DNA of 64,000 bases. Source: Shouchella clausii (GTDB taxonomy: Bacteria > Bacillota > Bacilli > Bacillales > Bacillaceae_D). A program made the translations under genes and the position numbers. Positions 1-64,000 of this stretch are shown here, in pieces. The stretch is taken from assembly GCF_002250115.1 (NCBI RefSeq), contig NZ_CP019985.1, positions 2,976,001-3,040,000 of the forward strand, in the 5' to 3' direction. Positions within the stretch are counted from its first letter, which is position 1; each line of letters begins with the position of its first letter. The notes beneath the pieces were generated by a model that saw only the letters and a program-made list of their open reading frames with translations, did not search any database and was not told the origin of the DNA.

Positions 1-932
1 TGCCGTTTTTCCATGTGTACGGGATGACGACAGTGATGAATTTCGCCGTTAAAACGGCAGCAACAATGGTGCTATTGCCGAAATTCAAGCCAGAAGAAGT
101 TTTAAGAACGATTGAAAAGCAAAGAATTACACTTTTCCCTGGAGCGCCGACGATGTATGTAGCCCTCGTAAACAATGAACATATTCATCAATACGATTTG
201 ACTTCGATAAAAGCGTGCATTAGCGGTGCGTCCGCATTACCCCTTGAAGTACAGCAAAAGTTCGAAGCACAAACGAAGGGCAGAATCGTAGAAGGATATG
301 GGTTAACTGAGACGTCGCCAGTTGTCTGCGCCAATCCGATCTGGGAAAAGCGGAAAACAGGCAGTGTCGGTATTCCTTGGCCAGACACAGATGTAATGGT
401 GTATTCACTTGAAAAAGACGGGGAAGCAGAAATCGGCGAGGTTGGCGAACTGTTTGTCCGCGGCCCGCAAGTGATGAAAGGATACTGGATGCGGCCTGAA
501 GAAACGGCGCAAACGTTTCATGGCGAGTGGCTAAAAACAGGGGATATGGCTCGAATGGATGAAGAGGGTTATGTGTATATCGTTGATCGGAAGAAAGAAA
601 TCATTATTGCAGGTGGATTTAACATTTATCCCCGTGAAGTAGAAGAAGTGTTGTTTGAACATGAAGCGGTTGTCCAAGCAGCCGTAATTGGTGTTCCTGA
701 CGAGTATCGGGGCGAAACGGTGAAAGCGTTTATTGTGTTGAAAGCAGGCGAAACGATCTCTGAAAAAGAGATGGAGGCGTACTGTCGCCAAAAATTGGCC
801 GCTTATAAAATTCCACGACTGTATGAATTTAGGGATGAGCTGCCAACAACGCTGACAGGGAAAATTTTAAAACGGGTGCTCATTAGTGAAGAACAAGCAC
901 GCAAGGAAGAACAAGCGCAGCAGGAAGCATAA
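1..932 (+). CDS. lcfA: Long-chain acyl-CoA synthetase, C-terminal part (5' end outside window)
   Basis: This is the last ~309 residues of an AMP-forming fatty-acyl-CoA ligase, which activates fatty acids with ATP and CoA for beta-oxidation. The frame is open from base 3 (it reads PFFHVYGMT), so the real start lies before the window and GTG 15 is only internal. Visible family signatures are GYGLTETSP near residue 100 of the fragment, GEWLKTGDMA, and the C-terminal GGFNIYPREVEE and LPTTLTGKILKR segments; the last carries the adenylation lysine. It is followed by fadR and fadB, as in the B. subtilis lcfA operon. A hairpin terminator follows the stop. Family identity is firm; the exact chain-length preference is inferred from context. 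Confidence 0.93.
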   Translation, partial: PFFHVYGMTTVMNFAVKTAATMVLLPKFKPEEVLRTIEKQRITLFPGAPTMYVALVNNEHIHQYDLTSIKACISGASALPLEVQQKFEAQTKGRIVEGYGLTETSPVVCANPIWEKRKTGSVGIPWPDTDVMVYSLEKDGEAEIGEVGELFVRGPQVMKGYWMRPEETAQTFHGEWLKTGDMARMDEEGYVYIVDRKKEIIIAGGFNIYPREVEEVLFEHEAVVQAAVIGVPDEYRGETVKAFIVLKAGETISEKEMEAYCRQKLAAYKIPRLYEFRDELPTTLTGKILKRVLISEEQARKEEQAQQEA

Positions 933-936
933 AGGG

Positions 937-976
937 AAGGTTTCTTTACATGCTCCCATGTAGAGAAACCTTTTTA
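937..976 (+). terminator. Intrinsic terminator after lcfA
   Basis: The arms AAGGTTTCTTTACATG and CATGTAGAGAAACCTT pair around the loop CTCC and run into a short T tract. It separates lcfA from the fadR promoter, although read-through into fadR is possible. Confidence 0.8.
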
Positions 977-990
977 AACGCCGTTATCAT

Positions 991-1019
991 TTGACAATCG
1001 CCCTTTCCCGTACTATACT
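991..1019 (+). promoter_or_regulatory. Sigma-A promoter of fadR
   Basis: TTGACA (991-996) and TATACT (1014-1019) are separated by 17 bases. The predicted start site falls just before or inside the FadR palindrome at 1028-1045, so bound FadR would block transcription of its own gene. Confidence 0.85.
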
Positions 1020-1027
1020 AAATAACA

Positions 1028-1045
1028 TGAATGAACATTCATTCA
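1028..1045 (+). promoter_or_regulatory. FadR operator
   Basis: TGAATGAACATTCATTCA is a near-perfect palindrome that fits the Bacillus FadR box TGAATGAMTANTCATTCA with one deviation. Its place just downstream of the -10 supports autoregulation, relieved by long-chain acyl-CoA as known for B. subtilis FadR. Confidence 0.85.
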
Positions 1046-1072
1046 TGTTATGGAGTTAAGGAGAGATGGTTT

Positions 1073-1660
1073 TTGAGTAAAAAGAGAGGTCAAAAGTATG
1101 ACCAAATCATTGATGCAGCGGTCAAAGTGATCGCCAAGCACGGTTTCCATCAAGCACAAGTATCAAAAATAGCAAAAGAAGCAGGCGTTGCTGATGGGAC
1201 GATTTATTTGTATTTTAAAAACAAGGAAGACTTGCTCGTATCGCTATTTGACAAGAAGCTAGGCGCTTTTGTCGAAAGAAGCAGGAGAAGATTGGCCAAG
1301 GAACACTCAATAGAAGCGAAATTCCGCCTTTTAGTTGAATCTCATTTCTCGCAGCTAGAAGACAATTACGATCTTGCAGTGGTGACACAGCTTGAATTGC
1401 GCCAATCAAAATCGGAGTTACGCCAACGAATCAATCAAGTTTTAAAAGGATATTTGACACTTTTAGATGAATTAATAGCAGAAGGAAAAGCAGAAGGTTG
1501 CTTTCATCCTGAACTGGACCCGCTTTTAGCAAGACAAATGGTATTTGGTGTTATGGATGAAGTTGTCTCCAATTGGGTCATGGCAGAAGGCAAGTTTCCG
1601 TTGAAGAAACAAGCTGAAAACGTCCATCACTTGCTCCTCCATGGGTTGCGAGGGAAGTAA
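1073..1660 (+). CDS. fadR: TetR-family fatty acid degradation repressor FadR
   Basis: This 195-residue TetR repressor has an N-terminal helix-turn-helix (residues ~8-55, with VSKIAKEAGVADGTIYLYFKNKEDLL) and a C-terminal ligand-binding helical domain. The TTG at 1073 was chosen because AAGGAGAG lies 7 bases upstream and the resulting length matches B. subtilis FadR/YsiA (~194 aa); an in-frame ATG at 1031 lies inside the operator and has no ribosome site. FadR represses beta-oxidation genes and releases DNA on binding long-chain acyl-CoA. The operator at 1028-1045 and the neighbouring lcfA, fadB and etfBA support the assignment. Confidence 0.93.
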   Translation: MSKKRGQKYDQIIDAAVKVIAKHGFHQAQVSKIAKEAGVADGTIYLYFKNKEDLLVSLFDKKLGAFVERSRRRLAKEHSIEAKFRLLVESHFSQLEDNYDLAVVTQLELRQSKSELRQRINQVLKGYLTLLDELIAEGKAEGCFHPELDPLLARQMVFGVMDEVVSNWVMAEGKFPLKKQAENVHHLLLHGLRGK

Positions 1661-1766
1661 CGTTTGGTCGCAAGGTGACTGCATCGTCGCTAACGAGTAC
1701 GGATTGACTTGCTTAAAAAAAGGGCAATTGCTCTTTTCATAGGTTTATAGTAAAGGAGGACTACTA

Positions 1767-2537
1767 GTGGAAAACATAACATGGAAAGTCACAGACGGCA
1801 TCGCAGAGATCGCGCTAAAGCGGCCCCCTGCCAATGCGCTTGCACGGTCTGTGATTGAAGAGCTGAGCGATGTTTTTGAAAACGTATACAAAGATGATGC
1901 AATTAAAGTGGCAATCATTTACGGAGAAGGCCGTTTTTTTGCGGCAGGGGCAGATATTAAGGAATTTACAGAAGTAAGCGACAGCAAAGAGTTTGCCCAA
2001 CTTGGCAAAAAAGGGCAAGATACGTTCAACAAAATTGAATCGGCTCCGAAGCCTGTTATTGCTGCTATCCATGGCGCCGCGCTCGGCGGCGGCCTTGAAC
2101 TAGCAATGGCTTGCCATATTCGTCTGGCTGCAACAGGGACAAAACTCGGCCTGCCAGAACTTAACCTCGGTTTGATCCCAGGCTTTGGCGGGACGCAAAG
2201 ATTGCCGCGGCTTGTTGGCCAGCCGAAAGCGTTGGAAATGATGCTGACAAGCGCTCCTATTACGGCCGACGAGGCGCTTAACGTTGGACTTGTGAATAAA
2301 GTGTGCGATGAAGATCATCTGCTGGAGGAAGCAAGGGCGATGGCAAGGACGATTGCTTCGAAGAGCCCGTTAACGGTCAAGCGCGTATTGGAGCTTACGA
2401 AAATGAGCGATGGCGCTCTGGATGAAGGCTTAGATAAGGAGATCGCTTATTTTTCTGAAGTCTATCAGAAAGAGGATCGCATAGAAGGCGTCAATGCTTT
2501 TATCGAAAAGCGCAAGCCTTTTTTTCGCGGCAAATAG
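1767..2537 (+). CDS. fadB: Enoyl-CoA hydratase
   Basis: A 256-residue crotonase that hydrates trans-2-enoyl-CoA in beta-oxidation. The oxyanion-hole segment AAIHGAALGGGLELAMACHI (about residues 95-114) and the catalytic-glutamate segment GLPELNLGLIPGFGGTQRLP (about 130-149) are intact. GTG 1767 is supported by AAAGGAGGA six bases upstream. It lies between fadR and etfB with etfB only 28 bases downstream, so fadB-etfB-etfA look cotranscribed. An A/T-rich inverted repeat sits at 1716-1737 in the gap after fadR, possibly a weak terminator. Paralogues such as methylglutaconyl-CoA hydratase share these motifs, so context decides the name. Confidence 0.9.
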   Translation: MENITWKVTDGIAEIALKRPPANALARSVIEELSDVFENVYKDDAIKVAIIYGEGRFFAAGADIKEFTEVSDSKEFAQLGKKGQDTFNKIESAPKPVIAAIHGAALGGGLELAMACHIRLAATGTKLGLPELNLGLIPGFGGTQRLPRLVGQPKALEMMLTSAPITADEALNVGLVNKVCDEDHLLEEARAMARTIASKSPLTVKRVLELTKMSDGALDEGLDKEIAYFSEVYQKEDRIEGVNAFIEKRKPFFRGK

Positions 2538-2565
2538 TCACTACGAGTTTATAGGAGGAATTCCC

Positions 2566-3336
2566 ATGAATATTTTCGTTGTGTTAAAAAGAACATTTGA
2601 TACAGAGGAAGCCATTACCATTCAAAACGGCAAAGTCCAAGAAGAGGGCGCCGAATTTATTATTAACCCGTATGATGAGTATGCTGTCGAAGAAGCACTT
2701 GTGCTTAAAGAAGCACATGGCGGAGAAGTTACAGTCGTCACAGTTGGAGAAGAGGAAGCAGAAAAGCAACTTCGTACAGCATTGGCAATGGGAGCAGACA
2801 AAGCTGTTTTGATTGATAGAGAAGAGCTTGAAGAGAGCGATCCCGCAACAACAGCAGCGCTATTGTATGCCTACTTTAAGGACAAAGAAGTCGACATTAT
2901 TTTGGCCGGCAATGTAGCGGTTGACGGCGGTTCAGGCCAGGTCGGGCCACGGCTTGCCGAATTGCTTGGCATCGCCCAAGTGACGACGATTACCGGGCTT
3001 TCTATTAAAGGGCAAACCGCTCATATTGTTCGCGATGTCGAAGGAGACGAAGAAAAGCTTGAAGTAAAGCTGCCGCTCCTAGTCACCGCCCAACAAGGCT
3101 TGAACGACCCGCGGTATCCGTCGCTTCCAGGAATTATGAAAGCGAAGAAAAAGCCACTTGAGGTGCTTGATATAGACGATTTAGATGTAGAGGAAGAAGA
3201 CGTAGCGGCAAAAACAACGGTAGTCGATGTCTATTTGCCGCCTGAAAAGCAAGCAGGCAAAAAGCTAGAAGGAGAGCCATCTCAGCAAGTGAAAGAGCTC
3301 GTCTCGTTGTTAAAAACAGAAGCAAAAGTGCTTTAA
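2566..3336 (+). CDS. etfB: Electron transfer flavoprotein beta subunit
   Basis: A 256-residue EtfB. It pairs with EtfA and carries electrons from acyl-CoA dehydrogenases towards the quinone pool. The N-terminal MNIFVVLKRTFDTEE, the TALAMGADKAVL segment and the signature VEVKLPLLVTAQQGLNDPRYPSLPGIMKAKKKP-like region (near residues 165-200) are typical. The start was set at ATG 2566 because AGGAGGAA lies 5 bases upstream and the standard EtfB N-terminus begins there; a longer in-frame start overlaps fadB. etfA follows after 13 bases. The partnership with fadB and lcfA places it in fatty-acid oxidation. Confidence 0.95.
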   Translation: MNIFVVLKRTFDTEEAITIQNGKVQEEGAEFIINPYDEYAVEEALVLKEAHGGEVTVVTVGEEEAEKQLRTALAMGADKAVLIDREELEESDPATTAALLYAYFKDKEVDIILAGNVAVDGGSGQVGPRLAELLGIAQVTTITGLSIKGQTAHIVRDVEGDEEKLEVKLPLLVTAQQGLNDPRYPSLPGIMKAKKKPLEVLDIDDLDVEEEDVAAKTTVVDVYLPPEKQAGKKLEGEPSQQVKELVSLLKTEAKVL

Positions 3337-3349
3337 GGGGGAGAGGAAT

Positions 3350-4327
3350 ATGGCGAAAAAAACAATCGTCTTGGCAGAAGCGAAAAACAATGAGCTACGG
3401 AATGTGTCATTTGAAGCGATTGCTGCTGCAAAGGAGCTTGCTGACGGCGGCGAAGTGACAGCCGTTCTTGCTGGGGAAGCGATCGCAAGTCTTGGCGAAC
3501 AGTTATTTCAATACGGAGCAGACCGGGTTATTGTCGTGGAACATCCTGAGCTAGCGAATTACACAACAGACGCATATAAACAAGCGTATTTGCAAGTGTT
3601 TGACAAAGAAAATCCAGACATTGTCGTTCTTGGCCACACTTCAGTTGGCAAAGACCTTTCGCCGCGTTTGGCTGTTAAACTGGATGGAGCGCTCTTTTCT
3701 GATGTGGTTGCAATCGAGGCAGGCGACACGCCTGTGTTTACACGGCCGATTTACTCAGGGAAGGCATTTGAAAAGCGCAAAGCTATTGACGAAGGGCCTT
3801 ATATCGTCACAATCCGGCCGAACAACATCGCTGCTTTAGCTAAAGAAGAAAGCGCTTCTGGTGAAGTTGAAACACTATCTGTTGACATCCACGATTTGCG
3901 TACAATCGTTAAAGATGTAGTCAAAAAAGCGACTGGCGGCGTCGATTTGTCTGAGGCCAATATTATTGTAGCCGGCGGCAGGGGTGTAAAAAGCGCGGAT
4001 GGCTTTAAGCCACTGCAAGAGCTTGCGGACCTTCTTGGCGGGGCAGTCGGTGCTTCCCGTGGGGCATGTGACGCCGAATATTGTGATTACTCATTACAAA
4101 TTGGCCAGACAGGCAAAGTCGTCACACCAGACTTATACATTGCCGTCGGCCTATCAGGGGCGATCCAGCATTTAGCAGGGATGTCCAACTCGAAAGTGAT
4201 TGTGGCCATTAACAAAGACCCAGAAGCCCCTATTTTTGAAGTTGCTGATTACGGTATTGTCGGTGATTTGTTTGAAATTGTGCCACTCCTTACAGAAGAA
4301 TTAAAAGCCGTGCTTGTCTCTAAATAA
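3350..4327 (+). CDS. etfA: Electron transfer flavoprotein alpha subunit
   Basis: A 325-residue EtfA, the FAD-carrying partner of EtfB. The N-terminal domain is ETF-type nucleotide binding. The C-terminal FAD-binding domain is clear from [41 protein letters not shown] and the terminal [19 protein letters not shown], which is diagnostic for the family. It is the last gene of the fad-etf cluster and is followed by a large two-part hairpin terminator at 4379-4436. Confidence 0.96.
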
Positions 4328-4378
4328 CAACAGCTACTTGCGCAAGCGGGTAGCAACAATGGCTGGCAAAAAGCCGAC

Positions 4379-4436
4379 TAGAAAGCCAGTCTTTCGCCTT
4401 ATGCTGCTTGCTTGAGCAAGTGGCTTTCTATTTTGG
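4379..4436 (+). terminator. Terminator after etfA
   Basis: TAGAAAGCCA (4379-4388) pairs with TGGCTTTCTA (4421-4430), followed by TTTT. The enclosed segment forms its own hairpin, CTTGC-TTGA-GCAAG (4407-4420). Confidence 0.75.
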
Positions 4437-4513
4437 AAAAAATCGTTTATGATTAGTCGACAGTGGGTAATCTATTCCAGAGAAGCAGCATATTTTTCTA
4501 CATGCTTACGGAA

Positions 4514-4522
4514 TGGTATACT
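4514..4522 (+). promoter_or_regulatory. Extended -10 promoter of trxA
   Basis: TGGTATACT is an extended -10 box 35 bases before the trxA start; I see no good -35 at the usual spacing. Stress-regulated Spx-dependent control, known for B. subtilis trxA, cannot be judged from this sequence. Confidence 0.5.
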
Positions 4523-4556
4523 GTAAATATGTTATCAATGAAAGGGGATTTGGCAA

Positions 4557-4871
4557 ATGGCAATTGTCAATGCGACTGACCAAAACTTCACGGAGGAAAC
4601 AAAGGAAGGCCTCGTTCTTGTAGATTTTTGGGCTCCTTGGTGTGGACCATGCAAAATGATCGCTCCAGTATTAGAAGAGCTTGACGGCGATCTTGGCGAT
4701 AAGGCGAAAATCGTGAAAGTGGATGTCGACGAAAACCAAGAAACGGCAGGGAAATTTGGAGTTATGAGCATTCCAACGCTGCTTGTCTTAAAAGACGGCG
4801 AAGTGGTTGACAAAGCGGTCGGCTTCCAACCGAAAGAAGCATTGGAAGAGCTGTTGAATAAACAAATGTAA
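4557..4871 (+). CDS. trxA: Thioredoxin
   Basis: A 104-residue cytoplasmic thioredoxin with the redox motif WCGPCK (Cys29 and Cys32) and the cis-proline segment [13 protein letters not shown]. It reduces protein disulfides using electrons from thioredoxin reductase. AAAGGGG lies nine bases before the ATG. The gene stands alone between its own promoter and a strong terminator and precedes uvrC, the same neighbour as in B. subtilis. Confidence 0.97.
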
Positions 4872-4878
4872 TCCTAGC

Positions 4879-4910
4879 AGTCCGCCTTTCTTAAAAAAGG
4901 CGGACTTTTT
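4879..4910 (+). terminator. Terminator after trxA
   Basis: AGTCCGCCTTT and AAAGGCGGACT form an 11-bp stem followed by a T tract. It sits just ahead of the uvrC ribosome site, so uvrC transcription needs read-through or a promoter that I do not see. Confidence 0.88.
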
Positions 4911-4926
4911 ACAGGAGGAGGAACGA

Positions 4927-6711
4927 TTGAACGAAACCATTACCAATAAGTTGGCTCTCTTGCCTGACAAGCCTGGTTGCTATTTGATGAAAGACCGCCA
5001 AGGGACGATTATTTATGTTGGTAAGGCAAAAGTGTTAAAAAACAGAGTGCGCTCCTACTTTACGGGGAGCCACGATAGCAAAACACAACGCCTTGTTGGA
5101 GAAATTTGCGATTTTGAATACATCGTCACCTCCAGTAACATCGAAGCATTGATTTTAGAGCTTACACTGATTAAAAAGCATGACCCCAAATACAATGTGT
5201 TGTTAAAAGATGACAAAACGTATCCGTATATTAAAATCACGAATGAGCGTCACCCTCGTTTATTAATTACGCGGAAAGTGAAAAAAGACGGGGCAAAGTA
5301 CTTTGGCCCTTATCCGAATGCAGGCGCGGCTACGGAGACGAAAAAACTGTTAGACCGCCTGTATCCATTGCGTAAATGCCGGAAAATGCCGGACTCCGTT
5401 TGTTTGTATTACCACATCGGCCAATGTCTTGCTCCTTGCGTATATGAAGTGAGTGAAGAAACCAACGAAACTATGGTGAATGAGATCACAAAGTTTTTGA
5501 AAAATGGTCATAGCGACATAAAAGAGCAACTGCGCGAACGAATGGAAAAAGCGGCCGAAGACCTAGACTTTGAACGGGCTAAAGAATTAAGGGATACGAT
5601 TGCACAAATGGAAAAAGTAATGGAAAAGCAAAAAATGGCGTTTGCTGACAAAACGGACAGGGACGTATTTGGCTTTTCATACGATAAAGGATGGATGTGC
5701 GTCCAAGTATTCTTTATTCGCCAAGGCCGCCTCATTGAACGAGACGTGTCCATTTTCCCCTTTTACCAGGAGGCAAGCGAAGAGCTGCTAACATTTATTG
5801 CCCGGTTTTATTTAGAAAAAAACCATATTAAGCCAAAAGAAATTTTTGTTGCTGAAAGCGTCGATAAACAATTGCTGGAAGAGTTGCTTGAGACGCGCGT
5901 TACACAGCCAAAGCGAGGCCAAAAAAAAGCGTTGCTTGATTTAGCTGAAGAAAACGCTGCTCTCGCTTTAAAAGAGAAATTTTCGCTCATTGAACGTGAT
6001 GAACAGAGAACGGTGAAAGCAGTTGAACGTCTCGGGGAGGCAATCGGAATCAATGCGCCTTACCGGATCGAGGCATTTGACAATTCGAACATTCAAGGTG
6101 TTGACCCAGTGTCTGCTATGGTTGTTTTTGTAAACGGCGTGCCGCAGCGAAAAGAGTACCGTAAATATAAAATCAAAACGGTAGAAGGCCCTGATGATTA
6201 TGGATCGATGCGTGAAGTCGTGCGTCGCCGCTACGTCCGCCTTTTAAAGGAAAAACGGCCGTTGCCTGATTTGATTGTCATTGATGGGGGAGCCGGGCAA
6301 ATTGCTGCGGCTAAAGAAGTGATTGAAGACGAGCTTGGACAAGATATCCCTGTCTGCGGCTTGGCTAAAGATGATAAACACCGGACGTCGCAATTATTAA
6401 TGGGGTCTCCTCCTGTGGCCGTGCCTTTACAGCGTGACAGCCATGAATTTTATTTGTTGCAACGCATCCAAGATGAAGTACACCGTTTTGCGATCACATT
6501 CCATCGCCAAACACGGGCGAAATCGTTTTTGCAATCAGCACTTGACGACATTCCTGGTGTAGGGGAGAAGCGGAGAAAAGCGCTTCTTAAAGCGTTCGGT
6601 TCAGTAAAAAAAATCAAGGAAGCTTCCGTGGAGGACTTGAGCAAACACGTGCCAGCCAAACTGGCAGAAACCATTCATCACACATTAAACAAAAACAAGC
6701 CGAATGCTTAA
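4927..6711 (+). CDS. uvrC: Excinuclease ABC subunit C
   Basis: A 594-residue UvrC, the nuclease subunit of nucleotide excision repair that cuts on both sides of a lesion marked by UvrAB. Domains in order: GIY-YIG nuclease (GCYLMKD and [18 protein letters not shown], residues ~18-47), cysteine-rich region (~150-175), UVR motif (~200-235, [16 protein letters not shown]), the RNase H-like nuclease (~375-540, [11 protein letters not shown] and VIDGGAGQ) and C-terminal helix-hairpin-helix motifs ([18 protein letters not shown]). The start is TTG 4927 with AGGAGGAGG five bases before it. Confidence 0.96.
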
Positions 6712-6726
6712 CGGCTTGTTTTTTAT
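6694..6726 (+). terminator. Terminator at the end of uvrC, possibly bidirectional
   Basis: AACAAGCCG and CGGCTTGTT form a 9-bp stem followed by TTTTATT. The left arm overlaps the last codons of uvrC. The minus-strand gene yslB ends at 6737, so the hairpin could also serve it. Confidence 0.8.
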
Positions 6727-6736
6727 TGCCCTTCTG

Positions 6737-7159
6737 TTAGTCGCCTACATTGACAGTATCATTTCTGTCAAAATGCACCGTAAAAATCGTGCTGTTTCGT
6801 TTTTGCGTATATGTAACGGCAGTTGTTACCTCATGCCACACTTCAAATGTTTCCGCTAAAAAGCCAGCCTCAAGCTGGTAACAGCGCCTATCTTTTCGTC
6901 CCATCCAATCCCCTGTCAGTTCAAAAATGTATTCGCTCCGTTTTTCTTTTAGACGCTGGAGTTGCCCCCATTCCGCCCGTTGAAAAAACGAAATTAATTC
7001 TTCGACGGATTCAAGTGGGTTGTCGCGCGCGACTTTTTTGCCTACCCAATAAAGCAATCTGTCGTGCTCGTCTCCGAGAATCGTGCGCAGGATATCATTA
7101 CGGATTAAATCATAGCCATATTGCCCTGCTGTTTGCTCCTTGTTGTCTTCCCCGCTCAT
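6737..7159 (-). CDS. yslB: YslB family protein (DUF2507)
   Basis: A 140-residue protein that looks like B. subtilis YslB: GYDLIRNDILRTILGDEHDRLLYWVGKKVA at the N-terminus and the FELTGDWMGRKDRRCYQLEAGFLAET region in the middle. The function is unknown; the family has a compact alpha/beta fold related to small-molecule-binding domains. ATG 7159 was chosen over GTG 7165 because GAGGTG sits five bases before it. It is encoded opposite to uvrC and to the sdh operon. Confidence 0.8.
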   Translation of the reverse strand: MSGEDNKEQTAGQYGYDLIRNDILRTILGDEHDRLLYWVGKKVARDNPLESVEELISFFQRAEWGQLQRLKEKRSEYIFELTGDWMGRKDRRCYQLEAGFLAETFEVWHEVTTAVTYTQKRNSTIFTVHFDRNDTVNVGD

Positions 7160-7331
7160 TGTCACACCTCAACCTTTCGATAGCTTTCCATGTTCCTATA
7201 CTACCTGTGATTAACGATTTTGTCAGTAGTTCTTCTGTCTAATTTTTTCACGGCAAATGGACCAACTTATGCGATATAGTAAAGGAGCCCAGACAGTGAT
7301 ATACTAACTGGTGATAAATGAGAGGTGTACC

Positions 7332-8687
7332 ATGGACAATAAGCATGCACGGTTAAGCAATTCATTTCAAATTATTATTACTGCCTATTTGCTGACGATT
7401 TTTTTGTTTAGTCTGCTTTTAATGATTCCCTGGTTTCATCAAGACGGCATAACGCTTGCGTATCGCGATTCTTTGTTTACAGCGGTTAGCGCTGTTAGTG
7501 TAACGGGGCTAACGACCATATCTGTCGCCGACACGTTTAATGGCACGGGCATTATTGTGCTTTCGCTTGCGATTCAGTTAGGCGGCATTGGCATCATGAC
7601 ACTGGGGACATTCACTTGGATTGTATTAGGAAAGCGAATAAACCTCGCCCAACGCATGCTTATCATCGCCGACCAAAATCGCGTCCAAAACCATATGAGT
7701 GGCCTTGTTTTGCTTATGAGGCAGCTTTTGCTACTTGCTCTTGCGATCGAGTGTGTTGGAGGGCTTGTACTCGGTACTTATTATTTGCGCTACTTTGACA
7801 CATGGACTGAGGCTTATGTTCAAGGATTTTTTGCTGCGTTGAGTGCATTCACTAACGCTGGCTTTGATTTAACCGGGCAGTCACTCCAACCGTTTGCCGG
7901 CGACGCAGTTGTCCAGCTTGTGATGATCTTGTTGATCATAGCCGGCTCGATTGGTTTTCCTGTTCTTGTAGAGTGCAGGGAGTTTTTATTAAAGCGGAAA
8001 TCGGGATTCCGTTTTAGCTTGTTTACAAAATTGACCGTTTCCACTTATTTTCTCGTTTTCGCCGTCGGTACACTTGGCATTTGGCTGTTCGATTCGTTTG
8101 GAGCTTTTGCTGGCTTGCCATGGTTTGAACAGTTTGGCCATTCCTTGTTCCAATCGGCAACAACAAGAAGTGCAGGGTTATCAACGATAGATATTAGTCA
8201 ATTTGAGCAGTCGACGCTATTATTTATGTCGGGACTAATGATCATCGGAGCGAGCCCTTCAAGCGTTGGCGGCGGGATACGGACGACTACGCTTGCTGTA
8301 ATGGTTTTGACGATCAGGGGCTACGCTTTAGGGCGCAACCGCGTAAATGCATTTGGGCGGCAAATCCATAAAGATGACCAAGAAAAGGCGTTTATCGTTT
8401 TGTCTGTTGCAGCATTGCTCATTGCCGTTTCCTTAATTAGCATCGCTTTTTTTGAACGTGACAGCGGCATACGTTTACTTGCTTTAATTGTGGAAGTCGC
8501 CTCTGCCTTTGGGACTTGTGGCCTAACAATGGGGGAGACTGGCTCCCTTTCCTATCCAAGCCAAATCATTTTAATGTGCTTAATGTTTATTGGCAGAGTA
8601 GGGATTGTCGCTATGCTGTTCTCATTTAAAAAGAAACATACGAAAAGCCATTACCATTATCCGACAGAACCAGTCATTATCGGCTAG
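7332..8687 (+). CDS. Ktr/Trk-type potassium uptake channel subunit
   Basis: A 451-residue membrane protein of the KtrB/KtrD/TrkH superfamily, which moves potassium with a cytosolic KtrA/KtrC RCK partner. There are about eight to ten hydrophobic segments and four selectivity-filter-like P-loops: SVTGLTTIS (~residue 55), FTNAGFDL (~175), TTRSAGLSTID (~280) and FGTCGLTMG (~395). The start ATG 7332 follows GAGAGGTG; the upstream in-frame start lacks a ribosome site. No KtrA/KtrC-like RCK gene is nearby, so the partner must be elsewhere. It lies between yslB and sdhC, where B. subtilis has no such gene. I cannot tell whether it is the KtrB or the KtrD paralogue. Confidence 0.88.
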   Translation: MDNKHARLSNSFQIIITAYLLTIFLFSLLLMIPWFHQDGITLAYRDSLFTAVSAVSVTGLTTISVADTFNGTGIIVLSLAIQLGGIGIMTLGTFTWIVLGKRINLAQRMLIIADQNRVQNHMSGLVLLMRQLLLLALAIECVGGLVLGTYYLRYFDTWTEAYVQGFFAALSAFTNAGFDLTGQSLQPFAGDAVVQLVMILLIIAGSIGFPVLVECREFLLKRKSGFRFSLFTKLTVSTYFLVFAVGTLGIWLFDSFGAFAGLPWFEQFGHSLFQSATTRSAGLSTIDISQFEQSTLLFMSGLMIIGASPSSVGGGIRTTTLAVMVLTIRGYALGRNRVNAFGRQIHKDDQEKAFIVLSVAALLIAVSLISIAFFERDSGIRLLALIVEVASAFGTCGLTMGETGSLSYPSQIILMCLMFIGRVGIVAMLFSFKKKHTKSHYHYPTEPVIIG

Positions 8688-8769
8688 CGCCAAGCAGCCG
8701 ATTTCTGTCGGTTTATGTAGAAAGAACATTCAAAACCCTTTAAAATCAAGATGAATTGAATCCGTTTTC

Positions 8770-8833
8770 TTGACTCGGATTTTCCCTAGGAGTAAAATGA
8801 AACTGTCAAATAGATTTCACAGTTTCAGGTTTT
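8770..8833 (+). promoter_or_regulatory. Candidate sdh promoter with 5' hairpin
   Basis: TTGACT (8770-8775) and TAAAAT (8793-8798) are 17 bases apart. A 9-bp inverted repeat, TGAAACTGT (8798-8806) with ACAGTTTCA (8819-8827), is followed by GGTTTTC. It would form at the start of the sdh message, or could terminate read-through from the upstream transporter gene. Confidence 0.5.
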
Positions 8834-8945
8834 CAATGAAAGTCATTCATAATCCATATCAGGGGGTACGTTTATAAGAGAGAGAAAAACGCACGAATTT
8901 GTATAAGGGGTCTTGATGAGGAAAAATATCGTGGAGGGAACGTGT

Positions 8946-9554
8946 ATGGCTGAGAATCGAGAGTACTTTAATCGTAGGCTTCATTCATTGCTAGGAGTTA
9001 TACCAATTGGAATTTTTCTAATTCAGCATTTAATAGTCAACCACTTTGCAACAAGAGGACCGGAAGCATTTAACCAGGCAGCCCATTTTATGGAGAGTCT
9101 GCCCTTTCGTTATGCGTTAGAACTGCTCATCATTTTTATTCCGATTCTTTATCACGCTATTTATGGCATTTACATTGCAATGCAAGCAAAAAACAATACA
9201 AGCCGCTTTGGCACATTCCGAAATTGGATGTTCCGCATCCAACGATGGACAGGGGTTTTTCTCTTAATCTTCATTTCTTGGCATGTTTGGGACACGCGGA
9301 TCCAAGCGCTGTTTGGTCATGAAGTCAACTACGATATGATGGCAAATATTTTGCAAAACCCTTGGATGATGGCATTTTACATAGTCGGCATTGTGTCTGC
9401 GACGTTCCACTTTGCCAATGGACTATGGTCATTTGCTGTATCATGGGGCATCACCGTAACACCTCGTTCACAACAAATTATGACATATGTATCAATTATC
9501 GTTTTTGCAGCACTTACCTATGTAGGCGTTTCCGCTGCATTTGCTTTCGTATAA
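8946..9554 (+). CDS. sdhC: Succinate dehydrogenase cytochrome b558 subunit
   Basis: A 202-residue membrane anchor of succinate:menaquinone reductase, the same length as B. subtilis SdhC. Five hydrophobic helices and several conserved histidines (RRLHSLLG, IQHLIVNHF, LYHAIYG, ISWHVWD, TFHFANG) fit binding of two haem b groups. ATG 8946 has GGAGGG upstream; the longer reading from 8913 lacks a site. It opens the sdhCAB operon, and sdhA follows after 38 bases. Confidence 0.95.
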   Translation: MAENREYFNRRLHSLLGVIPIGIFLIQHLIVNHFATRGPEAFNQAAHFMESLPFRYALELLIIFIPILYHAIYGIYIAMQAKNNTSRFGTFRNWMFRIQRWTGVFLLIFISWHVWDTRIQALFGHEVNYDMMANILQNPWMMAFYIVGIVSATFHFANGLWSFAVSWGITVTPRSQQIMTYVSIIVFAALTYVGVSAAFAFV

Positions 9555-9592
9555 AAATCAGCAACTAGCGAACTTTTTAGGGAGTGGACTTT

Positions 9593-11362
9593 ATGAGTAA
9601 AGGGAAAATTGTTGTAGTAGGCGGCGGGTTAGCCGGGCTAATGGCAACGATTAAAGCGGCAGAAAAAGGGGTACCGGTCGATTTGTTTTCGATTGTACCG
9701 GTGAAACGTTCCCACTCCGTATGCGCGCAAGGCGGCATAAACGGCGCTGTCAACACAAAAGGAGAAGGGGATTCCCCTTACGAACATTTTGATGATACTG
9801 TGTACGGTGGCGACTTTTTGGCAAACCAGCCACCTGTTAAAGCAATGACCGAAGCAGCTCCGGCGATTATTCATTTAATGGATCGCATGGGCGTTATGTT
9901 TAACCGTACCCCTGAAGGGCTCCTCGATTTCCGTCGTTTTGGCGGTACACAACACCATCGCACCGCTTTTGCTGGGGCAACGACTGGACAGCAGCTTTTG
10001 TATGCACTGGACGAACAAGTACGCCGTTACGAAGTGCAAGGGCTTGTAACAAAATACGAAGGCTGGGAGTTTTTATCTGCTGTGATCGACGATGAGGGCG
10101 CATGCCGTGGCATTACAGCGCAAGAGCTGAATTCAGCAGAAATACGCAGTTTCTCAGCTGACGCCGTCATTATGGCAACTGGTGGACCAGGAATCATTTT
10201 CGGCAAATCGACGAACTCAATGATCAATACCGGCTTCGCCGCTGCAAAATTGTACGAACAAGGCGTTGCCTATGCGAACGGCGAGTTTATCCAAATCCAC
10301 CCGACTGCGATTCCAGGCGACGACAAGCTTCGCCTTATGAGCGAGTCTGCCCGTGGAGAAGGCGGGCGCGTATGGACATACAAAGACGGAAAACCATGGT
10401 ATTTTCTTGAAGAGAAATACCCGGCATATGGAAACCTTGTCCCGCGTGACATTGCTACAAGGGAAATTTTCCATGTGTGTGTAGACGAAAAGCTTGGTAT
10501 TAATGGCGAAAACATGGTCTATTTGGATTTATCCCATAAGGATCCGAAAGAACTAGATATTAAGCTTGGCGGCATTATTGAAATCTATGAAAAGTTCACA
10601 GGCGATGACCCGCGGAAAGTGCCGATGAAAATCTTCCCTGCTGTTCATTACTCAATGGGCGGCATGTGGGTAGACTATGATCAAATGACGAACATTCCTG
10701 GTTTATTTGCTGCCGGCGAATGCGATTATTCTCAGCATGGTGCAAACCGTTTAGGCGCAAACTCGCTGTTATCGGCGATTTATGGCGGCATGGTTGCTGG
10801 GCCGAAGGCAGTGGAGTACATCGAAGGATTGAATACAGCTACAGAAGATTTGTCGTCTTCGCTATTTGAGGCGCAAGTGAAAAAAGAGCAAGACCAATTC
10901 GACGCGATTTTGCGCATGGATGGTACGGAAAACGCGTATGTCCTTCATAAAGAGCTTGGCGAATGGATGACGGACAACGTCACGGTTGTGCGTTACAATG
11001 ACAAGCTGTTAAAAACAGATGAAAAGATCCAAGAATTAATGGAGCGTTACCAAAACATTAACATCCAAGATACGGCTAAATGGTCGAACCAAGGAGCTGC
11101 ATTTACGCGCCAGCTTGGGGGAATGCTCAATTTAGCCCGTGTGATCACGCTTGGCGCTTATCACCGCAATGAAAGCCGTGGCGCCCATTACAAGCCGGAG
11201 TTTCCAGAACGAAACGACGAAGAGTTCTTGAAAACAACAAAAGCTTGGTACAATCCGAGCACCGGCGCGCCGGACTTTGAATATGAGGAAGTCGATACAT
11301 CGTTGATTAAACCACGGAAACGCGACTACTCACAGAAAAAGCAAGGAGCTGGAAGCAAATGA
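9593..11362 (+). CDS. sdhA: Succinate dehydrogenase flavoprotein subunit
   Basis: A 589-residue FAD-binding subunit that oxidises succinate to fumarate. The N-terminal dinucleotide fold is VVVGGGLAGLMATIKAAE (~8-25). The covalent-FAD histidine lies in KRSHSVCAQGGINGA (~42-56), and the substrate site is marked by QIHPTA, SARGEGG and HYSMGGMWVD. AGGGAG eight bases before ATG 9593 supports this start. It overlaps sdhB by four bases (ATGA), which implies translational coupling. Confidence 0.97.
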   Translation: MSKGKIVVVGGGLAGLMATIKAAEKGVPVDLFSIVPVKRSHSVCAQGGINGAVNTKGEGDSPYEHFDDTVYGGDFLANQPPVKAMTEAAPAIIHLMDRMGVMFNRTPEGLLDFRRFGGTQHHRTAFAGATTGQQLLYALDEQVRRYEVQGLVTKYEGWEFLSAVIDDEGACRGITAQELNSAEIRSFSADAVIMATGGPGIIFGKSTNSMINTGFAAAKLYEQGVAYANGEFIQIHPTAIPGDDKLRLMSESARGEGGRVWTYKDGKPWYFLEEKYPAYGNLVPRDIATREIFHVCVDEKLGINGENMVYLDLSHKDPKELDIKLGGIIEIYEKFTGDDPRKVPMKIFPAVHYSMGGMWVDYDQMTNIPGLFAAGECDYSQHGANRLGANSLLSAIYGGMVAGPKAVEYIEGLNTATEDLSSSLFEAQVKKEQDQFDAILRMDGTENAYVLHKELGEWMTDNVTVVRYNDKLLKTDEKIQELMERYQNINIQDTAKWSNQGAAFTRQLGGMLNLARVITLGAYHRNESRGAHYKPEFPERNDEEFLKTTKAWYNPSTGAPDFEYEEVDTSLIKPRKRDYSQKKQGAGSK

Positions 11363-12111
11363 GTGAAAAAACAATTCGCCTTATCGTGACAAGGCAAGAT
11401 GGACCAGACAGCGGCTCCTATGAAGAAGAGTTTGCTATTCCTTACCGGCAAAACTTGAATGTTATTTCTTGCTTAATGGAAATTCGCCGCAACCCCGTCA
11501 ATGCCAAAGGTGAGAAGACAACGCCTGTCACTTGGGATATGAACTGTCTAGAAGAAGTATGTGGCGCTTGTTCAATGGTTATTAATGGCAAACCACAACA
11601 GTCGTGCACCGCGCTCGTTGATAAGTTGGAACAGCCCATTCGCCTTGAGCCAATGAGGACATTTCCAGTTGTTCGTGATCTTGTCGTCGACCGCAGCAGA
11701 ATGTTTGATTCTCTGAAAAAAGTAAAAGCCTGGATTCCAATTGACGGCACGTATGATTTAGGTCCTGGACCGCGCATGCCAGAAAAAAGACGCCAATGGG
11801 CTTATGAGCTGTCTAAATGTATGACTTGCGGCGTCTGCTTAGAATCTTGCCCGAACGTCAATTCAAAATCTGAATTTATTGGCCCGGCGGCACTTTCTCA
11901 AGTTCGCCTCTTTAATGCCCACCCAACTGGCGAAATGAATAAAGAAGAACGGTTGGCTACTATTATGACAGACGGCGGTCTTGCCAATTGTGGAAACTCA
12001 CAAAACTGCGTGCAAGCTTGCCCGAAAGGCATTCCGCTTACAACATCCATTGCTGCATTAAACCGCGCGACGGCATTGCAGTCCTTTAAAAACTTCTTTG
12101 GAAGCATATGA
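11359..12111 (+). CDS. sdhB: Succinate dehydrogenase iron-sulfur subunit
   Basis: A 250-residue iron-sulfur protein passing electrons from SdhA to menaquinone through three clusters. The plant-type [2Fe-2S] motif is CLEEVCGACSMVING plus a later Cys (~54-76). The bacterial ferredoxin-type motifs are CMTCGVCLESCPN (~155) and CGNSQNCVQACPKG (~212). It is the last gene of sdhCAB and is followed by a strong hairpin. Confidence 0.97.
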   Translation: MSEKTIRLIVTRQDGPDSGSYEEEFAIPYRQNLNVISCLMEIRRNPVNAKGEKTTPVTWDMNCLEEVCGACSMVINGKPQQSCTALVDKLEQPIRLEPMRTFPVVRDLVVDRSRMFDSLKKVKAWIPIDGTYDLGPGPRMPEKRRQWAYELSKCMTCGVCLESCPNVNSKSEFIGPAALSQVRLFNAHPTGEMNKEERLATIMTDGGLANCGNSQNCVQACPKGIPLTTSIAALNRATALQSFKNFFGSI

Positions 12112-12117
12112 TCATAC

Positions 12118-12142
12118 AACGAGGCTGCGAAGCAGCCTCGTT
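12118..12142 (+). terminator. Hairpin after sdhB
   Basis: AACGAGGCTGC and GCAGCCTCGTT form an 11-bp stem with a GAA loop. Only a weak T run follows, so it may act more as a 3' stabiliser than as an efficient terminator. Confidence 0.6.
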
Positions 12143-12260
12143 CAACTATAGACAAACGCCGCTTACGTCAATCCCATTTCTATTTCCATTTTCCTCTCCA
12201 TTATTCCCGTCTACTAAGCAATTTTTATTAAGCTGAGAATTGTCTAAAAAGGAGCGATGA

Positions 12261-12719
12261 ATGATGAAAGTGCCTGCTTATATCAATGAAATAAGCGCAT
12301 GGGAAGACTCATTTACATTTTTTGTTCCCATCAAAGTCCGCTTTTCGGAAACAGATGCATTTGGCCATGTGAATAATACGTCTGCGTTTATTTATTTTGA
12401 ACACGCAAGGCTTGAATTTTTTGAGTCTTGCGGCTTAATGGAAGATTGGGCCGCAATTAGCAGTGATACCATTGTCGTTACTGCTGATTTGCAATGTAAC
12501 TATGTTGCCCAAATTCAATACGGGGATACGTTACATGTAGGGGTAAAAGTGGATAAAATCGGGCGTTCTTCATTGGACATTCATTATGTAGCAAAAAGAA
12601 ACACCGATATTTGTTTAACAGGGAGAGGCACAGTGGTGCAAGTTGACAAACAGACAGGCAAAGCACTCCCTTTCTCTGAGAAGATGCTTGCTAAACTAGC
12701 ATACAAAAAAACTACATAG
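12261..12719 (+). CDS. ysmA: Acyl-CoA thioesterase, hotdog fold (YsmA)
   Basis: A 152-residue 4-hydroxybenzoyl-CoA-thioesterase-like protein. The hotdog-fold signature VRFSETDAFGHVNNTSAFIYFEHARLEFFE (~25-55) contains the catalytic-type Asp before the central helix. The natural acyl-CoA substrate cannot be read from sequence. AAAAAGGAG lies six bases before ATG 12261. It sits downstream of sdhB as in B. subtilis and converges on gerE. Confidence 0.85.
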   Translation: MMKVPAYINEISAWEDSFTFFVPIKVRFSETDAFGHVNNTSAFIYFEHARLEFFESCGLMEDWAAISSDTIVVTADLQCNYVAQIQYGDTLHVGVKVDKIGRSSLDIHYVAKRNTDICLTGRGTVVQVDKQTGKALPFSEKMLAKLAYKKTT

Positions 12720-12720
12720 C

Positions 12721-12747
12721 AAAAAGCCTGCTTAGCAGGCTTTTTTC
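12721..12747. terminator. Bidirectional terminator between ysmA and gerE
   Basis: AAAAAGCCTGC-TTA-GCAGGCTTTTTT has A and T runs on both sides. It serves convergent ysmA (plus) and gerE (minus). Confidence 0.9.
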
Positions 12748-12970
12748 AAATGGTCAATTCACCTAGACGTATTAGTTCGATAACGGCTTGAGAGCGCCCC
12801 TTTACTCCCAGCTTCTGCATTGTGTTCGAAATATGGTTGCGTACGGTCTTTTCACTAATAAAAAGGTGATTAGCAATTTCTTTTGTTGTTTGGTCTTGGA
12901 CGAGTAGTTCGAATACTTCGCGTTCCCTTTTCGTAAGCAAAGGTTTTGGTCCGAAGTCTGCTCCCTTCAA
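12746..12970 (-). CDS. gerE: Spore coat transcriptional regulator GerE
   Basis: A 74-residue LuxR-type DNA-binding protein that adjusts late mother-cell, sigma-K-dependent coat genes. LLTKREREVFELLVQDQTTK and LFISEKTVRNHISNTMQKLG form the helix-turn-helix. The start was placed at TTG 12970 because AAGGAG lies eight bases upstream and the product then aligns end to end with 74-residue B. subtilis GerE; the longer open frame to 13033 is not expected to be translated. A sigma-K-like site lies upstream. Confidence 0.95.
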   Translation of the reverse strand: MKGADFGPKPLLTKREREVFELLVQDQTTKEIANHLFISEKTVRNHISNTMQKLGVKGRSQAVIELIRLGELTI

Positions 12971-13035
12971 TATGTTCACTCCTTCATGCCGGGCTAAGAG
13001 CAGGTCAACGCTGACCTGAAAGGCTTTAGTCAAGA

Positions 13036-13063
13036 CAGTATATGTTGTTTACGAAAAAGGTGT
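13036..13063 (-). promoter_or_regulatory. Possible sigma-K promoter of gerE
   Basis: On the minus strand CATATACTG (13044-13036) fits the sigma-K -10 CATANNNTA except for its last base. An AC pair lies 15-17 bases upstream. gerE is a known sigma-K target in B. subtilis; the site call is tentative. Confidence 0.35.
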
Positions 13064-13140
13064 GAGCGTTCATTTACGAATAGGACGTTTTCATTATTGT
13101 CGAATTTAGTCGTTTTTTTGGTAGGGGCATTGTTTTTTTG

Positions 13141-13169
13141 TTGAAAGGGATTACCCCCCATGCTATAAT
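13141..13169 (+). promoter_or_regulatory. Strong promoter of ptsHI
   Basis: TTGAAA (13141-13146) and the extended -10 TGCTATAAT (ends 13169) have 17-base spacing. The implied leader before ptsH is about 195 bases. Confidence 0.85.
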
Positions 13170-13174
13170 GACGA

Positions 13175-13372
13175 TGTTTATAAAGCTCTTTTATAAGAGG
13201 GTTTTGCAGCTTAATAAAGTGCATTGCTTAGCAAAAAAGAAAAATAAATTGGCTAGAGCAGCTCATTGCAGGGTACTATACTTAGTAAGAATCAGTCGTG
13301 ATTTGTGCAAAGGCGACCCGCTGTACAAGGGCTTTACCAATGAGTAAATACTAATAGAAAAGAGGAATTACT
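13175..13372 (+). other. Long 5' untranslated leader of ptsH
   Basis: About 195 bases between the promoter and the ptsH ATG hold no convincing gene. A small hairpin CTCTT-TTAT-AAGAG lies at ~13180-13193. I see no terminator with a T tract and no known riboswitch consensus. The open frame covering it starts upstream of the promoter and has no ribosome site. Confidence 0.5.
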
Positions 13373-13636
13373 ATGGCTGAAAAAACATTTAAAATTACTG
13401 CAGAAACGGGCATTCACGCGCGTCCAGCTACGCAGCTTGTTAATAAAGCTGGCCAATTCTCGTCTGATATCACTTTGGAATACAAAGGGAAATCAGTCAA
13501 TCTTAAATCGATCATGGGTGTCATGTCTCTTGGTGTGGGACAAGGCGCGGAAGTAACAATCAAAGCAGAAGGTTCAGACGCAGATGAAGCGCTTTCAGCT
13601 ATTGAAGAAGTGATTAAAGAGGGACTTGGCGAATAA
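13373..13636 (+). CDS. ptsH: Phosphocarrier protein HPr
   Basis: An 87-residue HPr. His15 in [10 protein letters not shown] accepts phosphate from enzyme I, and Ser46 in [11 protein letters not shown] is the HPr-kinase regulatory site that links it to CcpA catabolite repression. AGAGGA precedes the ATG. Its stop overlaps the ptsI start by one base. No sugar-specific enzyme II such as ptsG is adjacent, unlike in B. subtilis. Confidence 0.97.
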
Positions 13637-15357
13637 TGCTTCATTCTCTTAAGGGCATTGCTGCATCTGCGGGTGTAGCAATTGCCAAAGCCTTTGTGCA
13701 TGAAGAGCCTGATTTTACAATCAAACAAAAAGAGGCTAAAAACCCCAGTGATGAGATCAAGCGTCTGGACGAAGCACTGGCTATTTCCCGTGAAGAATTG
13801 ACGGCTATTAAGGAAAAGGCGCTTAATGAATTAGGCGAGGACAAGGCTGAAATTTTTTCAGCCCATTTGCTTGTGTTAAGCGATCCTGAGTTGATCGACG
13901 CTGTTAAAACAAAAGTAAATGAAGACTCAGTAACAGCGGAGTATGCATTGAACGAAGTCGCCAATATGTTCATTACTATGTTTGAAAACATGGACAATGA
14001 ATATATGAAAGAGCGAGCCGCGGATATACGTGATGTCTCTCGCCGTGTATTAGGTCACCTTATGGGAATCGAAATCGTTTCCCTTGCCGCTATAGAAGAA
14101 GACACCATTATCATTGCCCATGATTTGACACCATCTGATACAGCACAATTAAATCCTGACGTTATCAAAGGTTTTGCGACAAACATTGGCGGTCGTACGT
14201 CTCACTCTGCGATCATGTCTAGATCTTTGGAAATTCCTGCTGTGGTTGGGACGAAAGAAGCCACTGCCAAAATTGAAAACGGTGCACTTGTGATTGTTGA
14301 CGGCATTGATGGCCACGTCATTGTCAACCCTACCGAAGAAGAGTTAGCTGCTTACGAACAAAAGCAAGCTGACTATGAAGCACAAAAAGCAGAGTGGGCA
14401 AAACTTGTCAACAAAAAGACGACAACGCAAGACACGCACCACGTTGAGCTAGCAGCTAATATCGGAACGCCTAAAGATTTAGACGGCGTAATTAACAATG
14501 GCGCTGAAGGAATCGGCTTATATCGGACAGAGTTCCTTTATATGGGGCGGACAGAGCTTCCAAGTGAGGAAGAACAATACGAAGCTTACAAAGAAGTAGT
14601 GGAACGGATGGATGGAAAGCCAGTCGTCATCCGTACGCTCGACATTGGCGGCGACAAAGAGCTTCCTTATTTGGACTTGCCACACGAATTAAACCCATTT
14701 TTAGGGCATCGAGCCATTCGCCTTTGCCTTGAAAAGCAGGACATGTTCCGGGCTCAGCTCCGCGCTTTGCTTCGCGCAAGTGCACATGGCAATTTGAAGA
14801 TTATGTTTCCGATGATTGCGACGTTGGAAGAATTGCGTCAAGCTAAACAAATCTTACACGAAGAAAAAGATAAGCTTCAAGCGAGCAATGTTGATGTCAG
14901 TGATGAAATGGAAGTCGGCATTATGGTGGAAATTCCATCGACTGCGGTGGCGGCTCCACAGTTTGCCAAAGAAGTTGACTTCTTCAGTATTGGTACGAAC
15001 GACTTGATTCAATACACAATGGCTGCTGACCGTATGAATGAGCGAGTTTCTTATTTATACCAGCCGTACCATCCAGCAGTTCTTCGTCTAATTGACATGG
15101 TCATTCAAGCTGCTCACGCAGAAGGAAAATGGGTCGGCATGTGCGGCGAAATGGCCGGTGATGAAATTGCGATTCCCCTTTTGCTCGGCCTTGGCTTAGA
15201 CGAGTTCAGCATGAGTGCCACGTCGATTCTTCCTGCTAGAAGCCAGATTAGCAAGTTGTCTAAAGCTGAACTGGAATCTTTTGCCCAAGAAGCATTGACA
15301 AAAGATACGGCGGATGGAGTCGAACAACTAGTTCGCAGCAAATACAGCCAATCATAA
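13636..15357 (+). CDS. ptsI: PTS enzyme I (phosphoenolpyruvate-protein phosphotransferase)
   Basis: A 573-residue enzyme I that transfers phosphate from PEP to HPr. The phosphohistidine is His190 in [13 protein letters not shown]. The PEP-binding TIM barrel has [27 protein letters not shown], and the active-site cysteine region [10 protein letters not shown] near the C-terminus. It is coupled to ptsH by the TAATG overlap. A stem-loop lies just after the stop. Confidence 0.97.
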
Positions 15358-15396
15358 GGAAATAAGGGCAAGCGGAAATCGTTTGTCCTTATTCCC
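15358..15396 (+). terminator. Hairpin after ptsI
   Basis: GGAAATAAGGGCAA pairs with TTGTCCTTATTCC with one bulge. There is no T tract after it, so termination efficiency is uncertain. Confidence 0.5.
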
Positions 15397-15427
15397 ATGT
15401 GTTTAGTCGACAATCTAAGAAATCTAG

Positions 15428-15456
15428 TTGATAAGAGGCGTTGACGTTAGTACAAT
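15428..15456 (+). promoter_or_regulatory. Promoter of ysmB-racE
   Basis: TTGATA (15428-15433) and TACAAT (15451-15456) have a 17-base spacer. It lies 45 bases before the ysmB start. Confidence 0.65.
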
Positions 15457-15500
15457 AGTCTTAGAATAAAAAACGATAGGATTGGATGGAGGTGCAACGA

Positions 15501-15965
15501 TTGGAAAAACCTTATGACAAAAATCGTCACCAATTCGAGGAGATTGAGCGCTCTCTCCGTAAAATTGCTGACTTAGTGAAACAAAAGGGCAGAGAGATTT
15601 TAGCGCATTTCCCGATAACGACGCCGCAATTTGTTGCACTGCAGTGGTTAAATGAATATGGTGATATGACCATAGGGGAACTTTCTAATCATATGCACCT
15701 GGCATGCAGCACAACGACGGACTTAGTAGATCGAATGGAGAAAAATGGATTGGTGATGCGGGTTAAAGACAAACAAGACCGGCGCGTCGTACGAATTCAT
15801 TTGTTGGATAGAGGTCAAACGATCATACGCGAAGTGATCGCTAAGCGGCAACATTATTTAGCGGAAATGCTTGAGCATTTTACAAGTGAACAAGTGAACG
15901 ATCTAGAAGAAAATTTAAATTTCCTTTTGAAAACAATGAAGGAAAAGCGTGAAGTGCGTTCATAA
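15501..15965 (+). CDS. ysmB: MarR-family transcriptional regulator YsmB
   Basis: A 154-residue winged-helix MarR protein: MTIGELSNHMHLACSTTTDLVDRMEKNGLVMRVKDKQDRRVVRIHLLDRG covers the recognition helix and the wing (~58-105). TTG 15501 was chosen because GGAGGTG lies six bases before it; the in-frame ATG 15486 overlaps that site. It is 17 bases from racE as in B. subtilis. The ligand and targets are unknown. Confidence 0.88.
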   Translation: MEKPYDKNRHQFEEIERSLRKIADLVKQKGREILAHFPITTPQFVALQWLNEYGDMTIGELSNHMHLACSTTTDLVDRMEKNGLVMRVKDKQDRRVVRIHLLDRGQTIIREVIAKRQHYLAEMLEHFTSEQVNDLEENLNFLLKTMKEKREVRS

Positions 15966-15982
15966 AGGGAGAGAAAAGACGC

Positions 15983-16813
15983 GTGAACAGACCGATTGGC
16001 ATTATTGATTCTGGCATAGGGGGATTGACTGTCGCCTCGGAAATTATGCGTCAATTGCCAAAAGAACCGATTGTATATATAGGGGACTCTGCCCGTTGCC
16101 CATATGGCCCCCGCCCTGTTGAAGAAGTACGGGCATTTACGTGGCAAATGATCGGGCGTCTCTTAAATGAAGATGTGAAAATGATTGTGATTGCTTGCAA
16201 TACAGCAACTGCTGTTGTGCTGGAAGAAGCAAGAGCCCAGTTAGACATTCCAGTTGTCGGCGTGATCCGTCCAGGGGCGATCAGCGCGATACAAGTGAGC
16301 GAAAATCGCCATGTTGCCGTCATTGGCACAATAGGCACAATTGCGAGCAACGCCTACACAATGGCACTCCATTCGATTGATGAAAACGTAACGGTTGAAA
16401 GCTTGGCATGTCCGTTATTTGTGCCCCTTGTTGAACAGGGGACGATTAAAGGACCTGAAGCCGAGGCGGTGGTACGCGAATCGCTCGCTCCCCTTCAAGG
16501 CGCCGGCTTCGATACGCTCATTTTAGGCTGTACCCATTACCCATTGTTAAAGCCTGTCATTGAAGTGTGTTTGCCTGGCGTTACTGTGATTTCATCAGGC
16601 GAGGAGACAGCAAGGGAAGTAAGCAGTTTGCTGTTTTACCATTCAATGAATGAACAACATCAGGCAAAGGCGACACATCGTTTCTATACGACTGGAGATG
16701 CGAATCAATTTAAGCAATTAGCGGCGAGTTGGCTAAACATTCACACGGGCTCTGTCGCGTCCATTCATCTTGATGGGCCATTGCCCATTCAAGCAACGAT
16801 GAAAAGTAAGTGA
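15983..16813 (+). CDS. racE: Glutamate racemase
   Basis: A 276-residue MurI/RacE that interconverts L- and D-glutamate for peptidoglycan (and for poly-gamma-glutamate where made). The active-site elements are intact: Asp9-Ser10 in IIDSGIGGLTVA, Cys72 in VIACNTATA, and Cys183 in LGCTHYPLL. The start is GTG 15983 with GGGAGAG upstream. It shares a transcript with ysmB. Confidence 0.96.
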   Translation: MNRPIGIIDSGIGGLTVASEIMRQLPKEPIVYIGDSARCPYGPRPVEEVRAFTWQMIGRLLNEDVKMIVIACNTATAVVLEEARAQLDIPVVGVIRPGAISAIQVSENRHVAVIGTIGTIASNAYTMALHSIDENVTVESLACPLFVPLVEQGTIKGPEAEAVVRESLAPLQGAGFDTLILGCTHYPLLKPVIEVCLPGVTVISSGEETAREVSSLLFYHSMNEQHQAKATHRFYTTGDANQFKQLAASWLNIHTGSVASIHLDGPLPIQATMKSK

Positions 16814-16886
16814 AATTCAGGCAAACCCCTTTATGTTTCTAAGGCAGAGGTGTATGCTAGAGACAGGCAGTAGAATGATTGAGAAG

Positions 16887-16914
16887 AAGAGAGCGGCTAT
16901 TTTGCTGTTCTCTT
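16887..16914 (+). promoter_or_regulatory. Leader hairpin before the ferredoxin gene
   Basis: AAGAGAGCGGC and GCTGTTCTCTT form an 11-bp stem with two G-U pairs and a six-base loop, 31 bases before the fer ATG. No T run follows, so it is not a standard terminator. It could end racE messages or stabilise fer mRNA. Confidence 0.35.
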
Positions 16915-16945
16915 AAAAGAGGAGACTTTTAAAGGAGTGTAAAAC

Positions 16946-17185
16946 ATGGCATTTGTCATTTTGAGCCCTTGCATTGGGGAGAAAGCTGGGGAATGTGTCG
17001 ATGTATGCCCAGTCGACTGCATTGAAGAAGGAGAAGACCAATACTTCATTAATCCGGATATTTGCATTGATTGTGGCGCTTGCCAAGGCGTATGCCCAGT
17101 GGATGCAATTGTGGAAGAATATGAGATGGCTCCTGAAGACCAAAAGTTCTTGAAAAAAGCGGAAGAATTTTTTGGGATTGAGTAA
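16946..17185 (+). CDS. fer: Seven-iron ferredoxin
   Basis: A 79-residue ferredoxin. Cysteines at 9, 17, 21 and 25 (CX7CX3CX3C) and at 40, 43, 46 and 50 (CX2CX2CX3CP) match the [3Fe-4S][4Fe-4S] 7Fe ferredoxins of thermophilic bacilli rather than the single-cluster type. It is a soluble low-potential electron carrier. AAAGGAG precedes the ATG. A terminator follows, so it is probably monocistronic. Confidence 0.9.
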   Translation: MAFVILSPCIGEKAGECVDVCPVDCIEEGEDQYFINPDICIDCGACQGVCPVDAIVEEYEMAPEDQKFLKKAEEFFGIE

Positions 17186-17230
17186 CAGTTGGAAAGGCGC
17201 TAACAACATTTATCAAAGTAGCCTACGATA

Positions 17231-17270
17231 GAAAGCTCATCTCCTTGATATTGGAGGGAGCTTTTGTTTT
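17231..17270 (+). terminator. Terminator after fer
   Basis: GAAAGCTC..CTCC and GGAG..GAGCTTTT pair imperfectly around TTGATATT and lead into TGTTTT. Confidence 0.75.
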
Positions 17271-17308
17271 GGTCATTTTCGCTTGCTTTTGTTAAAACAG
17301 CAAGGAAC

Positions 17309-17336
17309 TGGACAAAAAGGCGAATTTTTGTATAAT
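17309..17336 (+). promoter_or_regulatory. Promoter of trhO
   Basis: TGGACA (17309-17314) and TATAAT (17331-17336) are 16 bases apart. The ~95-base leader can fold into a small hairpin (AGGT-AAGAC-ACCT inside ATGTG/CACAT, about 17362-17393). Confidence 0.65.
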
Positions 17337-17431
17337 ATAGGTTGGCAAAACATGAGACACAGATGTGGCTGACTAGGTAAGACACCTACACATTGTATCT
17401 TGCAAATATAAGGAGATAGGTGGAAGAGTAT

Positions 17432-18400
17432 ATGTCTAAAGATTACCGTGTACTATTGTATTATTATTACACTACGATTGAAGATCCAGAAGGATTTGCT
17501 AAAGAGCATCTCGCTTTTTGCAAAAGCTTGCAGTTAAAAGGCCGAGTGCTTGTAGCAAAAGAAGGCATTAATGGAACCGTATCAGGACTAAAGGAACATA
17601 CCGATGCCTATATGGAGGCGATGAAAGCCAATCCGTTGTTTGATGGCATTATATTTAAAGTGGACGAAGAAGAGCAGCACGTATTTAAAAAGATGCATGT
17701 ACGCCCTCGCCCAGAACTAGTAACGCTTCGCTTGAACGAAGACGATGTCAATCCAAACGAATTGACAGGCAAGCATTTATCGCCAAAAGAATGGCGTGAA
17801 GCAATGCTAGAAGAGGACACGGTTGTCATTGACGCCCGCAATGATTATGAGTATGATGTTGGCCATTTTCGTGGGGCCATTCGCCCAGACATTAAAGCTT
17901 TTAGGGAGCTGCCTGATTGGATTCGACAAAACAAAGAGCAATTTGAAAATAAGCGAATTCTTACTTACTGCACAGGGGGAATCCGCTGCGAAAAATTTTC
18001 AGGCTGGCTGAAAAAGGAAGGGTTTGAAGATGTAGCTCAACTGGATGGCGGCATTGTCACTTACGGAAAAGACCCAGAAGTAAAAGGGGAATTGTGGGAT
18101 GGCAAATGCTATGTATTCGATGAGCGGCTAACGGTGCCGATTAACCACGTAGCGCCAACTGTAGTCGGAAAAGATTACTTTGACGGAAAACCGTGTGAGC
18201 GGTATGTCAATTGCGCCAATCCAGAGTGCAACAAGCAAATTTTATGTTCAGAGGAAAATGAGCATAAATATTTGCGCGGCTGTACACCTGAATGCCGCGT
18301 CCACCCTCGCAATCTCTATGTAAAAGAGCATCAGCTATCTCCTGAAGAACACCAAGCGCGACTTGACGTTCTTGGAGAGAGGCTACCTGCTAGATTATAA
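17432..18400 (+). CDS. trhO: tRNA uridine(34) hydroxylase, rhodanese-type
   Basis: A 322-residue TrhO (YceA/YbfQ family), which makes 5-hydroxyuridine at tRNA position 34 using molecular oxygen. It has an N-terminal acylphosphatase-like domain ([12 protein letters not shown] ... [18 protein letters not shown]) and a rhodanese domain with CTGGIRCEK (~180). The cysteine-rich tail ([15 protein letters not shown] ... CTPECR) suggests a metal site. ATG 17432 matches the usual N-terminus; in-frame GTG 17420 also has AAGGAG upstream, so four extra residues cannot be excluded. Confidence 0.92.
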
Positions 18401-18408
18401 ATCATTTA

Positions 18409-18433
18409 CACGCCTCCTTTCTGGGAGGTGTGA
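18409..18433 (+). terminator. Hairpin after trhO (first of two near-identical hairpins)
   Basis: CACGCCTCC-TTTCTG-GGAGGTGTG lacks a T tract. Almost the same hairpin recurs at 18584-18613 with a T run. Confidence 0.5.
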
Positions 18434-18459
18434 GGTTGTCGGCAAAGTCCACAAACAAT

Positions 18460-18583
18460 CAGACTGATAGAAAACGCTTGTCAGACGAGGAGTGCAGCCG
18501 AGGGAAGATGCGAATAGAACGTGGGTTCATGAGCATATGACCGAGGCAAACGACGAAGTATGTGAGCGTTTGTCTACAGTCTG
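18460..18583 (+). ncRNA. Candidate structured RNA or repeat element, copy A
   Basis: CAGACTG (18460) pairs with CAGTCTG (18577-18583), and AACGCT (18473-18478) pairs with AGCGTT (18565-18570). A second partner for the same 3' strand exists (CAAACG ~18548), so alternative folds are possible. The block GACGAGG-N-GTG-N-AGC ... GAAG ... GCGA and the 3' end TGTTTGTCTA/TTGTCTANAGTCTG recur at 45259-45371. There is no coding frame. I do not recognise a known RNA family. It abuts a strong terminator, as does the second copy. Confidence 0.45.
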
Positions 18584-18613
18584 ACGCCTCCTTTCTTTGG
18601 GAGGCGTTTTTTT
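18584..18613 (+). terminator. Terminator after element A
   Basis: ACGCCTCC-TTTCTTT-GGGAGGCGT is followed by a run of T. Confidence 0.88.
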
Positions 18614-18694
18614 ATTCAAGGTATAAACAAGCTGGTCTAATCTGAGAGAAAGCTCGTATATATGGAAGTACAACCATTCTGGGGAGGGAAACGT

Positions 18695-19825
18695 ATGCGT
18701 AAATTAGCTGGAGTTAGCGCGCCTTTTGTTGTTGTACTTGCACTTACTACGGGCTGTTCACTTGGAGCCAATGATGCTGTGGACACACTCGATGAACCGC
18801 CAGTCACATACACGGATGCGGAAGAGGAATTGGAAAACGAAGAAAATGAACCTGAAGAGGATGTAACGGAAGAACAAGCAGATGAAAGCGAAGCAGGGGA
18901 AGAAACAGGGGAGGAAACAGGACCAACAGATGAAACAACTCCAGATGAAGCTGCTGAATCATTAAATCAGCGAGAGCTCTATTTAATTGACAGCAATGGC
19001 CTAGTCGTCCCGCAAACGTTGACGCTTCCAAAAACAGACAGTGTGATGAAGCAGGCACTTGAGTATTTAGTAGAAGGGGGACCAATCAACGATATTCTTC
19101 CTAACGGCTTCCGGGCTGTCTTGCCAGCAGGAACAGAAGTCGATATCGACCACTTAAAAGAAGAAAAGTTGGCAATTGTTAATTTTTCAAGTGAGTTTAA
19201 TGACTACAACCTCGCAGATGAAAAGCGGATTTTTGAAGCTGTTACCTGGACATTGACGCAATTTCCTGACGTTGAAGAAGTGAAAGTCGAAGTAAACGGT
19301 TATGAGCTCGATAAAATGCCACAAAGCGAGAAACCGCTTGTCGGAAACCTTAGTCGCGCAGATGGCATAAATGTCGACACAAGCGAAGTCGTCGACTTTA
19401 CCAATAGCACGGACATTACCCTATATTTCCTTGGGGCAAATGACGAGGAAACGTACTACGTACCGGTAACAAAAAGGGTTGAAAATGTCGACAATGAGCT
19501 AGAGGCGGCAATCAATGAATTGATTGAAGGGCCATCGCTCATGACAAATTTGCTAACAGAAATGTCAGGCGATGTGGAACTCCTTAATGAACCTAAACTG
19601 CAAAATGGCGAAGTCGTCTTAGACTTTAACGAAGCCATTCAATCAGCCAACGAAGGCAGCGCCATTCCGACCAGTGTATTGGAAAGCTTAGCGCTCACAT
19701 TAACAGAGCAAGGCGGCATCGAAAAAGTGTCAATCCAAGTGAACGGAGAGGCAGGCGTAAATGAGGCGGGCATTGAAGTGGAAGAAGTCACTCGCCCTGA
19801 GCTCGTGAATGCTAAGCCGCTATAG
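18695..19825 (+). CDS. gerM: Spore germination lipoprotein GerM
   Basis: A 376-residue exported lipoprotein. MRKLAGVSAPFVVVLALTTGC gives a signal peptide with lipobox LTTGC, followed by a Glu/Thr-rich linker (~40-90). Two GerM domains (~95-220 and ~225-370) contain YLIDSNGLVVPQTLTLPK and TLYFLGANDEETYYVPVTKR. GerM is needed for mother-cell/forespore SpoIIQ-SpoIIIAH assembly and germination. ATG 18695 follows GGGGAGGG; the longer in-frame start has no site. It sits upstream of rph as in B. subtilis. Confidence 0.93.
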   Translation: MRKLAGVSAPFVVVLALTTGCSLGANDAVDTLDEPPVTYTDAEEELENEENEPEEDVTEEQADESEAGEETGEETGPTDETTPDEAAESLNQRELYLIDSNGLVVPQTLTLPKTDSVMKQALEYLVEGGPINDILPNGFRAVLPAGTEVDIDHLKEEKLAIVNFSSEFNDYNLADEKRIFEAVTWTLTQFPDVEEVKVEVNGYELDKMPQSEKPLVGNLSRADGINVDTSEVVDFTNSTDITLYFLGANDEETYYVPVTKRVENVDNELEAAINELIEGPSLMTNLLTEMSGDVELLNEPKLQNGEVVLDFNEAIQSANEGSAIPTSVLESLALTLTEQGGIEKVSIQVNGEAGVNEAGIEVEEVTRPELVNAKPL

Positions 19826-19836
19826 GGAAGCAGACA

Positions 19837-19860
19837 AGGCGCTTGCATATGCAGGCGCCT
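19837..19860 (+). terminator. Near-perfect palindrome after gerM
   Basis: AGGCGCTTGCAT and ATGCAGGCGCCT are complementary with one G-T pair. GTTT follows. It is a terminator-like hairpin directly before the rph promoter. Confidence 0.6.
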
Positions 19861-19869
19861 GTTTAGGTA

Positions 19870-19878
19870 TGTTATACT
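19870..19878 (+). promoter_or_regulatory. Extended -10 promoter of rph
   Basis: TGTTATACT lies about 49 bases before the rph ATG. No clear -35 is visible. Confidence 0.5.
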
Positions 19879-19926
19879 AGACCCGATACAATTTGGAGGG
19901 CTTTCCATTGCTAAGGAGGAAAACAA

Positions 19927-20679
19927 ATGCGCCAAGACGGCCGAAAACAAAATCAACTAAGAGAGGTTGAGATCATTCCTCATTTTACAAAGCATGCCGA
20001 AGGGTCTGTACTGATTTCTGTTGGCGATACAAAAGTGATATGCACAGCAAGCATTGAAAACCGCGTCCCCCCGTTTTTACGTGGGCAAAATAAAGGGTGG
20101 CTAGCGGCGGAATATTCGATGCTGCCACGAGCGACAGGCCAGCGAACGATTCGCGAAGCCGCAAAAGGCAAATTGAGCGGGCGAACAATGGAAATCCAAC
20201 GCCTGATCGGCCGGGCACTCCGGGCAGTTGTCGATTTAGAAAAGCTCGGTGAAAAGACGATCTGGATCGACTGCGACGTTATCCAAGCAGATGGCGGTAC
20301 TCGGACCGCATCGATTACAGGTGCATATGTGGCGCTTGTGCTCGCGGTTCAAAAAGCGTTTGCTGAAAAAACAATTAGCGCTTGGCCGATTACTGATTTT
20401 TTAGCAGCTATATCTGTCGGCATTTTGCCTGAAGAAGGGGCCGTGTGTGATCTGTGTTACAGCGAGGATTCACAGGCAAAGGTCGATATGAATATCGTCC
20501 AAACAGGTTCAGGCGATTTTGTTGAAGTGCAAGGCAGTGGAGAAGAAGCTGTTTATACACGCAGTGAATTGAATGCGCTCCTTGACCTCGCTGCAGAGGG
20601 CATTGGCCAATTGATTCACATCCAACGCCCGTTTCTTGGCGAGGCAGCTAGTTGGATTGAAGAAAAAAAGGGGACATGA
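19927..20679 (+). CDS. rph: Ribonuclease PH
   Basis: A 250-residue phosphorolytic 3'-5' exoribonuclease that trims tRNA 3' ends. The N-terminus [18 protein letters not shown], the [29 protein letters not shown]-type region (~65-95, cut here for length) and [20 protein letters not shown] (~114-133) are diagnostic. AAGGAGGAAAAC precedes the ATG. rdgB starts three bases after its stop. Confidence 0.95.
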
Positions 20680-20682
20680 ACA

Positions 20683-21279
20683 TTGAACGAATTGGTTGTA
20701 GCCACAAAAAACAAAGGCAAACTTAACGACTTTCAAACATTGTTTACTGATCGTTACATAGTCAAATCACTTTACGATTACCCTGAAGTCCCTGAGATTA
20801 TTGAAGACGGCGACACATTCCATGAGAATGCCGTCAAAAAAGCAGAAACGCTGGCTGCCCATTTACAAAAACCGGTCATTGCCGATGATTCAGGGCTGCT
20901 GATCGACGCCCTTGGCGGCAAGCCAGGAGTATACTCTGCTCGCTATGCTGGTGAACCGAAGAACGACCAAGCCAATATTGACAAAGTTCTTTCGGAGCTT
21001 GACGGTGTCCCGACACAGAAGCGTACTGCCCGTTTCTTTTGTGTCATTGCGTTGGCCGAACCAGGAAAAGAAACAATTTTTGCCGAAGGAGCTTGCGAAG
21101 GCCGCATCACCGAAAAACCAACGGGTTCGAATGGTTTTGGCTACGATCCGATCTTTTTGGTGCCTAGCCACGGACAAACAATGGCAGAGCTATCAGCCGA
21201 AACAAAAAACCAGCTCAGCCACCGCGCCCGGGCCCTCACAGCCTTAAAAGAAACAATCGAGGGAGCGTGGCCGAAATGA
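20683..21279 (+). CDS. rdgB: dITP/XTP pyrophosphatase
   Basis: A 198-residue Ham1/RdgB (YsnA) nucleotide-sanitising enzyme that removes dITP and XTP from the pool. The motifs VVATKNKGKLNDF, VIADDSGLLIDALGG (catalytic Asp), NGFGYDPIF and SHRARAL are all present. The start is TTG 20683 with GGGG nine bases before it. Its stop overlaps the ysnB ATG, so rph-rdgB-ysnB form one operon. Confidence 0.95.
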   Translation: MNELVVATKNKGKLNDFQTLFTDRYIVKSLYDYPEVPEIIEDGDTFHENAVKKAETLAAHLQKPVIADDSGLLIDALGGKPGVYSARYAGEPKNDQANIDKVLSELDGVPTQKRTARFFCVIALAEPGKETIFAEGACEGRITEKPTGSNGFGYDPIFLVPSHGQTMAELSAETKNQLSHRARALTALKETIEGAWPK

Positions 21280-21785
21280 ATATTCTTATCATTAGCGACA
21301 GCCATGGCTGGACCGATCAGTTAAAGACGATTATAGGCCGCCACGAACATGAGGTGGACCAAGTCATACATGTCGGTGATTCAGAACTTCCTGAACACGC
21401 GCCAGAACTGGCTGGGGTTAACGTGGTTGCTGGCAATTGCGATGTGTTCTCTTCTTTTCCAAATGAGCTAGAATGCCAATGGGAAGGAACAACCGCTTAT
21501 ATCGCCCACGGCCATCATCATGGCGTTAAACAGACGCTTGCGAAACTAATCGGCCGTGCAAAAGAAAAAGGCGCACGCATCGCCATCTACGGCCATAGCC
21601 ATATTGCCCGGGCCGAAGAGCAGGATGGTGTCATCCTCATTAATCCCGGGAGTGTTCGCCTACCAAAACAGTACCCTGAAGGCACATATTGCTGCCTAAC
21701 AATCGGAAACGAACATGCCGACATCAACTATTGGACAACCGCTGGCAAAAAAGCAACAGACTTGGACAAGCACTTCACGCTCTAA
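21276..21785 (+). CDS. ysnB: YfcE-type metallophosphoesterase YsnB
   Basis: A 169-residue calcineurin-like phosphodiesterase. The metal-binding motifs are ISDSHGW (~7-12), HVGDSE (~36), VAGNCD (~55), HGHHHG (~75) and YGHSHIA (~105). The physiological substrate is unknown. ATG 21276 overlaps the rdgB stop as ATGA. The gene ends just before the tRNA promoter. Confidence 0.92.
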   Translation: MNILIISDSHGWTDQLKTIIGRHEHEVDQVIHVGDSELPEHAPELAGVNVVAGNCDVFSSFPNELECQWEGTTAYIAHGHHHGVKQTLAKLIGRAKEKGARIAIYGHSHIARAEEQDGVILINPGSVRLPKQYPEGTYCCLTIGNEHADINYWTTAGKKATDLDKHFTL

Positions 21786-21810
21786 AAAGGCTCGTTTTTG
21801 CAAATAATGG

Positions 21811-21839
21811 TTGACAATCTTTTTAATGTCCTGTATAGT
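21811..21839 (+). promoter_or_regulatory. Promoter of the tRNA unit
   Basis: TTGACA (21811-21816) and TATAGT (21834-21839) have 17-base spacing, a strong sigma-A promoter. Confidence 0.85.
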
Positions 21840-21841
21840 TA

Positions 21842-21869
21842 TAAGCGTCGCTGCTGTAAGCGGCGCTTA
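21842..21869 (+). other. 5' hairpin of the tRNA transcript
   Basis: TAAGCGTCGCT and AGCGGCGCTTA form an 11-bp stem with one G-U pair right at the predicted 5' end. It lacks a T run, so it looks protective or a processing signal rather than a terminator. Confidence 0.55.
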
Positions 21870-21907
21870 GCATGTACATAATAGGCTATCGAAAATAGAA
21901 TCGCTAT

Positions 21908-21938
21908 GCGGGTGTAGTGTAGTGTTAAAACCTCAGCC
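21908..21938 (+). pseudogene. tRNA-Gly 5' half, copy 1 (truncated)
   Basis: These 31 bases match the first 31 of the intact tRNA-Gly at 22217 with two changes (T to G at position 12, G to T at 18). The match stops in the anticodon loop, between tRNA positions 32 and 33. There is no 3' half, so it cannot form a tRNA. Confidence 0.85.
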
Positions 21939-22039
21939 ACGAGCGACACATCCGTGAAAAACCATCGAGTTGCCTCGACGCATAATCCTCATCGAATAAG
22001 CAGGTAGAGGAAGAGGCATGTTGTTCGGTGCTCGAAAAA
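21939..22039 (+). repeat. Element C, copy 1, joined to the tRNA-Gly half
   Basis: A ~100-base element closed by CGAGC/GCTCG. Conserved blocks shared with copy 2 are ACGAGCGACACATCCGTGAA, CGAGTTGCCTCGACGCATAA, AGAGGAAGAGGCATG and CGGTGCTCGAAA; the bases between the blocks differ. There is no coding frame. The whole unit (tRNA half plus element plus A/T tail) is 154 bases. Confidence 0.7.
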
Positions 22040-22061
22040 TGAGGAAAGTAATATTAAAAAT

Positions 22062-22092
22062 GCGGGTGTAGTTTAGTGGTAAAACCTCAGCC
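22062..22092 (+). pseudogene. tRNA-Gly 5' half, copy 2 (truncated)
   Basis: Identical over 31 bases to the 5' half of the intact tRNA-Gly and cut at the same anticodon-loop point. It starts 154 bases after copy 1 and 155 bases before the intact gene. Confidence 0.88.
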
Positions 22093-22191
22093 ACGAGCGA
22101 CACATCCGTGAATAGACTCCGAGTTGCCTCGACGCATAAGCATCATCGAGTAAGCAAACAGAGGAAGAGGCATGAAGTGCGGTGCTCGAAA
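22093..22191 (+). repeat. Element C, copy 2
   Basis: Second copy of the ~100-base element. It is roughly 80% alike to copy 1, with differences confined to spacers between the conserved blocks. Internal pairings include CGAG-TTGC-CTCG and GCCTC with GAGGC. An A/T-rich tail leads into the intact tRNA-Gly. Confidence 0.7.
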
Positions 22192-22216
22192 TAAAAAATA
22201 GCTTAATTTTAAATGT

Positions 22217-22290
22217 GCGGGTGTAGTTTAGTGGTAAAACCTCAGCCTTCCAAGCTGATGATGAGGGTTCGATTCCCTTCACCCGCTCCA
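22217..22290 (+). tRNA. tRNA-Gly (UCC)
   Basis: 74 bases including encoded CCA. The acceptor stem GCGGGTG/CACCCGC, the anticodon loop CTTCCAA and the T loop GGTTCGATTCC are intact. Confidence 0.97.
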
Positions 22291-22295
22291 ATCAT

Positions 22296-22372
<77 letters not shown>

Positions 22373-22410
22373 TTACATCTTTTAGGAAAAGTCTATACTC
22401 TTGGTGAAGT

Positions 22411-22455
22411 CTCGTAAACGCTTGTGTATCAACGTTTTCGAGTTTTTTATTTTTG
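22411..22455 (+). terminator. Terminator of the tRNA unit
   Basis: CTCGTAAACG and CGTTTTCGAG pair with one mismatch and are followed by TTTTTTATTTTT. Confidence 0.8.
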
Positions 22456-22822
22456 AAGGGTGACGATTGAAGACGTTAGAAATTGATTTTGTTTTACACA
22501 TTTCTTACTCACGCAGGTTTACCCGACCATTTGTTCAAAAGTTTCAACGGTTGCTTTTTTATCCGTAACTAGAATGCCCATGAACTGGCAGTGTACTCTC
22601 ATGAATTCGTTATTTATGGAAAAATTTAAACTACGCGAATTTAGTTGTCGATTTATAATAAACCTGTATAGCGCGTTTCCCCAATCATACCCGGGAGGAC
22701 GTTCGGGCAGGAATTGCGTGTTTATGAATTAAGCAATAATCAACGGATAAACGGCAAACCCATTTACTTCCTGAATACGTTATGGTATCATTTAATTGGA
22801 TCTAGCAAGCTTTCCTGAGAAC
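22456..22822. other. Intergenic start of island, no gene seen
   Basis: I find no supported gene here. Bases 22797-22809 repeat the 13-mer TGGATCTAGCAAG found at 23402-23414. Read on the minus strand it gives the first codons of the small gene at 23255-23413 (Met-Leu-Asp-Pro), then hits a stop, so it looks like a broken-off duplicate of that gene's 5' end. Confidence 0.5.
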
Positions 22823-22853
22823 AAAAAGCGCTCGTGCAGGAGCGCTTTTTTAT
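22823..22853. terminator. Bidirectional terminator
   Basis: AAAAAGCGCTC-GTGCAG-GAGCGCTTTTT has A and T runs on either side. It overlaps the stop of the minus-strand gene ending at 22850. Confidence 0.85.
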
Positions 22854-23035
22854 TTATCCTTTTTTAATCCCAATTCCCTTTGGTCGAGCAGCTTGCGTAA
22901 TTCATATATATCTTCAGCAGTGGCATGTTTTCGCACAAATGTGCGAGCGGTGGAGCGGTATGACAGGTACTTTTTATGCTCTTTGTTCTTTTCAATCCAT
23001 CTGGCATTATATTCAGCTTGATTGTATTTAGTCAT
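22850..23035 (-). CDS. Small charged protein of unknown function (61 aa)
   Basis: A 61-residue, highly charged, helix-rich product (begins MTKYNQAEYNARWIEKNKEH; ends in LRKLLDQRELGLKKDK). GAAAGGAA lies upstream of the ATG and its terminator follows directly, so it is very likely a real gene. It resembles short proteins found in Firmicute mobile elements, but I cannot name a family. Its ATG overlaps the end of the upstream membrane-protein gene, so the two are probably translated together. DNA-binding or phage-derived roles would be guesses. Confidence 0.7.
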   Translation of the reverse strand: MTKYNQAEYNARWIEKNKEHKKYLSYRSTARTFVRKHATAEDIYELRKLLDQRELGLKKDK

Positions 23036-23192
23036 GGTGTTCCTTTCTTTTGGCTAACGAACTCATTCCCTTTATAAATATTATCGCCACGACTACCCAA
23101 AACAATGTCCGTAACTCCATAAAATAGCCAATAAGCAACAGGATAAGAAGGGTCATCGAGAGTAGCGCGGACAGCAAAAGTTTATTTTTCAT
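23028..23192 (-). CDS. Small two-segment membrane protein (54 aa)
   Basis: A 54-residue reading frame that overlaps the start of the next minus-strand gene by eight bases. It encodes MKNKLLLSALLSMTLLILLL, then GYFMELRTLFWVVVAIIFIKG and a basic tail ending KRKEHHD: two hydrophobic helices with a short loop. There is no strong ribosome site before the ATG. The tight overlap with a well-supported gene is the main evidence that it is expressed. The function is unknown. Confidence 0.5.
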   Translation of the reverse strand: MKNKLLLSALLSMTLLILLLIGYFMELRTLFWVVVAIIFIKGMSSLAKRKEHHD

Positions 23193-23230
23193 ACTTTTTG
23201 GCTAATGCTATATAATAGAAGGGGAAAGGT

Positions 23231-23253
23231 GGGAGAGGGCTACGCCCTTTCCC
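23231..23253. other. GC-rich hairpin between small minus-strand genes
   Basis: GGGAGAGGGC-TAC-GCCCTTTCCC forms a 10-bp stem with one G-U pair just after the stop of the gene at 23255-23413. It has no T tract. Confidence 0.5.
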
Positions 23254-23254
23254 G

Positions 23255-23413
23255 TCAGCCTTTTGCTTCATCGTCAGAGGAACGCTGTGCAGAGCGTTCC
23301 TTTTTACGTTTATGCATATACTCAAGAATTTTGAGTGTGGCATCAACGGATGAAACGTAAACGCCTGCTAAAACGGCGATCAAGGCTATGAACCTTTCCA
23401 GTGGATCTAGCAA
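23255..23413 (-). CDS. Small membrane protein with basic tail (52 aa)
   Basis: A 52-residue protein from TTG 23413, with the strong site GGAAAGGAGG about ten bases upstream. The sequence begins LDPLERFIALIAVLAGVYVS, giving one hydrophobic helix (residues ~8-24), then an amphipathic stretch and a very basic tail (MHKRKKERSAQRS). The upstream region has a promoter with a 20-bp palindrome. Its size, one helix and basic tail recall type I toxins or holin-like peptides, but it lacks their sequence signatures. A broken copy of its 5' end lies at 22797-22809. Confidence 0.6.
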   Translation of the reverse strand: MLDPLERFIALIAVLAGVYVSSVDATLKILEYMHKRKKERSAQRSSDDEAKG

Positions 23414-23447
23414 GAGCCTTATCCTCCTTTCCTAAGAACTAACTTCA

Positions 23448-23467
23448 TTATAATACATGTATTATAA
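23448..23467. promoter_or_regulatory. 20-bp perfect palindrome over a minus-strand promoter
   Basis: TTATAATACATGTATTATAA is a perfect inverted repeat. On the minus strand TTGCAT (at ~23474-23469) and TATAAT (at ~23452-23447) with a 16-base spacer overlap it, so a dimeric repressor bound here would block transcription of the small gene at 23255-23413. Confidence 0.6.
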
Positions 23468-23792
23468 AATGCAAGTCCTGTATCACGAATAAAATAGGGT
23501 TTTTGAAAGATGACATGTCAATTTAAATAGGCGTCCTTCTAGGACGTAGATAATCATACCTACGCAAGGTTGCGTTATGAATACGGCAAATGAAACAACA
23601 AATACTCTTTGGATAGGAGGCTTTTTTATGTGTTTAAAAGTATGATAAAATTCCGATGGAAATTTGCTTTCTCTTAATTAAGAAAACGCTCCCCTGTAAT
23701 TTTATGCTCGTCTAGTGTAGTATATAAGTCCTGTGATTTTGAGTAGGGGTCATGTATAATATTTCTATAACGACTCAGAAAATGGTGATAAG
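23468..23792. other. Intergenic region before hsdR
   Basis: AGGAGG at ~23617 precedes ATG TGT TTA AAA GTA TGA (23629), a 5-codon frame overlapping an 11-codon frame (MIKFRWKFAFS). These may be a leader peptide or decayed gene. TATAAT at 23755-23760 is a plausible -10 for hsdR with only a weak -35. Nothing else is supported. Confidence 0.35.
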
Positions 23793-26700
23793 ATGAGCAG
23801 CAATTTTTCTTTCTTGCGAGGGAATTGGAAGGTGCTTGCGAACTTAGGAGAAACAGCTGAGAAGAACGTCTATCAAGACCCTCATACTACGATTTTGAAG
23901 TTACGTTTGTTTGCTGAAACATTAGCACAAATTTTGTTAGCTTCTGAAAACATGAAAGAAGTAAGAGGAACAAATCAGGTTGATAGAATTAATATGTTAA
24001 AACGAGAAGGCTTGCTCGAGCCTGAGCTTGTCGATATGTTTCATACGTTACGTACTAAAGGCAATAAGGCTGCACACAATGGACACTATGGTGAAACAGA
24101 TGAGGCAATAACGCTATTACAAATTGCGTATAGACTCGCTGTATGGTTTATGGAAGTGTATGGTGATGATTGGAGCTTTGATGCGCCAGAATTTGTAAAG
24201 CCAGTAGACGAGCCTGCACTTGACTTAGAACAAATGCTAAAGGAGCATAATGAAGAAGTTCAGAAGCTAGAGCAGCAGCTTGAACTAGCTCGCTTAAAGG
24301 CGGCGTCAGAGGCTAACGATTCGAAAACCGAACGGAAAAAAAGAACGAAGAAGTTTATGAAGCGTCAGCATTTAACGGAAGCGGAAACGCGCTCGATTAT
24401 CGACGAAAAACTACGAGAAGCTGGTTGGGAAGCTGATACGGCCAATTTGAACTACCAGAAAAATGGTACGTTGCCACAGAAAAATAAAAAATTGGCGATT
24501 GCTGAATGGAAGGTGGAAGGTGGGCGCGTCGATTACGCATTATTTATTGGCTTACAGTTAGTCGGCTTTATTGAAGCAAAAGCACAAAAGAAAACGATTC
24601 CAAGTGCTCTAGAAAGCCAGACGAAAGTGTATGCTAAACAAGTCATGCAAGTGGCTGACGAAATCATCACACCTACAACAGGTGACTACCAAGTTCCATT
24701 TTTATATGCGACAAATGGGCGACGTTATTTAAAGCAGCTTCAAGAGGAATCGGGGATTTGGTTTTGGGATTCAAGAAAGCCAACCATACATGCTCGACCA
24801 TTAGAAGGCTGGCATTCACCTGCTGATTTAAAGCTTCTTTTAAGTCAAGATGACCAACTGGCGAATCAAAAATTAGAGGAGCAGGATATTACAAAGTTTG
24901 GACTTAGGCTTTATCAGCAGCGAGCTGTCAAAGCAGTTGAAAAAGCCTTGATTGCAGGACAGAGGAGAATGCTTGTTGCTATGGCAACAGGAACGGGAAA
25001 AACAAGAACGGCGATTGCCTTAATGTATCGCTTAATTAAGTCCAGAAAGGCAAGGCGAATTTTATTTCTTGTTGACCGAAGTTCGCTTGGGCAGCAAACC
25101 GAGGATTCTTTAAAGGATACGAAGTTTGAAGAGCTGTCTTTTGCTGATATTTATGATGTGAAATCATTAGACGATATGACACCAGAAGAAGCTACGAAAG
25201 TACATATTGCCACTGTACAAGGCATGGTGCGCCGTCTGTTTTATAGTAAGGATACAACAAATATACCATCTGTCGGCCAATATGATTTCATCATTGTTGA
25301 TGAGGCACATCGTGGCTATACGAGCGATAAGGAAATGAGTGACGATGAATTAGAATTTCGTGACCAAGATGAATACATTAGTCATTATCGCCGTGTAATT
25401 GACTATTTTGATGCCGCTGTATTAGGGCTGACAGCAACGCCAGCATTGCACACAACCGATATATTCGGTATGCCAATTTTTAAATACTCGTATAGTGAAG
25501 CGGTGCTAGATGGTTTTTTAGTTGACCATGAGCCGCCATACTTGTTTAAAACGAAGCTTGTCGAAGAGGGCATTCACTTTGAGAAAGACGAAGATGTTGA
25601 AGTTTATAACGTCGATGCAGGTGAAATTATTTTAGAAAAAATGGAAGACACGCTTCATTTCGAAGTTGAGCAATTTAATCGTCGTGTAATAACCGAATCT
25701 TTTAACCGTGCGATTTTAAATGAGCTTGTTCAATATATTGACCCAACAAGTAAGGAAAAGACGCTCATTTTTGCAGCGACAAATCAACATGCCGATTTAA
25801 TCGTACGTTTATTAAAAGAGGCGTATCAAGAGCTTGGTGATGAAATTGAAGATGATGCGATTATGAAAATCACCGGCTCCATTTATAAGCCGCTGAACGC
25901 GATTAAACGTTTTAAAAACGAACGGTTGCCTAATGTTGTTGTAACGGTAGACTTGTTGACGACAGGGATTGATGTACCGGCAATTACAAATTTGGTTTTC
26001 TTGCGTCGTGTTCAGTCGAGAATTTTATATGACCAAATGTTAGGGAGAGCAACGAGATTACATCCAGAGATAGGGAAAACCCACTTTAATATTTATGATG
26101 CGGTCGGCATTTATGAAAAGCTACAACACTATACCGATATGAAGCCTGTAGTGAAAAAACAAACGATGACAATTGCCGATTTAGCTGACGGACTAGCCCA
26201 AGCTGAATCCGAACAAGAGACGAACTACTACCGAGAGCAATTAACAGCAAAATTGCAACGCAAAAAGCAGCGTTTAAATGATGAAGCAAAGCAACAGTTC
26301 GAGCAATTAACAGGTGGCCAATCAGTGGACGAATGGGTGCAAAATGTCAAAAAATACACACCAACTGAAGTGAAGCAACATCAATTTATTTTTGAGTATA
26401 TGGAATCATATCGGACAAATGGCGAAAAGCGCTATATCTCTCATCGAGAAGATGAAGTCATTTCAGTCGAACGAGGGTACGGAGAAGGAAACAATAGACC
26501 GGAAGACTATTTGGATGGGTTTACAAAATTTATTCAAGAACATATCAATGAAATCCCTGCCCTACAAGTTGTCGTGACAAGGCCTCGGGACTTAACAAAA
26601 CAAGATTTACGTGAATTGATTGCCATTTTAGAAGCGAAAAACTTTAAACAATCGCATCTGCAATCTGCTTGGAAGCAAGCGAAAAACGAAGAAATTGCCG

Positions 26701-27005
26701 CTGATATTATTAGTTTTATCCGCCAAGCAGCCCTCGGCGAGGCACTTGTTGATCAAGAAACACGGATTAAAAACGCGATGCAAAAAGTGTACTCGTTACA
26801 TGACTGGAAGCCAAGACAAAAAAAGTGGTTAGAGCGTATCGAAAAGCAGCTCATTCAATTCCCAGTGCTTGCGCCAACTTCACAGGATGCTTTTTCCGAA
26901 GAGCCGTTTGCCAGCCAAGGTGGCTATAAGCAAATGAAAAAATTATTTGGCGACGATATCGATGTTGTTGTCAACACCATTAATGAGAACCTTTATATTA
27001 GCTAG
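23793..27005 (+). CDS. hsdR: Type I restriction enzyme, R subunit
   Basis: A 1070-residue HsdR, the translocase and nuclease of a type I restriction-modification complex. In order: an N-terminal DUF4145-like helical domain (~15-125), a coiled-coil linker (~145-180), a PD-(D/E)XK nuclease with Asp247 and Glu261-Ala-Lys263, a superfamily 2 helicase with Walker A ATGTGKT (398-404), DEAH (503-506) and motif VLGLTATP, the second RecA domain (TTGIDVPAITNLVFLR, QMLGRATRL) and an EcoEI-type C-terminal helical domain. All catalytic residues are intact. The DUF4145 start is typical of the EcoEI-like branch. The DNA is visibly more AT-rich than the backbone. Confidence 0.95.
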   Translation: MSSNFSFLRGNWKVLANLGETAEKNVYQDPHTTILKLRLFAETLAQILLASENMKEVRGTNQVDRINMLKREGLLEPELVDMFHTLRTKGNKAAHNGHYGETDEAITLLQIAYRLAVWFMEVYGDDWSFDAPEFVKPVDEPALDLEQMLKEHNEEVQKLEQQLELARLKAASEANDSKTERKKRTKKFMKRQHLTEAETRSIIDEKLREAGWEADTANLNYQKNGTLPQKNKKLAIAEWKVEGGRVDYALFIGLQLVGFIEAKAQKKTIPSALESQTKVYAKQVMQVADEIITPTTGDYQVPFLYATNGRRYLKQLQEESGIWFWDSRKPTIHARPLEGWHSPADLKLLLSQDDQLANQKLEEQDITKFGLRLYQQRAVKAVEKALIAGQRRMLVAMATGTGKTRTAIALMYRLIKSRKARRILFLVDRSSLGQQTEDSLKDTKFEELSFADIYDVKSLDDMTPEEATKVHIATVQGMVRRLFYSKDTTNIPSVGQYDFIIVDEAHRGYTSDKEMSDDELEFRDQDEYISHYRRVIDYFDAAVLGLTATPALHTTDIFGMPIFKYSYSEAVLDGFLVDHEPPYLFKTKLVEEGIHFEKDEDVEVYNVDAGEIILEKMEDTLHFEVEQFNRRVITESFNRAILNELVQYIDPTSKEKTLIFAATNQHADLIVRLLKEAYQELGDEIEDDAIMKITGSIYKPLNAIKRFKNERLPNVVVTVDLLTTGIDVPAITNLVFLRRVQSRILYDQMLGRATRLHPEIGKTHFNIYDAVGIYEKLQHYTDMKPVVKKQTMTIADLADGLAQAESEQETNYYREQLTAKLQRKKQRLNDEAKQQFEQLTGGQSVDEWVQNVKKYTPTEVKQHQFIFEYMESYRTNGEKRYISHREDEVISVERGYGEGNNRPEDYLDGFTKFIQEHINEIPALQVVVTRPRDLTKQDLRELIAILEAKNFKQSHLQSAWKQAKNEEIAADIISFIRQAALGEALVDQETRIKNAMQKVYSLHDWKPRQKKWLERIEKQLIQFPVLAPTSQDAFSEEPFASQGGYKQMKKLFGDDIDVVVNTINENLYIS

Positions 27006-27022
27006 ACGAAGTTTCAATATAT

Positions 27023-27049
27023 CGCCCCTTTTATGGGGCCGTTTTTTTC
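27023..27049 (+). terminator. Terminator between hsdR and hsdM
   Basis: GCCCC-TTTTAT-GGGGC is followed by CGTTTTTTT. A -10-like TATACT (27053-27058) follows at once, so hsdM and hsdS probably have their own promoter and methylation can be made independently of restriction. Confidence 0.7.
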
Positions 27050-27089
27050 GTTTATACTAGTAAGTGGTAAAAAATTCTCGGAGGCCATT

Positions 27090-28523
27090 ATGAACAATCA
27101 AGAAATCGTACAGAAGCTATGGAATCTATGCAATGTCTTACGAGACGATGGCATTACCTATCAACAATACGTAACGGAGCTAACCTATTTACTCTTTTTG
27201 AAAATGATGAAAGAGAAAGGCGAAGATACAGAAGCGGTTATTCCAGAAGAATATCGATGGGATAAATTAGTCGAAAAAGAAGGAAAGGAATTAAAGAACT
27301 TCTATCAGCATCTATTATTAGAGCTAGGAAACAATGAGCACCCGCGCTTGCGTTTAATCTATAGTGATTCCTCCACAAGTATTACAGAACCAAAAAACTT
27401 AGAGAAAATCATTAAGTCCATTGATGCTCTTGATTGGTATAGTGCCAAAGAAGAAGGGCTTGGCAATTTATATGAAGGGTTACTTGAAAAAAACGCGAGT
27501 GAAACGAAATCAGGTGCAGGGCAATACTTCACACCACGTGTCTTAATTGATGTGATGGTACAATTAGTAGACCCAAAAATTGGTGAACGTTGTAATGACC
27601 CAGCGGCTGGTACATTTGGCTTTATGATAGCTGCTGACCAATATTTAAAAAGCAAAACCGATGATTATTTCGATCTTGACCCACAGAAAGCAGAATTTCA
27701 AAAGAAAGAAGCATTCAGTGGTATGGAACTTGTCAAAGGGACCCATCGTTTGGCGCTCATGAATGCATTGCTTCACAATATTGAAGGGCGAATGGAAAAC
27801 GGTGACTCGTTATCAAGTAACGGCAAATGGATGAAAAATTATGATGTGATCTTAACAAACCCTCCTTTTGGAACAAAAAAAGGCGGAGAACGTGTATCAC
27901 GTGATGATTTAACATTTGAAACATCGAATAAACAATTGAACTTTTTACAGCTCATTTATAATGCCTTAAAAGATAATGGACAAGCACGTGCAGCAGTTGT
28001 TCTACCAGATAACGTCTTATTTGAAAGTGGTGTAGGCGCCCAAATTCGTCGGGACTTAATGGACAAGTGTAACTTACACACGATTCTACGCTTGCCAACA
28101 GGGATTTTTTATGCGCAAGGTGTAAAAACAAATGTCTTATTCTTCACTCGAGGAAAGACAGATAAAGGCAATACAAAAGACGTCTGGGTATACGATATGC
28201 GTACGAATATGCCATCATTCGGTAAACGAAACCAGCTAACAATGGCTCATTTTGAACAGTTTATGAAAGCATATGTAGCAGAAAACCGTGAAGAAATCAT
28301 AGACGAACGCTGGAATAAATTCAGCCGTGAAGATATCGTCAAAAAGAACGATAGCTTAGACATCGGCCTCATTGCCGATGAATCATTATCCTCCTATGAC
28401 AACTTACCGGACCCAATTGAATCCGCTGAAGAGGCGATTGCCAAACTACAACAAGCGATGGATTTATTAGGCGAAGTTGTAGAAGAATTACGCGAAACAG
28501 AAAAAATCAAGGTGACAAACTAA
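27090..28523 (+). CDS. hsdM: Type I restriction-modification DNA methyltransferase, M subunit
   Basis: A 477-residue N6-adenine methyltransferase. An N-terminal helical HsdM domain (~5-120) is followed by the catalytic domain with SAM motif DPAAGTFGF (170-178) and the catalytic NPPF (257-260). It works with HsdS to methylate the recognition site. ATG 27090 has GGAGG five bases upstream; a longer in-frame start from 27033 lies across the terminator and is rejected. Its stop overlaps the hsdS ATG by one base. Confidence 0.96.
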   Translation: MNNQEIVQKLWNLCNVLRDDGITYQQYVTELTYLLFLKMMKEKGEDTEAVIPEEYRWDKLVEKEGKELKNFYQHLLLELGNNEHPRLRLIYSDSSTSITEPKNLEKIIKSIDALDWYSAKEEGLGNLYEGLLEKNASETKSGAGQYFTPRVLIDVMVQLVDPKIGERCNDPAAGTFGFMIAADQYLKSKTDDYFDLDPQKAEFQKKEAFSGMELVKGTHRLALMNALLHNIEGRMENGDSLSSNGKWMKNYDVILTNPPFGTKKGGERVSRDDLTFETSNKQLNFLQLIYNALKDNGQARAAVVLPDNVLFESGVGAQIRRDLMDKCNLHTILRLPTGIFYAQGVKTNVLFFTRGKTDKGNTKDVWVYDMRTNMPSFGKRNQLTMAHFEQFMKAYVAENREEIIDERWNKFSREDIVKKNDSLDIGLIADESLSSYDNLPDPIESAEEAIAKLQQAMDLLGEVVEELRETEKIKVTN

Positions 28524-29914
28524 TGGCAAAGAAAAAGAAGACGATGGAAGAGTTGTTGGAAGAGGCATTGGTGCCGGAGGAAGAGCAGCCTTATGAAGTG
28601 CCAGGGAATTGGGTTTGGACGAATATCAAAACCATAAATACTACCAAAAAAAGAAGTATTAAACCAAATGAGTTTGATAATGAAGTATTTGAACTATATA
28701 GTGTTCCAAGTTACCCTCAAGGAAATCCAGAATTAGTGAAAGGGGAAGAAATAGGCTCTAATAAACAGATTGTTAGCAATGGGGATGTGTTATTGTGCAA
28801 GATTAACCCAAGAATTAACCGAGTTTGGATGGTGAATTCAGGTGAAGAACAATATAGGAAAATTGCTTCAACTGAATGGATAGTTATTAAAAATGCTAAT
28901 GTTCATTCGGACTATTTATTAATGTATTTCAAGTCGCCATACTTTAGAAAGCTGTTAACATCAAATGTTACTGGAGTGGGTGGTTCATTAACAAGAGCAA
29001 GACCTAAAGAGATAGAGAATTATACGCTCCCCCTCCCACCCCTCAACGAGCAAAAACGAATTGCTGATAAGGTTGAGCGTCTTTTAAATAAAATTGACGA
29101 AGCAAAGCGGTTGATCGAAGAAGCGAAGGAATCGTTTGAACTACGGAGGGCGGCGATTTTGGACAAGGCGTTTCGGGGAGAGTTGACGAGGGAGTGGAGG
29201 GAATTAAGGGAACTCCCACAAGTAGAATCAAAACAAGATGGACCATATAAGTTACCACAAGGATGGATTTGGAAAAAGATAGGTGATTTGTTCCATGTAC
29301 AGATAGGCAGTACACCCAGTCGGAAAAACGATGAGTATTGGGGTGGTGCATTTTCATGGTTAAGTTCAGGAGAGATTCAGTTTAATATTATTAATGATTC
29401 ACGAGAATATGTTACTGAGAAAGCAATAAATGAATGTAGATTAAAGTTAGCCCCTAAAGGGTCAATTCTTTTTGGAATGATTGGGGAAGGTAAAACAAGA
29501 GGGCAAGTGGCTATCTTAGATATTGACTCTTATCATAATCAAAATACTGCTTCAATCTGGGTTTCAGAAACAGAAATAGATAGTGAATATGTATATTATT
29601 GGCTGCTATCTCAATATACGAAAAATAGACAGAATAGCGCTGGCAATAACCAACCGGCTTACAACAAATCTCGAGTAAAAGAACTGTTTATACCACTTCC
29701 ACCGCTTGCTGAAATTAAGGTAATGATACATATAATTAAGGGATTAATGCAAAAAGAAATAAAGGTAAATGAATTACTTGAATTAAATATTACTATGGAT
29801 AGCATAAAACAATCCATCCTCTCCAAAGCCTTCAAAGGCCAACTAGGAACAAACGATCCAACAGAGGAAAATGCAATCGAGTTATTAAAAGAAGTGCTCC
29901 AAGAAAAACTCTAG
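28523..29914 (+). CDS. hsdS: Type I restriction-modification specificity subunit
   Basis: A 463-residue HsdS with two target-recognition domains: TRD1 (~20-175, starts VPGNWVWTNIKTI) and TRD2 (~235-385, starts LPQGWIWKKIGDL). Each is followed by a conserved spacer helix: LPLPPLNEQKRIADKVERLL near 175 and IPLPPLAEIKVMIHIIKGLM near 392. Both spacers end in ILDKAFRGEL or ILSKAFKGQL. It sets the bipartite DNA target, which cannot be read from sequence. No truncation is seen. The first half contains an in-frame repeat-like DELTREWRELREL region joining the two TRDs. Confidence 0.95.
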   Translation: MAKKKKTMEELLEEALVPEEEQPYEVPGNWVWTNIKTINTTKKRSIKPNEFDNEVFELYSVPSYPQGNPELVKGEEIGSNKQIVSNGDVLLCKINPRINRVWMVNSGEEQYRKIASTEWIVIKNANVHSDYLLMYFKSPYFRKLLTSNVTGVGGSLTRARPKEIENYTLPLPPLNEQKRIADKVERLLNKIDEAKRLIEEAKESFELRRAAILDKAFRGELTREWRELRELPQVESKQDGPYKLPQGWIWKKIGDLFHVQIGSTPSRKNDEYWGGAFSWLSSGEIQFNIINDSREYVTEKAINECRLKLAPKGSILFGMIGEGKTRGQVAILDIDSYHNQNTASIWVSETEIDSEYVYYWLLSQYTKNRQNSAGNNQPAYNKSRVKELFIPLPPLAEIKVMIHIIKGLMQKEIKVNELLELNITMDSIKQSILSKAFKGQLGTNDPTEENAIELLKEVLQEKL

Positions 29915-29928
29915 ACTATATTTATTCG

Positions 29929-29966
29929 AAAGATGAGAAGCTAAACGTTTCTCATCTTTTCTTTTT
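29929..29966 (+). terminator. Terminator after hsdS
   Basis: AAAGATGAGAA and TTTCTCATCTTTT pair over 11 bases and are followed by CTTTTT. The IS30 left end begins at the last bases of the T run. Confidence 0.88.
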
Positions 29967-29968
29967 CA

Positions 29969-31032
29969 TACGACGAATTGTAATATGAAGTGCAACACCT
30001 AAAGAAAGACAGCTCATGGAACCCTCGTGTAAGATGTTCGTACCTACACAAACCATCAAGGAGGGCAACATGAGCTGCTACCATCATCTTACCACATTTG
30101 ATCGTGCCCGTATTGAAACGATGACTCATCTTGGGATGTCTCTTCGTCAGATCGCTAAGAACCTTGGGAGAAGTCCGTCCACGATTTCTCGGGAACGACG
30201 CCGAAATGCGAACGGGAAGACGCCTTATCAATCGGAGAACGCCCATGAGATGGCCCAAGAAAGAAGAAGGAAATCGAAACCACATGGGAAATGGTCGCCT
30301 GAGCTTGCCGAGTTCATCACAAACAAACTCGATCGTACATGGTCTCCTGAGCAGATTGTCGGACGGTGTTTTTCTCGGACGCTTTCCTTTAAAACGATTT
30401 ATCGGTGGGTCTATCAAGGGCGTTTACAACGGACAGCGTCTGTGCTGCGTCGTAAAGGGAAAAGCCAAAAACCCTATGAAACCCGGGGGCGCTTCACCGT
30501 TGGTACTTCGATTAAGCAGAGGCCTAAAGAGATCCGAAAACGAGAGACATTTGGCCATTGGGAACTAGACACGGTCGTATCGGGTCGTGGAAAAAGCAAA
30601 GGCTGCCTAGCGACCTTCATTGAACGAAAGACCCGTTGGTATTGTGCCATCCCCATGCCAGACCGAACGGCCGCCTCGATGGAAGCGGCCATCCGAAAGG
30701 TAGAAACCTCTTTGCCTAAAAACGCCTTTCAAACAGCCACCGTAGACCGTGGAAAAGAGTTTGCCTGTTATGGCCCGATCGAAAAATCAGGAGCGATTTC
30801 CTTTTATTTTGCCGATCCTTATTCTTCATGGCAAAGAGGCAGTAACGAGAACGGGAATGGCCTCCTGCGAGAGTTCTACCCGAAGGGAACGGATTTTGCT
30901 TGCATCGATCCATTTGAATTAGCTAGGAATTTAGCTCTTATCAATGAACGACCAAGAAAATGTTTACAATGGCGAACAGCACACGAGGCTTTTACCCATG
31001 AACTGTTGCACTTGAATTGACAATTTATCATA
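29969..31032 (+). mobile_element. IS30-family insertion sequence
   Basis: About 1.06 kb with imperfect ~29-bp inverted ends at 29969-29997 and 31004-31032. They share AATTGT and AAGTGCAACA in the same order. CA lies outside each end and may be the 2-bp target duplication. One complete transposase gene fills it, and its stop lies inside the right repeat. The element sits directly behind the hsdS terminator and damages no gene. Confidence 0.75.
30070..31020 (+). CDS. IS30-family transposase
   Basis: A 316-residue DDE transposase. The N-terminal helix-turn-helix is LTTFDRARIETMTHLGMSLR followed by IAKNLGRSPSTISRERRRN (~6-45). The catalytic domain has the DDE-type stretches ELDTVVSGRGKSKGCLATFI, TVDRGKEFACYGPIE and DPYSSWQRGSNENGNGLLRE (the last holding the Glu). 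AAGGAGGGCAAC precedes ATG 30070; the in-frame ATG 30016 is less likely. It looks intact and could be active. Its GC content is higher than that of the surrounding island. Confidence 0.93.
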   Translation: MSCYHHLTTFDRARIETMTHLGMSLRQIAKNLGRSPSTISRERRRNANGKTPYQSENAHEMAQERRRKSKPHGKWSPELAEFITNKLDRTWSPEQIVGRCFSRTLSFKTIYRWVYQGRLQRTASVLRRKGKSQKPYETRGRFTVGTSIKQRPKEIRKRETFGHWELDTVVSGRGKSKGCLATFIERKTRWYCAIPMPDRTAASMEAAIRKVETSLPKNAFQTATVDRGKEFACYGPIEKSGAISFYFADPYSSWQRGSNENGNGLLREFYPKGTDFACIDPFELARNLALINERPRKCLQWRTAHEAFTHELLHLN

Positions 31033-31070
31033 CAATAATATAACCTGATACAATAAGGCTTAAATCAGGC

Positions 31071-31108
31071 TAGAGCTCAGCGTTCTAAGCCGCTGGCTGG
31101 AAGTTTTA
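31071..31108 (+). repeat. Degenerate tRNA-Arg fragment, candidate right attachment site
   Basis: TAGAGC, then TTCTAAGCCG, then a GG-rich stretch match tRNA-Arg(UCU) bases 22316-22354 in the same order with a one-base gap. Most mismatches are transitions, as expected from decay. With intact tRNA-Arg at 22296 it brackets the hsd island. Confidence 0.5.
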
Positions 31109-31115
31109 ACAAGCG

Positions 31116-31150
31116 TAACCCCTGGCACCTATCCTATATGCCAGGGGTTA
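31116..31150. terminator. Strong hairpin after cotA
   Basis: TAACCCCTGGCA and TGCCAGGGGTTA form a perfect 12-bp stem. T runs are poor on both sides. It lies just beyond the stop of the minus-strand laccase gene. Confidence 0.65.
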
Positions 31151-31165
31151 TATCCTTTCCACCCC

Positions 31166-32695
31166 TCATCTCCCTTCCTTCTCCGTTTTCGGGTCAATCA
31201 CAACGAAAGGGCGCATCATATCATAGTCTTCATGCTCGAGAATGTGGCAGTGCCACACGAAGTACCCGGAAAACGGCGCAAATCGGGCAATGACGCGAGT
31301 GATTTGACCTGCAGGGGCAGTGATTGTGTCTTTCCAGCCTCGCTCATTGATTTTAGGCGGAATGGTCGGCCCAATCAATTCGATTTGGCCATTTTCATTG
31401 TACAGCTCAACGTTAAACGCCCGATGGTCCAAGAGTTGAAATTGGACTAAGTGGATATGCATGGGATGGGGGACGTTGGTGACATTAACGAATGACCATA
31501 TTTCCGTCGTTCCTAAACAAGGTTTTTCCTCAACCGGGTCACTCCATAGTTTATTATTGAGCAAAAGGAGAGGCCTGCCGTACTCGTCCGTCGTCCCAGA
31601 AAGCTTTAAGTTTCGTATCCGTTTGACTTCGTTTTGCTGGAGCGACGGGATATAAGATAGGTTTTTAGGAATGATGCTTGTGTCTTCTCCAGATAAGGGG
31701 AGAACGACCTGAAACTGCATCACATCCGCTGTGGCGTCAGTGCTTGCATTGTTTTTCAGTGTAATCGTTTGACCTTCGAATTTGCTAAAATCAATGATGA
31801 CTTCAATCCGTTCGGCTGGACGGATATCGAATGCCTGCAAAGAAACAGTCCTTCTTAACAAACCGCCGTCTGAAGCGATTTGGTAAAAGGGTGCTTCTGA
31901 ATCAAGGGCTAGCTGGTAGGAACGTGAATTGGATCCATTTAAAATGCGAAATCGGTACTTGCGTGGTTCAACTTGCAAGTAAGGCCAAACTTTTCCGTTT
32001 ACTAAAATCGTATTGCCGACAAAAAACGGCAAAACCGACGGATTCGGTAAGTTCGGCGCGGGATTGGCTGGCTGGGCTGGGTAGAAGAGAGAGCCGTCGT
32101 CGTTAAAAGATCGGTCTTGAATCAGCAATGGAATGTCAAATTCTCCCTTTGGCAAGTTTAACCGTTCTTCTCGTGGGTCACGAATAATGTATAGACCACT
32201 CAACCCTGCATATACATTAAGGCGTGTAATTCCCATTGCATGGTCATGGTACCAGAGGGTGGCAGCCCTTTGGTCGTTTGGGTACTCATAAGTTTCTTGT
32301 TCAAAAAAAGACCCCACTTCTGCAAAATCCTTTGTAAACCAAGCTTCAGGGTAGCCATCGCTTGCTGGTGTCGTTTCGCTCCCATGCAAATGGACGACGG
32401 TGCGGACTTCTGGTTCATGGGCAACGTGGTGAATCGATCGGTCAATCGGAAGGAAGTGGGTATCAGGGAGGTTGTTCATCCATTTGATCCGAGCTGGTTT
32501 TCCCCGCATCACTTCAATCGTGGGGCCAGGGAATTGGCCATCATACCCCCATAAGCGAGTCGGGTTTAAATCCCGATGCAGTTTTTGTGAAAACTCCTTC
32601 ATGTCAATTTCGTAATAATCTCCATCTTTGCTCGTTTTTTTAGGGATTGCTGTTTTCATAATAGGCATAGGGTCGACAAATTTTTCTAATTCCAT
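31166..32695 (-). CDS. cotA: Spore coat multicopper oxidase (CotA laccase)
   Basis: A 509-residue three-domain laccase, the usual CotA length. The copper sites are visible: VVHLHGSETTP (~100), LWYHDHAMG (~148), HPMHIHLVQF (~415) and HCHILEHEDYDMM (~488), including the T1 copper Cys, His and axial Met. There is no signal peptide, as expected for a coat protein made in the mother cell. It oxidises phenolics and bilirubin and makes brown spore pigment in B. subtilis. AGGAGCGG precedes the ATG, and a CATATACCA sequence upstream on the minus strand (~32731-32723) may be a sigma-K -10. Confidence 0.93.
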   Translation of the reverse strand: MELEKFVDPMPIMKTAIPKKTSKDGDYYEIDMKEFSQKLHRDLNPTRLWGYDGQFPGPTIEVMRGKPARIKWMNNLPDTHFLPIDRSIHHVAHEPEVRTVVHLHGSETTPASDGYPEAWFTKDFAEVGSFFEQETYEYPNDQRAATLWYHDHAMGITRLNVYAGLSGLYIIRDPREERLNLPKGEFDIPLLIQDRSFNDDGSLFYPAQPANPAPNLPNPSVLPFFVGNTILVNGKVWPYLQVEPRKYRFRILNGSNSRSYQLALDSEAPFYQIASDGGLLRRTVSLQAFDIRPAERIEVIIDFSKFEGQTITLKNNASTDATADVMQFQVVLPLSGEDTSIIPKNLSYIPSLQQNEVKRIRNLKLSGTTDEYGRPLLLLNNKLWSDPVEEKPCLGTTEIWSFVNVTNVPHPMHIHLVQFQLLDHRAFNVELYNENGQIELIGPTIPPKINERGWKDTITAPAGQITRVIARFAPFSGYFVWHCHILEHEDYDMMRPFVVIDPKTEKEGR

Positions 32696-32827
32696 AAAAA
32701 TCCGCTCCTGTCATGTAGGTAGTGGTATATGGAATGTTCAAATTGACTGTTTTGCTTGGGCGCTTTCACTAAATAGGAAAAGCGTTTTTTCTTAAAAACG
32801 CAAAATCCGAAGAACGGATTCGGGCAA

Positions 32828-34327
32828 TTAGGCCTTGTATTTCCTGCGCAATGTCCACAACTGATAAAGCATTAACAATGTAGCCCATCCAGTTAAATAG
32901 CTCAAAATCGTCCAGCCGACTTTTAAGTAAGGTGCTGACAAAGCAACCACTTTGGAGCTAGTGAAAAAATCTCTGAAATAGAACGCCGCAAAAACGATTA
33001 AGGCAAATAAAATGAGAAGAATAAACCACCATTCGAACAGTTTGCTCCGTGTCTGGCCTTTCTCGGCGTTGTATTGATTATGCCAGCCGTCTTTTTTGTT
33101 TTTGGAAAGCTTGTCTAGCCAAATATGAATAAAAATCGATAATTTCACCCATAAATAAATTTCAGCACTTATGACCGTTCCAGAAAGCATGACATCGATT
33201 GGCCTTCTCATTGGCGTTTTTACTGCCAAAATCAAATTAAGGAGAGAGGCGACTGCTATAGGGATGACCCAAATCCAATTCCAGGTGAACTGAGCAGTAA
33301 TAAGGGAAGTAGCAAGCAAAACGACCAACAAGATCCGAATCGTCAAATCGAGCAATGATCTAAACTGCGCCCTCCAAATCCGCCATCGATGCTTTGTTTT
33401 TATGTCCAATTCGCTGTTCGTAAGCAAATCGATTGTGCCAGAATCCCATTTGTATCGTTGCTGGCGGAATGTGTGGTACGTTTTCATCGAGTCAACAAAA
33501 CAGCGAGCGCTTGGGCTAATCAGCGTTTTCCATTTAGCTTTTTGCAGCTGCCAAGTTAATAGCATATCTTCGACGTCACTATCATCTTGCCACGGTCCGT
33601 CTAGATTGTTTCGGTTCACAATATCATGGAGTGCCTCTGGCCGAAAGAGCGTCGCTTGCCCGCCTAATACGTAAGTGCTGCCCCCGTTATATTGCAATGT
33701 TAAAAGCCAACTGGCCATATCTTGTTTTTGTTGGTGCGTCCACCATCTAGTAAAGGGGTTCCCATACTGGCCGCTAGCGATTTTTTCTTCATAGTATGGA
33801 TCGTCCAAAGAAAGTTCTTTTAGCTTTTTAGGCATTCTTATCGTGTACTTGGCCATTACCCCGCCAATATTTCGGGCACTCATTAAGCCTTCCCACAGGT
33901 GTAAAAGCGCTCCAGGTGCCATTCTGCTATCTGCATCCATTCCTAAAATAGCCTTTACCGATTTATTGTAAAGTTGTTGGTACGGACTTAAGTTGGATGC
34001 GTGAATGTCTAATAAATCGCCATACAAGCTTTTCCAAGCAGTGTTCAATGCTCCGACTTTTCGCTTCTTGTTGTTTCTCGTTTTTAGCACGATCATTTGC
34101 AAATCGAGCTCTTGCCCGCAATGTAAGGCAACTTCTGCCGTGCGATCTGTGCAGTTATCGGCAATGACGATCACATCAAGGTCAACTCCGGTCGGCAATT
34201 GCTGGTCTGCTAACCCTTCTAAACAATCGCGAATCGATTGTTCTTCATTATGTGCTGGAATGAAGGCAACGATTCTCGGTTTCATAAACGCATTTTTTGT
34301 AACTGGAAGTAAATGTTCTGTTTTCAA
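32828..34327 (-). CDS. Membrane-bound family 2 glycosyltransferase
   Basis: A 499-residue processive-type GT2 enzyme. The catalytic domain starts IVAFIPAHNEEQSIRDCLEG and has the nucleotide-sugar DXD-type MDADSRM (~135) and the QQRYKW motif (~293), a QXXRW variant. Four or so hydrophobic helices follow in the C-terminal half (~310-390 and ~430-490). Such enzymes polymerise and export polysaccharides such as poly-N-acetylglucosamine or hyaluronan; the product here is unknown. TTG 34327 is used, with GGGGG about seven bases upstream; an internal ATG (MKPRIVAF) is possible. It is monocistronic, beside cotA and pointing the same way, so a spore-surface role is conceivable. Confidence 0.85.
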   Translation of the reverse strand: MKTEHLLPVTKNAFMKPRIVAFIPAHNEEQSIRDCLEGLADQQLPTGVDLDVIVIADNCTDRTAEVALHCGQELDLQMIVLKTRNNKKRKVGALNTAWKSLYGDLLDIHASNLSPYQQLYNKSVKAILGMDADSRMAPGALLHLWEGLMSARNIGGVMAKYTIRMPKKLKELSLDDPYYEEKIASGQYGNPFTRWWTHQQKQDMASWLLTLQYNGGSTYVLGGQATLFRPEALHDIVNRNNLDGPWQDDSDVEDMLLTWQLQKAKWKTLISPSARCFVDSMKTYHTFRQQRYKWDSGTIDLLTNSELDIKTKHRWRIWRAQFRSLLDLTIRILLVVLLATSLITAQFTWNWIWVIPIAVASLLNLILAVKTPMRRPIDVMLSGTVISAEIYLWVKLSIFIHIWLDKLSKNKKDGWHNQYNAEKGQTRSKLFEWWFILLILFALIVFAAFYFRDFFTSSKVVALSAPYLKVGWTILSYLTGWATLLMLYQLWTLRRKYKA

Positions 34328-34569
34328 TCCTATACCCCCGTTGCTCCGTTTTCCGTATATGCTTGTTTGATGTTTATGATCGACACGTAGTTAAAAATAA
34401 CTATACTTAAAAATAGATTGGTTCTACTGCTGCAATAAGCGATCTTTTCGCTCTATTAAAAAGGTAATTCATTTCTTGGCAGAAAACAGATGGAATTTCT
34501 TTAGTCGAATAGATGGGGGGAGAGGCATTCATTATGCTTAGGGGAAAGGTTAAACAGAAAATGGCAACG

Positions 34570-34601
34570 AAAAAACGCCTTATGTAAGTGAGGCGTTTTT
34601 T
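34570..34601. terminator. Terminator of the minus-strand unknown gene
   Basis: AAAAAACGCCT and AGGCGTTTTTT form an 11-bp stem with A and T runs. It covers the stop of the gene at 34580-34990. Confidence 0.85.
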
Positions 34602-34990
34602 GGCGGGTGAACAAGCGTGTCCACTTGGTATAAGAGTCGATCGAAATTTCCATCAACCTGGGTATCATCATAAAAAAGGAGCGTCCAGCCTTTTCTTTCA
34701 AGGTACCTAGCGATTTTCCGCTCTTGTGTGAGAGTGGTGTTGCGCATCAGCGCTACGCGGTAAGGAACGAGGGCAACATCAATCGACAGATGGTCAATTG
34801 CGTATTCTGGGGAAGCATAATATCCTCTCTGCTGCAACGCTCTACATAGTTGGCGTTCCGGCTCATTTGGACATTGCTCCCAATGGTTCGTGACAAGCAC
34901 AAGGGATGGTCTGTGCCGGTCTGTTAAAATTTTGGCCAGGAATGGCAGTTTGACAAGCGTTTTCTTTACGCGCTTATAAAAGAAATTCAT
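34580..34990 (-). CDS. Unknown protein, possibly related to restriction-endonuclease-like DUF559 fold
   Basis: A 136-residue protein. ATG 34990 follows a G-rich ribosome site (AAAGGGGG). I do not recognise it with confidence. The stretch RQLCRALQQRGYYASPEYAI, then LSIDVALVPYRVAL and RYLERKGWTLLFYDDTQV have the layout of small Vsr/DUF559-like PD-(D/E)XK domains, but the usual catalytic Glu-X-Lys is not evident, so it may be inactive or a different fold. The N-terminus is basic and hydrophobic (KRVKKTLVKLPFLAKIL). It is followed directly by its terminator. Confidence 0.6.
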   Translation of the reverse strand: MNFFYKRVKKTLVKLPFLAKILTDRHRPSLVLVTNHWEQCPNEPERQLCRALQQRGYYASPEYAIDHLSIDVALVPYRVALMRNTTLTQERKIARYLERKGWTLLFYDDTQVDGNFDRLLYQVDTLVHPPKNASLT

Positions 34991-35135
34991 GTAAACACCC
35001 CCTTTTTTTACTATCCCCGGTTTTCCGATTTTTATAGCCTTTTTCAGCAAAAAAAATAAAAAAACAAAAAACGCGTCCTGTTCACATTGGAAGCGCATTC
35101 ACCGAAATTTTCGATCTTTTTATGATAAAAAACGG

Positions 35136-35164
35136 TTGACCGCAAAACAGAAGAAGCGTATAGT
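35136..35164 (+). promoter_or_regulatory. Promoter of ilvD
   Basis: TTGACC (35136-35141) and TATAGT (35159-35164) with a 17-base spacer. The leader is about 110 bases, with a small GGAACCCC-TTTT-GGG hairpin near 35209. A weak CodY-like stretch (GAAAATT half-site near 35104-35118 on the minus strand) is not convincing. Confidence 0.75.
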
Positions 35165-35283
35165 AAATTGCAATAATAGTTTAATAAAAACAGATGTCTT
35201 TCTCGAAAGGAACCCCTTTTGGGAAGCAAGAGAAAACGGGAATTTAAAGAGTAGAGAGACTGAGTGAACTGGGGAGCGATTCG

Positions 35284-36948
35284 ATGAGAAGCAACATGAT
35301 TAAAAAAGGGATCGATCGAGCGCCTCACCGAAGCCTTTTGCGGGCTGCCGGCGTAAAAGAAGAGGATATGGATAAGCCGTTTATCGGCGTCTGCAACTCC
35401 TATATTGACATCATCCCAGGGCATATGCATTTAAATAAATTTGCAGAAGTGGCGAAAGAAGCCATTATTGAAGCCGGAGGCATTCCGTTTGAATTCAATA
35501 CAATCGGCGTAGATGACGGGATTGCGATGGGTCACATCGGCATGCGATATTCGCTGCCAAGCAGGGAAATTATATGTGACGCTGCCGAAACGGTCATCAA
35601 TGCCCACTGGTTTGACGGCGTCTTCTATATACCGAATTGCGACAAAATTACGCCAGGAATGCTGATGGCGGCTGTACGCACAAACGTGCCTGCGGTCTTT
35701 GTCTCCGGTGGTCCGATGGAAGCAGGCCGTACTAAAGATGGAAAAAGCCTTTCACTCGTATCCGTATTTGAAGGAGTAGGCGCATTTTCGTCAGGAAAAA
35801 TGACAAGGGAAGAGCTGCTTGAAATTGAACAGTTAGCTTGCCCAACTTGCGGATCTTGTTCTGGAATGTTTACAGCCAATTCAATGAATTCGCTTATGGA
35901 AATGCTTGGTCTGGCTCTTCCAGGAAACGGAACGCTTGTCGCTACATCTACGGAACGTCATAACTTGATTAAAGATGCAGCGAAGCATTTAATTAATTTG
36001 ATTGAAAAAGATATTCGCCCACGCGACATCGTTACCGAAGAAACAATTGACGATGCCTTTGCCCTTGATATGGCAATGGGTGGATCTACCAATACAGTGC
36101 TCCATACATTGGCCATTGCCAATGAAGCCGAAATCGACTATGATTTGACACGTATCAACGAAGTGGCTGAGCGAGTGCCTTACCTTTGCAAAATTAGCCC
36201 TGCCTCTGATTACTCGATGGACGACGTCCATAAGGCGGGCGGTGTAGCGGCGATCATGAAAGAGCTGATTGAAATGGGAGCGGTCAAAGGCGACCGGATT
36301 ACCATTACAGGAAAATCACTCTATGAAAATGTCGCCCATGCTCAAATAACAAATACCGATGTGATTCGCACGAAAGAGACTGCGTATAGTCCAGTCGGAG
36401 GTCTTTCAATCCTTTACGGAAATTTGGCCCCTGACGGCGCTGTCATTAAAGTAGGTGCAGTGGACCCTTCGATTAAAACATTTACTGGGGAAGCGATCGT
36501 GTTTAATTCCCAAGAAGAAGCGCAAGAGCAAATTAATAACGGCGTTGTGAAAGAAGGGCAAGTTGTTGTTATCCGTTATGAAGGCCCTAAAGGCGGTCCT
36601 GGAATGCCAGAAATGCTGGCACCGACTTCAGCCATTCAAGGCAGAGGGCTTGGCACCAAAGTCGCACTCATTACGGACGGCCGTTTTTCCGGCGCTTCAC
36701 GAGGAATTTCAATCGGGCATATTTCGCCGGAAGCAGCAGAAGGCGGGCCAATCGCCTTCGTGGAAAATGGCGACATCATCAAAATTGATTTAATCGAACG
36801 CACAATTGAATGGGAAATAAGCGATGAAGAGTTAGCAAAACGCCGTGAAGGATGGACAGAACCGGAACCAAAAGTCAAAAAAGGCTATTTGGCTCGTTAC
36901 TCAAAACTTGTTACTTCAGCTAATACAGGCGGCGTTATGAAAATCTAA
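35284..36948 (+). CDS. ilvD: Dihydroxy-acid dehydratase
   Basis: A 554-residue IlvD that converts dihydroxy acids to 2-keto acids, the third common step of valine, isoleucine and leucine synthesis. The iron-sulfur cysteines appear in [11 protein letters not shown] (~118) and [17 protein letters not shown] (~190). The substrate region includes GRFSGASRG and [21 protein letters not shown] lies seven bases before the ATG. It precedes ilvB with the T-box between them, whereas in B. subtilis ilvD is elsewhere. Confidence 0.97.
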
Positions 36949-36958
36949 TCACGATAAC

Positions 36959-37232
36959 ACGATGAAGAGGAAAGTAATTTTTGCTTTATCTACAGAGAGC
37001 CGTTGGTTGCTGGAAAACGGTGTTAAAGCTTAAATGAAACTCACCTCTGAGTGCGTCTCTGAACATTGTAGTAAGAGCGCCGGATGCTGTGAAGGCATTC
37101 GTTATAAAAACTGCGAGCTAGATTACGGCTTGCTTGAGGCTAACCATTGTTAGCGAAAAAGGGTGGTACCGCGTGAAGACTTTCTCGCCCCTTGCTGGAT
37201 CTCAGCATGGGCGCGCAGAAAGTCTTTTTTGT
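36959..37232 (+). promoter_or_regulatory. Leucine T-box riboswitch with terminator
   Basis: Stem I carries AGAGAGCCG at ~36995, and the specifier codon CTC (leucine, 37040-37042) is followed by ACC. The T-box sequence AGGGTGGTACCGCG lies at 37160-37173. The terminator stem AAGACTTTCT (37176-37185) pairs with AGAAAGTCTT (37217-37226) before a T run. Uncharged tRNA-Leu should favour antitermination into ilvB-leuD. Confidence 0.95.
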
Positions 37233-37282
37233 TGGCGGAAAACAATAAATAGAAAATCAAAACTAAGGGAGGCGCGAGAGAC

Positions 37283-39013
37283 ATGATCCATTCCAATGAA
37301 GCGGCAACGCCACAAGCCGCTGAAAACAAACAGGCTGTTTGCACAGGTTCTGAGATTTTATTAAAAGCACTTGCCAGCGAAGGAGTCGAAGTCATTTTTG
37401 GCTATCCAGGCGGAGCGATTTTACCAACATACGATGAGATTTATAAATTAGGAATGAACCATATTCTAGCTCGCCATGAGCAAGGCGCGATTCATGCAGC
37501 TGAAGGGTATGCGCGCATTACCCAAAAGCCAGGTGTCTGCATCGTCACTTCGGGGCCAGGAGCGACAAATGTCGTTACAGGCATTGCGGATGCGATGATG
37601 GATTCGCTGCCGATGGTCGTCATCACCGGCCAAGTGGCTACAAAGGTGATTGGTACCGATGCTTTTCAGGAAGCCGATATGCTTGGCATTACAATGCCGA
37701 TCACGAAGCATAATTTTCAAATCCGTTCCATTGATGAGCTGGCGCAAACAGTTAAAGAAGCGTTTCACATCGCTGTTAGCGGGCGGCCGGGACCAGTGTT
37801 GATTGATTTGCCGAAAGATATTTCGGAAAAACTGGGAATCTTTGATTATGAGGAACCTGTCCACTTGCCTGGCTACCAACCAACCGTTAAACCGAATAAG
37901 CAGCAAATTCGCAAGCTTCTGGATAAGTTTAAAGAAGCGAAGCGGCCAGTACTGCTTGTCGGCGCCGGTGTCCTTCACGCACAAGCAAGTGAGGAATTAA
38001 CCGCATTTGCCCGTAAATTTCAAATTCCTGTTGCCCAAACACTGCTTGGACTAGGCGCTTTTCCTGGCGAAGAGGAATTGCATCTCGGGATGGCTGGCAT
38101 GCATGGAACATATGCTGCAAACATGGCGCTCCACAAATCAGACTTTTTGATCAACATTGGCTCTCGTTTTGATGATAGATTAACTGGTGCCCTTGAACAT
38201 TTTGCTCCGGAGGCATGCATTGCCCATATCGACATTGATCCAGCTGAAATTGGCAAAAATGTTCATGTCGAAATTCCGGTAGTAGGGGATGCAAAAGAAG
38301 CGTTAGCGATGTTACTGAAAGGAAGCGGGGCTATCGCCGAGCACGACGAGTGGCGCAAGCAAGTTAGCGACTGGAAACGAGATTATCCACTATGGTTTCA
38401 TCGCGACGGGGAGGTTATTAAGCCACAGGAGCTGATCCAAAAACTGTATGAACATACAAAGGGTGAAGCCATTGTTACGACGGACGTCGGCCAGCATCAA
38501 ATGTGGACGGCGCAACATTTTAAGTTTAACAAACCAAATCGCTGGATTACATCAGGTGGCCTTGGCACAATGGGATTCGGGTTTCCAGCGGCAATTGGGG
38601 CGCAAATTGCTGAACCTGAATTGCCGGTATTGGCGATTACTGGTGACGCAGGCTTTCAGATGACACTTCAAGAAATGTCGATTTTGCAAGAACTAGATTT
38701 GCCAGTCAAAATTGTGATTGTCAACAATGCTTCCCTTGGAATGGTACGGCAATGGCAACAACGTTTTCATGGCGAGCGCTATTCCCATTCGCTTTTCCCA
38801 ATCCAGCCTAACTTTGCTAAGCTCGCTGAAGCTTATAACATTAAAGCGGTAAAGGTCGACAAACTGTCAATGCTGGACGAAGCGATCGCTGAAACATTGG
38901 CCCATTCCGGTCCGGTATTGTTGGAAGTGTGTGTCGCCAAAGAAGAAAACGTCTACCCGATGGTTTGCCCAGGCACAGGTCACCACTGTATGGAAGGAGT
39001 AGAGCCATCATGA
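37283..39013 (+). CDS. ilvB: Acetolactate synthase large subunit
   Basis: A 576-residue ThDP-dependent enzyme that joins pyruvate with pyruvate or 2-ketobutyrate. The catalytic glutamate is in [15 protein letters not shown] (~70), and ThDP binding is in [11 protein letters not shown] ... [12 protein letters not shown] (~458-492), with the variant GDA instead of GDG. GGGAGG lies upstream of the ATG. The stop overlaps ilvN (ATGA), so subunits are coupled. It is the first gene under T-box control. Confidence 0.96.
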
Positions 39014-39528
39014 AACGGACGATCACCGTTCTAGTTAACAACAAATCAGGCGTGCTAAACCGCATGACAGGCTTGTTTGCAAGAAGGCAGTACAACATTG
39101 ACAGCATCACAGTCGGTGTAACAGAAAATCCAACGATTTCGCGAATGACATTTGTGGTTATTGTCGACTCAATGGAAAACGTCGAGCAAATGATAAAGCA
39201 ACTTCATAAACAAGTCGACGTGTTAAAGATTAAAGACATTACCGATGAAGCGATTGTCGAGCGTGAACTTGCCCTTGTCCGCATAGGAGCCACGCCCCAA
39301 CAACGGGGCGAAATTGCCTCTCTTGCTGAAACATTCCGGGCGCAAGCAGTCGATATCGGCAAAGAGTCGATGACATTGCAAATTACTGGGAATAACGAAA
39401 AAATTGAAGCCTTTATTGAATTAGTCAAACCATATGGCATCCAAGAACTGGCCCGTACTGGGGTGACAGCTGTCAATCGCAGCTCTAAAATTAGCACCGA
39501 TACATCAAGACTAACGCTGATTAATTAG
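39010..39528 (+). CDS. ilvN: Acetolactate synthase small regulatory subunit
   Basis: A 172-residue IlvN (called ilvH in B. subtilis) with an N-terminal ACT domain ([28 protein letters not shown], ~4-31; shown in part) that confers valine feedback sensitivity, plus a C-terminal regulatory domain. ATG 39010 overlaps the ilvB stop; longer in-frame starts lie within ilvB. ilvC follows after 38 bases. Confidence 0.95.
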
Positions 39529-39563
39529 CGAGTCCATATAAAAACAATTGAAGGGGAGATTGA

Positions 39564-42123
<2,560 letters not shown>

Positions 42124-42133
42124 GGAGGAGACA

Positions 42134-43228
42134 ATGGAAAAACAAATATTGCTTTTACCTGGTGACGGCATTGGTCCGGAAATTATTGCCGAAACGAAAC
42201 GGGTGTTAGAAGAAATTGCACGGATGTATCGCCATACATTTCGGTTTATTGAAGGGCGAATTGGCGGTGATGCTATTGACGCAACTGGCAGCCCCCTTCC
42301 TGAGGAGACGCTGGGTCTTGCCAAAGGTAGCGACGCAATTTTGCTTGGCGCAGTCGGCGGACCAAAGTGGGACGGCAATCCCCCTGAAAAACGGCCAGAA
42401 AAAGGGCTGCTGCAAATACGCAAAGCACTGGGCCTTTACGCCAACCTTCGCCCTGTCCGTGTACTGGAACCGTTAATGGGTGCATCCACCTTAAAAGAGG
42501 AAGTGTTGGCCGACGTTGATTTGTTGATTGTACGGGAGTTAACAGGCGGGCTTTATTTTGGCGAGCCACGTGAACGGCGACAAATCAATGGAGAAGACGG
42601 AGCAGTGGATACGCTCCTTTATACAAGGGGTGAAATCGAGCGGATTTTGCACCAAGCGTTTCAATTTGCAAGAACGCGCAAGAAACGTGTCGTCTCTGTT
42701 GACAAGGCGAATGTCTTAGAGTCGAGCAGGTTATGGCGGGAAATTGCTGATGAAGTAGCCCGTGAGTATCCAGACGTCACGCTTTCGCACATGCTTGTCG
42801 ATAATGCGGCGATGCAGCTTATTCGCGATCCAAGGCAGTTTGACGTCATTGTAACGGAAAATTTGTTTGGCGATATTTTGAGTGATGAAGCTTCGATGAT
42901 TACTGGATCCTTGGGCTTATTGCCATCGGCGAGCATGAATACGTCAAAAGTCGGCTTATTTGAACCTGTTCACGGTTCTGCTCCTGACATAGCAGGGACG
43001 GGGGCGGCCAATCCGCTAGCGACGATTTTGTCAGCAGCGATGATGCTGCAATATAGTTTTGGGTTAGCGGACGAGGCAAAAGCAATCGAAGTCGCAGTCG
43101 ACCGTGTGCTCGCTCAAGGAGTACGGACGAAGGACATCGCAAAAGCAAGCGAAAACGCTGTTTCGACAACGGCAATAACAAATGCGGTTATTGAGGCGCT
43201 TGCTCTTAAAAGTGCCTCAAGCTGCTAA
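42134..43228 (+). CDS. leuB: 3-isopropylmalate dehydrogenase
   Basis: A 364-residue NAD-dependent LeuB. Signatures: [11 protein letters not shown] (~6), [13 protein letters not shown] (~135) and [19 protein letters not shown] (~240). AAGGAGGAG lies just before ATG 42134; the in-frame ATG 42089 overlaps leuA and lacks a site. Confidence 0.97.
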
Positions 43229-43244
43229 AAAAAGAGGGAGCGTT

Positions 43245-44657
43245 ATGGCGAAAACAATTATCGAAAAAATATGGGAATCACATACCGTTGTGGAAGAAGA
43301 AGGTAAACCTAATTTGCTTTATGTTGATTTGCATATGGTGCATGAAGTCACATCCCCACAAGCATTTGAAGGGTTGCGACTTGCAGGAAGAACAGTGAGG
43401 CGGCCAGATAAAACATTTGCTACGATGGACCATAATGTCCCGACGGTGAATCGTTACGACATTCGCGATCAAATCGCGCGCACGCAAATGGAGACACTTG
43501 CTGCTAACTGCAAGCAATTTGGAATTGAGATGGTTGATTTAGACCACCCGGAAAACGGAATTGTCCATGTTATTGGACCAGAACTGGGCTTGACTCAGCC
43601 AGGGCATGTGATCGTCTGTGGCGACAGCCATACATCGACCCATGGCGCATTTGGCGCTATTGCGTTTGGAATTGGCACAAGCGAGGTCGAGCATGTGTTG
43701 GCCACACAAACAATTTGGCAATCAAAGCCGAAAACGCTCGAGGTCCATATTTCTGGGCGTCTGAATGAAGGCATATCTGCCAAAGATGTGATTTTGGCCA
43801 TCATTGCAAAGTTTGGCGTCGATATTGGCACAGGCAGCATCATTGAATTTACTGGAGAAGCTATTCGCGGTATGACAATGGAAGAACGGATGACGATTTG
43901 CAATATGTCGATTGAGGCAGGTGCGAAAGCAGGTTTGATTTCCCCTGACCAAGTAACGTTCGATTATTTGCAAGGCAGAGCAAACGTTCCGAAAGGCAAG
44001 GAGTACGACGAGATTGTCGAGAAATGGGCCCGATTGGCAACCGATCCAGGAGCAACCTATGATCGCTCAGTGACGATTGATGCAGCGGAAATTGAACCGA
44101 TGGTGACATGGGGAACCAATCCTGGCCAAGGGGCAGGGATTTCAAAAGCTGTACCACGGCTTGAGGATGCGAAATCGGAAGTAGAACGGCGCGCAATTAG
44201 CCAAGCGCTTGATTACATGGACATCAAACCAGGCATGCCTTTGAGCGAGATTGAAATCCAACATGTGTTTATTGGGTCATGTACCAATTCGCGCTTGAGC
44301 GATTTAAGGGCAGCGGCAGCCGTTATTAACGGGCGGAAAGTAGCGCCTGGAGTCCGTGCCCTTATTGTCCCTGGCTCCCAGCGTGTCAAAAAGCGTGCTG
44401 AGGAAGAAGGGTTGGATCAAGTCTTTAAAGAAGCGGGATTTGAATGGCGTGATTCAGGTTGTAGCATGTGTTTGAGCATGAACCCAGACGTTGTTCCTGA
44501 AGGGGAACGTTGTGCCTCGACTTCCAACCGAAACTTTGAAGGCAGGCAAGGAAAGGGAGCGCGCACCCATTTGGTTAGCCCGGCAATGGCAGCAGCAGCA
44601 GCGATCGCTGGTCGGTTTGTAGACGTCCGCAAAATGGTAAAAGCAGGTGAGTGTTAA
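43245..44657 (+). CDS. leuC: Isopropylmalate isomerase large subunit
   Basis: A 470-residue aconitase-family subunit. The [4Fe-4S] ligands are in [19 protein letters not shown] (~345) and [13 protein letters not shown] (~408-420). DHNVPT and [14 protein letters not shown] mark the substrate side. The start ATG 43245 has GAGGGAG upstream. It is coupled to leuD by a one-base overlap. Confidence 0.97.
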
Positions 44658-45250
44658 TGGAACCGATTCAAGTTCATAAAGGCAAAGCAGTTGTTTTAGA
44701 CCGCGTCAATATTGATACAGACCAAATTATCCCGAAACAATTTTTAAAGCGAGTAGAGCGCACGGGCTTCGGCCAATATTTGTTTTACGATTGGCGTTTT
44801 CAAGCAGATGGTGCAGATAACCCAGCATTTGAGCTTAATCAGCCAGAAGCAAAAGGGGCAAGCATTTTAATTACCGGCCATAATTTTGGCTGCGGCTCTT
44901 CCCGGGAACATGCACCGTGGGCTTTGTATGATTACGGTTTCCGCGTCATTATAGCACCAAGTTTTGCCGATATCTTCTATAATAATTGCGTAAAAAACGG
45001 CTTGTTGCCGATCCGCCTTTCGCCTGAAGAAACTGAATTGTGGATGGAACGGGCGAAAGAAAGCCAACAAGAGATTACGGTCGATTTAGGTGAACAGCTC
45101 ATTAAGCAAAATGGGCTAGAAACCAAGTTTGAAATGGACTCGTATTGGAAGCAAATGCTCTACAACGGCTGGGATGAAATTAGCCTGACCCTTCAATATG
45201 AAGAAGCAATTGCTAAATACGAGCACCGCCAGTCAGCAGTCAATAAATAA
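44657..45250 (+). CDS. leuD: Isopropylmalate isomerase small subunit
   Basis: A 197-residue swivelling subunit of isopropylmalate isomerase, with DTDQIIPKQFLK (~22) and the substrate-binding GHNFGCGSSREHAPWAL (~73-89). AGGTGA lies six bases before ATG 44657. It is the last gene of the ilv-leu operon. A structured element and a terminator follow. Confidence 0.97.
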   Translation: MEPIQVHKGKAVVLDRVNIDTDQIIPKQFLKRVERTGFGQYLFYDWRFQADGADNPAFELNQPEAKGASILITGHNFGCGSSREHAPWALYDYGFRVIIAPSFADIFYNNCVKNGLLPIRLSPEETELWMERAKESQQEITVDLGEQLIKQNGLETKFEMDSYWKQMLYNGWDEISLTLQYEEAIAKYEHRQSAVNK

Positions 45251-45258
45251 AAGCAACC

Positions 45259-45371
45259 AAAACGCGTGCTAGACGAGGCGTGGAGCAAGAGAAGCGCGAG
45301 GGACGGAGCTCTGTTCCATACAGAGTCCATTCACTAGGGCTTTCTCCTATGTAGTGTTTGTCTAGAGTCTG
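45259..45371 (+). ncRNA. Candidate structured RNA or repeat element, copy B
   Basis: It shares with 18460-18583 the block AGACGAGG-N-GTG-N-AGC, then GAAG and GCGAG, and the 3' end GTTTGTCTA-N-AGTCTG. Pairings here are CTAGAC (45269-45274) with GTCTAG (45360-45365), the hairpin CTCTGT-TCCAT-ACAGAG and CACTA with TAGTG. It contains no coding frame and abuts a terminator like copy A. Confidence 0.45.
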
Positions 45372-45372
45372 T

Positions 45373-45400
45373 GAAAGTCCCCTTTTGGGGGCTTTCTTTG
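45373..45400 (+). terminator. Terminator of the ilv-leu operon
   Basis: GAAAGTCCCC-TTTTG-GGGGCTTTC is followed by TTTG. Confidence 0.82.
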
Positions 45401-45519
45401 ATTAAGTTTGATTTAAAAGGGAATAGGGAAGGAATAGCGAATAGGAGTACATGGGGATTTGTATAAGATAGAGGAGCCGTGATACATTAAAGGAATCGGG
45501 CAGAAAGCGGGCGATTGCA

Positions 45520-46578
45520 TTGACGAATGAACATCACCACGAACCACAAAACATCATCCTTTTTCCAGGAGTTGTGAAACGGCTTGTAGAGGAAGGCATG
45601 GATGAATTAAAACGAAAAAATGGCCAAAAAGCGCTCCAGCTTTTTTCACAAGCGGAAACGTATGAGCCGACGAGCGCCCAAGCTCGTTTTGGCGTAGTAC
45701 TAAGTTTGATTGAGTTAAATCGTCAAGAGGAAGCGGTAGAAAAAACAAAAGCACTATTACACGAAGGCATTGGCGATTACTACGAAACGCTGCAAGTCCA
45801 TGTGTCTTTGCTTGTACAGCTGTCGCGTTATGAGGAAGTCGTCCACTTGTTGGAAACAGTTCTCAGCGAAAACCGGCTGCCATCTGAACATGCAGAAACC
45901 TTTTATGAACTTCTCCATTTCAGTAGGCAAATGTCGAGCTCACAAGCATATGACGCCTCTCTCTTAGATGAAGAACATAAAAAAGAAACAGAGTTGGAGT
46001 TGCGTGCTGGCCTTCATGCAACGAATGAGCCAGCAAAATGGAAAGCATTGCAAACGGTGAAGCAGCTCAATGTGAAGGCGTTACTGAAAGACGTACGCGA
46101 GTTAGCAGCCGATGAAAACGCCAAGGCACTTATGCGCACGTATGCCCTTGTACTCTTGCATGATTGGAATGATCGGATGCCGATCGTCATTAAGAAGGAA
46201 GAGCGGAGCATGGAAGTGCAACCAGCCGAATTGTCGATACCAGGAGAACGGGACATAGACAAAGCGATTCGTCAAGCTTTGGAAGAACAACTTGAACAGG
46301 AAGACCCGGTGCTTTTGCAAATGGCAAGACAGCTACACCATACATACTTATTGATCACGTATCCTTTCTTACCAGATCCGCCGAATCCAAAAGCATGGGC
46401 ATGTGCTTTCCATTTAGTTGCTGCTGAACAGCTTGGCTTAGAAACAGATGAAGAGGACATGGTTGATTGTTATGGCTGCAAACGGTTTGATGTGCTATGT
46501 GCTTCAAATGAAATCGAAGCGTTGGAAAAGGATATTCTCCTTGAGTCGCAAGATCAAAACCAATGGTTCCATACATAA
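45520..46578 (+). CDS. ysoA: TPR-repeat protein YsoA
   Basis: A 352-residue soluble protein with tetratricopeptide-like helical pairs in its first half (GMDELKRKNGQKALQLFSQAETYEPTSAQARFGVVLSLIEL region, ~20-60, and later repeats to ~125). The C-terminal half is helical with a late cysteine pair (DCYGCKRFDVLCAS). The position between leuD and tig matches B. subtilis ysoA. TTG 45520 is the best available start, but its ribosome site is weak, so the true start is uncertain. A scaffold role is typical of TPR proteins; nothing more specific is visible. Confidence 0.8.
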   Translation: MTNEHHHEPQNIILFPGVVKRLVEEGMDELKRKNGQKALQLFSQAETYEPTSAQARFGVVLSLIELNRQEEAVEKTKALLHEGIGDYYETLQVHVSLLVQLSRYEEVVHLLETVLSENRLPSEHAETFYELLHFSRQMSSSQAYDASLLDEEHKKETELELRAGLHATNEPAKWKALQTVKQLNVKALLKDVRELAADENAKALMRTYALVLLHDWNDRMPIVIKKEERSMEVQPAELSIPGERDIDKAIRQALEEQLEQEDPVLLQMARQLHHTYLLITYPFLPDPPNPKAWACAFHLVAAEQLGLETDEEDMVDCYGCKRFDVLCASNEIEALEKDILLESQDQNQWFHT

Positions 46579-46597
46579 GATTTTAGTAAGCAACTGA

Positions 46598-46625
46598 TTG
46601 AAAGATGGCGCCTTTATGTTATAAT
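46598..46625 (+). promoter_or_regulatory. Promoter of tig
   Basis: TTGAAA (46598-46603) and the extended -10 TGTTATAAT (ends 46625) have a 16-base spacer. Confidence 0.8.
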
Positions 46626-46687
46626 GGAATGGTTGTCAAAAACGTGAGAAATGATTTTGCTATTTTAGTGCTGGAGGGAATAAGAAC

Positions 46688-47992
46688 ATGTCTGCAAAAT
46701 GGGAAAAAACAGAAGATAACACAGGCGTCTTAACAATTGAAGTCGAAGCAGATAAAGTCAATGATGCTTTAGATAAAGCGTTTAAAAAAGTGGTACAGAA
46801 AGTGAATGTCCCTGGTTTTCGTAAAGGAAAAGTGCCTCGTGGCCTATTTGAAAAACAGTTTGGCGTTGAATCGCTTTACCAAGACGCGATTGACATTCTG
46901 TTGCCAGAAGCTTACGCAAACGCTGTCGATGAAACAGGCATCTATCCTGTAGATCGGCCTGAAATCGATGTAGAAAGCATTGGCAAAAACGAACCGCTTA
47001 TCGTTAAAGCTACCGTTACAGTAAAGCCTGAAGTCAAGCTTGGTGATTACAAAGGCCTTGAAGTGGAAGTGCCGAGCACAGACGTAACCGATGAGGATGT
47101 AGAAGCTGAGCTTAAAAAGCTACAAGAACAACATGCAGAACTCATTGTTATTGAAGATGGTGAAATCACAAATGGCGATACAGCTGTCATTGATTTTGCT
47201 GGCTATGTAGATGGAGAAGCATTTGAAGGCGGCACGGCTGAGAATTATTCATTGGAAATCGGCTCAAATTCCTTTATCCCTGGATTTGAAGAACAGCTTG
47301 TCGGCTTGAAAGCAGGGGAAGAAAAAGATGTCGAAGTCACATTCCCAGAAGAATACCACGCAGAAGAACTTGCAGGAAAGCCTGCGACATTCAAAGTGAA
47401 AGTGCATGACATTAAGCGCAAAGAGTTGCCTGAACTTGATGATGAGTTTGCAAAAGATGTGAATGAGAAAGTAGAAACATTGGACGAACTAAAGAACGAA
47501 TTGCGTTCTACATTGGAAGAGCAAAAGAAAACGGCTTCTGAAAATGCCGTCCGTGATTCACTGCTTGAAAAAGCTGCTGAACAAGCAGACATCAATGTGC
47601 CAGAAGCGATGATCGAAACGGAAACAGACCGTATGTTGCAAGAATTTGGTCAGCGTCTACAAGCGCAAGGAATGAACTTGGATATGTACTTCCAGTTCTC
47701 TGGGCAAACGGAAGAAGACATGCGCAATCAATTTAAAGAGGATGCTGAAAAGCGCGTTCGTGTAAACTTGACACTCGAAGCAATTGCAGAAGCGGAAAAT
47801 GTCGAAGTAAGCGAAGAAGAGATTGAAGAAGAATTCCAAAAAATGGCTGATATGTACCAGCGTTCAGTGGAGGAAATCAAAGCATTGCTCGCTGCCCAAG
47901 GCGGCACAGACAATGTAAAAGGCGATCTGAAACTGCGCAAAGCGATTGACGTGCTTGTCGATAACAGCAAAGAAGTAACAACAGAATCATAA
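46688..47992 (+). CDS. tig: Trigger factor
   Basis: A 434-residue ribosome-associated chaperone and peptidyl-prolyl isomerase. The ribosome-binding loop [17 protein letters not shown] is at ~39-56, the FKBP-type domain at ~160-245 ([20 protein letters not shown]), and the helical C-terminal arms at ~250-430. GGAGGG precedes the ATG. It has its own promoter and terminator and lies upstream of clpX, as is usual. Confidence 0.97.
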
Positions 47993-48031
47993 GGGCGGCA
48001 CGAGCCTCATACTGCCTTTGTATGTGAACTT

Positions 48032-48057
48032 GGCATGGAATTGTTCCATGCCTTTCT
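48032..48057 (+). terminator. Terminator after tig
   Basis: GGCATGGAA-TTG-TTCCATGCC is a 9-bp stem followed by TTTCT. Confidence 0.8.
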
Positions 48058-48123
48058 CCATATTTTTAGTATGTTCTGTTCCGATATTGAACATGCTGGA
48101 ACTAGGCAAATTTTAAAGGGTTT

Positions 48124-48262
48124 TTGCATCGTTTGCTTGAATAGTATTATAATGTGGCGAAGGGAGTGATCAATTCCTTTTTAAGTCCACAATTAAGTCA
48201 AATGGCAAAATACGTACATAAAAAGCATTTTTCTAGAGTGTTAACGGCGGATATGCTACAAT
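48124..48262 (+). promoter_or_regulatory. Two candidate promoters of clpX
   Basis: The upstream one has TTGCAT (48124-48129) and TATAAT (48148-48153), 18 bases apart. A closer extended -10, TGCTACAAT, ends at 48262. The rest of the 280-base gap before clpX holds no gene, and I see no CtsR operator. Confidence 0.55.
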
Positions 48263-48336
48263 GATTTGACGTTAATGATTTTCTTTGTTTGAGCTCCTCA
48301 AGCAACAGAAAACAATATCCTGTAAGGGGTGAGGGC

Positions 48337-49608
48337 ATGTTTAAATTTAACGAAGAAAAAGGCCAATTAAAATGTTCGTTTTGTGGAAAAACTCAGGATC
48401 AAGTTCGAAAGCTCGTAGCTGGCCCTGGTGTGTATATATGTGATGAGTGCATTGAACTGTGCACAGAAATTGTAGAAGAAGAATTAGGCACAGATGAAGA
48501 AGTAGAAATTGAAGAAATCCCAAAGCCTAATGAAATTTGCTCTATTTTGGATGACTATGTCATTGGACAAAGAGAGGCAAAAAAATCCCTTTCTGTAGCG
48601 GTTTATAACCATTACAAACGGATTAATTCCATGTCTAGGTCTGAAGATGTAGAGCTTTCAAAAAGCAATATCACCTTAATCGGGCCAACAGGAAGCGGGA
48701 AAACGTTGCTCGCACAAACGCTAGCGCGGATTTTGAATGTTCCGTTCGCGATTGCGGACGCCACCTCGCTTACCGAAGCCGGTTATGTCGGGGAAGACGT
48801 AGAAAACATTTTGCTAAAGCTGATCCAAGCGGCCGATTATGATGTGGAAAAGGCTGAAAAAGGCATTATTTACATCGATGAAATTGACAAAGTTGCACGC
48901 AAGTCAGAAAACCCATCGATTACACGGGATGTCTCTGGTGAAGGGGTACAACAAGCATTGCTTAAAATTCTAGAGGGAACAACGGCAAGCGTCCCTCCTC
49001 AAGGCGGCCGCAAGCATCCACACCAAGAATTTATTCAAATTGATACAACCAATGTCCTCTTTATTTGTGGAGGGGCGTTTGATGGGATCGAACAAATCAT
49101 TAAACGGCGCCTTGGAAAGAAAGTAATTGGTTTTGGTACCGACGATGCCAAGCAAGATGATTTGAAGCCAGGTGAATATTTATCAAAAGTGCTTCCAGAA
49201 GATTTGCTGCGCTTTGGCTTAATCCCAGAGTTTATTGGTCGTTTGCCAATCATTTCAAGCTTGTCGCCGCTTGACACAGATGCGCTCGTTGAAATTTTGA
49301 CAAAGCCAAAAAATGCGCTTGTTAAGCAGTATCAAAAACTTCTAGAGCTTGATGACGTGGAGCTTGAATTTACCGAAGACGCGTTGCGAGAAATTGCCAA
49401 TAAAGCAATTGAACGTAAAACAGGCGCTCGCGGGCTTCGCTCCATTATTGAAGGCATCATGCTCGACGTTATGTTTGATTTGCCGTCACGAGAAGATGCA
49501 GTCAAATGCATCATCCATGGTGCATGTGTGACGGATGACGCACCGCCGATTTTAAAATCAGCAGACGGCACTGAACTAACATTGGATAAACCGAAAGAAA
49601 GCGCATAG
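48337..49608 (+). CDS. clpX: ATP-dependent Clp protease ATP-binding subunit ClpX
   Basis: A 423-residue AAA+ unfoldase that feeds ClpP. Its N-terminal zinc-binding domain has CSFCGKTQ ... CDECIELC (~12-40), Walker A is [12 protein letters not shown] (~117), and Walker B is [10 protein letters not shown] (~180). The ClpP-docking loop region (FGFG/IGFG, here KVIGFGTDD ~265) is present. ATG 48337 with AAGGGGTGAGG upstream gives the usual length; the earlier in-frame start at 48289 is rejected. Confidence 0.97.
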
Positions 49609-49615
49609 CAAGCCC

Positions 49616-49643
49616 CCCTCCGGCAGTTTGCCGGAGGGTTTTT
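49616..49643 (+). terminator. Terminator after clpX
   Basis: CCCTCCGGCA-GTT-TGCCGGAGGG is a 10-bp GC-rich stem followed by TTTTT. Confidence 0.92.
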
Positions 49644-49684
49644 ACGCTTCCTTCCTCTAAAGATGCAATTGAAATTGGAAAAAA

Positions 49685-49730
49685 TGAGCGTGTTGTTTTT
49701 CGGTTAACGAAAACGCTCTAGGAAATACTA
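49685..49730 (+). promoter_or_regulatory. Candidate sigma-F promoter of lonB, overlapping a hairpin
   Basis: GGAAATACTA (49721-49730) fits the sigma-F -10 consensus GGNRANAMTW at every position. GGTTA (49702-49706) is a one-mismatch -35 at 14 bases. lonB is forespore-expressed under sigma-F in B. subtilis. GAGCG/CGCTC with TTTTCG/CGAAAA (49685-49718) forms an inverted repeat across the -35. Confidence 0.5.
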
Positions 49731-49765
49731 ACAGCATCATTCATCTATTAGGGAGGAAGGAAATT

Positions 49766-51433
49766 ATGGGCTTTGCAACCATTGCCTTGTTTGTACAACT
49801 GTTTTTTGGAATCATCATTGGTGTTTACTTTTGGAATTTGTTAAAAAGCCAACGTAGCCAAAAAACATATCTTGATAAAGAATCGAAAGTGGAATTGGAG
49901 AAAATGAAGAGGCTTCGTGACATTCGCTTGACAGAGCCCCTCGCTGAAAAAGTGAGACCTAAGCATTTGTCGGAAGTGGTTGGTCAGGAAGATGGGTTAA
50001 AAACGCTTCGTATGGCGCTATGCGGGCCAAACCCCCAGCATGTAATCATTTATGGTCCTCCAGGGGTCGGGAAAACAGCAGCAGCGCGCTTAGTTCTTGA
50101 CGAGGCGAAACGCCAAGCAGACTCGCCGTTTCGCTCAACTGCTGCTTTTGTTGAATTGGATGGTGCGACGTCCCGTTTTGATGAACGAGGCATTGCTGAT
50201 CCTCTTATTGGTTCTGTACACGACCCGATATACCAAGGGGCGGGCTCAATGGGACAAGCTGGCATCCCTCAACCAAAGCCAGGGGCTGTTACAAAAGCAC
50301 ACGGCGGTATTTTGTTTATCGATGAAATCGGCGAACTTCATACAATCCAGCAGAATAAGCTGTTAAAGGTGCTTGAGGATCGAAAAGTGTTTTTAGAGAG
50401 CGCTTATTACAGTTCGGAAAACGAGCAAATCCCTTCTCACATACACGATATTTTCAAAAGGGGGCTTCCTGCTGATTTTCGCCTAGTCGCTGCGACGACG
50501 CGGCAGCCAGAAGAAATGCCTCCAGCCATTCGTTCTCGCTGTCTGGAAGTGTTTTTCCGGGCTCTTGATCCTGATGAAATTGTGGAAATTGCGAAAAGAG
50601 CCGCTGATAAAGCGGGCATGGCGTTAACAGACGATGCAGCCAAAAAGGTTGCTGACTATGCTACCAATGGCCGGGAAACGGTCAATGTCGTCCAAATTGC
50701 GGTAGGAGCCGCCCGAGCAGATAAACGCACTTCCATTGAAAAGCACGATATTGAATGGGTTCTCCATTCGAGCCAAATGTCGCCACGGCCAGAACGGCGC
50801 ATCCACGAACAGCCTGCTGTTGGCCTCGTCAATGGCTTGGCAGTAACAGGGCCAAATAGCGGCGCCCTTCTGGAAATTGAAGTGCTTGTACAAGAGCGGG
50901 CAGGGAATGGTACGCTGACGATCACAGGAATTGCCGAAGAAGAACAGTCCGGTTCGCAAATGCGTTCAATTAAACGAAAAAGCATGGCCCGGTCGTCCGT
51001 TGAAAATGTCATTACGGTTTTGAAGCGGAAAGGGCTGCCGACTAGCGACTACGATATTCATGTCAATTTCCCAGGGGGTACGCCTGTTGATGGCCCGTCT
51101 GCAGGGATTGCCATTGCCACTGGCATTTATTCGGGTATTAAACAAACGGCTGTTTCAAACGAAGTTGCGATGACAGGGGAATTAAGTGTTCATGGGAAAG
51201 TTCGACCGATTGGCGGCGTAATTGCAAAAGTGAAGGCGGCAAAGCAAGCTGGAGCCAAACGGATTATTATTCCGAAAGAAAATGAACAAGCGCTCTTGAA
51301 AACAATAGAAGGCATTACCATTCATCCCGTGAAAACGTTTGATGAAGTCCTTGAGCTTGCGCTCGTAGAGGAAAAAATTGAAACAGAGGCGATTCCAGCG
51401 TCTGCAATGGGATACGATCCTTCTCCAATCTAA
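49766..51433 (+). CDS. lonB: Forespore-type Lon protease LonB
   Basis: A 555-residue LonB-like protease. An N-terminal hydrophobic segment (MGFATIALFVQLFFGIIIGV, ~1-22) suggests membrane attachment. The AAA+ domain carries Walker [13 protein letters not shown] (~95) and Walker B GGILFIDEIGEL (~178). The C-terminal Lon protease domain has the Ser-Lys dyad with GPSAGIAIATGIYS (Ser ~448) and the lysine in GGVIAKVKAAKQAG (~490). GGGAGGAAGG precedes the ATG. It lacks the long Lon N-domain, as typical of LonB. Confidence 0.95.
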   Translation: MGFATIALFVQLFFGIIIGVYFWNLLKSQRSQKTYLDKESKVELEKMKRLRDIRLTEPLAEKVRPKHLSEVVGQEDGLKTLRMALCGPNPQHVIIYGPPGVGKTAAARLVLDEAKRQADSPFRSTAAFVELDGATSRFDERGIADPLIGSVHDPIYQGAGSMGQAGIPQPKPGAVTKAHGGILFIDEIGELHTIQQNKLLKVLEDRKVFLESAYYSSENEQIPSHIHDIFKRGLPADFRLVAATTRQPEEMPPAIRSRCLEVFFRALDPDEIVEIAKRAADKAGMALTDDAAKKVADYATNGRETVNVVQIAVGAARADKRTSIEKHDIEWVLHSSQMSPRPERRIHEQPAVGLVNGLAVTGPNSGALLEIEVLVQERAGNGTLTITGIAEEEQSGSQMRSIKRKSMARSSVENVITVLKRKGLPTSDYDIHVNFPGGTPVDGPSAGIAIATGIYSGIKQTAVSNEVAMTGELSVHGKVRPIGGVIAKVKAAKQAGAKRIIIPKENEQALLKTIEGITIHPVKTFDEVLELALVEEKIETEAIPASAMGYDPSPI

Positions 51434-51544
51434 GTATTAGACAAAGGGCGCGTAAGTAAGCTAAAATAAGTTGAATGAGTAGAATGATGTAAATGACAGA
51501 GCGTCAATCATTTGAGTGGCGCTCTAAGCGTTGTGTGCTTGAAC

Positions 51545-51572
51545 GCAAGAAAACAGTATTATCTTTTCTTGC
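51545..51572 (+). other. Inverted repeat upstream of lonA
   Basis: GCAAGAAAA and TTTTCTTGC form a 9-bp stem with a ten-base loop, about 70 bases before the lonA start. There is no T tract. It may be an operator or an mRNA hairpin. I see no CIRCE or CtsR box. Confidence 0.45.
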
Positions 51573-51641
51573 ATTCGGATACACTGGTAAAACAAATAGG
51601 ATTAAGGCTTCTAGAGAAGACTGTGCGGAGGTGTATGACGG

Positions 51642-53969
51642 ATGGGTGAAATTCGTTCGGAACGACGTGTTCCGCTCCTTCCTTTGCGTGGTGTGCTTAT
51701 TTTTCCAGGCACGATCATGCACTTAGACGTTGGACGCGAAAAATCTGTCAAAGCGTTAGAGGAAGCGAAAAGCAATGGCCATCACTTATTTTTGGCCACC
51801 CAAAAAGAAACGACGTTAGATGACCCTCAACAAGAGGATTTGTATAAAATAGGAACATTTGCGAAAATAAACCAAGCGTCAAAATTGTCAAACGGCACTG
51901 TCAGAATCCAAGTGGAAGGGATCCAACGAGGAGAAATCACTTCTTTTAAAGATTATGGCGATGTCTTAGTTGTCGATGTGTCCTTATTTGAAGTAAAACG
52001 GGAAGGCGATATTGAATCAGAAGCATTGATGCGCACGCTTTTATCGATGTATGAGCAATTTGCCAAACAATCGAAACGAGCTTCACAAGAAACGGTTAAT
52101 TCCCTTAGAGAAACAACAGACCCTGAATTGTTTTCGGACATCGTTGCTGCGAACTTAACGTTGAAACTAACGCAAAAGCAAGAATTGCTTGAGTTGATTG
52201 ATGTCAACAAAAGGCTCCATAAACTGATTGAACGATTAGGCAATGAACAAGAAGTGCTTGGTCTTGAACGGAAAATTGGCCAGCGCGTCAAAAAGGCTAT
52301 GGAGAAAACGCAAAAAGAATATTACTTGCGTGAGCAAATGAAGGCGATTCAGAAGGAATTAGGCGACCGTGAAGGGCGAACGGGGGAGATTGCCGAGCTC
52401 CGTGAAAAAATTGATGCAGCTGGCATGCCTGAACATGTGTATGAAAAAGCGATCAAAGAACTAGGTCGATATGAAAAAATGCCAGCCAATGCGGGGGAAA
52501 GCTCGATTTTAAGAACGTATTTGGATTGGCTCATCCAACTTCCATGGAAAAACGAAACAGAAGATGAGCTTGACGTCGGTCGCGCCGAAGCGATTTTGAA
52601 TGAAGACCATTACGGACTTGATAAAGTGAAAGAGCGCGTTCTTGAGTATTTGGCCGTGCGCCAACTGACAAAAAGCATGAAAGGTCCGATTCTGTGCTTA
52701 GCCGGACCACCTGGAGTCGGCAAAACGTCACTGGCCCGTTCCATTGCCCGCTCATTAAACCGGGAGTTTGTACGTATGTCACTAGGTGGCGTACGTGACG
52801 AAGCAGAAATTCGCGGCCACCGCCGCACATACGTCGGGGCGATGCCAGGCCGTCTCATCCAAGGAATGAAACGAGCAGGGACGATCAATCCAGTATTTCT
52901 CCTCGATGAAATCGATAAGATGGCCCAAGATTTTAGGGGCGATCCAGCATCTGCTTTGCTTGAAGTGTTAGACCCTGAACAAAACAGTACATTTAGCGAC
53001 CATTACCTTGAAGAAGCTTATGACCTTTCGAAGGTGATGTTTGTGACAACGGCAAATAATATTGGCACAATCCCTGGGCCTCTGCTTGACCGAATGGAAA
53101 TCATCTCAATCCCAGGCTATACCGAGCTGGAAAAGTTAGAGATTGCCCAAAGCTACTTGTTGCCGAAACAAGTGAGCGAGCACGGGTTGAAAAAGAGTAC
53201 GTTTCAAGCAAGACCTGAAGCCATTAAAAAGGTAATCCGCTACTATACTCGAGAAGCAGGTGTGCGCGGTCTTGAACGGCAGCTGGCAACGCTATGCCGC
53301 AAAGCGGCGAAAATGATTGTGATGAATGAAAGAAAGCGTGTCGTCCTTACGGAAAAAATGGTGGAAACGATGCTAGGCAAACCGCGTTTTCGCTATGGGA
53401 TGGCGGAAGTGGAAGACCAAGTTGGCGCGGCGACTGGCCTTGCTTATACATCTGCTGGCGGGACAACGCTGGCAATTGAGGTTTCTGCAGTTCCTGGAAA
53501 AGGCAAGCTGACGCTAACGGGCAAACTTGGTGATGTCATGAAGGAATCGGCCCAAGCAGCCTTCAGCTATATCCGGTCACGGTCTGAAGAGCTTGAGATT
53601 GATCCTGGGTTTAATGAAAAGACAGACATACACATCCACGTACCTGAAGGGGCGACTCCGAAAGATGGCCCTTCAGCAGGGATTACAATGGCGACAGCAC
53701 TTATATCTGCACTGACTGGAAGAAAAGTCGACCGCGAAGTCGGCATGACTGGCGAGATTACATTGCGTGGCCGAGTGTTGCCGATTGGCGGCTTAAAAGA
53801 AAAAGCAATGAGTGCTCATCGGGCTGGCATTAGGACGATCATTATTCCGAAAGACAATGAACGGGATGTCGATGATATTCCAGAAAGTGTCAGAAAGGAA
53901 TTAAACATTGTTTCTGTCTCCCATTTGGATGAAGTATTGAAAGTTGCATTGAAAGAGGAAACCCAATGA
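51642..53969 (+). CDS. lonA: ATP-dependent Lon protease LonA
   Basis: A 775-residue cytoplasmic Lon. An N-terminal substrate domain ([21 protein letters not shown], ~11-31), a coiled-coil region (~180-250), AAA+ with Walker [16 protein letters not shown] (~355) and DEIDKM, and the protease domain with [12 protein letters not shown] (catalytic Ser) and [14 protein letters not shown] (catalytic Lys). GGAGGTG precedes the ATG. The stop overlaps the ysxC start (ATGA). Confidence 0.97.
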
Positions 53970-54559
53970 AAGTAACAAAGGCAGAACTAGCGCATGTCGC
54001 TGTAAAAGCAGAGCAATATCCAAAGAACCAGCTTCCTGAACTTGCCCTTGCCGGCCGTTCTAACGTCGGCAAGTCTTCTTTCATCAACAAAATGCTAAAC
54101 CGGAAAGGGCTTGCCCGTACGTCAGGCCAACCAGGCAAAACACAAACGCTCAATTTCTATGAAATTAACGAACGCCTTTACTTTGTCGATGTTCCAGGCT
54201 ATGGATATGCCAAAGTCTCAAAAACAGAACGAGCTGCTTGGGGCAAAATGATTGAAACGTATTTGTCTGAGCGAGAAGAGCTAAAAGCCGTGCTGCAACT
54301 CGTTGATATTCGCCATCGCCCATCTGAAGACGACCAACTTATGTACAATTGGATGAAGCATTACGGCATTCCTGTCATTTTGGTCGCCACAAAAGCTGAT
54401 AAAATACCAAAAGGAAAATGGCAGAAGCAGTTAACGGCCATTGCCAAAATGTTGGACAAAGAGGCAAGTGACCCGTTGCTATTATTTTCTTCTGCAACTG
54501 GACTCGGCAAGGACGAGGCTTGGCGAACGATTTTGAATCATTTAAGAGTAACCGAATGA
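53966..54559 (+). CDS. ysxC: Ribosome biogenesis GTPase YsxC/EngB
   Basis: A 197-residue essential GTPase of 50S subunit assembly. G1 is [10 protein letters not shown] (~33), G2/switch I contains [12 protein letters not shown]3 is DVPGYGYA (~75), G4 is TKADK (~147) and G5 is SSATG (~177). It is coupled to lonA by a four-base overlap and followed by a terminator. Confidence 0.97.
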
Positions 54560-54590
54560 GCGGTGGAGTAAAACTTCCACTGCTTTTTTT
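54559..54590 (+). terminator. Terminator after ysxC
   Basis: AGCGGTGGA and TCCACTGCT pair with one G-U, followed by TTTTTTT. Confidence 0.85.
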
Positions 54591-54660
54591 GCAAGTGATC
54601 AAGCCTAGATTACATTCATTCAAAATAAGAGCGTTTTCTTTGTTTGTTCACAAAATGTTT

Positions 54661-54704
54661 TTGAGTCCTTATTTAGACATGTTATAATTAAGACATGTTA
54701 TAAT
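54661..54704 (+). promoter_or_regulatory. hemA promoter with duplicated -10 region
   Basis: TTGAGT (54661-54666) and the extended -10 TGTTATAAT (-10 at 54683-54688) are 16 bases apart. The 14-mer AGACATGTTATAAT is repeated exactly at 54675-54688 and 54691-54704, giving a second -10 16 bases downstream. The repeat contains TTATAA half-sites like PerR boxes but not their 7-1-7 spacing. Confidence 0.7.
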
Positions 54705-54765
54705 CAATTTTGGGCATAGTAAAGTAGAGAAACTAGAATTGGATCGACCTTTAGGGGGCTATGAC

Positions 54766-56130
54766 ATGCATACGATCGCAATAGGATTAAATTATAAAAC
54801 AGCCCCAGTAGAAATACGGGAAAAACTAGTATTTAGCGAACACGAGCTTCCAGATGCACTCAAGAAGCTTCGCTCATCTAAAAGCATGATGGAATGCGTT
54901 ATCCTTTCTACTTGCAACCGGACTGAACTGTATGTAGTCGCAGATCAGCTTCATACTGGGCGCTATTTTGCAAAAGCATTTTTGGCAGAGTGGTTTTCTG
55001 TCGATATGGAAGACGTAACGCCGTATTTGGTTATCCGTGAAAATGACCATGCCATTGAACACCTTTTCCGCGTTGCTTGTGGTTTAGACTCTATGGTGAT
55101 CGGCGAAACGCAAATTCTTGGACAAGTGAAGCAGGCATTTTTGCTTGCCCAAGAAGAGAAAGTCACAGGCACTGTGTTTAACCAGCTATTTAAACAAGCG
55201 GTTACGCTCGGCAAACGTGTGCACTCGTCAACGGAAATTTCTTCACAAGCCGTTTCTGTTAGCTATGCAGGCGTAGAACTGGGAAAGAAAATTTTCGGCA
55301 CGTTTTCAGGAAAACATGTGCTTATTTTAGGCGCTGGAAAAATGAGCGAACTGACGGCCAAACATCTTTATTCGAATGGGGCTGCTTCCATTAGTGTCAT
55401 GAACCGGACAAAAGAAAAAGCGGTGGAACTGGCAAGCCAGTTTTCTGGAACGGCTCGCTCTTTTGCTGAATTGAATGATGCTTTAAAAGAAGCAGATGTT
55501 GTGATTAGCTCCACGGGGGCCCGCGACTTTGTTGTCAAAAAGGAAAATGCCGCAGCTGCCCTTAAAAAACGGAAAGGCAGGCCGCTGTTTGCGATTGATA
55601 TCGCAGTGCCACGGGATATTGACCCGGAAATTGCAACAATTAGCGACGTTTACTTATACGACATTGATGACTTACAGAACATTGTTGAAGCCAATAAAAA
55701 AGAGCGCAAAAAAGAGGCTGAAAAAATCGGTGTTATGATTGAGGCAGAGATCGATGACTTTAAAGCATGGCTAAACACACTAGGGGTGGTGCCTCTTATT
55801 ACAGCCTTGCGTGAGAAAGCATTGCAAATCCAAGGCGATACAATGGAAAGCATTGAGCGAAAGCTTCCTCACTTATCAGAACGTGACATAAAAGTGTTGA
55901 ACAAACATACGAAAAGCATTGTCAATCAATTGCTCCGCGATCCGTTGACGAGAGTGAAAGAGCTTGCAGCTGAGCCGGATGCCAAGCATTCCCTTGAGTT
56001 GTTTAAGACGATTTTCGCCCTTGAAGCACAAATAGAGCTTGCCGAAAAGGCAGAAGCTGATCATGCGGAACAATCTTGGAAAGAAGGGCAGCGCCCTTCC
56101 TTAAATCAAGACATGGCGTTGCGGACATAG
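54766..56130 (+). CDS. hemA: Glutamyl-tRNA reductase
   Basis: A 454-residue enzyme that makes glutamate-1-semialdehyde from glutamyl-tRNA with NADPH, the first committed step of haem synthesis. The catalytic cysteine is in [10 protein letters not shown] (~50). [13 protein letters not shown] (~116) and the Rossmann [13 protein letters not shown] (~190) follow, then a helical dimerisation spine. ATG 54766 is preceded by AGGGGG; the upstream in-frame start is rejected. Confidence 0.96.
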
Positions 56131-56146
56131 GGCGTGGTGAGTGCCA

Positions 56147-56962
56147 ATGGATTTCGTTTATCCAATCACCGTCTTGCTCTATAGTTTGAGCTTAATTGGA
56201 TATTTTATCGACTTTTTGACTAACAACCAAAAAGCCAACCGAATTGCCTTTTGGTTGCTTTTGTTTGTGTGGGGTTTACAAACTGTCTACTTCGTTATGC
56301 GGATGTTTGAATTGGACCGACTCCCTTTAATTACTCCGTTTGAAGGGCTGTTTTTTTATGCATGGTCGATTGTGACCGTTTCGCTCTTCATTAATTGGAA
56401 AGTGAAAATGGCCTTTTTAGTGTTCGTCCTGAATGTCCTTGGTTTTGCCGTTATGTCAGGCAGCTTATTCGTCCCTTCTGGTGACGTGACACAAGCAACG
56501 ATGGATTTGCTTGCCTCGGAACTGCTTGTCATGCATGTTGTGTTTATTTTGCTTTCCTACACAGGTTTTACTGTTGCGGCCGCTGCTGCAGTGCTCTATT
56601 TGCTTGCGCACCAGCTTTTGAAGCGACGGCTATGGGGAAAGCGGCTCATTCGCCTAGATTCGCTGCCACAAACGGAGAAGTTTTCATACTTCGCATCTGT
56701 GGCCAGTTTTCCGTTTTACTTAGTCGGCGTCATCTGGGGCGTCGTTTGGTCAATTAGCCAATATGACCATATTTGGTGGACGGATGCAAAAACGATTTGG
56801 TCATTGTGCGTTCTTGCCGCTTACGGGCTTTATTTTTATTTGCGGCTTGCAATTGTCGGAAAAGGCTATCGGTCGATTTGGCTTAATATAGGCGCTTTCG
56901 CCGTTTTGCTCGTTAACTATATTGTTAGCGGTCGTTATACAGATTTTCACACATGGTTATAA
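56147..56962 (+). CDS. hemX: HemX, CcsA-like membrane protein
   Basis: A 271-residue membrane protein with about eight hydrophobic helices of the cytochrome c assembly/CcsA family. In B. subtilis HemX lowers HemA protein levels; the mechanism is unclear. The tryptophan-rich signature [20 protein letters not shown] (~195-215) is partly retained. ATG 56147 has GGTGAG upstream; in-frame GTG 56141 is an alternative. Its position between hemA and hemC is as in B. subtilis. Confidence 0.9.
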
Positions 56963-56973
56963 AGGAGGAGCAC

Positions 56974-57909
56974 ATGCGAAAGATTGTGATTGGCACACGC
57001 CGAAGCAAATTGGCGTTAACGCAAACACATTGGGTCATTGAGCAGCTTAAACAGCTTGGCGTTCCCTATGAGTTTGAAGTGAAAGAAATTGTGACGAAGG
57101 GCGACCGTATTCTCGACGTGACGTTATCAAAAGTAGGCGGGAAAGGGTTGTTTGTTAAAGAAATTGAAGCAGCGCTCCGCTCTGGGGAAATTGATGTTGC
57201 CGTCCACTCAATGAAAGATGTGCCGTCCGAACTGTTGGAAGAATTCACTCTTGCTGCGATTACAGAGCGAGAAGATCCACGGGATGTGCTTGTGAGCGAA
57301 GATGGCCACACACTGGACGAGCTTCCAGCTGGTGCAATTGTCGGTACAAGCAGCTTACGGCGTTCTGCGCAAATTTTACATAGGCGCCCAGATGTGCAAG
57401 TAAAATGGATACGGGGCAATGTGGAGACCCGTTTGCGCAAATTAAAAGAGGAAGATTTTTCGGCGATCGTCTTGGCTGCAGCTGGGTTAAAGCGGCTTGG
57501 CTATGACGAGGACATCATTACCGAATACTTAGACAAAGACGTATGCTTGCCTGCGATTGGCCAAGGGGCGCTAGGGCTTGAATGCCGTGTGGACGACGTG
57601 GAAACAACGGAACTGTTAGCAAAGCTGCACCATGAAGAAACAGGAAAAGCCGTTTTGGCTGAACGTGCCTTTTTAAAGGAAATGAACGGCGGTTGCCAAG
57701 TGCCGATTGGCGGGTATGCAACGGTGCTTGAGGATGGCGCAGTATTCCTGACAGGGCTTGTCGGTTCTCCTGACGGCAAAACGATACTAAAAGAAGCAAA
57801 AAGTGGAATGGTTGCGGAGGAGCTAGGGAAAGAGGTGTCTAGCCTGTTGACTGCGCAAGGGGCTGGAGCCATTCTTGAAAAGGTCAGGAGCGAATTGGAA
57901 GGGTCATGA
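56974..57909 (+). CDS. hemC: Hydroxymethylbilane synthase
   Basis: A 311-residue porphobilinogen deaminase. [13 protein letters not shown] (~6), KGDRILD (~49) and the Cys that holds the dipyrromethane cofactor in [13 protein letters not shown] (~240) are present. AAAGGAGGAG precedes ATG 56974. The gene starts after hemX with 11 bases between and overlaps hemD by ATGA. Confidence 0.97.
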
Positions 57910-58664
57910 AACCGCTAAAGGGGAAACATATTCTCATTACGAGAGATGAGCGGCAAAACGAAAGGTGGGCAGCCGAGCTAGCTGCTTTAGGCGCTATACC
58001 TCATTCTTTGCCGCTCATTCAATGCGTGACAAGGAATTTGACACCGGCACTTAGTGAAACATTTGCTCATTTACACCAGTTTGCTTGGGTTGTCTTTACG
58101 AGCGCAAATGGCGTGCGTGCTTTTTTTGACCTGTATAAAGGGCAGCCATTTACGGCAAAAGTAGCGGCGGTTGGCCCAAAAACAGCACAACTTCTTGAAG
58201 ACCAGGGGCTACACTGCGATTTTATTCCGAGTGAATATACAGGTGAAGCGCTCGCAAAAGAGTTGGTTCCATTGCTTGCTCCACGTTCGGATGTATTGGT
58301 TGTAAAGGGACAACTGGCTAAAAGAACGGTGTACGACATCCTTTCATCATCAGACAGACAGGTCATTGTTACAGAAATGATCGTATACGATACAATATGC
58401 CCTGCCGGTGCTGGGGAACAGGCGAAACGTTTAGAACAAAAGACATTTGATTACGTTACGCTGACAAGCACTTCAGCGGCCGTGCATTACGCCAATGTCG
58501 CACCTGCAGCTGGAATTCGCGCCGAAACGATTGCCTGCATTGGCCCAGTCACAGCCCGAGCAGCAAAGCAATGTGGACTATCTCCTCTAGTGACTGCTAG
58601 CGAATATACGGTTAAAGGGCTAATTGATACGATTTTAAACGATATCGGGGGGATGAAACGATGA
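57906..58664 (+). CDS. hemD: Uroporphyrinogen-III synthase
   Basis: A 252-residue two-lobed enzyme that closes hydroxymethylbilane with ring D inversion. The family is very divergent; [12 protein letters not shown] (~60), [15 protein letters not shown] (~85), [11 protein letters not shown] (~180) and [14 protein letters not shown] (~205) are the usual anchors. Overlaps with hemC and hemB by four bases each indicate tight operon coupling. Confidence 0.93.
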
Positions 58665-59638
58665 ACCAACCATTTATGCGCCACCGCCGTTTACGCCAAA
58701 GTGACGCGATTCGCCGCATGGTTCGGGAAACGACATTACAAGCTGATGATTTGATTTATCCGCTTTTTGTAACAGAAGAGAAAAACAAAAAGACGGAAGT
58801 GCCGTCGATGCCAGGGGTCTATCAGTTTTCACTTGATCGCCTAAATGAAGAAGTGGGGGAAGTGGAAAGGCTAGGGATCCCGGTTATTATTCTATTTGGT
58901 GTCCCATCAGAAAAAGATGCTTGTGGTTCACAAGCGTATGCGGAAGAAGGCATCGTCCAGCGTGCGATTCGGCAAGTAAAGCATACGTTTCCAAATATGG
59001 TCGTGATTGCTGATACTTGTTTATGCGAGTTTACGGACCACGGCCATTGCGGACTGGTGAAAGAAGGCGATGTTCTAAACGATGAAAGTTTAGCGTTGCT
59101 TACGAAAACGGCTGTTTCCCAAGCAGAAGCAGGGGCTGACATCATTGCCCCATCCAACATGATGGACGGCTTTGTTTATGCGATCCGCAACGGATTGGAT
59201 GAGGCTGGTTTTACCGATATTCCAATTATGTCTTATGCCGTGAAATATGCTTCTGCGTTTTATGGCCCGTTCCGTGATGCTGCTAATAGCGCTCCTGCTT
59301 TTGGCGACCGCAAAACGTACCAAATGGATGCTGCCAACCGTGAAGAAGCTTTGCGAGAAGCCCGTTCAGACGTAGAGCAAGGAGCCGACTTTTTAATTGT
59401 CAAGCCTGCACTCTCCTATCTGGATATTGTCCGCGAAGTCAAAAATGAAACAGGCATGCCGCTTGTCGCTTATAACGTGAGCGGCGAATATGCAATGGTA
59501 AAAGCGGCCGCTCAAAATGGCTGGATCGATGAAAAAGCAATGGTAATGGAAACATTAATCAGCATGAAGCGGGCAGGAGCAGACTTGATTTTGACTTATC
59601 ATGCCAAAGATGTAGCCAACTGGCTAAAAGGGAGCTGA
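58661..59638 (+). CDS. hemB: Delta-aminolevulinic acid dehydratase
   Basis: A 325-residue porphobilinogen synthase. The zinc site is [15 protein letters not shown] (~117-131) with cysteines at the expected places. The Schiff-base lysines are in [16 protein letters not shown] (~193) and [15 protein letters not shown] (~248). It lies between hemD and hemL. Confidence 0.97.
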
Positions 59639-59642
59639 AAGC

Positions 59643-60935
59643 ATGGGAAATTGGACAAAGTCGATTGAAGCATTTAAAGAAGCACAGCCGCTCATGCCAG
59701 GCGGAGTGAACAGCCCGGTGCGGGCATTTAAATCAGTAGGCATGAACCCGGTTTACATGAAAGAGGGGAAAGGCGCAAAGATAAAAGACATTGACGGGAA
59801 TGAATACATTGATTATGTCCTGTCTTGGGGGCCGCTCATTTTAGGACATGCCAATGACGTTGTCGTCGAAGAGTTAAAAAAAGCAACAGAACTGGGGACA
59901 AGTTTTGGTGCTCCCCATGAATATGAAACGAGGCTTGCCAAACTTGTCATCGAGCGTGTTCCTTCAATTGACGTTGTCCGGATGGTCAATTCGGGGACGG
60001 AGGCGACAATGAGCGCATTGCGTCTAGCACGGGGCTATACAGGGCGTAACAAAATTTTAAAATTTGTCGGCTGTTACCATGGACATGGCGACTCACTGTT
60101 AATTAAAGCAGGTTCTGGTGTGGCAACACTGGGCCTCCCTGATAGTCCAGGTGTTCCAGAAAGTGTAGCCCAAAATACATTGACGGTGCATTACAATGAT
60201 TTGGAGAGCGTCCGCTATGTATTTGAGACGTTTGGAGATGATTTGGCAGCCGTCATTGTCGAGCCAGTCGCAGGGAATATGGGAGTTGTTCCTCCAGAAC
60301 CAGGCTTCTTAGAAACATTGCGAACATGGACGGAAGAAAACGGTACGCTCCTTATTTTTGATGAAGTCATGACTGGCTTCCGTGTTGGTTATACGTGTGC
60401 ACAAGGGGAATTTGGCGTAACGCCTGACCTTACATGCCTTGGGAAAGTAATCGGCGGTGGTCTCCCTGTCGGCGCCTTTGGCGGCAAACGGGAAATTATG
60501 GAGCAAATCGCCCCAAGCGGTCCGATTTACCAAGCAGGAACCCTTTCTGGAAATCCCCTTGCTATGACGGCAGGTTATTACACACTTTCACAGCTTACAA
60601 AAGCAGATTACAATGAGTTTGCTCGTAAAGCAGAGCGTTTAGAAGCTGGTCTTTCAGCCGCAGCGAACAAGCATGGCATTCCCCATTCGATTAACCGTGC
60701 TGGTTCGATGATTGGCTTATTCTTTACAGACGAGCGCGTGTATAACTTTGAAAAAGCGCAGACGTCCGACTTGGATTTGTTTGCTGCCTATTTCCGCGGA
60801 ATGTTGGCAGAGGGCATATCTCTTGCCCCATCGCAGTTTGAAGGGTTGTTTTTATCGACGGCCCACTCAAACGAAGATATTGAGGCGACCATTGCAGCAG
60901 CAGAGCGAGTCTTTCAAGCAATCGCCGCGAAATAA
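59643..60935 (+). CDS. hemL: Glutamate-1-semialdehyde 2,1-aminomutase
   Basis: A 430-residue PLP enzyme that makes 5-aminolevulinate, the step after HemA. The PLP lysine is in [17 protein letters not shown] (~265); [12 protein letters not shown] (~19), [16 protein letters not shown] (~120) and [11 protein letters not shown] (~240) are conserved. AGCTGAAAGC precedes the ATG, four bases after hemB. It ends the hem operon. Confidence 0.97.
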
Positions 60936-60951
60936 ACAAGCATTCATTTGC

Positions 60952-60988
60952 AAAAACCAGTTGAGCATAGTTGCCAACTGGTTTTTTT
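60952..60988 (+). terminator. Terminator of the hem operon
   Basis: AAAAACCAGTTG and CAACTGGTTTTTTT form an 11-12 bp stem with a T run. Confidence 0.9.
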
Positions 60989-61163
60989 GTATGGGTGCCA
61001 ACCATTGCTTATAAACAGGCAGCTCCTCTTACCTCCTGTTTTTCATCAAGCTTGGACTCCATTAACGATTTAAATAGACCGAGGCCACGCATATTCACGG
61101 AAACTGTGTCATAAACGTTATAGTGTACAACGTTTTTAGGACATTTGAGAAGGGGGAATTAGA

Positions 61164-62303
61164 GTGGCGCAGGAGCAATCATCGACGTTAACCTTTTCCA
61201 TAGAAGATTCCGTATGGCTGAACCAAGGGCAACAAATTGACGAAATTCTTGGCATGACCTTAACGCCAGAGATCTTTGTCGATCAAGACGGCGAGCATGT
61301 AACGATTAAGGGTGGACTACGTTTTGTCGGTGAGTACAAAATTGACCGTGGTGTAGAAGAAGAAAAGCGCATTGATGATGGCGAATCATTTGCTGACTTG
61401 AGCGATTTCCGCCAATCTGGCCAATTGACTGAGCATGAAGGGGAAGTTGGCGAGATTGAGCATTTGTTTCCAATTGATATTACAATCCCGATGGCTAGAA
61501 TTCAACATATTGACGATATTTTTGTGGAAATTGCCAGCTTTGACTATGATCTGCCAGAGAAAGGCTGTATTCAATTGACGGCTGACGTGAGCATTAGCGG
61601 CATGAAAGCGGAAAAGCAGGAAGCTGATGCAGATGACCGTGAGCTCGAACAGGAAGAACAAGATGCGGAAGAAGCGGAAGAAACGGCTTTTTCTTTCACT
61701 GCTTACAAGGATCCTGACGGAGAAGAGCCGATTGTGCAAAAACCAACAGTTGAATCCGAGGAACAACAAACAGCACCAGCTGGCGCAGAAAATGCCCAAG
61801 AAGATAGAGAGCAAGTGTTGGACATCTCTGCCGCTTTGGAAGCAGCACTTGAAAATAAACATGAAACATCACCGCCTTCTGAGCCGGTGTTGCCAAGGTC
61901 AACAGAAAATGAATGGGACGTTGAACAAGAGAAAGAAGCGTCAGTGGAAACGACTGAAGATGAGGGGATAGAAGCCGGAGCAGAAGAGATTCGTTATGAG
62001 GAATCTCAGCAGCAGGAAGAAGCGCTAGCAGGCGATGACCAAGAACTAGAAGAAGTAGCACTTGAAGAGCAAGATCAAAAAGGGGAGCGAGAAGAAAATG
62101 CGACGTATTTGACGAGCATGCTCAGAAATGAAGTTGAGCAATTTACAAAGTGGAAAATGTGCATCATTCAAGAAAATGAAACGCTTGACACGATTGCGGA
62201 GCGGTATGAACTGTCTGCAAGCCAATTGACACGCTATAACAATTTAGCTGATGAACAGGTATCGGAAGGGCAAATTCTCTATATACCTGTGAAAGCGAAG
62301 TAG
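61164..62303 (+). CDS. spoVID: Spore coat morphogenetic protein SpoVID
   Basis: A 379-residue protein. The N-terminal domain (LTFSIEDSVWLNQGQQIDEI, ~9-130) is the conserved SpoVID region that directs coat encasement. The middle (~150-330) is a very acidic Glu/Gln-rich linker. The C-terminal LysM domain (CIIQENETLDTIAERYELSA, ~333-379) contacts the spore surface and SafA. GTG 61164 follows AAGGGGG. It is expected to be mother-cell (sigma-E) expressed; I find no convincing sigma-E box. Confidence 0.92.
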   Translation: MAQEQSSTLTFSIEDSVWLNQGQQIDEILGMTLTPEIFVDQDGEHVTIKGGLRFVGEYKIDRGVEEEKRIDDGESFADLSDFRQSGQLTEHEGEVGEIEHLFPIDITIPMARIQHIDDIFVEIASFDYDLPEKGCIQLTADVSISGMKAEKQEADADDRELEQEEQDAEEAEETAFSFTAYKDPDGEEPIVQKPTVESEEQQTAPAGAENAQEDREQVLDISAALEAALENKHETSPPSEPVLPRSTENEWDVEQEKEASVETTEDEGIEAGAEEIRYEESQQQEEALAGDDQELEEVALEEQDQKGEREENATYLTSMLRNEVEQFTKWKMCIIQENETLDTIAERYELSASQLTRYNNLADEQVSEGQILYIPVKAK

Positions 62304-62310
62304 GCAGACA

Positions 62311-63189
62311 ATGATTGAGCAATTGAAAGCACGCTACGGGTTTGTAGATGCCACTCTGGAAAACGATCAGCTATTGACAGACCATGGGACAAAACGGCTT
62401 GAATACTGGCAGGATAAAGCGTTATTGGATTGGCATACAAATTGGCGTGACAGTTGCAGCGTCACGCCAACCGTCTTGATGGATCGCATGATTCGCACAA
62501 AAGACGGAAAGCCTTTTATAAAAGTTGATGGCCGATACATCACGGTTCATGACCACATCGCCCCTAGCTGTTTGCAAAAAGGCTATGAGCAGCAATGGGG
62601 CACGCTATTAGGAGCAATGGTGGCGAACGGGAGGAAGGAAAGCAAGGACAGGGAAGAAAGGGCCAAACCTTTGGAAGAACTGGAGTGCCTTCTGCCAAGC
62701 CTCGAACCTGAACAGCAAAAGGTTGTAAAAGGATTGTGGAACGAAGCTGAGAAGCGGCAGGCAAAAGCTGAAAAACTAGCAAAGGAACAGAAAAAGCAAC
62801 CGCTAATGGATCGGATTGAGGCGCCTGAACAGTCTGGAATCCTCTTTCATATCCTTGTAGTGAAAGGGACGACTAAGCCTCCTGAAGTAGGGTACGGTTC
62901 AATGATGCGCTTTTTAAAGAACTGGTACACTGAACATGGACAAGAATCGTTTTGTGCGTTGCTCGATGCATTGGATGCACAAGCAGCACTGACAACGCCA
63001 GAAAAAAAGGCGCTGTTGGCAGAAGGGCTGCAAGTGCATGAGCTTGACCCGTTGTTGTCGTACGCATCAGGCAATCGCGACAAAGAGTTGGCAGAGTTAG
63101 TGAAACGTGCCGTTTCCGATTGGGACAAAACAAGGACGTTTGTCTCAGCATTTGCTAGTTGGCTAGATGAAAAGAGGGTGAAAGTATGA
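62311..63189 (+). CDS. Unrecognised protein between spoVID and ysxE
   Basis: A 292-residue protein that begins seven bases after spoVID and overlaps ysxE by four bases, so it is almost surely part of the same spore-coat operon. Residues ~35-95 (KRLEYWQDKALLDWHTNWRD ... FIKVDGRYITVHDHI) look like the N-lobe of a CotS/YutH-type kinase-like protein. The next ~70 residues form a charged helical segment. The C-terminal part (~175-290, GILFHILVVKGTTKPPEVGY ...) is helical. No C-lobe catalytic loop is visible. It has no counterpart that I recall at this place in B. subtilis. A coat function is inferred from context only. Confidence 0.75.
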   Translation: MIEQLKARYGFVDATLENDQLLTDHGTKRLEYWQDKALLDWHTNWRDSCSVTPTVLMDRMIRTKDGKPFIKVDGRYITVHDHIAPSCLQKGYEQQWGTLLGAMVANGRKESKDREERAKPLEELECLLPSLEPEQQKVVKGLWNEAEKRQAKAEKLAKEQKKQPLMDRIEAPEQSGILFHILVVKGTTKPPEVGYGSMMRFLKNWYTEHGQESFCALLDALDAQAALTTPEKKALLAEGLQVHELDPLLSYASGNRDKELAELVKRAVSDWDKTRTFVSAFASWLDEKRVKV

Positions 63190-64000
63190 ATCCGCTCTAT
63201 GAAGCGATTTTGTTTTACTATGATTTACAGCCAAGAGCAATCGAGCAAGTCGGCCAGAAGTTAATCCGTGTAGAGACAGACCAAGGCATGTTTGCTTTAA
63301 AGGAGACGGATATTGACCGAATGCGCGCGGATGAATTTGTTCATGCAATCCGCAAGTTGACAAAGCTTCGTTTCAGGCAATTTATCCCTGTTCTGCCAAC
63401 GAAGTTTGGCGAGTATACGCTTTTTGCTAGAGATAAAAGCTATTATTTAATGCCGTGGGTCAATGAGGTTGACTATCATAGCCGCGTCTCGATTGAAGAA
63501 GCCATTGCAGATCATCTTGGTGTTATCCACCGCTTAACGGTAAAGACACAGCCAGCTGTAAAAGAGTCACTTGATGGATCGTGTGAACGGTTGTTGGCTC
63601 GTTGGGACAGGCATTTTTTAGAAATGTCCCGTTTTGCTGATCAAGCTGAACAGAATCGTTATATCTCGCCCTTTGAGTTAACGTTTTTAACCCATTACGG
63701 CTTGCTGGAGCAGCTTGCTGAAGGGGCGCGCAACCAGTTGGAAAAATGGTACGAAGCAACTTTAGAAAAACGTTCCTATAGAAGCGTGCTGACCCATGGA
63801 AGGCTTTCTCGTCACCATGCAATGGCGACGGACACAAACGAACTGTTGTTGTTTAACTTTGAACAAGCTAGTTTAGACACACCAGCACGGGACTTGGCCA
63901 GCTTTTGCCGACGCAGCTTTCCTTACGCATTATGGGAAGAGGATGAAGTGTTCCGTTGGTTGCACCGCTATGAGCAACATTTGCCATTGCTTGATTCTGA
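63186..64000 (+). CDS. ysxE: Spore coat protein YsxE (CotS family), 3' end outside window
   Basis: The frame from ATG 63186 is open to the window end (271 codons so far). It encodes a CotS/YsxE-type kinase-like coat protein: N-lobe strands VGQKLIRVETDQGMFALKET (~21-40), YYLMPWVNEVDYHSRVSIEEAI (~80-100), and C-lobe VLTHGRLSRHHAMAT (~200-214), in which the usual HGD catalytic loop reads HGR. NELLLFNFEQASLDTPARDL then stands for the metal-binding segment, with Asn-Phe in place of Asp-Phe. The family is probably not an active kinase here. It overlaps the previous stop as ATGA. Confidence 0.88.
   Translation, partial: MNPLYEAILFYYDLQPRAIEQVGQKLIRVETDQGMFALKETDIDRMRADEFVHAIRKLTKLRFRQFIPVLPTKFGEYTLFARDKSYYLMPWVNEVDYHSRVSIEEAIADHLGVIHRLTVKTQPAVKESLDGSCERLLARWDRHFLEMSRFADQAEQNRYISPFELTFLTHYGLLEQLAEGARNQLEKWYEATLEKRSYRSVLTHGRLSRHHAMATDTNELLLFNFEQASLDTPARDLASFCRRSFPYALWEEDEVFRWLHRYEQHLPLLDS

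Follow-up and report, generated by a model that had tools for sequence, protein, structure and literature searches.

Short structured elements behind 5' fragments of tRNA genes in the Bacillales: possible mobile cassettes

INTRODUCTION

Why should the first half of a tRNA gene be repeated in front of the complete gene? The question is raised by a locus in the window (the whole 64,000-nucleotide stretch of Shouchella clausii DNA that was analysed), where two 5' halves of tRNA-Gly(UCC), each followed by a conserved element, precede the intact gene. A preliminary description of the letters had offered an RNA and a mobile element as explanations, and had attached a test to each: conserved blocks and covarying pairs in many genomes for the RNA, and variable copy number at the same tRNA-Gly for the mobile element. 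Both tests are positive. The observation in the window holds up, and similar units prove to be widespread. What the units are is a more delicate matter. The reading developed below, to which we assign about an even chance, is that they are small, structured, non-autonomous mobile cassettes lodged in tRNA 5' halves. It is favoured over the reading as a functional RNA linked to tRNA; both can be true.

THE tRNA-Gly LOCUS OF SHOUCHELLA CLAUSII

The element itself is referred to as family 1, and R1 is a covariance model of this element alone, made from 29 copies. The features of the locus are as follows (window coordinates, strand, description).

21811..21839, +, promoter-like TTGACA-17-TATAGT, 5' of the array (11 of 12 consensus positions; consensus match only)
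21908..21938, +, 5' prefix of tRNA-Gly(UCC), first copy (two changes relative to the gene; 3' end AGCC)
21939..22018, +, family 1 element, first copy, ACGAGC...GAGGCA (R1 E-value 2.7e-23; outside the 29 sequences of the model)
22019..22061, +, variable spacer, leader of the second unit (70% identity to the second spacer)
22062..22092, +, 5' prefix of tRNA-Gly(UCC), second copy (same sequence as the gene)
22093..22172, +, family 1 element, second copy (R1 E-value 1.7e-23; among the 29 sequences of the model)
22125..22130, +, 5' strand of helix P1 (UGCCUC), second copy (partner 22167-22172; covarying pairs, 136 distinct rows)
22167..22172, +, 3' strand of helix P1 (GAGGCA), second copy (covarying pairs)
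22173..22216, +, variable spacer, leader of the intact tRNA (from the spacer identity comparison)
22217..22290, +, intact tRNA-Gly(UCC) (ARAGORN; Rfam, 74.6 bits)
22296..22372, +, tRNA-Arg(UCU), next gene of the cluster (ARAGORN; Rfam)

Much of the preliminary description holds. The two halves and the intact gene lie where it had put them, spaced by 154 and 155 nucleotides, and sequence comparison confirms two changes in the far half and none in the near half, relative to the gene. The halves are 31 nucleotides long and end between nucleotides 31 and 32 of the gene, which agrees with its cut between standard tRNA positions 32 and 33. The promoter that it placed ahead of the array exists as a candidate. 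Its figure of about 20% difference between the two elements is right for element plus spacer together and wrong for the element alone: compared unit against unit, the element is 86% identical, the spacer 70% and the tRNA half 94%. The closing helix CGAGC/GCTCG, by which it had defined the element, has to be given up. GCTCG lies in the variable spacer, and across 150 copies the conserved unit ends in GRRRCA. The 3' boundary given above was set from the junctions and the alignment of these 150 copies; the R1 match to the first copy (genome 2997939-2998021, window 21939-22021) covers the element plus 3 nucleotides.

At its gathering score, Rfam 15 finds tRNA in the window array and no other family, and at a relaxed E-value it adds merely tRNA-like and chance matches. 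The sole open reading frame of at least 60 amino acids over the array (22073-22291, minus strand) crosses prefix, element and tRNA. T-box leaders are likewise structured RNAs tied to tRNA biology in Bacillales. They can be set aside here: RF00230 has no match at the array, and the only T-box leader in the window, at 36953-37195 and unrelated to the array, is 14.7 kb away.

A STRUCTURED ELEMENT

The body of family 1 is about 65-85 nucleotides long (about 80 in the window) and runs from ACGAGC to GRRRCA: ACGAGC-loop-CGAGU comes first, and UGYYYC-loop-GRRRCA adjoins it. With conserved stems A-C-[G.A/A.G]-G/C-U and UGYYYC/GRRRCA, the body is modelled as two abutting hairpins, P0 and P1. Both loops contain the motif C[A/U]UC-nnn-GAAUAAGC or, in DNA letters, C[A/T]TC-nnn-GAATA-nGC; in the fMet copies of the genus of the window the first loop has shrunk to a few bases. 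Extra copies of the loop motif occur between the element and the next prefix in tRNA-Lys arrays (among them L235, L098, L097 and L086), for example GCATCGTCCGTAAGC and ATCATGAATAAGC in the L235 spacer, as if they were a repeated binding site.

The conserved stems carry the compensatory base changes expected of a structured noncoding RNA. Among 136 distinct rows, bases pair in 99.4% of 1,223 cells, both partners have changed in five of nine pairs, and the covariation score was reached by none of 500 shuffles. The two apical loops contain no convincing helix covariation. Single-sequence folds of the element are not unusually stable (z -0.43 and -0.98).

What might a structured RNA be doing in front of a tRNA? 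Prefix and element together might be maintained as a functional RNA or as a cis-acting leader of the downstream tRNA. The unit could, for example, be a decoy 5' half that affects tRNA folding or maturation, or it could offer the GAAUAAGC loops to a binding protein. We regard this as possible but somewhat doubtful. Covarying stems, which recur in a second, related family described below, argue for it, and the unremarkable fold stability argues against it.

DISTRIBUTION

R1 finds 14 strong copies in the source genome, where a search with one unit had found a second tRNA-Gly array, and where arrays before tRNA-fMet repeat just the first 14 or so nucleotides of the tRNA. Wider searches give matches in 30 of 41 genomes of the taxonomic family, and of the 299 genomes sampled from the order 138, belonging to 71 of 116 genera, have at least one. 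Copy counts are lower bounds because only the best candidates of each genome were scored, 111 in the family search and 15 in the order and phylum searches. Genera among the matches listed (118 stretches) include Shouchella, Geobacillus, Anoxybacillus, Parageobacillus, Halalkalibacter, Evansella and Cytobacillus. The covariance search proposed in the preliminary description thus shows the element in many genomes, its blocks conserved and its paired bases covarying. On the other side, 161 of the 299 genomes of the order have no match and presence varies within a genus, which speaks against a maintained RNA.

Among 299 genomes of the phylum R1 matches three, namely the source genome and two weak ones. 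Phage records have no match at E 0.01; five viral contigs carry the element, every one of them inside a tRNA cluster, and three plasmid records carry it, each with tRNA clusters. One array, L115, holds eight copies before tRNA-Phe at a strict 155-nucleotide period, seven of them with equal model scores, and is probably a recent tandem expansion. Open full-text literature, which leaves most subscription journals and all bioRxiv preprints outside its coverage, contained no description of these units that we could find.

PLACEMENT WITHIN tRNA GENES

The loci yielded 299 family 1 copies with distinct surroundings, often several per genome and hence not independent. When these were compared with a library of 656 tRNA sequences, a tRNA prefix could be read in front of 237; among the other 62, 15 lie in intergenic repeats and most of the rest look decayed. 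What comes after the prefix? In 228 cases a tRNA of that type comes next, in eight the locus ends first, and in one (L141) the start that follows is broken. In other words, a same-type tRNA lies downstream on the same strand in 228 of the 229 readable copies that have room for one.

The junction itself was studied in 223 copies with a clear element start (Gly 91, Met/fMet 45, Lys 38, Thr 14, Asn 12, Arg 8, Phe 5, Val 4, Asp 3, Ala 3). The length of the prefix varies with the tRNA, from 12 to 31 nucleotides over the ten types, and one tRNA may be used at several sites (Lys at 12, 17, 24 and 26; Gly at 12 and 31). A cut point of this kind is not special to tRNA-Gly. The earlier suggestion of a non-autonomous element at the anticodon loop comes close to our best reading but is too narrow, since family 1 also occupies the D-loop, the D-stem and position 26.

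The sites share a simple rule. The element starts directly after AGNN: AG stands at -4/-3 in all 22 tRNA-by-position classes and in all 31 distinct site contexts, while 12.1% of positions in the same tRNAs qualify (binomial about 7e-21 for 22 of 22). By copy the figures are 221 of 223 in the junction set and 233 of 237 in the library test. AGNN-type sites number 3.5 per tRNA in the 5' half and 2.2 in the 3' half, and the 3'-half sites are used by none of the 223 copies.

A further clue is found on the far side of the element, where the tRNA often continues exactly where it had stopped. It does so for at least 3 nucleotides in 84 of the 223 copies and for at least 4 in 46, against 0.6% and 0.4% when another tRNA is used as a control and 4.6% and 0.9% with a shifted frame. 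The resumed bases are, for instance, GGTAGAGC in Lys, CAACTGAC in Thr, GAGGAC in Phe and GTTAAC in Asp. The resumed run is at most 10 nucleotides, apart from 19 in L108, and no bases are repeated, which means no target duplication. This indicates that the element was inserted precisely into a copy of the tRNA whose 3' part has since been lost. Such an insertion fits better than the earlier proposal of an element that brings the 5' half with it and restores it. At position 31 of Gly, the site used in the window, at least 4 nucleotides resume in just one of 90 copies, so for that site the argument depends on what the other tRNAs show.

Precise insertion inside a tRNA, anticodon loop included, is also what tRNA introns (group I and the archaeal type) show. 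An intron is rejected here, as the 3' part of the tRNA is lost: among 315 copies none has a clear T-arm past the element, and L049 has one doubtful remnant.

A SECOND FAMILY

A search for repeated tRNA starts without family 1 gave 44 matches, 34 of them from one false tRNA call. Seven of the remaining ten carry a different, alignable element, and these seven sequences make up a second covariance model, R2. Eight of its nine pairs change on both sides in the seven sequences, and all nine do so in 60 distinct rows of an alignment that was fitted to the model. R2 is absent from the source genome and present in 105 of 299 genomes of the order. In the phylum set it matches three of 299 genomes, one of the same order and two weakly. 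These two, and the two weak R1 matches outside the order, are taken as chance, L074 excepted; none of the four loci has a tRNA call. L074 (same class, other order) is a tandem repeat with a P0-like piece, ACGAGCGTTACATC...CTTCGAG, and no tRNA nearby, and is possibly a distant relative outside the order. Rfam 15 has no gathering-score match to either family in the window and ten further loci in which both are represented.

Family 2 has 64 distinct placements (loci L105, L107, L116, L129, L137, L200 and L298-L327). A tRNA prefix is readable in 53, and 52 of these end in AGCA, a site common to both families. They are followed by a same-type tRNA in 47 cases, by the end of the locus in three and by a broken tRNA-Arg in three (the units of L302), which gives 47 of 50 copies with room downstream. 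No readable copy of either family has a different tRNA coming first. By eye the tRNA often resumes past the element here as well (Asn ATCGGCTGTT, Phe GAGGACT). R2 also matches family 1 copies weakly (25.7 bits in L104), and it is therefore probable that families 1 and 2 form one superfamily. Three copies before the tRNA-fMet prefix at L306 look like hybrids, with a family 1 start and a family 2-like end.

How does a maintained RNA fare with these results? It would readily account for units that sit upstream of, and on the same strand as, a same-type tRNA in 228 of 229 and 47 of 50 copies, and for the use of the AGCA site by both families. The occurrence of the element in intergenic repeats as well (see below) counts against it.

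PREFIXES, SPACERS AND ARRAYS

The prefix is free of mismatches in 179 of 238 copies and tightest near the junction; detection allowed at most 2 mismatches in 12 nucleotides, a limit that favours intact prefixes, so decayed ones are under-counted. Nine adjacent pairs with equal prefix length (plus or minus 1) have spacers that are 57-80% identical and prefixes that are 85-100% identical, five of them at 100%; six further pairs that mix sites 15-17 and 26 were set aside. To judge from these sequences, arrays that keep their prefixes beside diverged spacers look like constraint. The many intact prefixes, tightest at the junction, are another argument for a maintained RNA. A further one is that the fMet prefix has just 14 nucleotides, arguably too few for gene conversion. 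However, the loosest positions are tRNA nucleotides 1-3 (13, 9 and 10 mismatches of 238), and this argues against acceptor-stem pairing or mimicry.

The number of units is variable. Eight genomes of the genus, that of the window among them, can be compared at the orthologous Gly-Arg locus, where they have 0, 0, 0, 0, 1, 2, 2 and 3 units, one unit of the three being decayed. The copy number at this tRNA-Gly therefore does vary from 0 to 3, which makes the mobile-element test positive at the level of related species. The Arg-Pro-Gly-Ile locus is empty in two of five genomes.

Does each tRNA have its own kind of element? Where a genome has at least two target tRNAs (17 genomes, 71 elements), elements at other tRNAs of the same genome are on average 77% identical, and identity to other genomes is about 73% at the same tRNA and 72% at other tRNAs. 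The element is therefore not, or hardly, specialised by tRNA, and that its sequence barely follows tRNA type is another point against a maintained RNA. The nearest neighbour is at the same tRNA of another genome for 48 of 115 elements, at another tRNA of the same genome for 11, and neither for 56.

The arrays also bear on site-specific integration. A recombinase would use the tRNA prefix as an att core, and the unit would be a tiny circle that restores the tRNA on entry. A passage of PMC9897764 describes a partial and a complete tRNA copy at the ends of an integrated island, and the same arrangement flanks each unit here. Successive leaders are mostly unlike, as if borne by the unit (the match between successive prefixes is under 10 nucleotides in 118 of 174 arrays), and the prefix is most conserved at the junction. 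We nevertheless consider this improbable. Exchange at an att site does not predict that the tRNA resumes past the element; cores of 12 to 31 nucleotides have AGNN in common and no common core; 80 nucleotides are too few for an integrase; the element also occurs in repeats that are not tRNA; and about a third of the arrays do repeat at least 10 nucleotides of leader. That the units are ordinary relics, old tandem duplications of tRNA starts decayed round a once-mobile sequence with no present activity, is very improbable: decayed prefixes and truncated elements exist (62 of 299 unreadable, 15 repeat copies included) and near-identical arrays need nothing beyond tandem duplication, but the covariation, the well-kept prefixes despite diverged spacers, the sharp AGNN rule and the wide spread all speak against it.

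TARGETS OTHER THAN tRNA

Intergenic repeats of palindromic appearance, judged by eye, contain fifteen of the 299 family 1 copies, once again after AGNN, and no duplicated prefix is seen at any of them. In one genome the empty repeat CCAGCG^GGAAAAGC can be compared with a filled one, CCAGCG-(element)-GGAA, after which part of the repeat is missing. Nested copies occur too: L152 has an element in the remainder of another element, and L108 has two elements in one tRNA-Gly copy.

Repeat-borne copies are found at L136, L142, L154, L193, L195, L226, L227 and L249. They belong with an abundant palindromic-looking intergenic repeat, GGCGGCGACTCCAGCG...CGTCCGCC (L250-L279, Evansella vedderi), which gives 158 pattern matches with at most one mismatch in one genome. 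This repeat is modular and hosts the tRNA element together with other inserts.

COMPARISON WITH KNOWN SYSTEMS

IS200/IS605 elements insert without target duplication after a short fixed sequence. Miniature elements derived from them, including PATEs, and REP/RAYT are likewise short, hairpin-rich and thought to be non-autonomous mobile sequences. Family 1 differs from both in its target (AGNN, in tRNA 5' halves) and in having no consistent Y1 transposase partner. REP sequences have a GTAG or CGTC tag at one end, as a section of PMC3733652 describes, and neither tag is present in the consensus of 150 aligned family 1 copies. A MITE does not match either: family 1 has neither a target-site duplication nor terminal inverted repeats; in the alignment its ends ACGAGC and GRRRCA are, by eye, not inverted copies.

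Genomic islands and phages in tRNA genes offer another comparison. Islands resemble the units in being flanked by one partial and one complete tRNA, an arrangement seen here in 228 of the 229 readable family 1 copies with room downstream. However, islands measure many kb and family 1 measures 80 nucleotides, without an integrase and in tandem copies. Moreover, tRNA-integrated islands usually repeat the 3' part of the tRNA, whereas family 1 units repeat the 5' part. The rtT repeats of E. coli tyrT are also tandem, each with a piece of the adjacent tRNA, and belong to the same operon. They repeat the 3' end of the tRNA and lie downstream of it, whereas here the 5' part is repeated upstream, at many tRNAs and in many genera.

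MOBILE CASSETTE OR MAINTAINED RNA

Several features of the sequences point towards mobile cassettes: a target rule, many different targets, repeats as targets, nested insertions, a variable number of units and little specialisation by tRNA. How might such a cassette work? An enzyme would paste a single-stranded hairpin form, DNA or RNA, after AGNN into sense-strand loops of structured targets. Within tRNA genes, an insertion would last if an intact tRNA came directly after it, either because a single event would both insert the element and duplicate leader and prefix, or because survival would be limited to products with an intact downstream tRNA. Tandem duplication would then multiply the unit. 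From the layout one would expect the units to be transcribed with the tRNA operon and the upstream ones to be released by RNase P. The best reading of the persistence of the cassettes is that they are tolerated because an intact tRNA remains downstream.

One difficulty is the machinery. No mobilising gene was found. Within the taxonomic family, 22 of 30 genomes with the element and four of 11 without it have Y1 transposases (PF01797), and the element-rich genomes G011, G031, G022 and G021 have none. No autonomous version was recognised in 1.4 Mb of partly overlapping loci. Five lone left halves of the element exist, of which that at L028 has a right half 410 bases on.

A second difficulty is that no insertion was caught in the act, and every comparison of intact with filled sites could equally be a loss. 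A third concerns what insertion ought to leave behind. Insertion in redundant tRNA genes should yield interrupted tRNAs without a good copy, and among readable prefixes with room downstream such cases are confined to L141 (one of 229, family 1) and L302 (three units at one locus, of 50, family 2). Even at these the start of the same tRNA does come next, but broken; in both it is a tRNA-Arg, so an array can persist after its tRNA has been broken. A search for guide pairing, in which the GCU of the element loops would recognise the target AGNN, gave no loop base whose changes clearly track the target. This, the constraint-like prefixes, the nearest neighbours at the same tRNA and the one resumed copy in 90 at Gly position 31 all count against mobility.

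IMPLICATIONS

A broader proposal can be put forward tentatively, with less confidence than the cassette reading itself. A superfamily of structured RNAs, comprising at least two families, may be moving from tRNA to tRNA across the Bacillales by a process that reads AGNN in sense-strand loops. It would be a hairpin- or RNA-targeted cassette, possibly domesticated as a tRNA-linked regulatory RNA. Whatever its nature, two structured families without an Rfam 15 match stand in the leaders of essential tRNA genes of a well-studied order, family 1 in about half and family 2 in a third of the sampled genomes, and two covariance models are ready for annotation pipelines. If the units are mobile, they would follow a precise insertion rule inside tRNA genes without killing the host. 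If they are functional, they would add a new layer of tRNA gene control.
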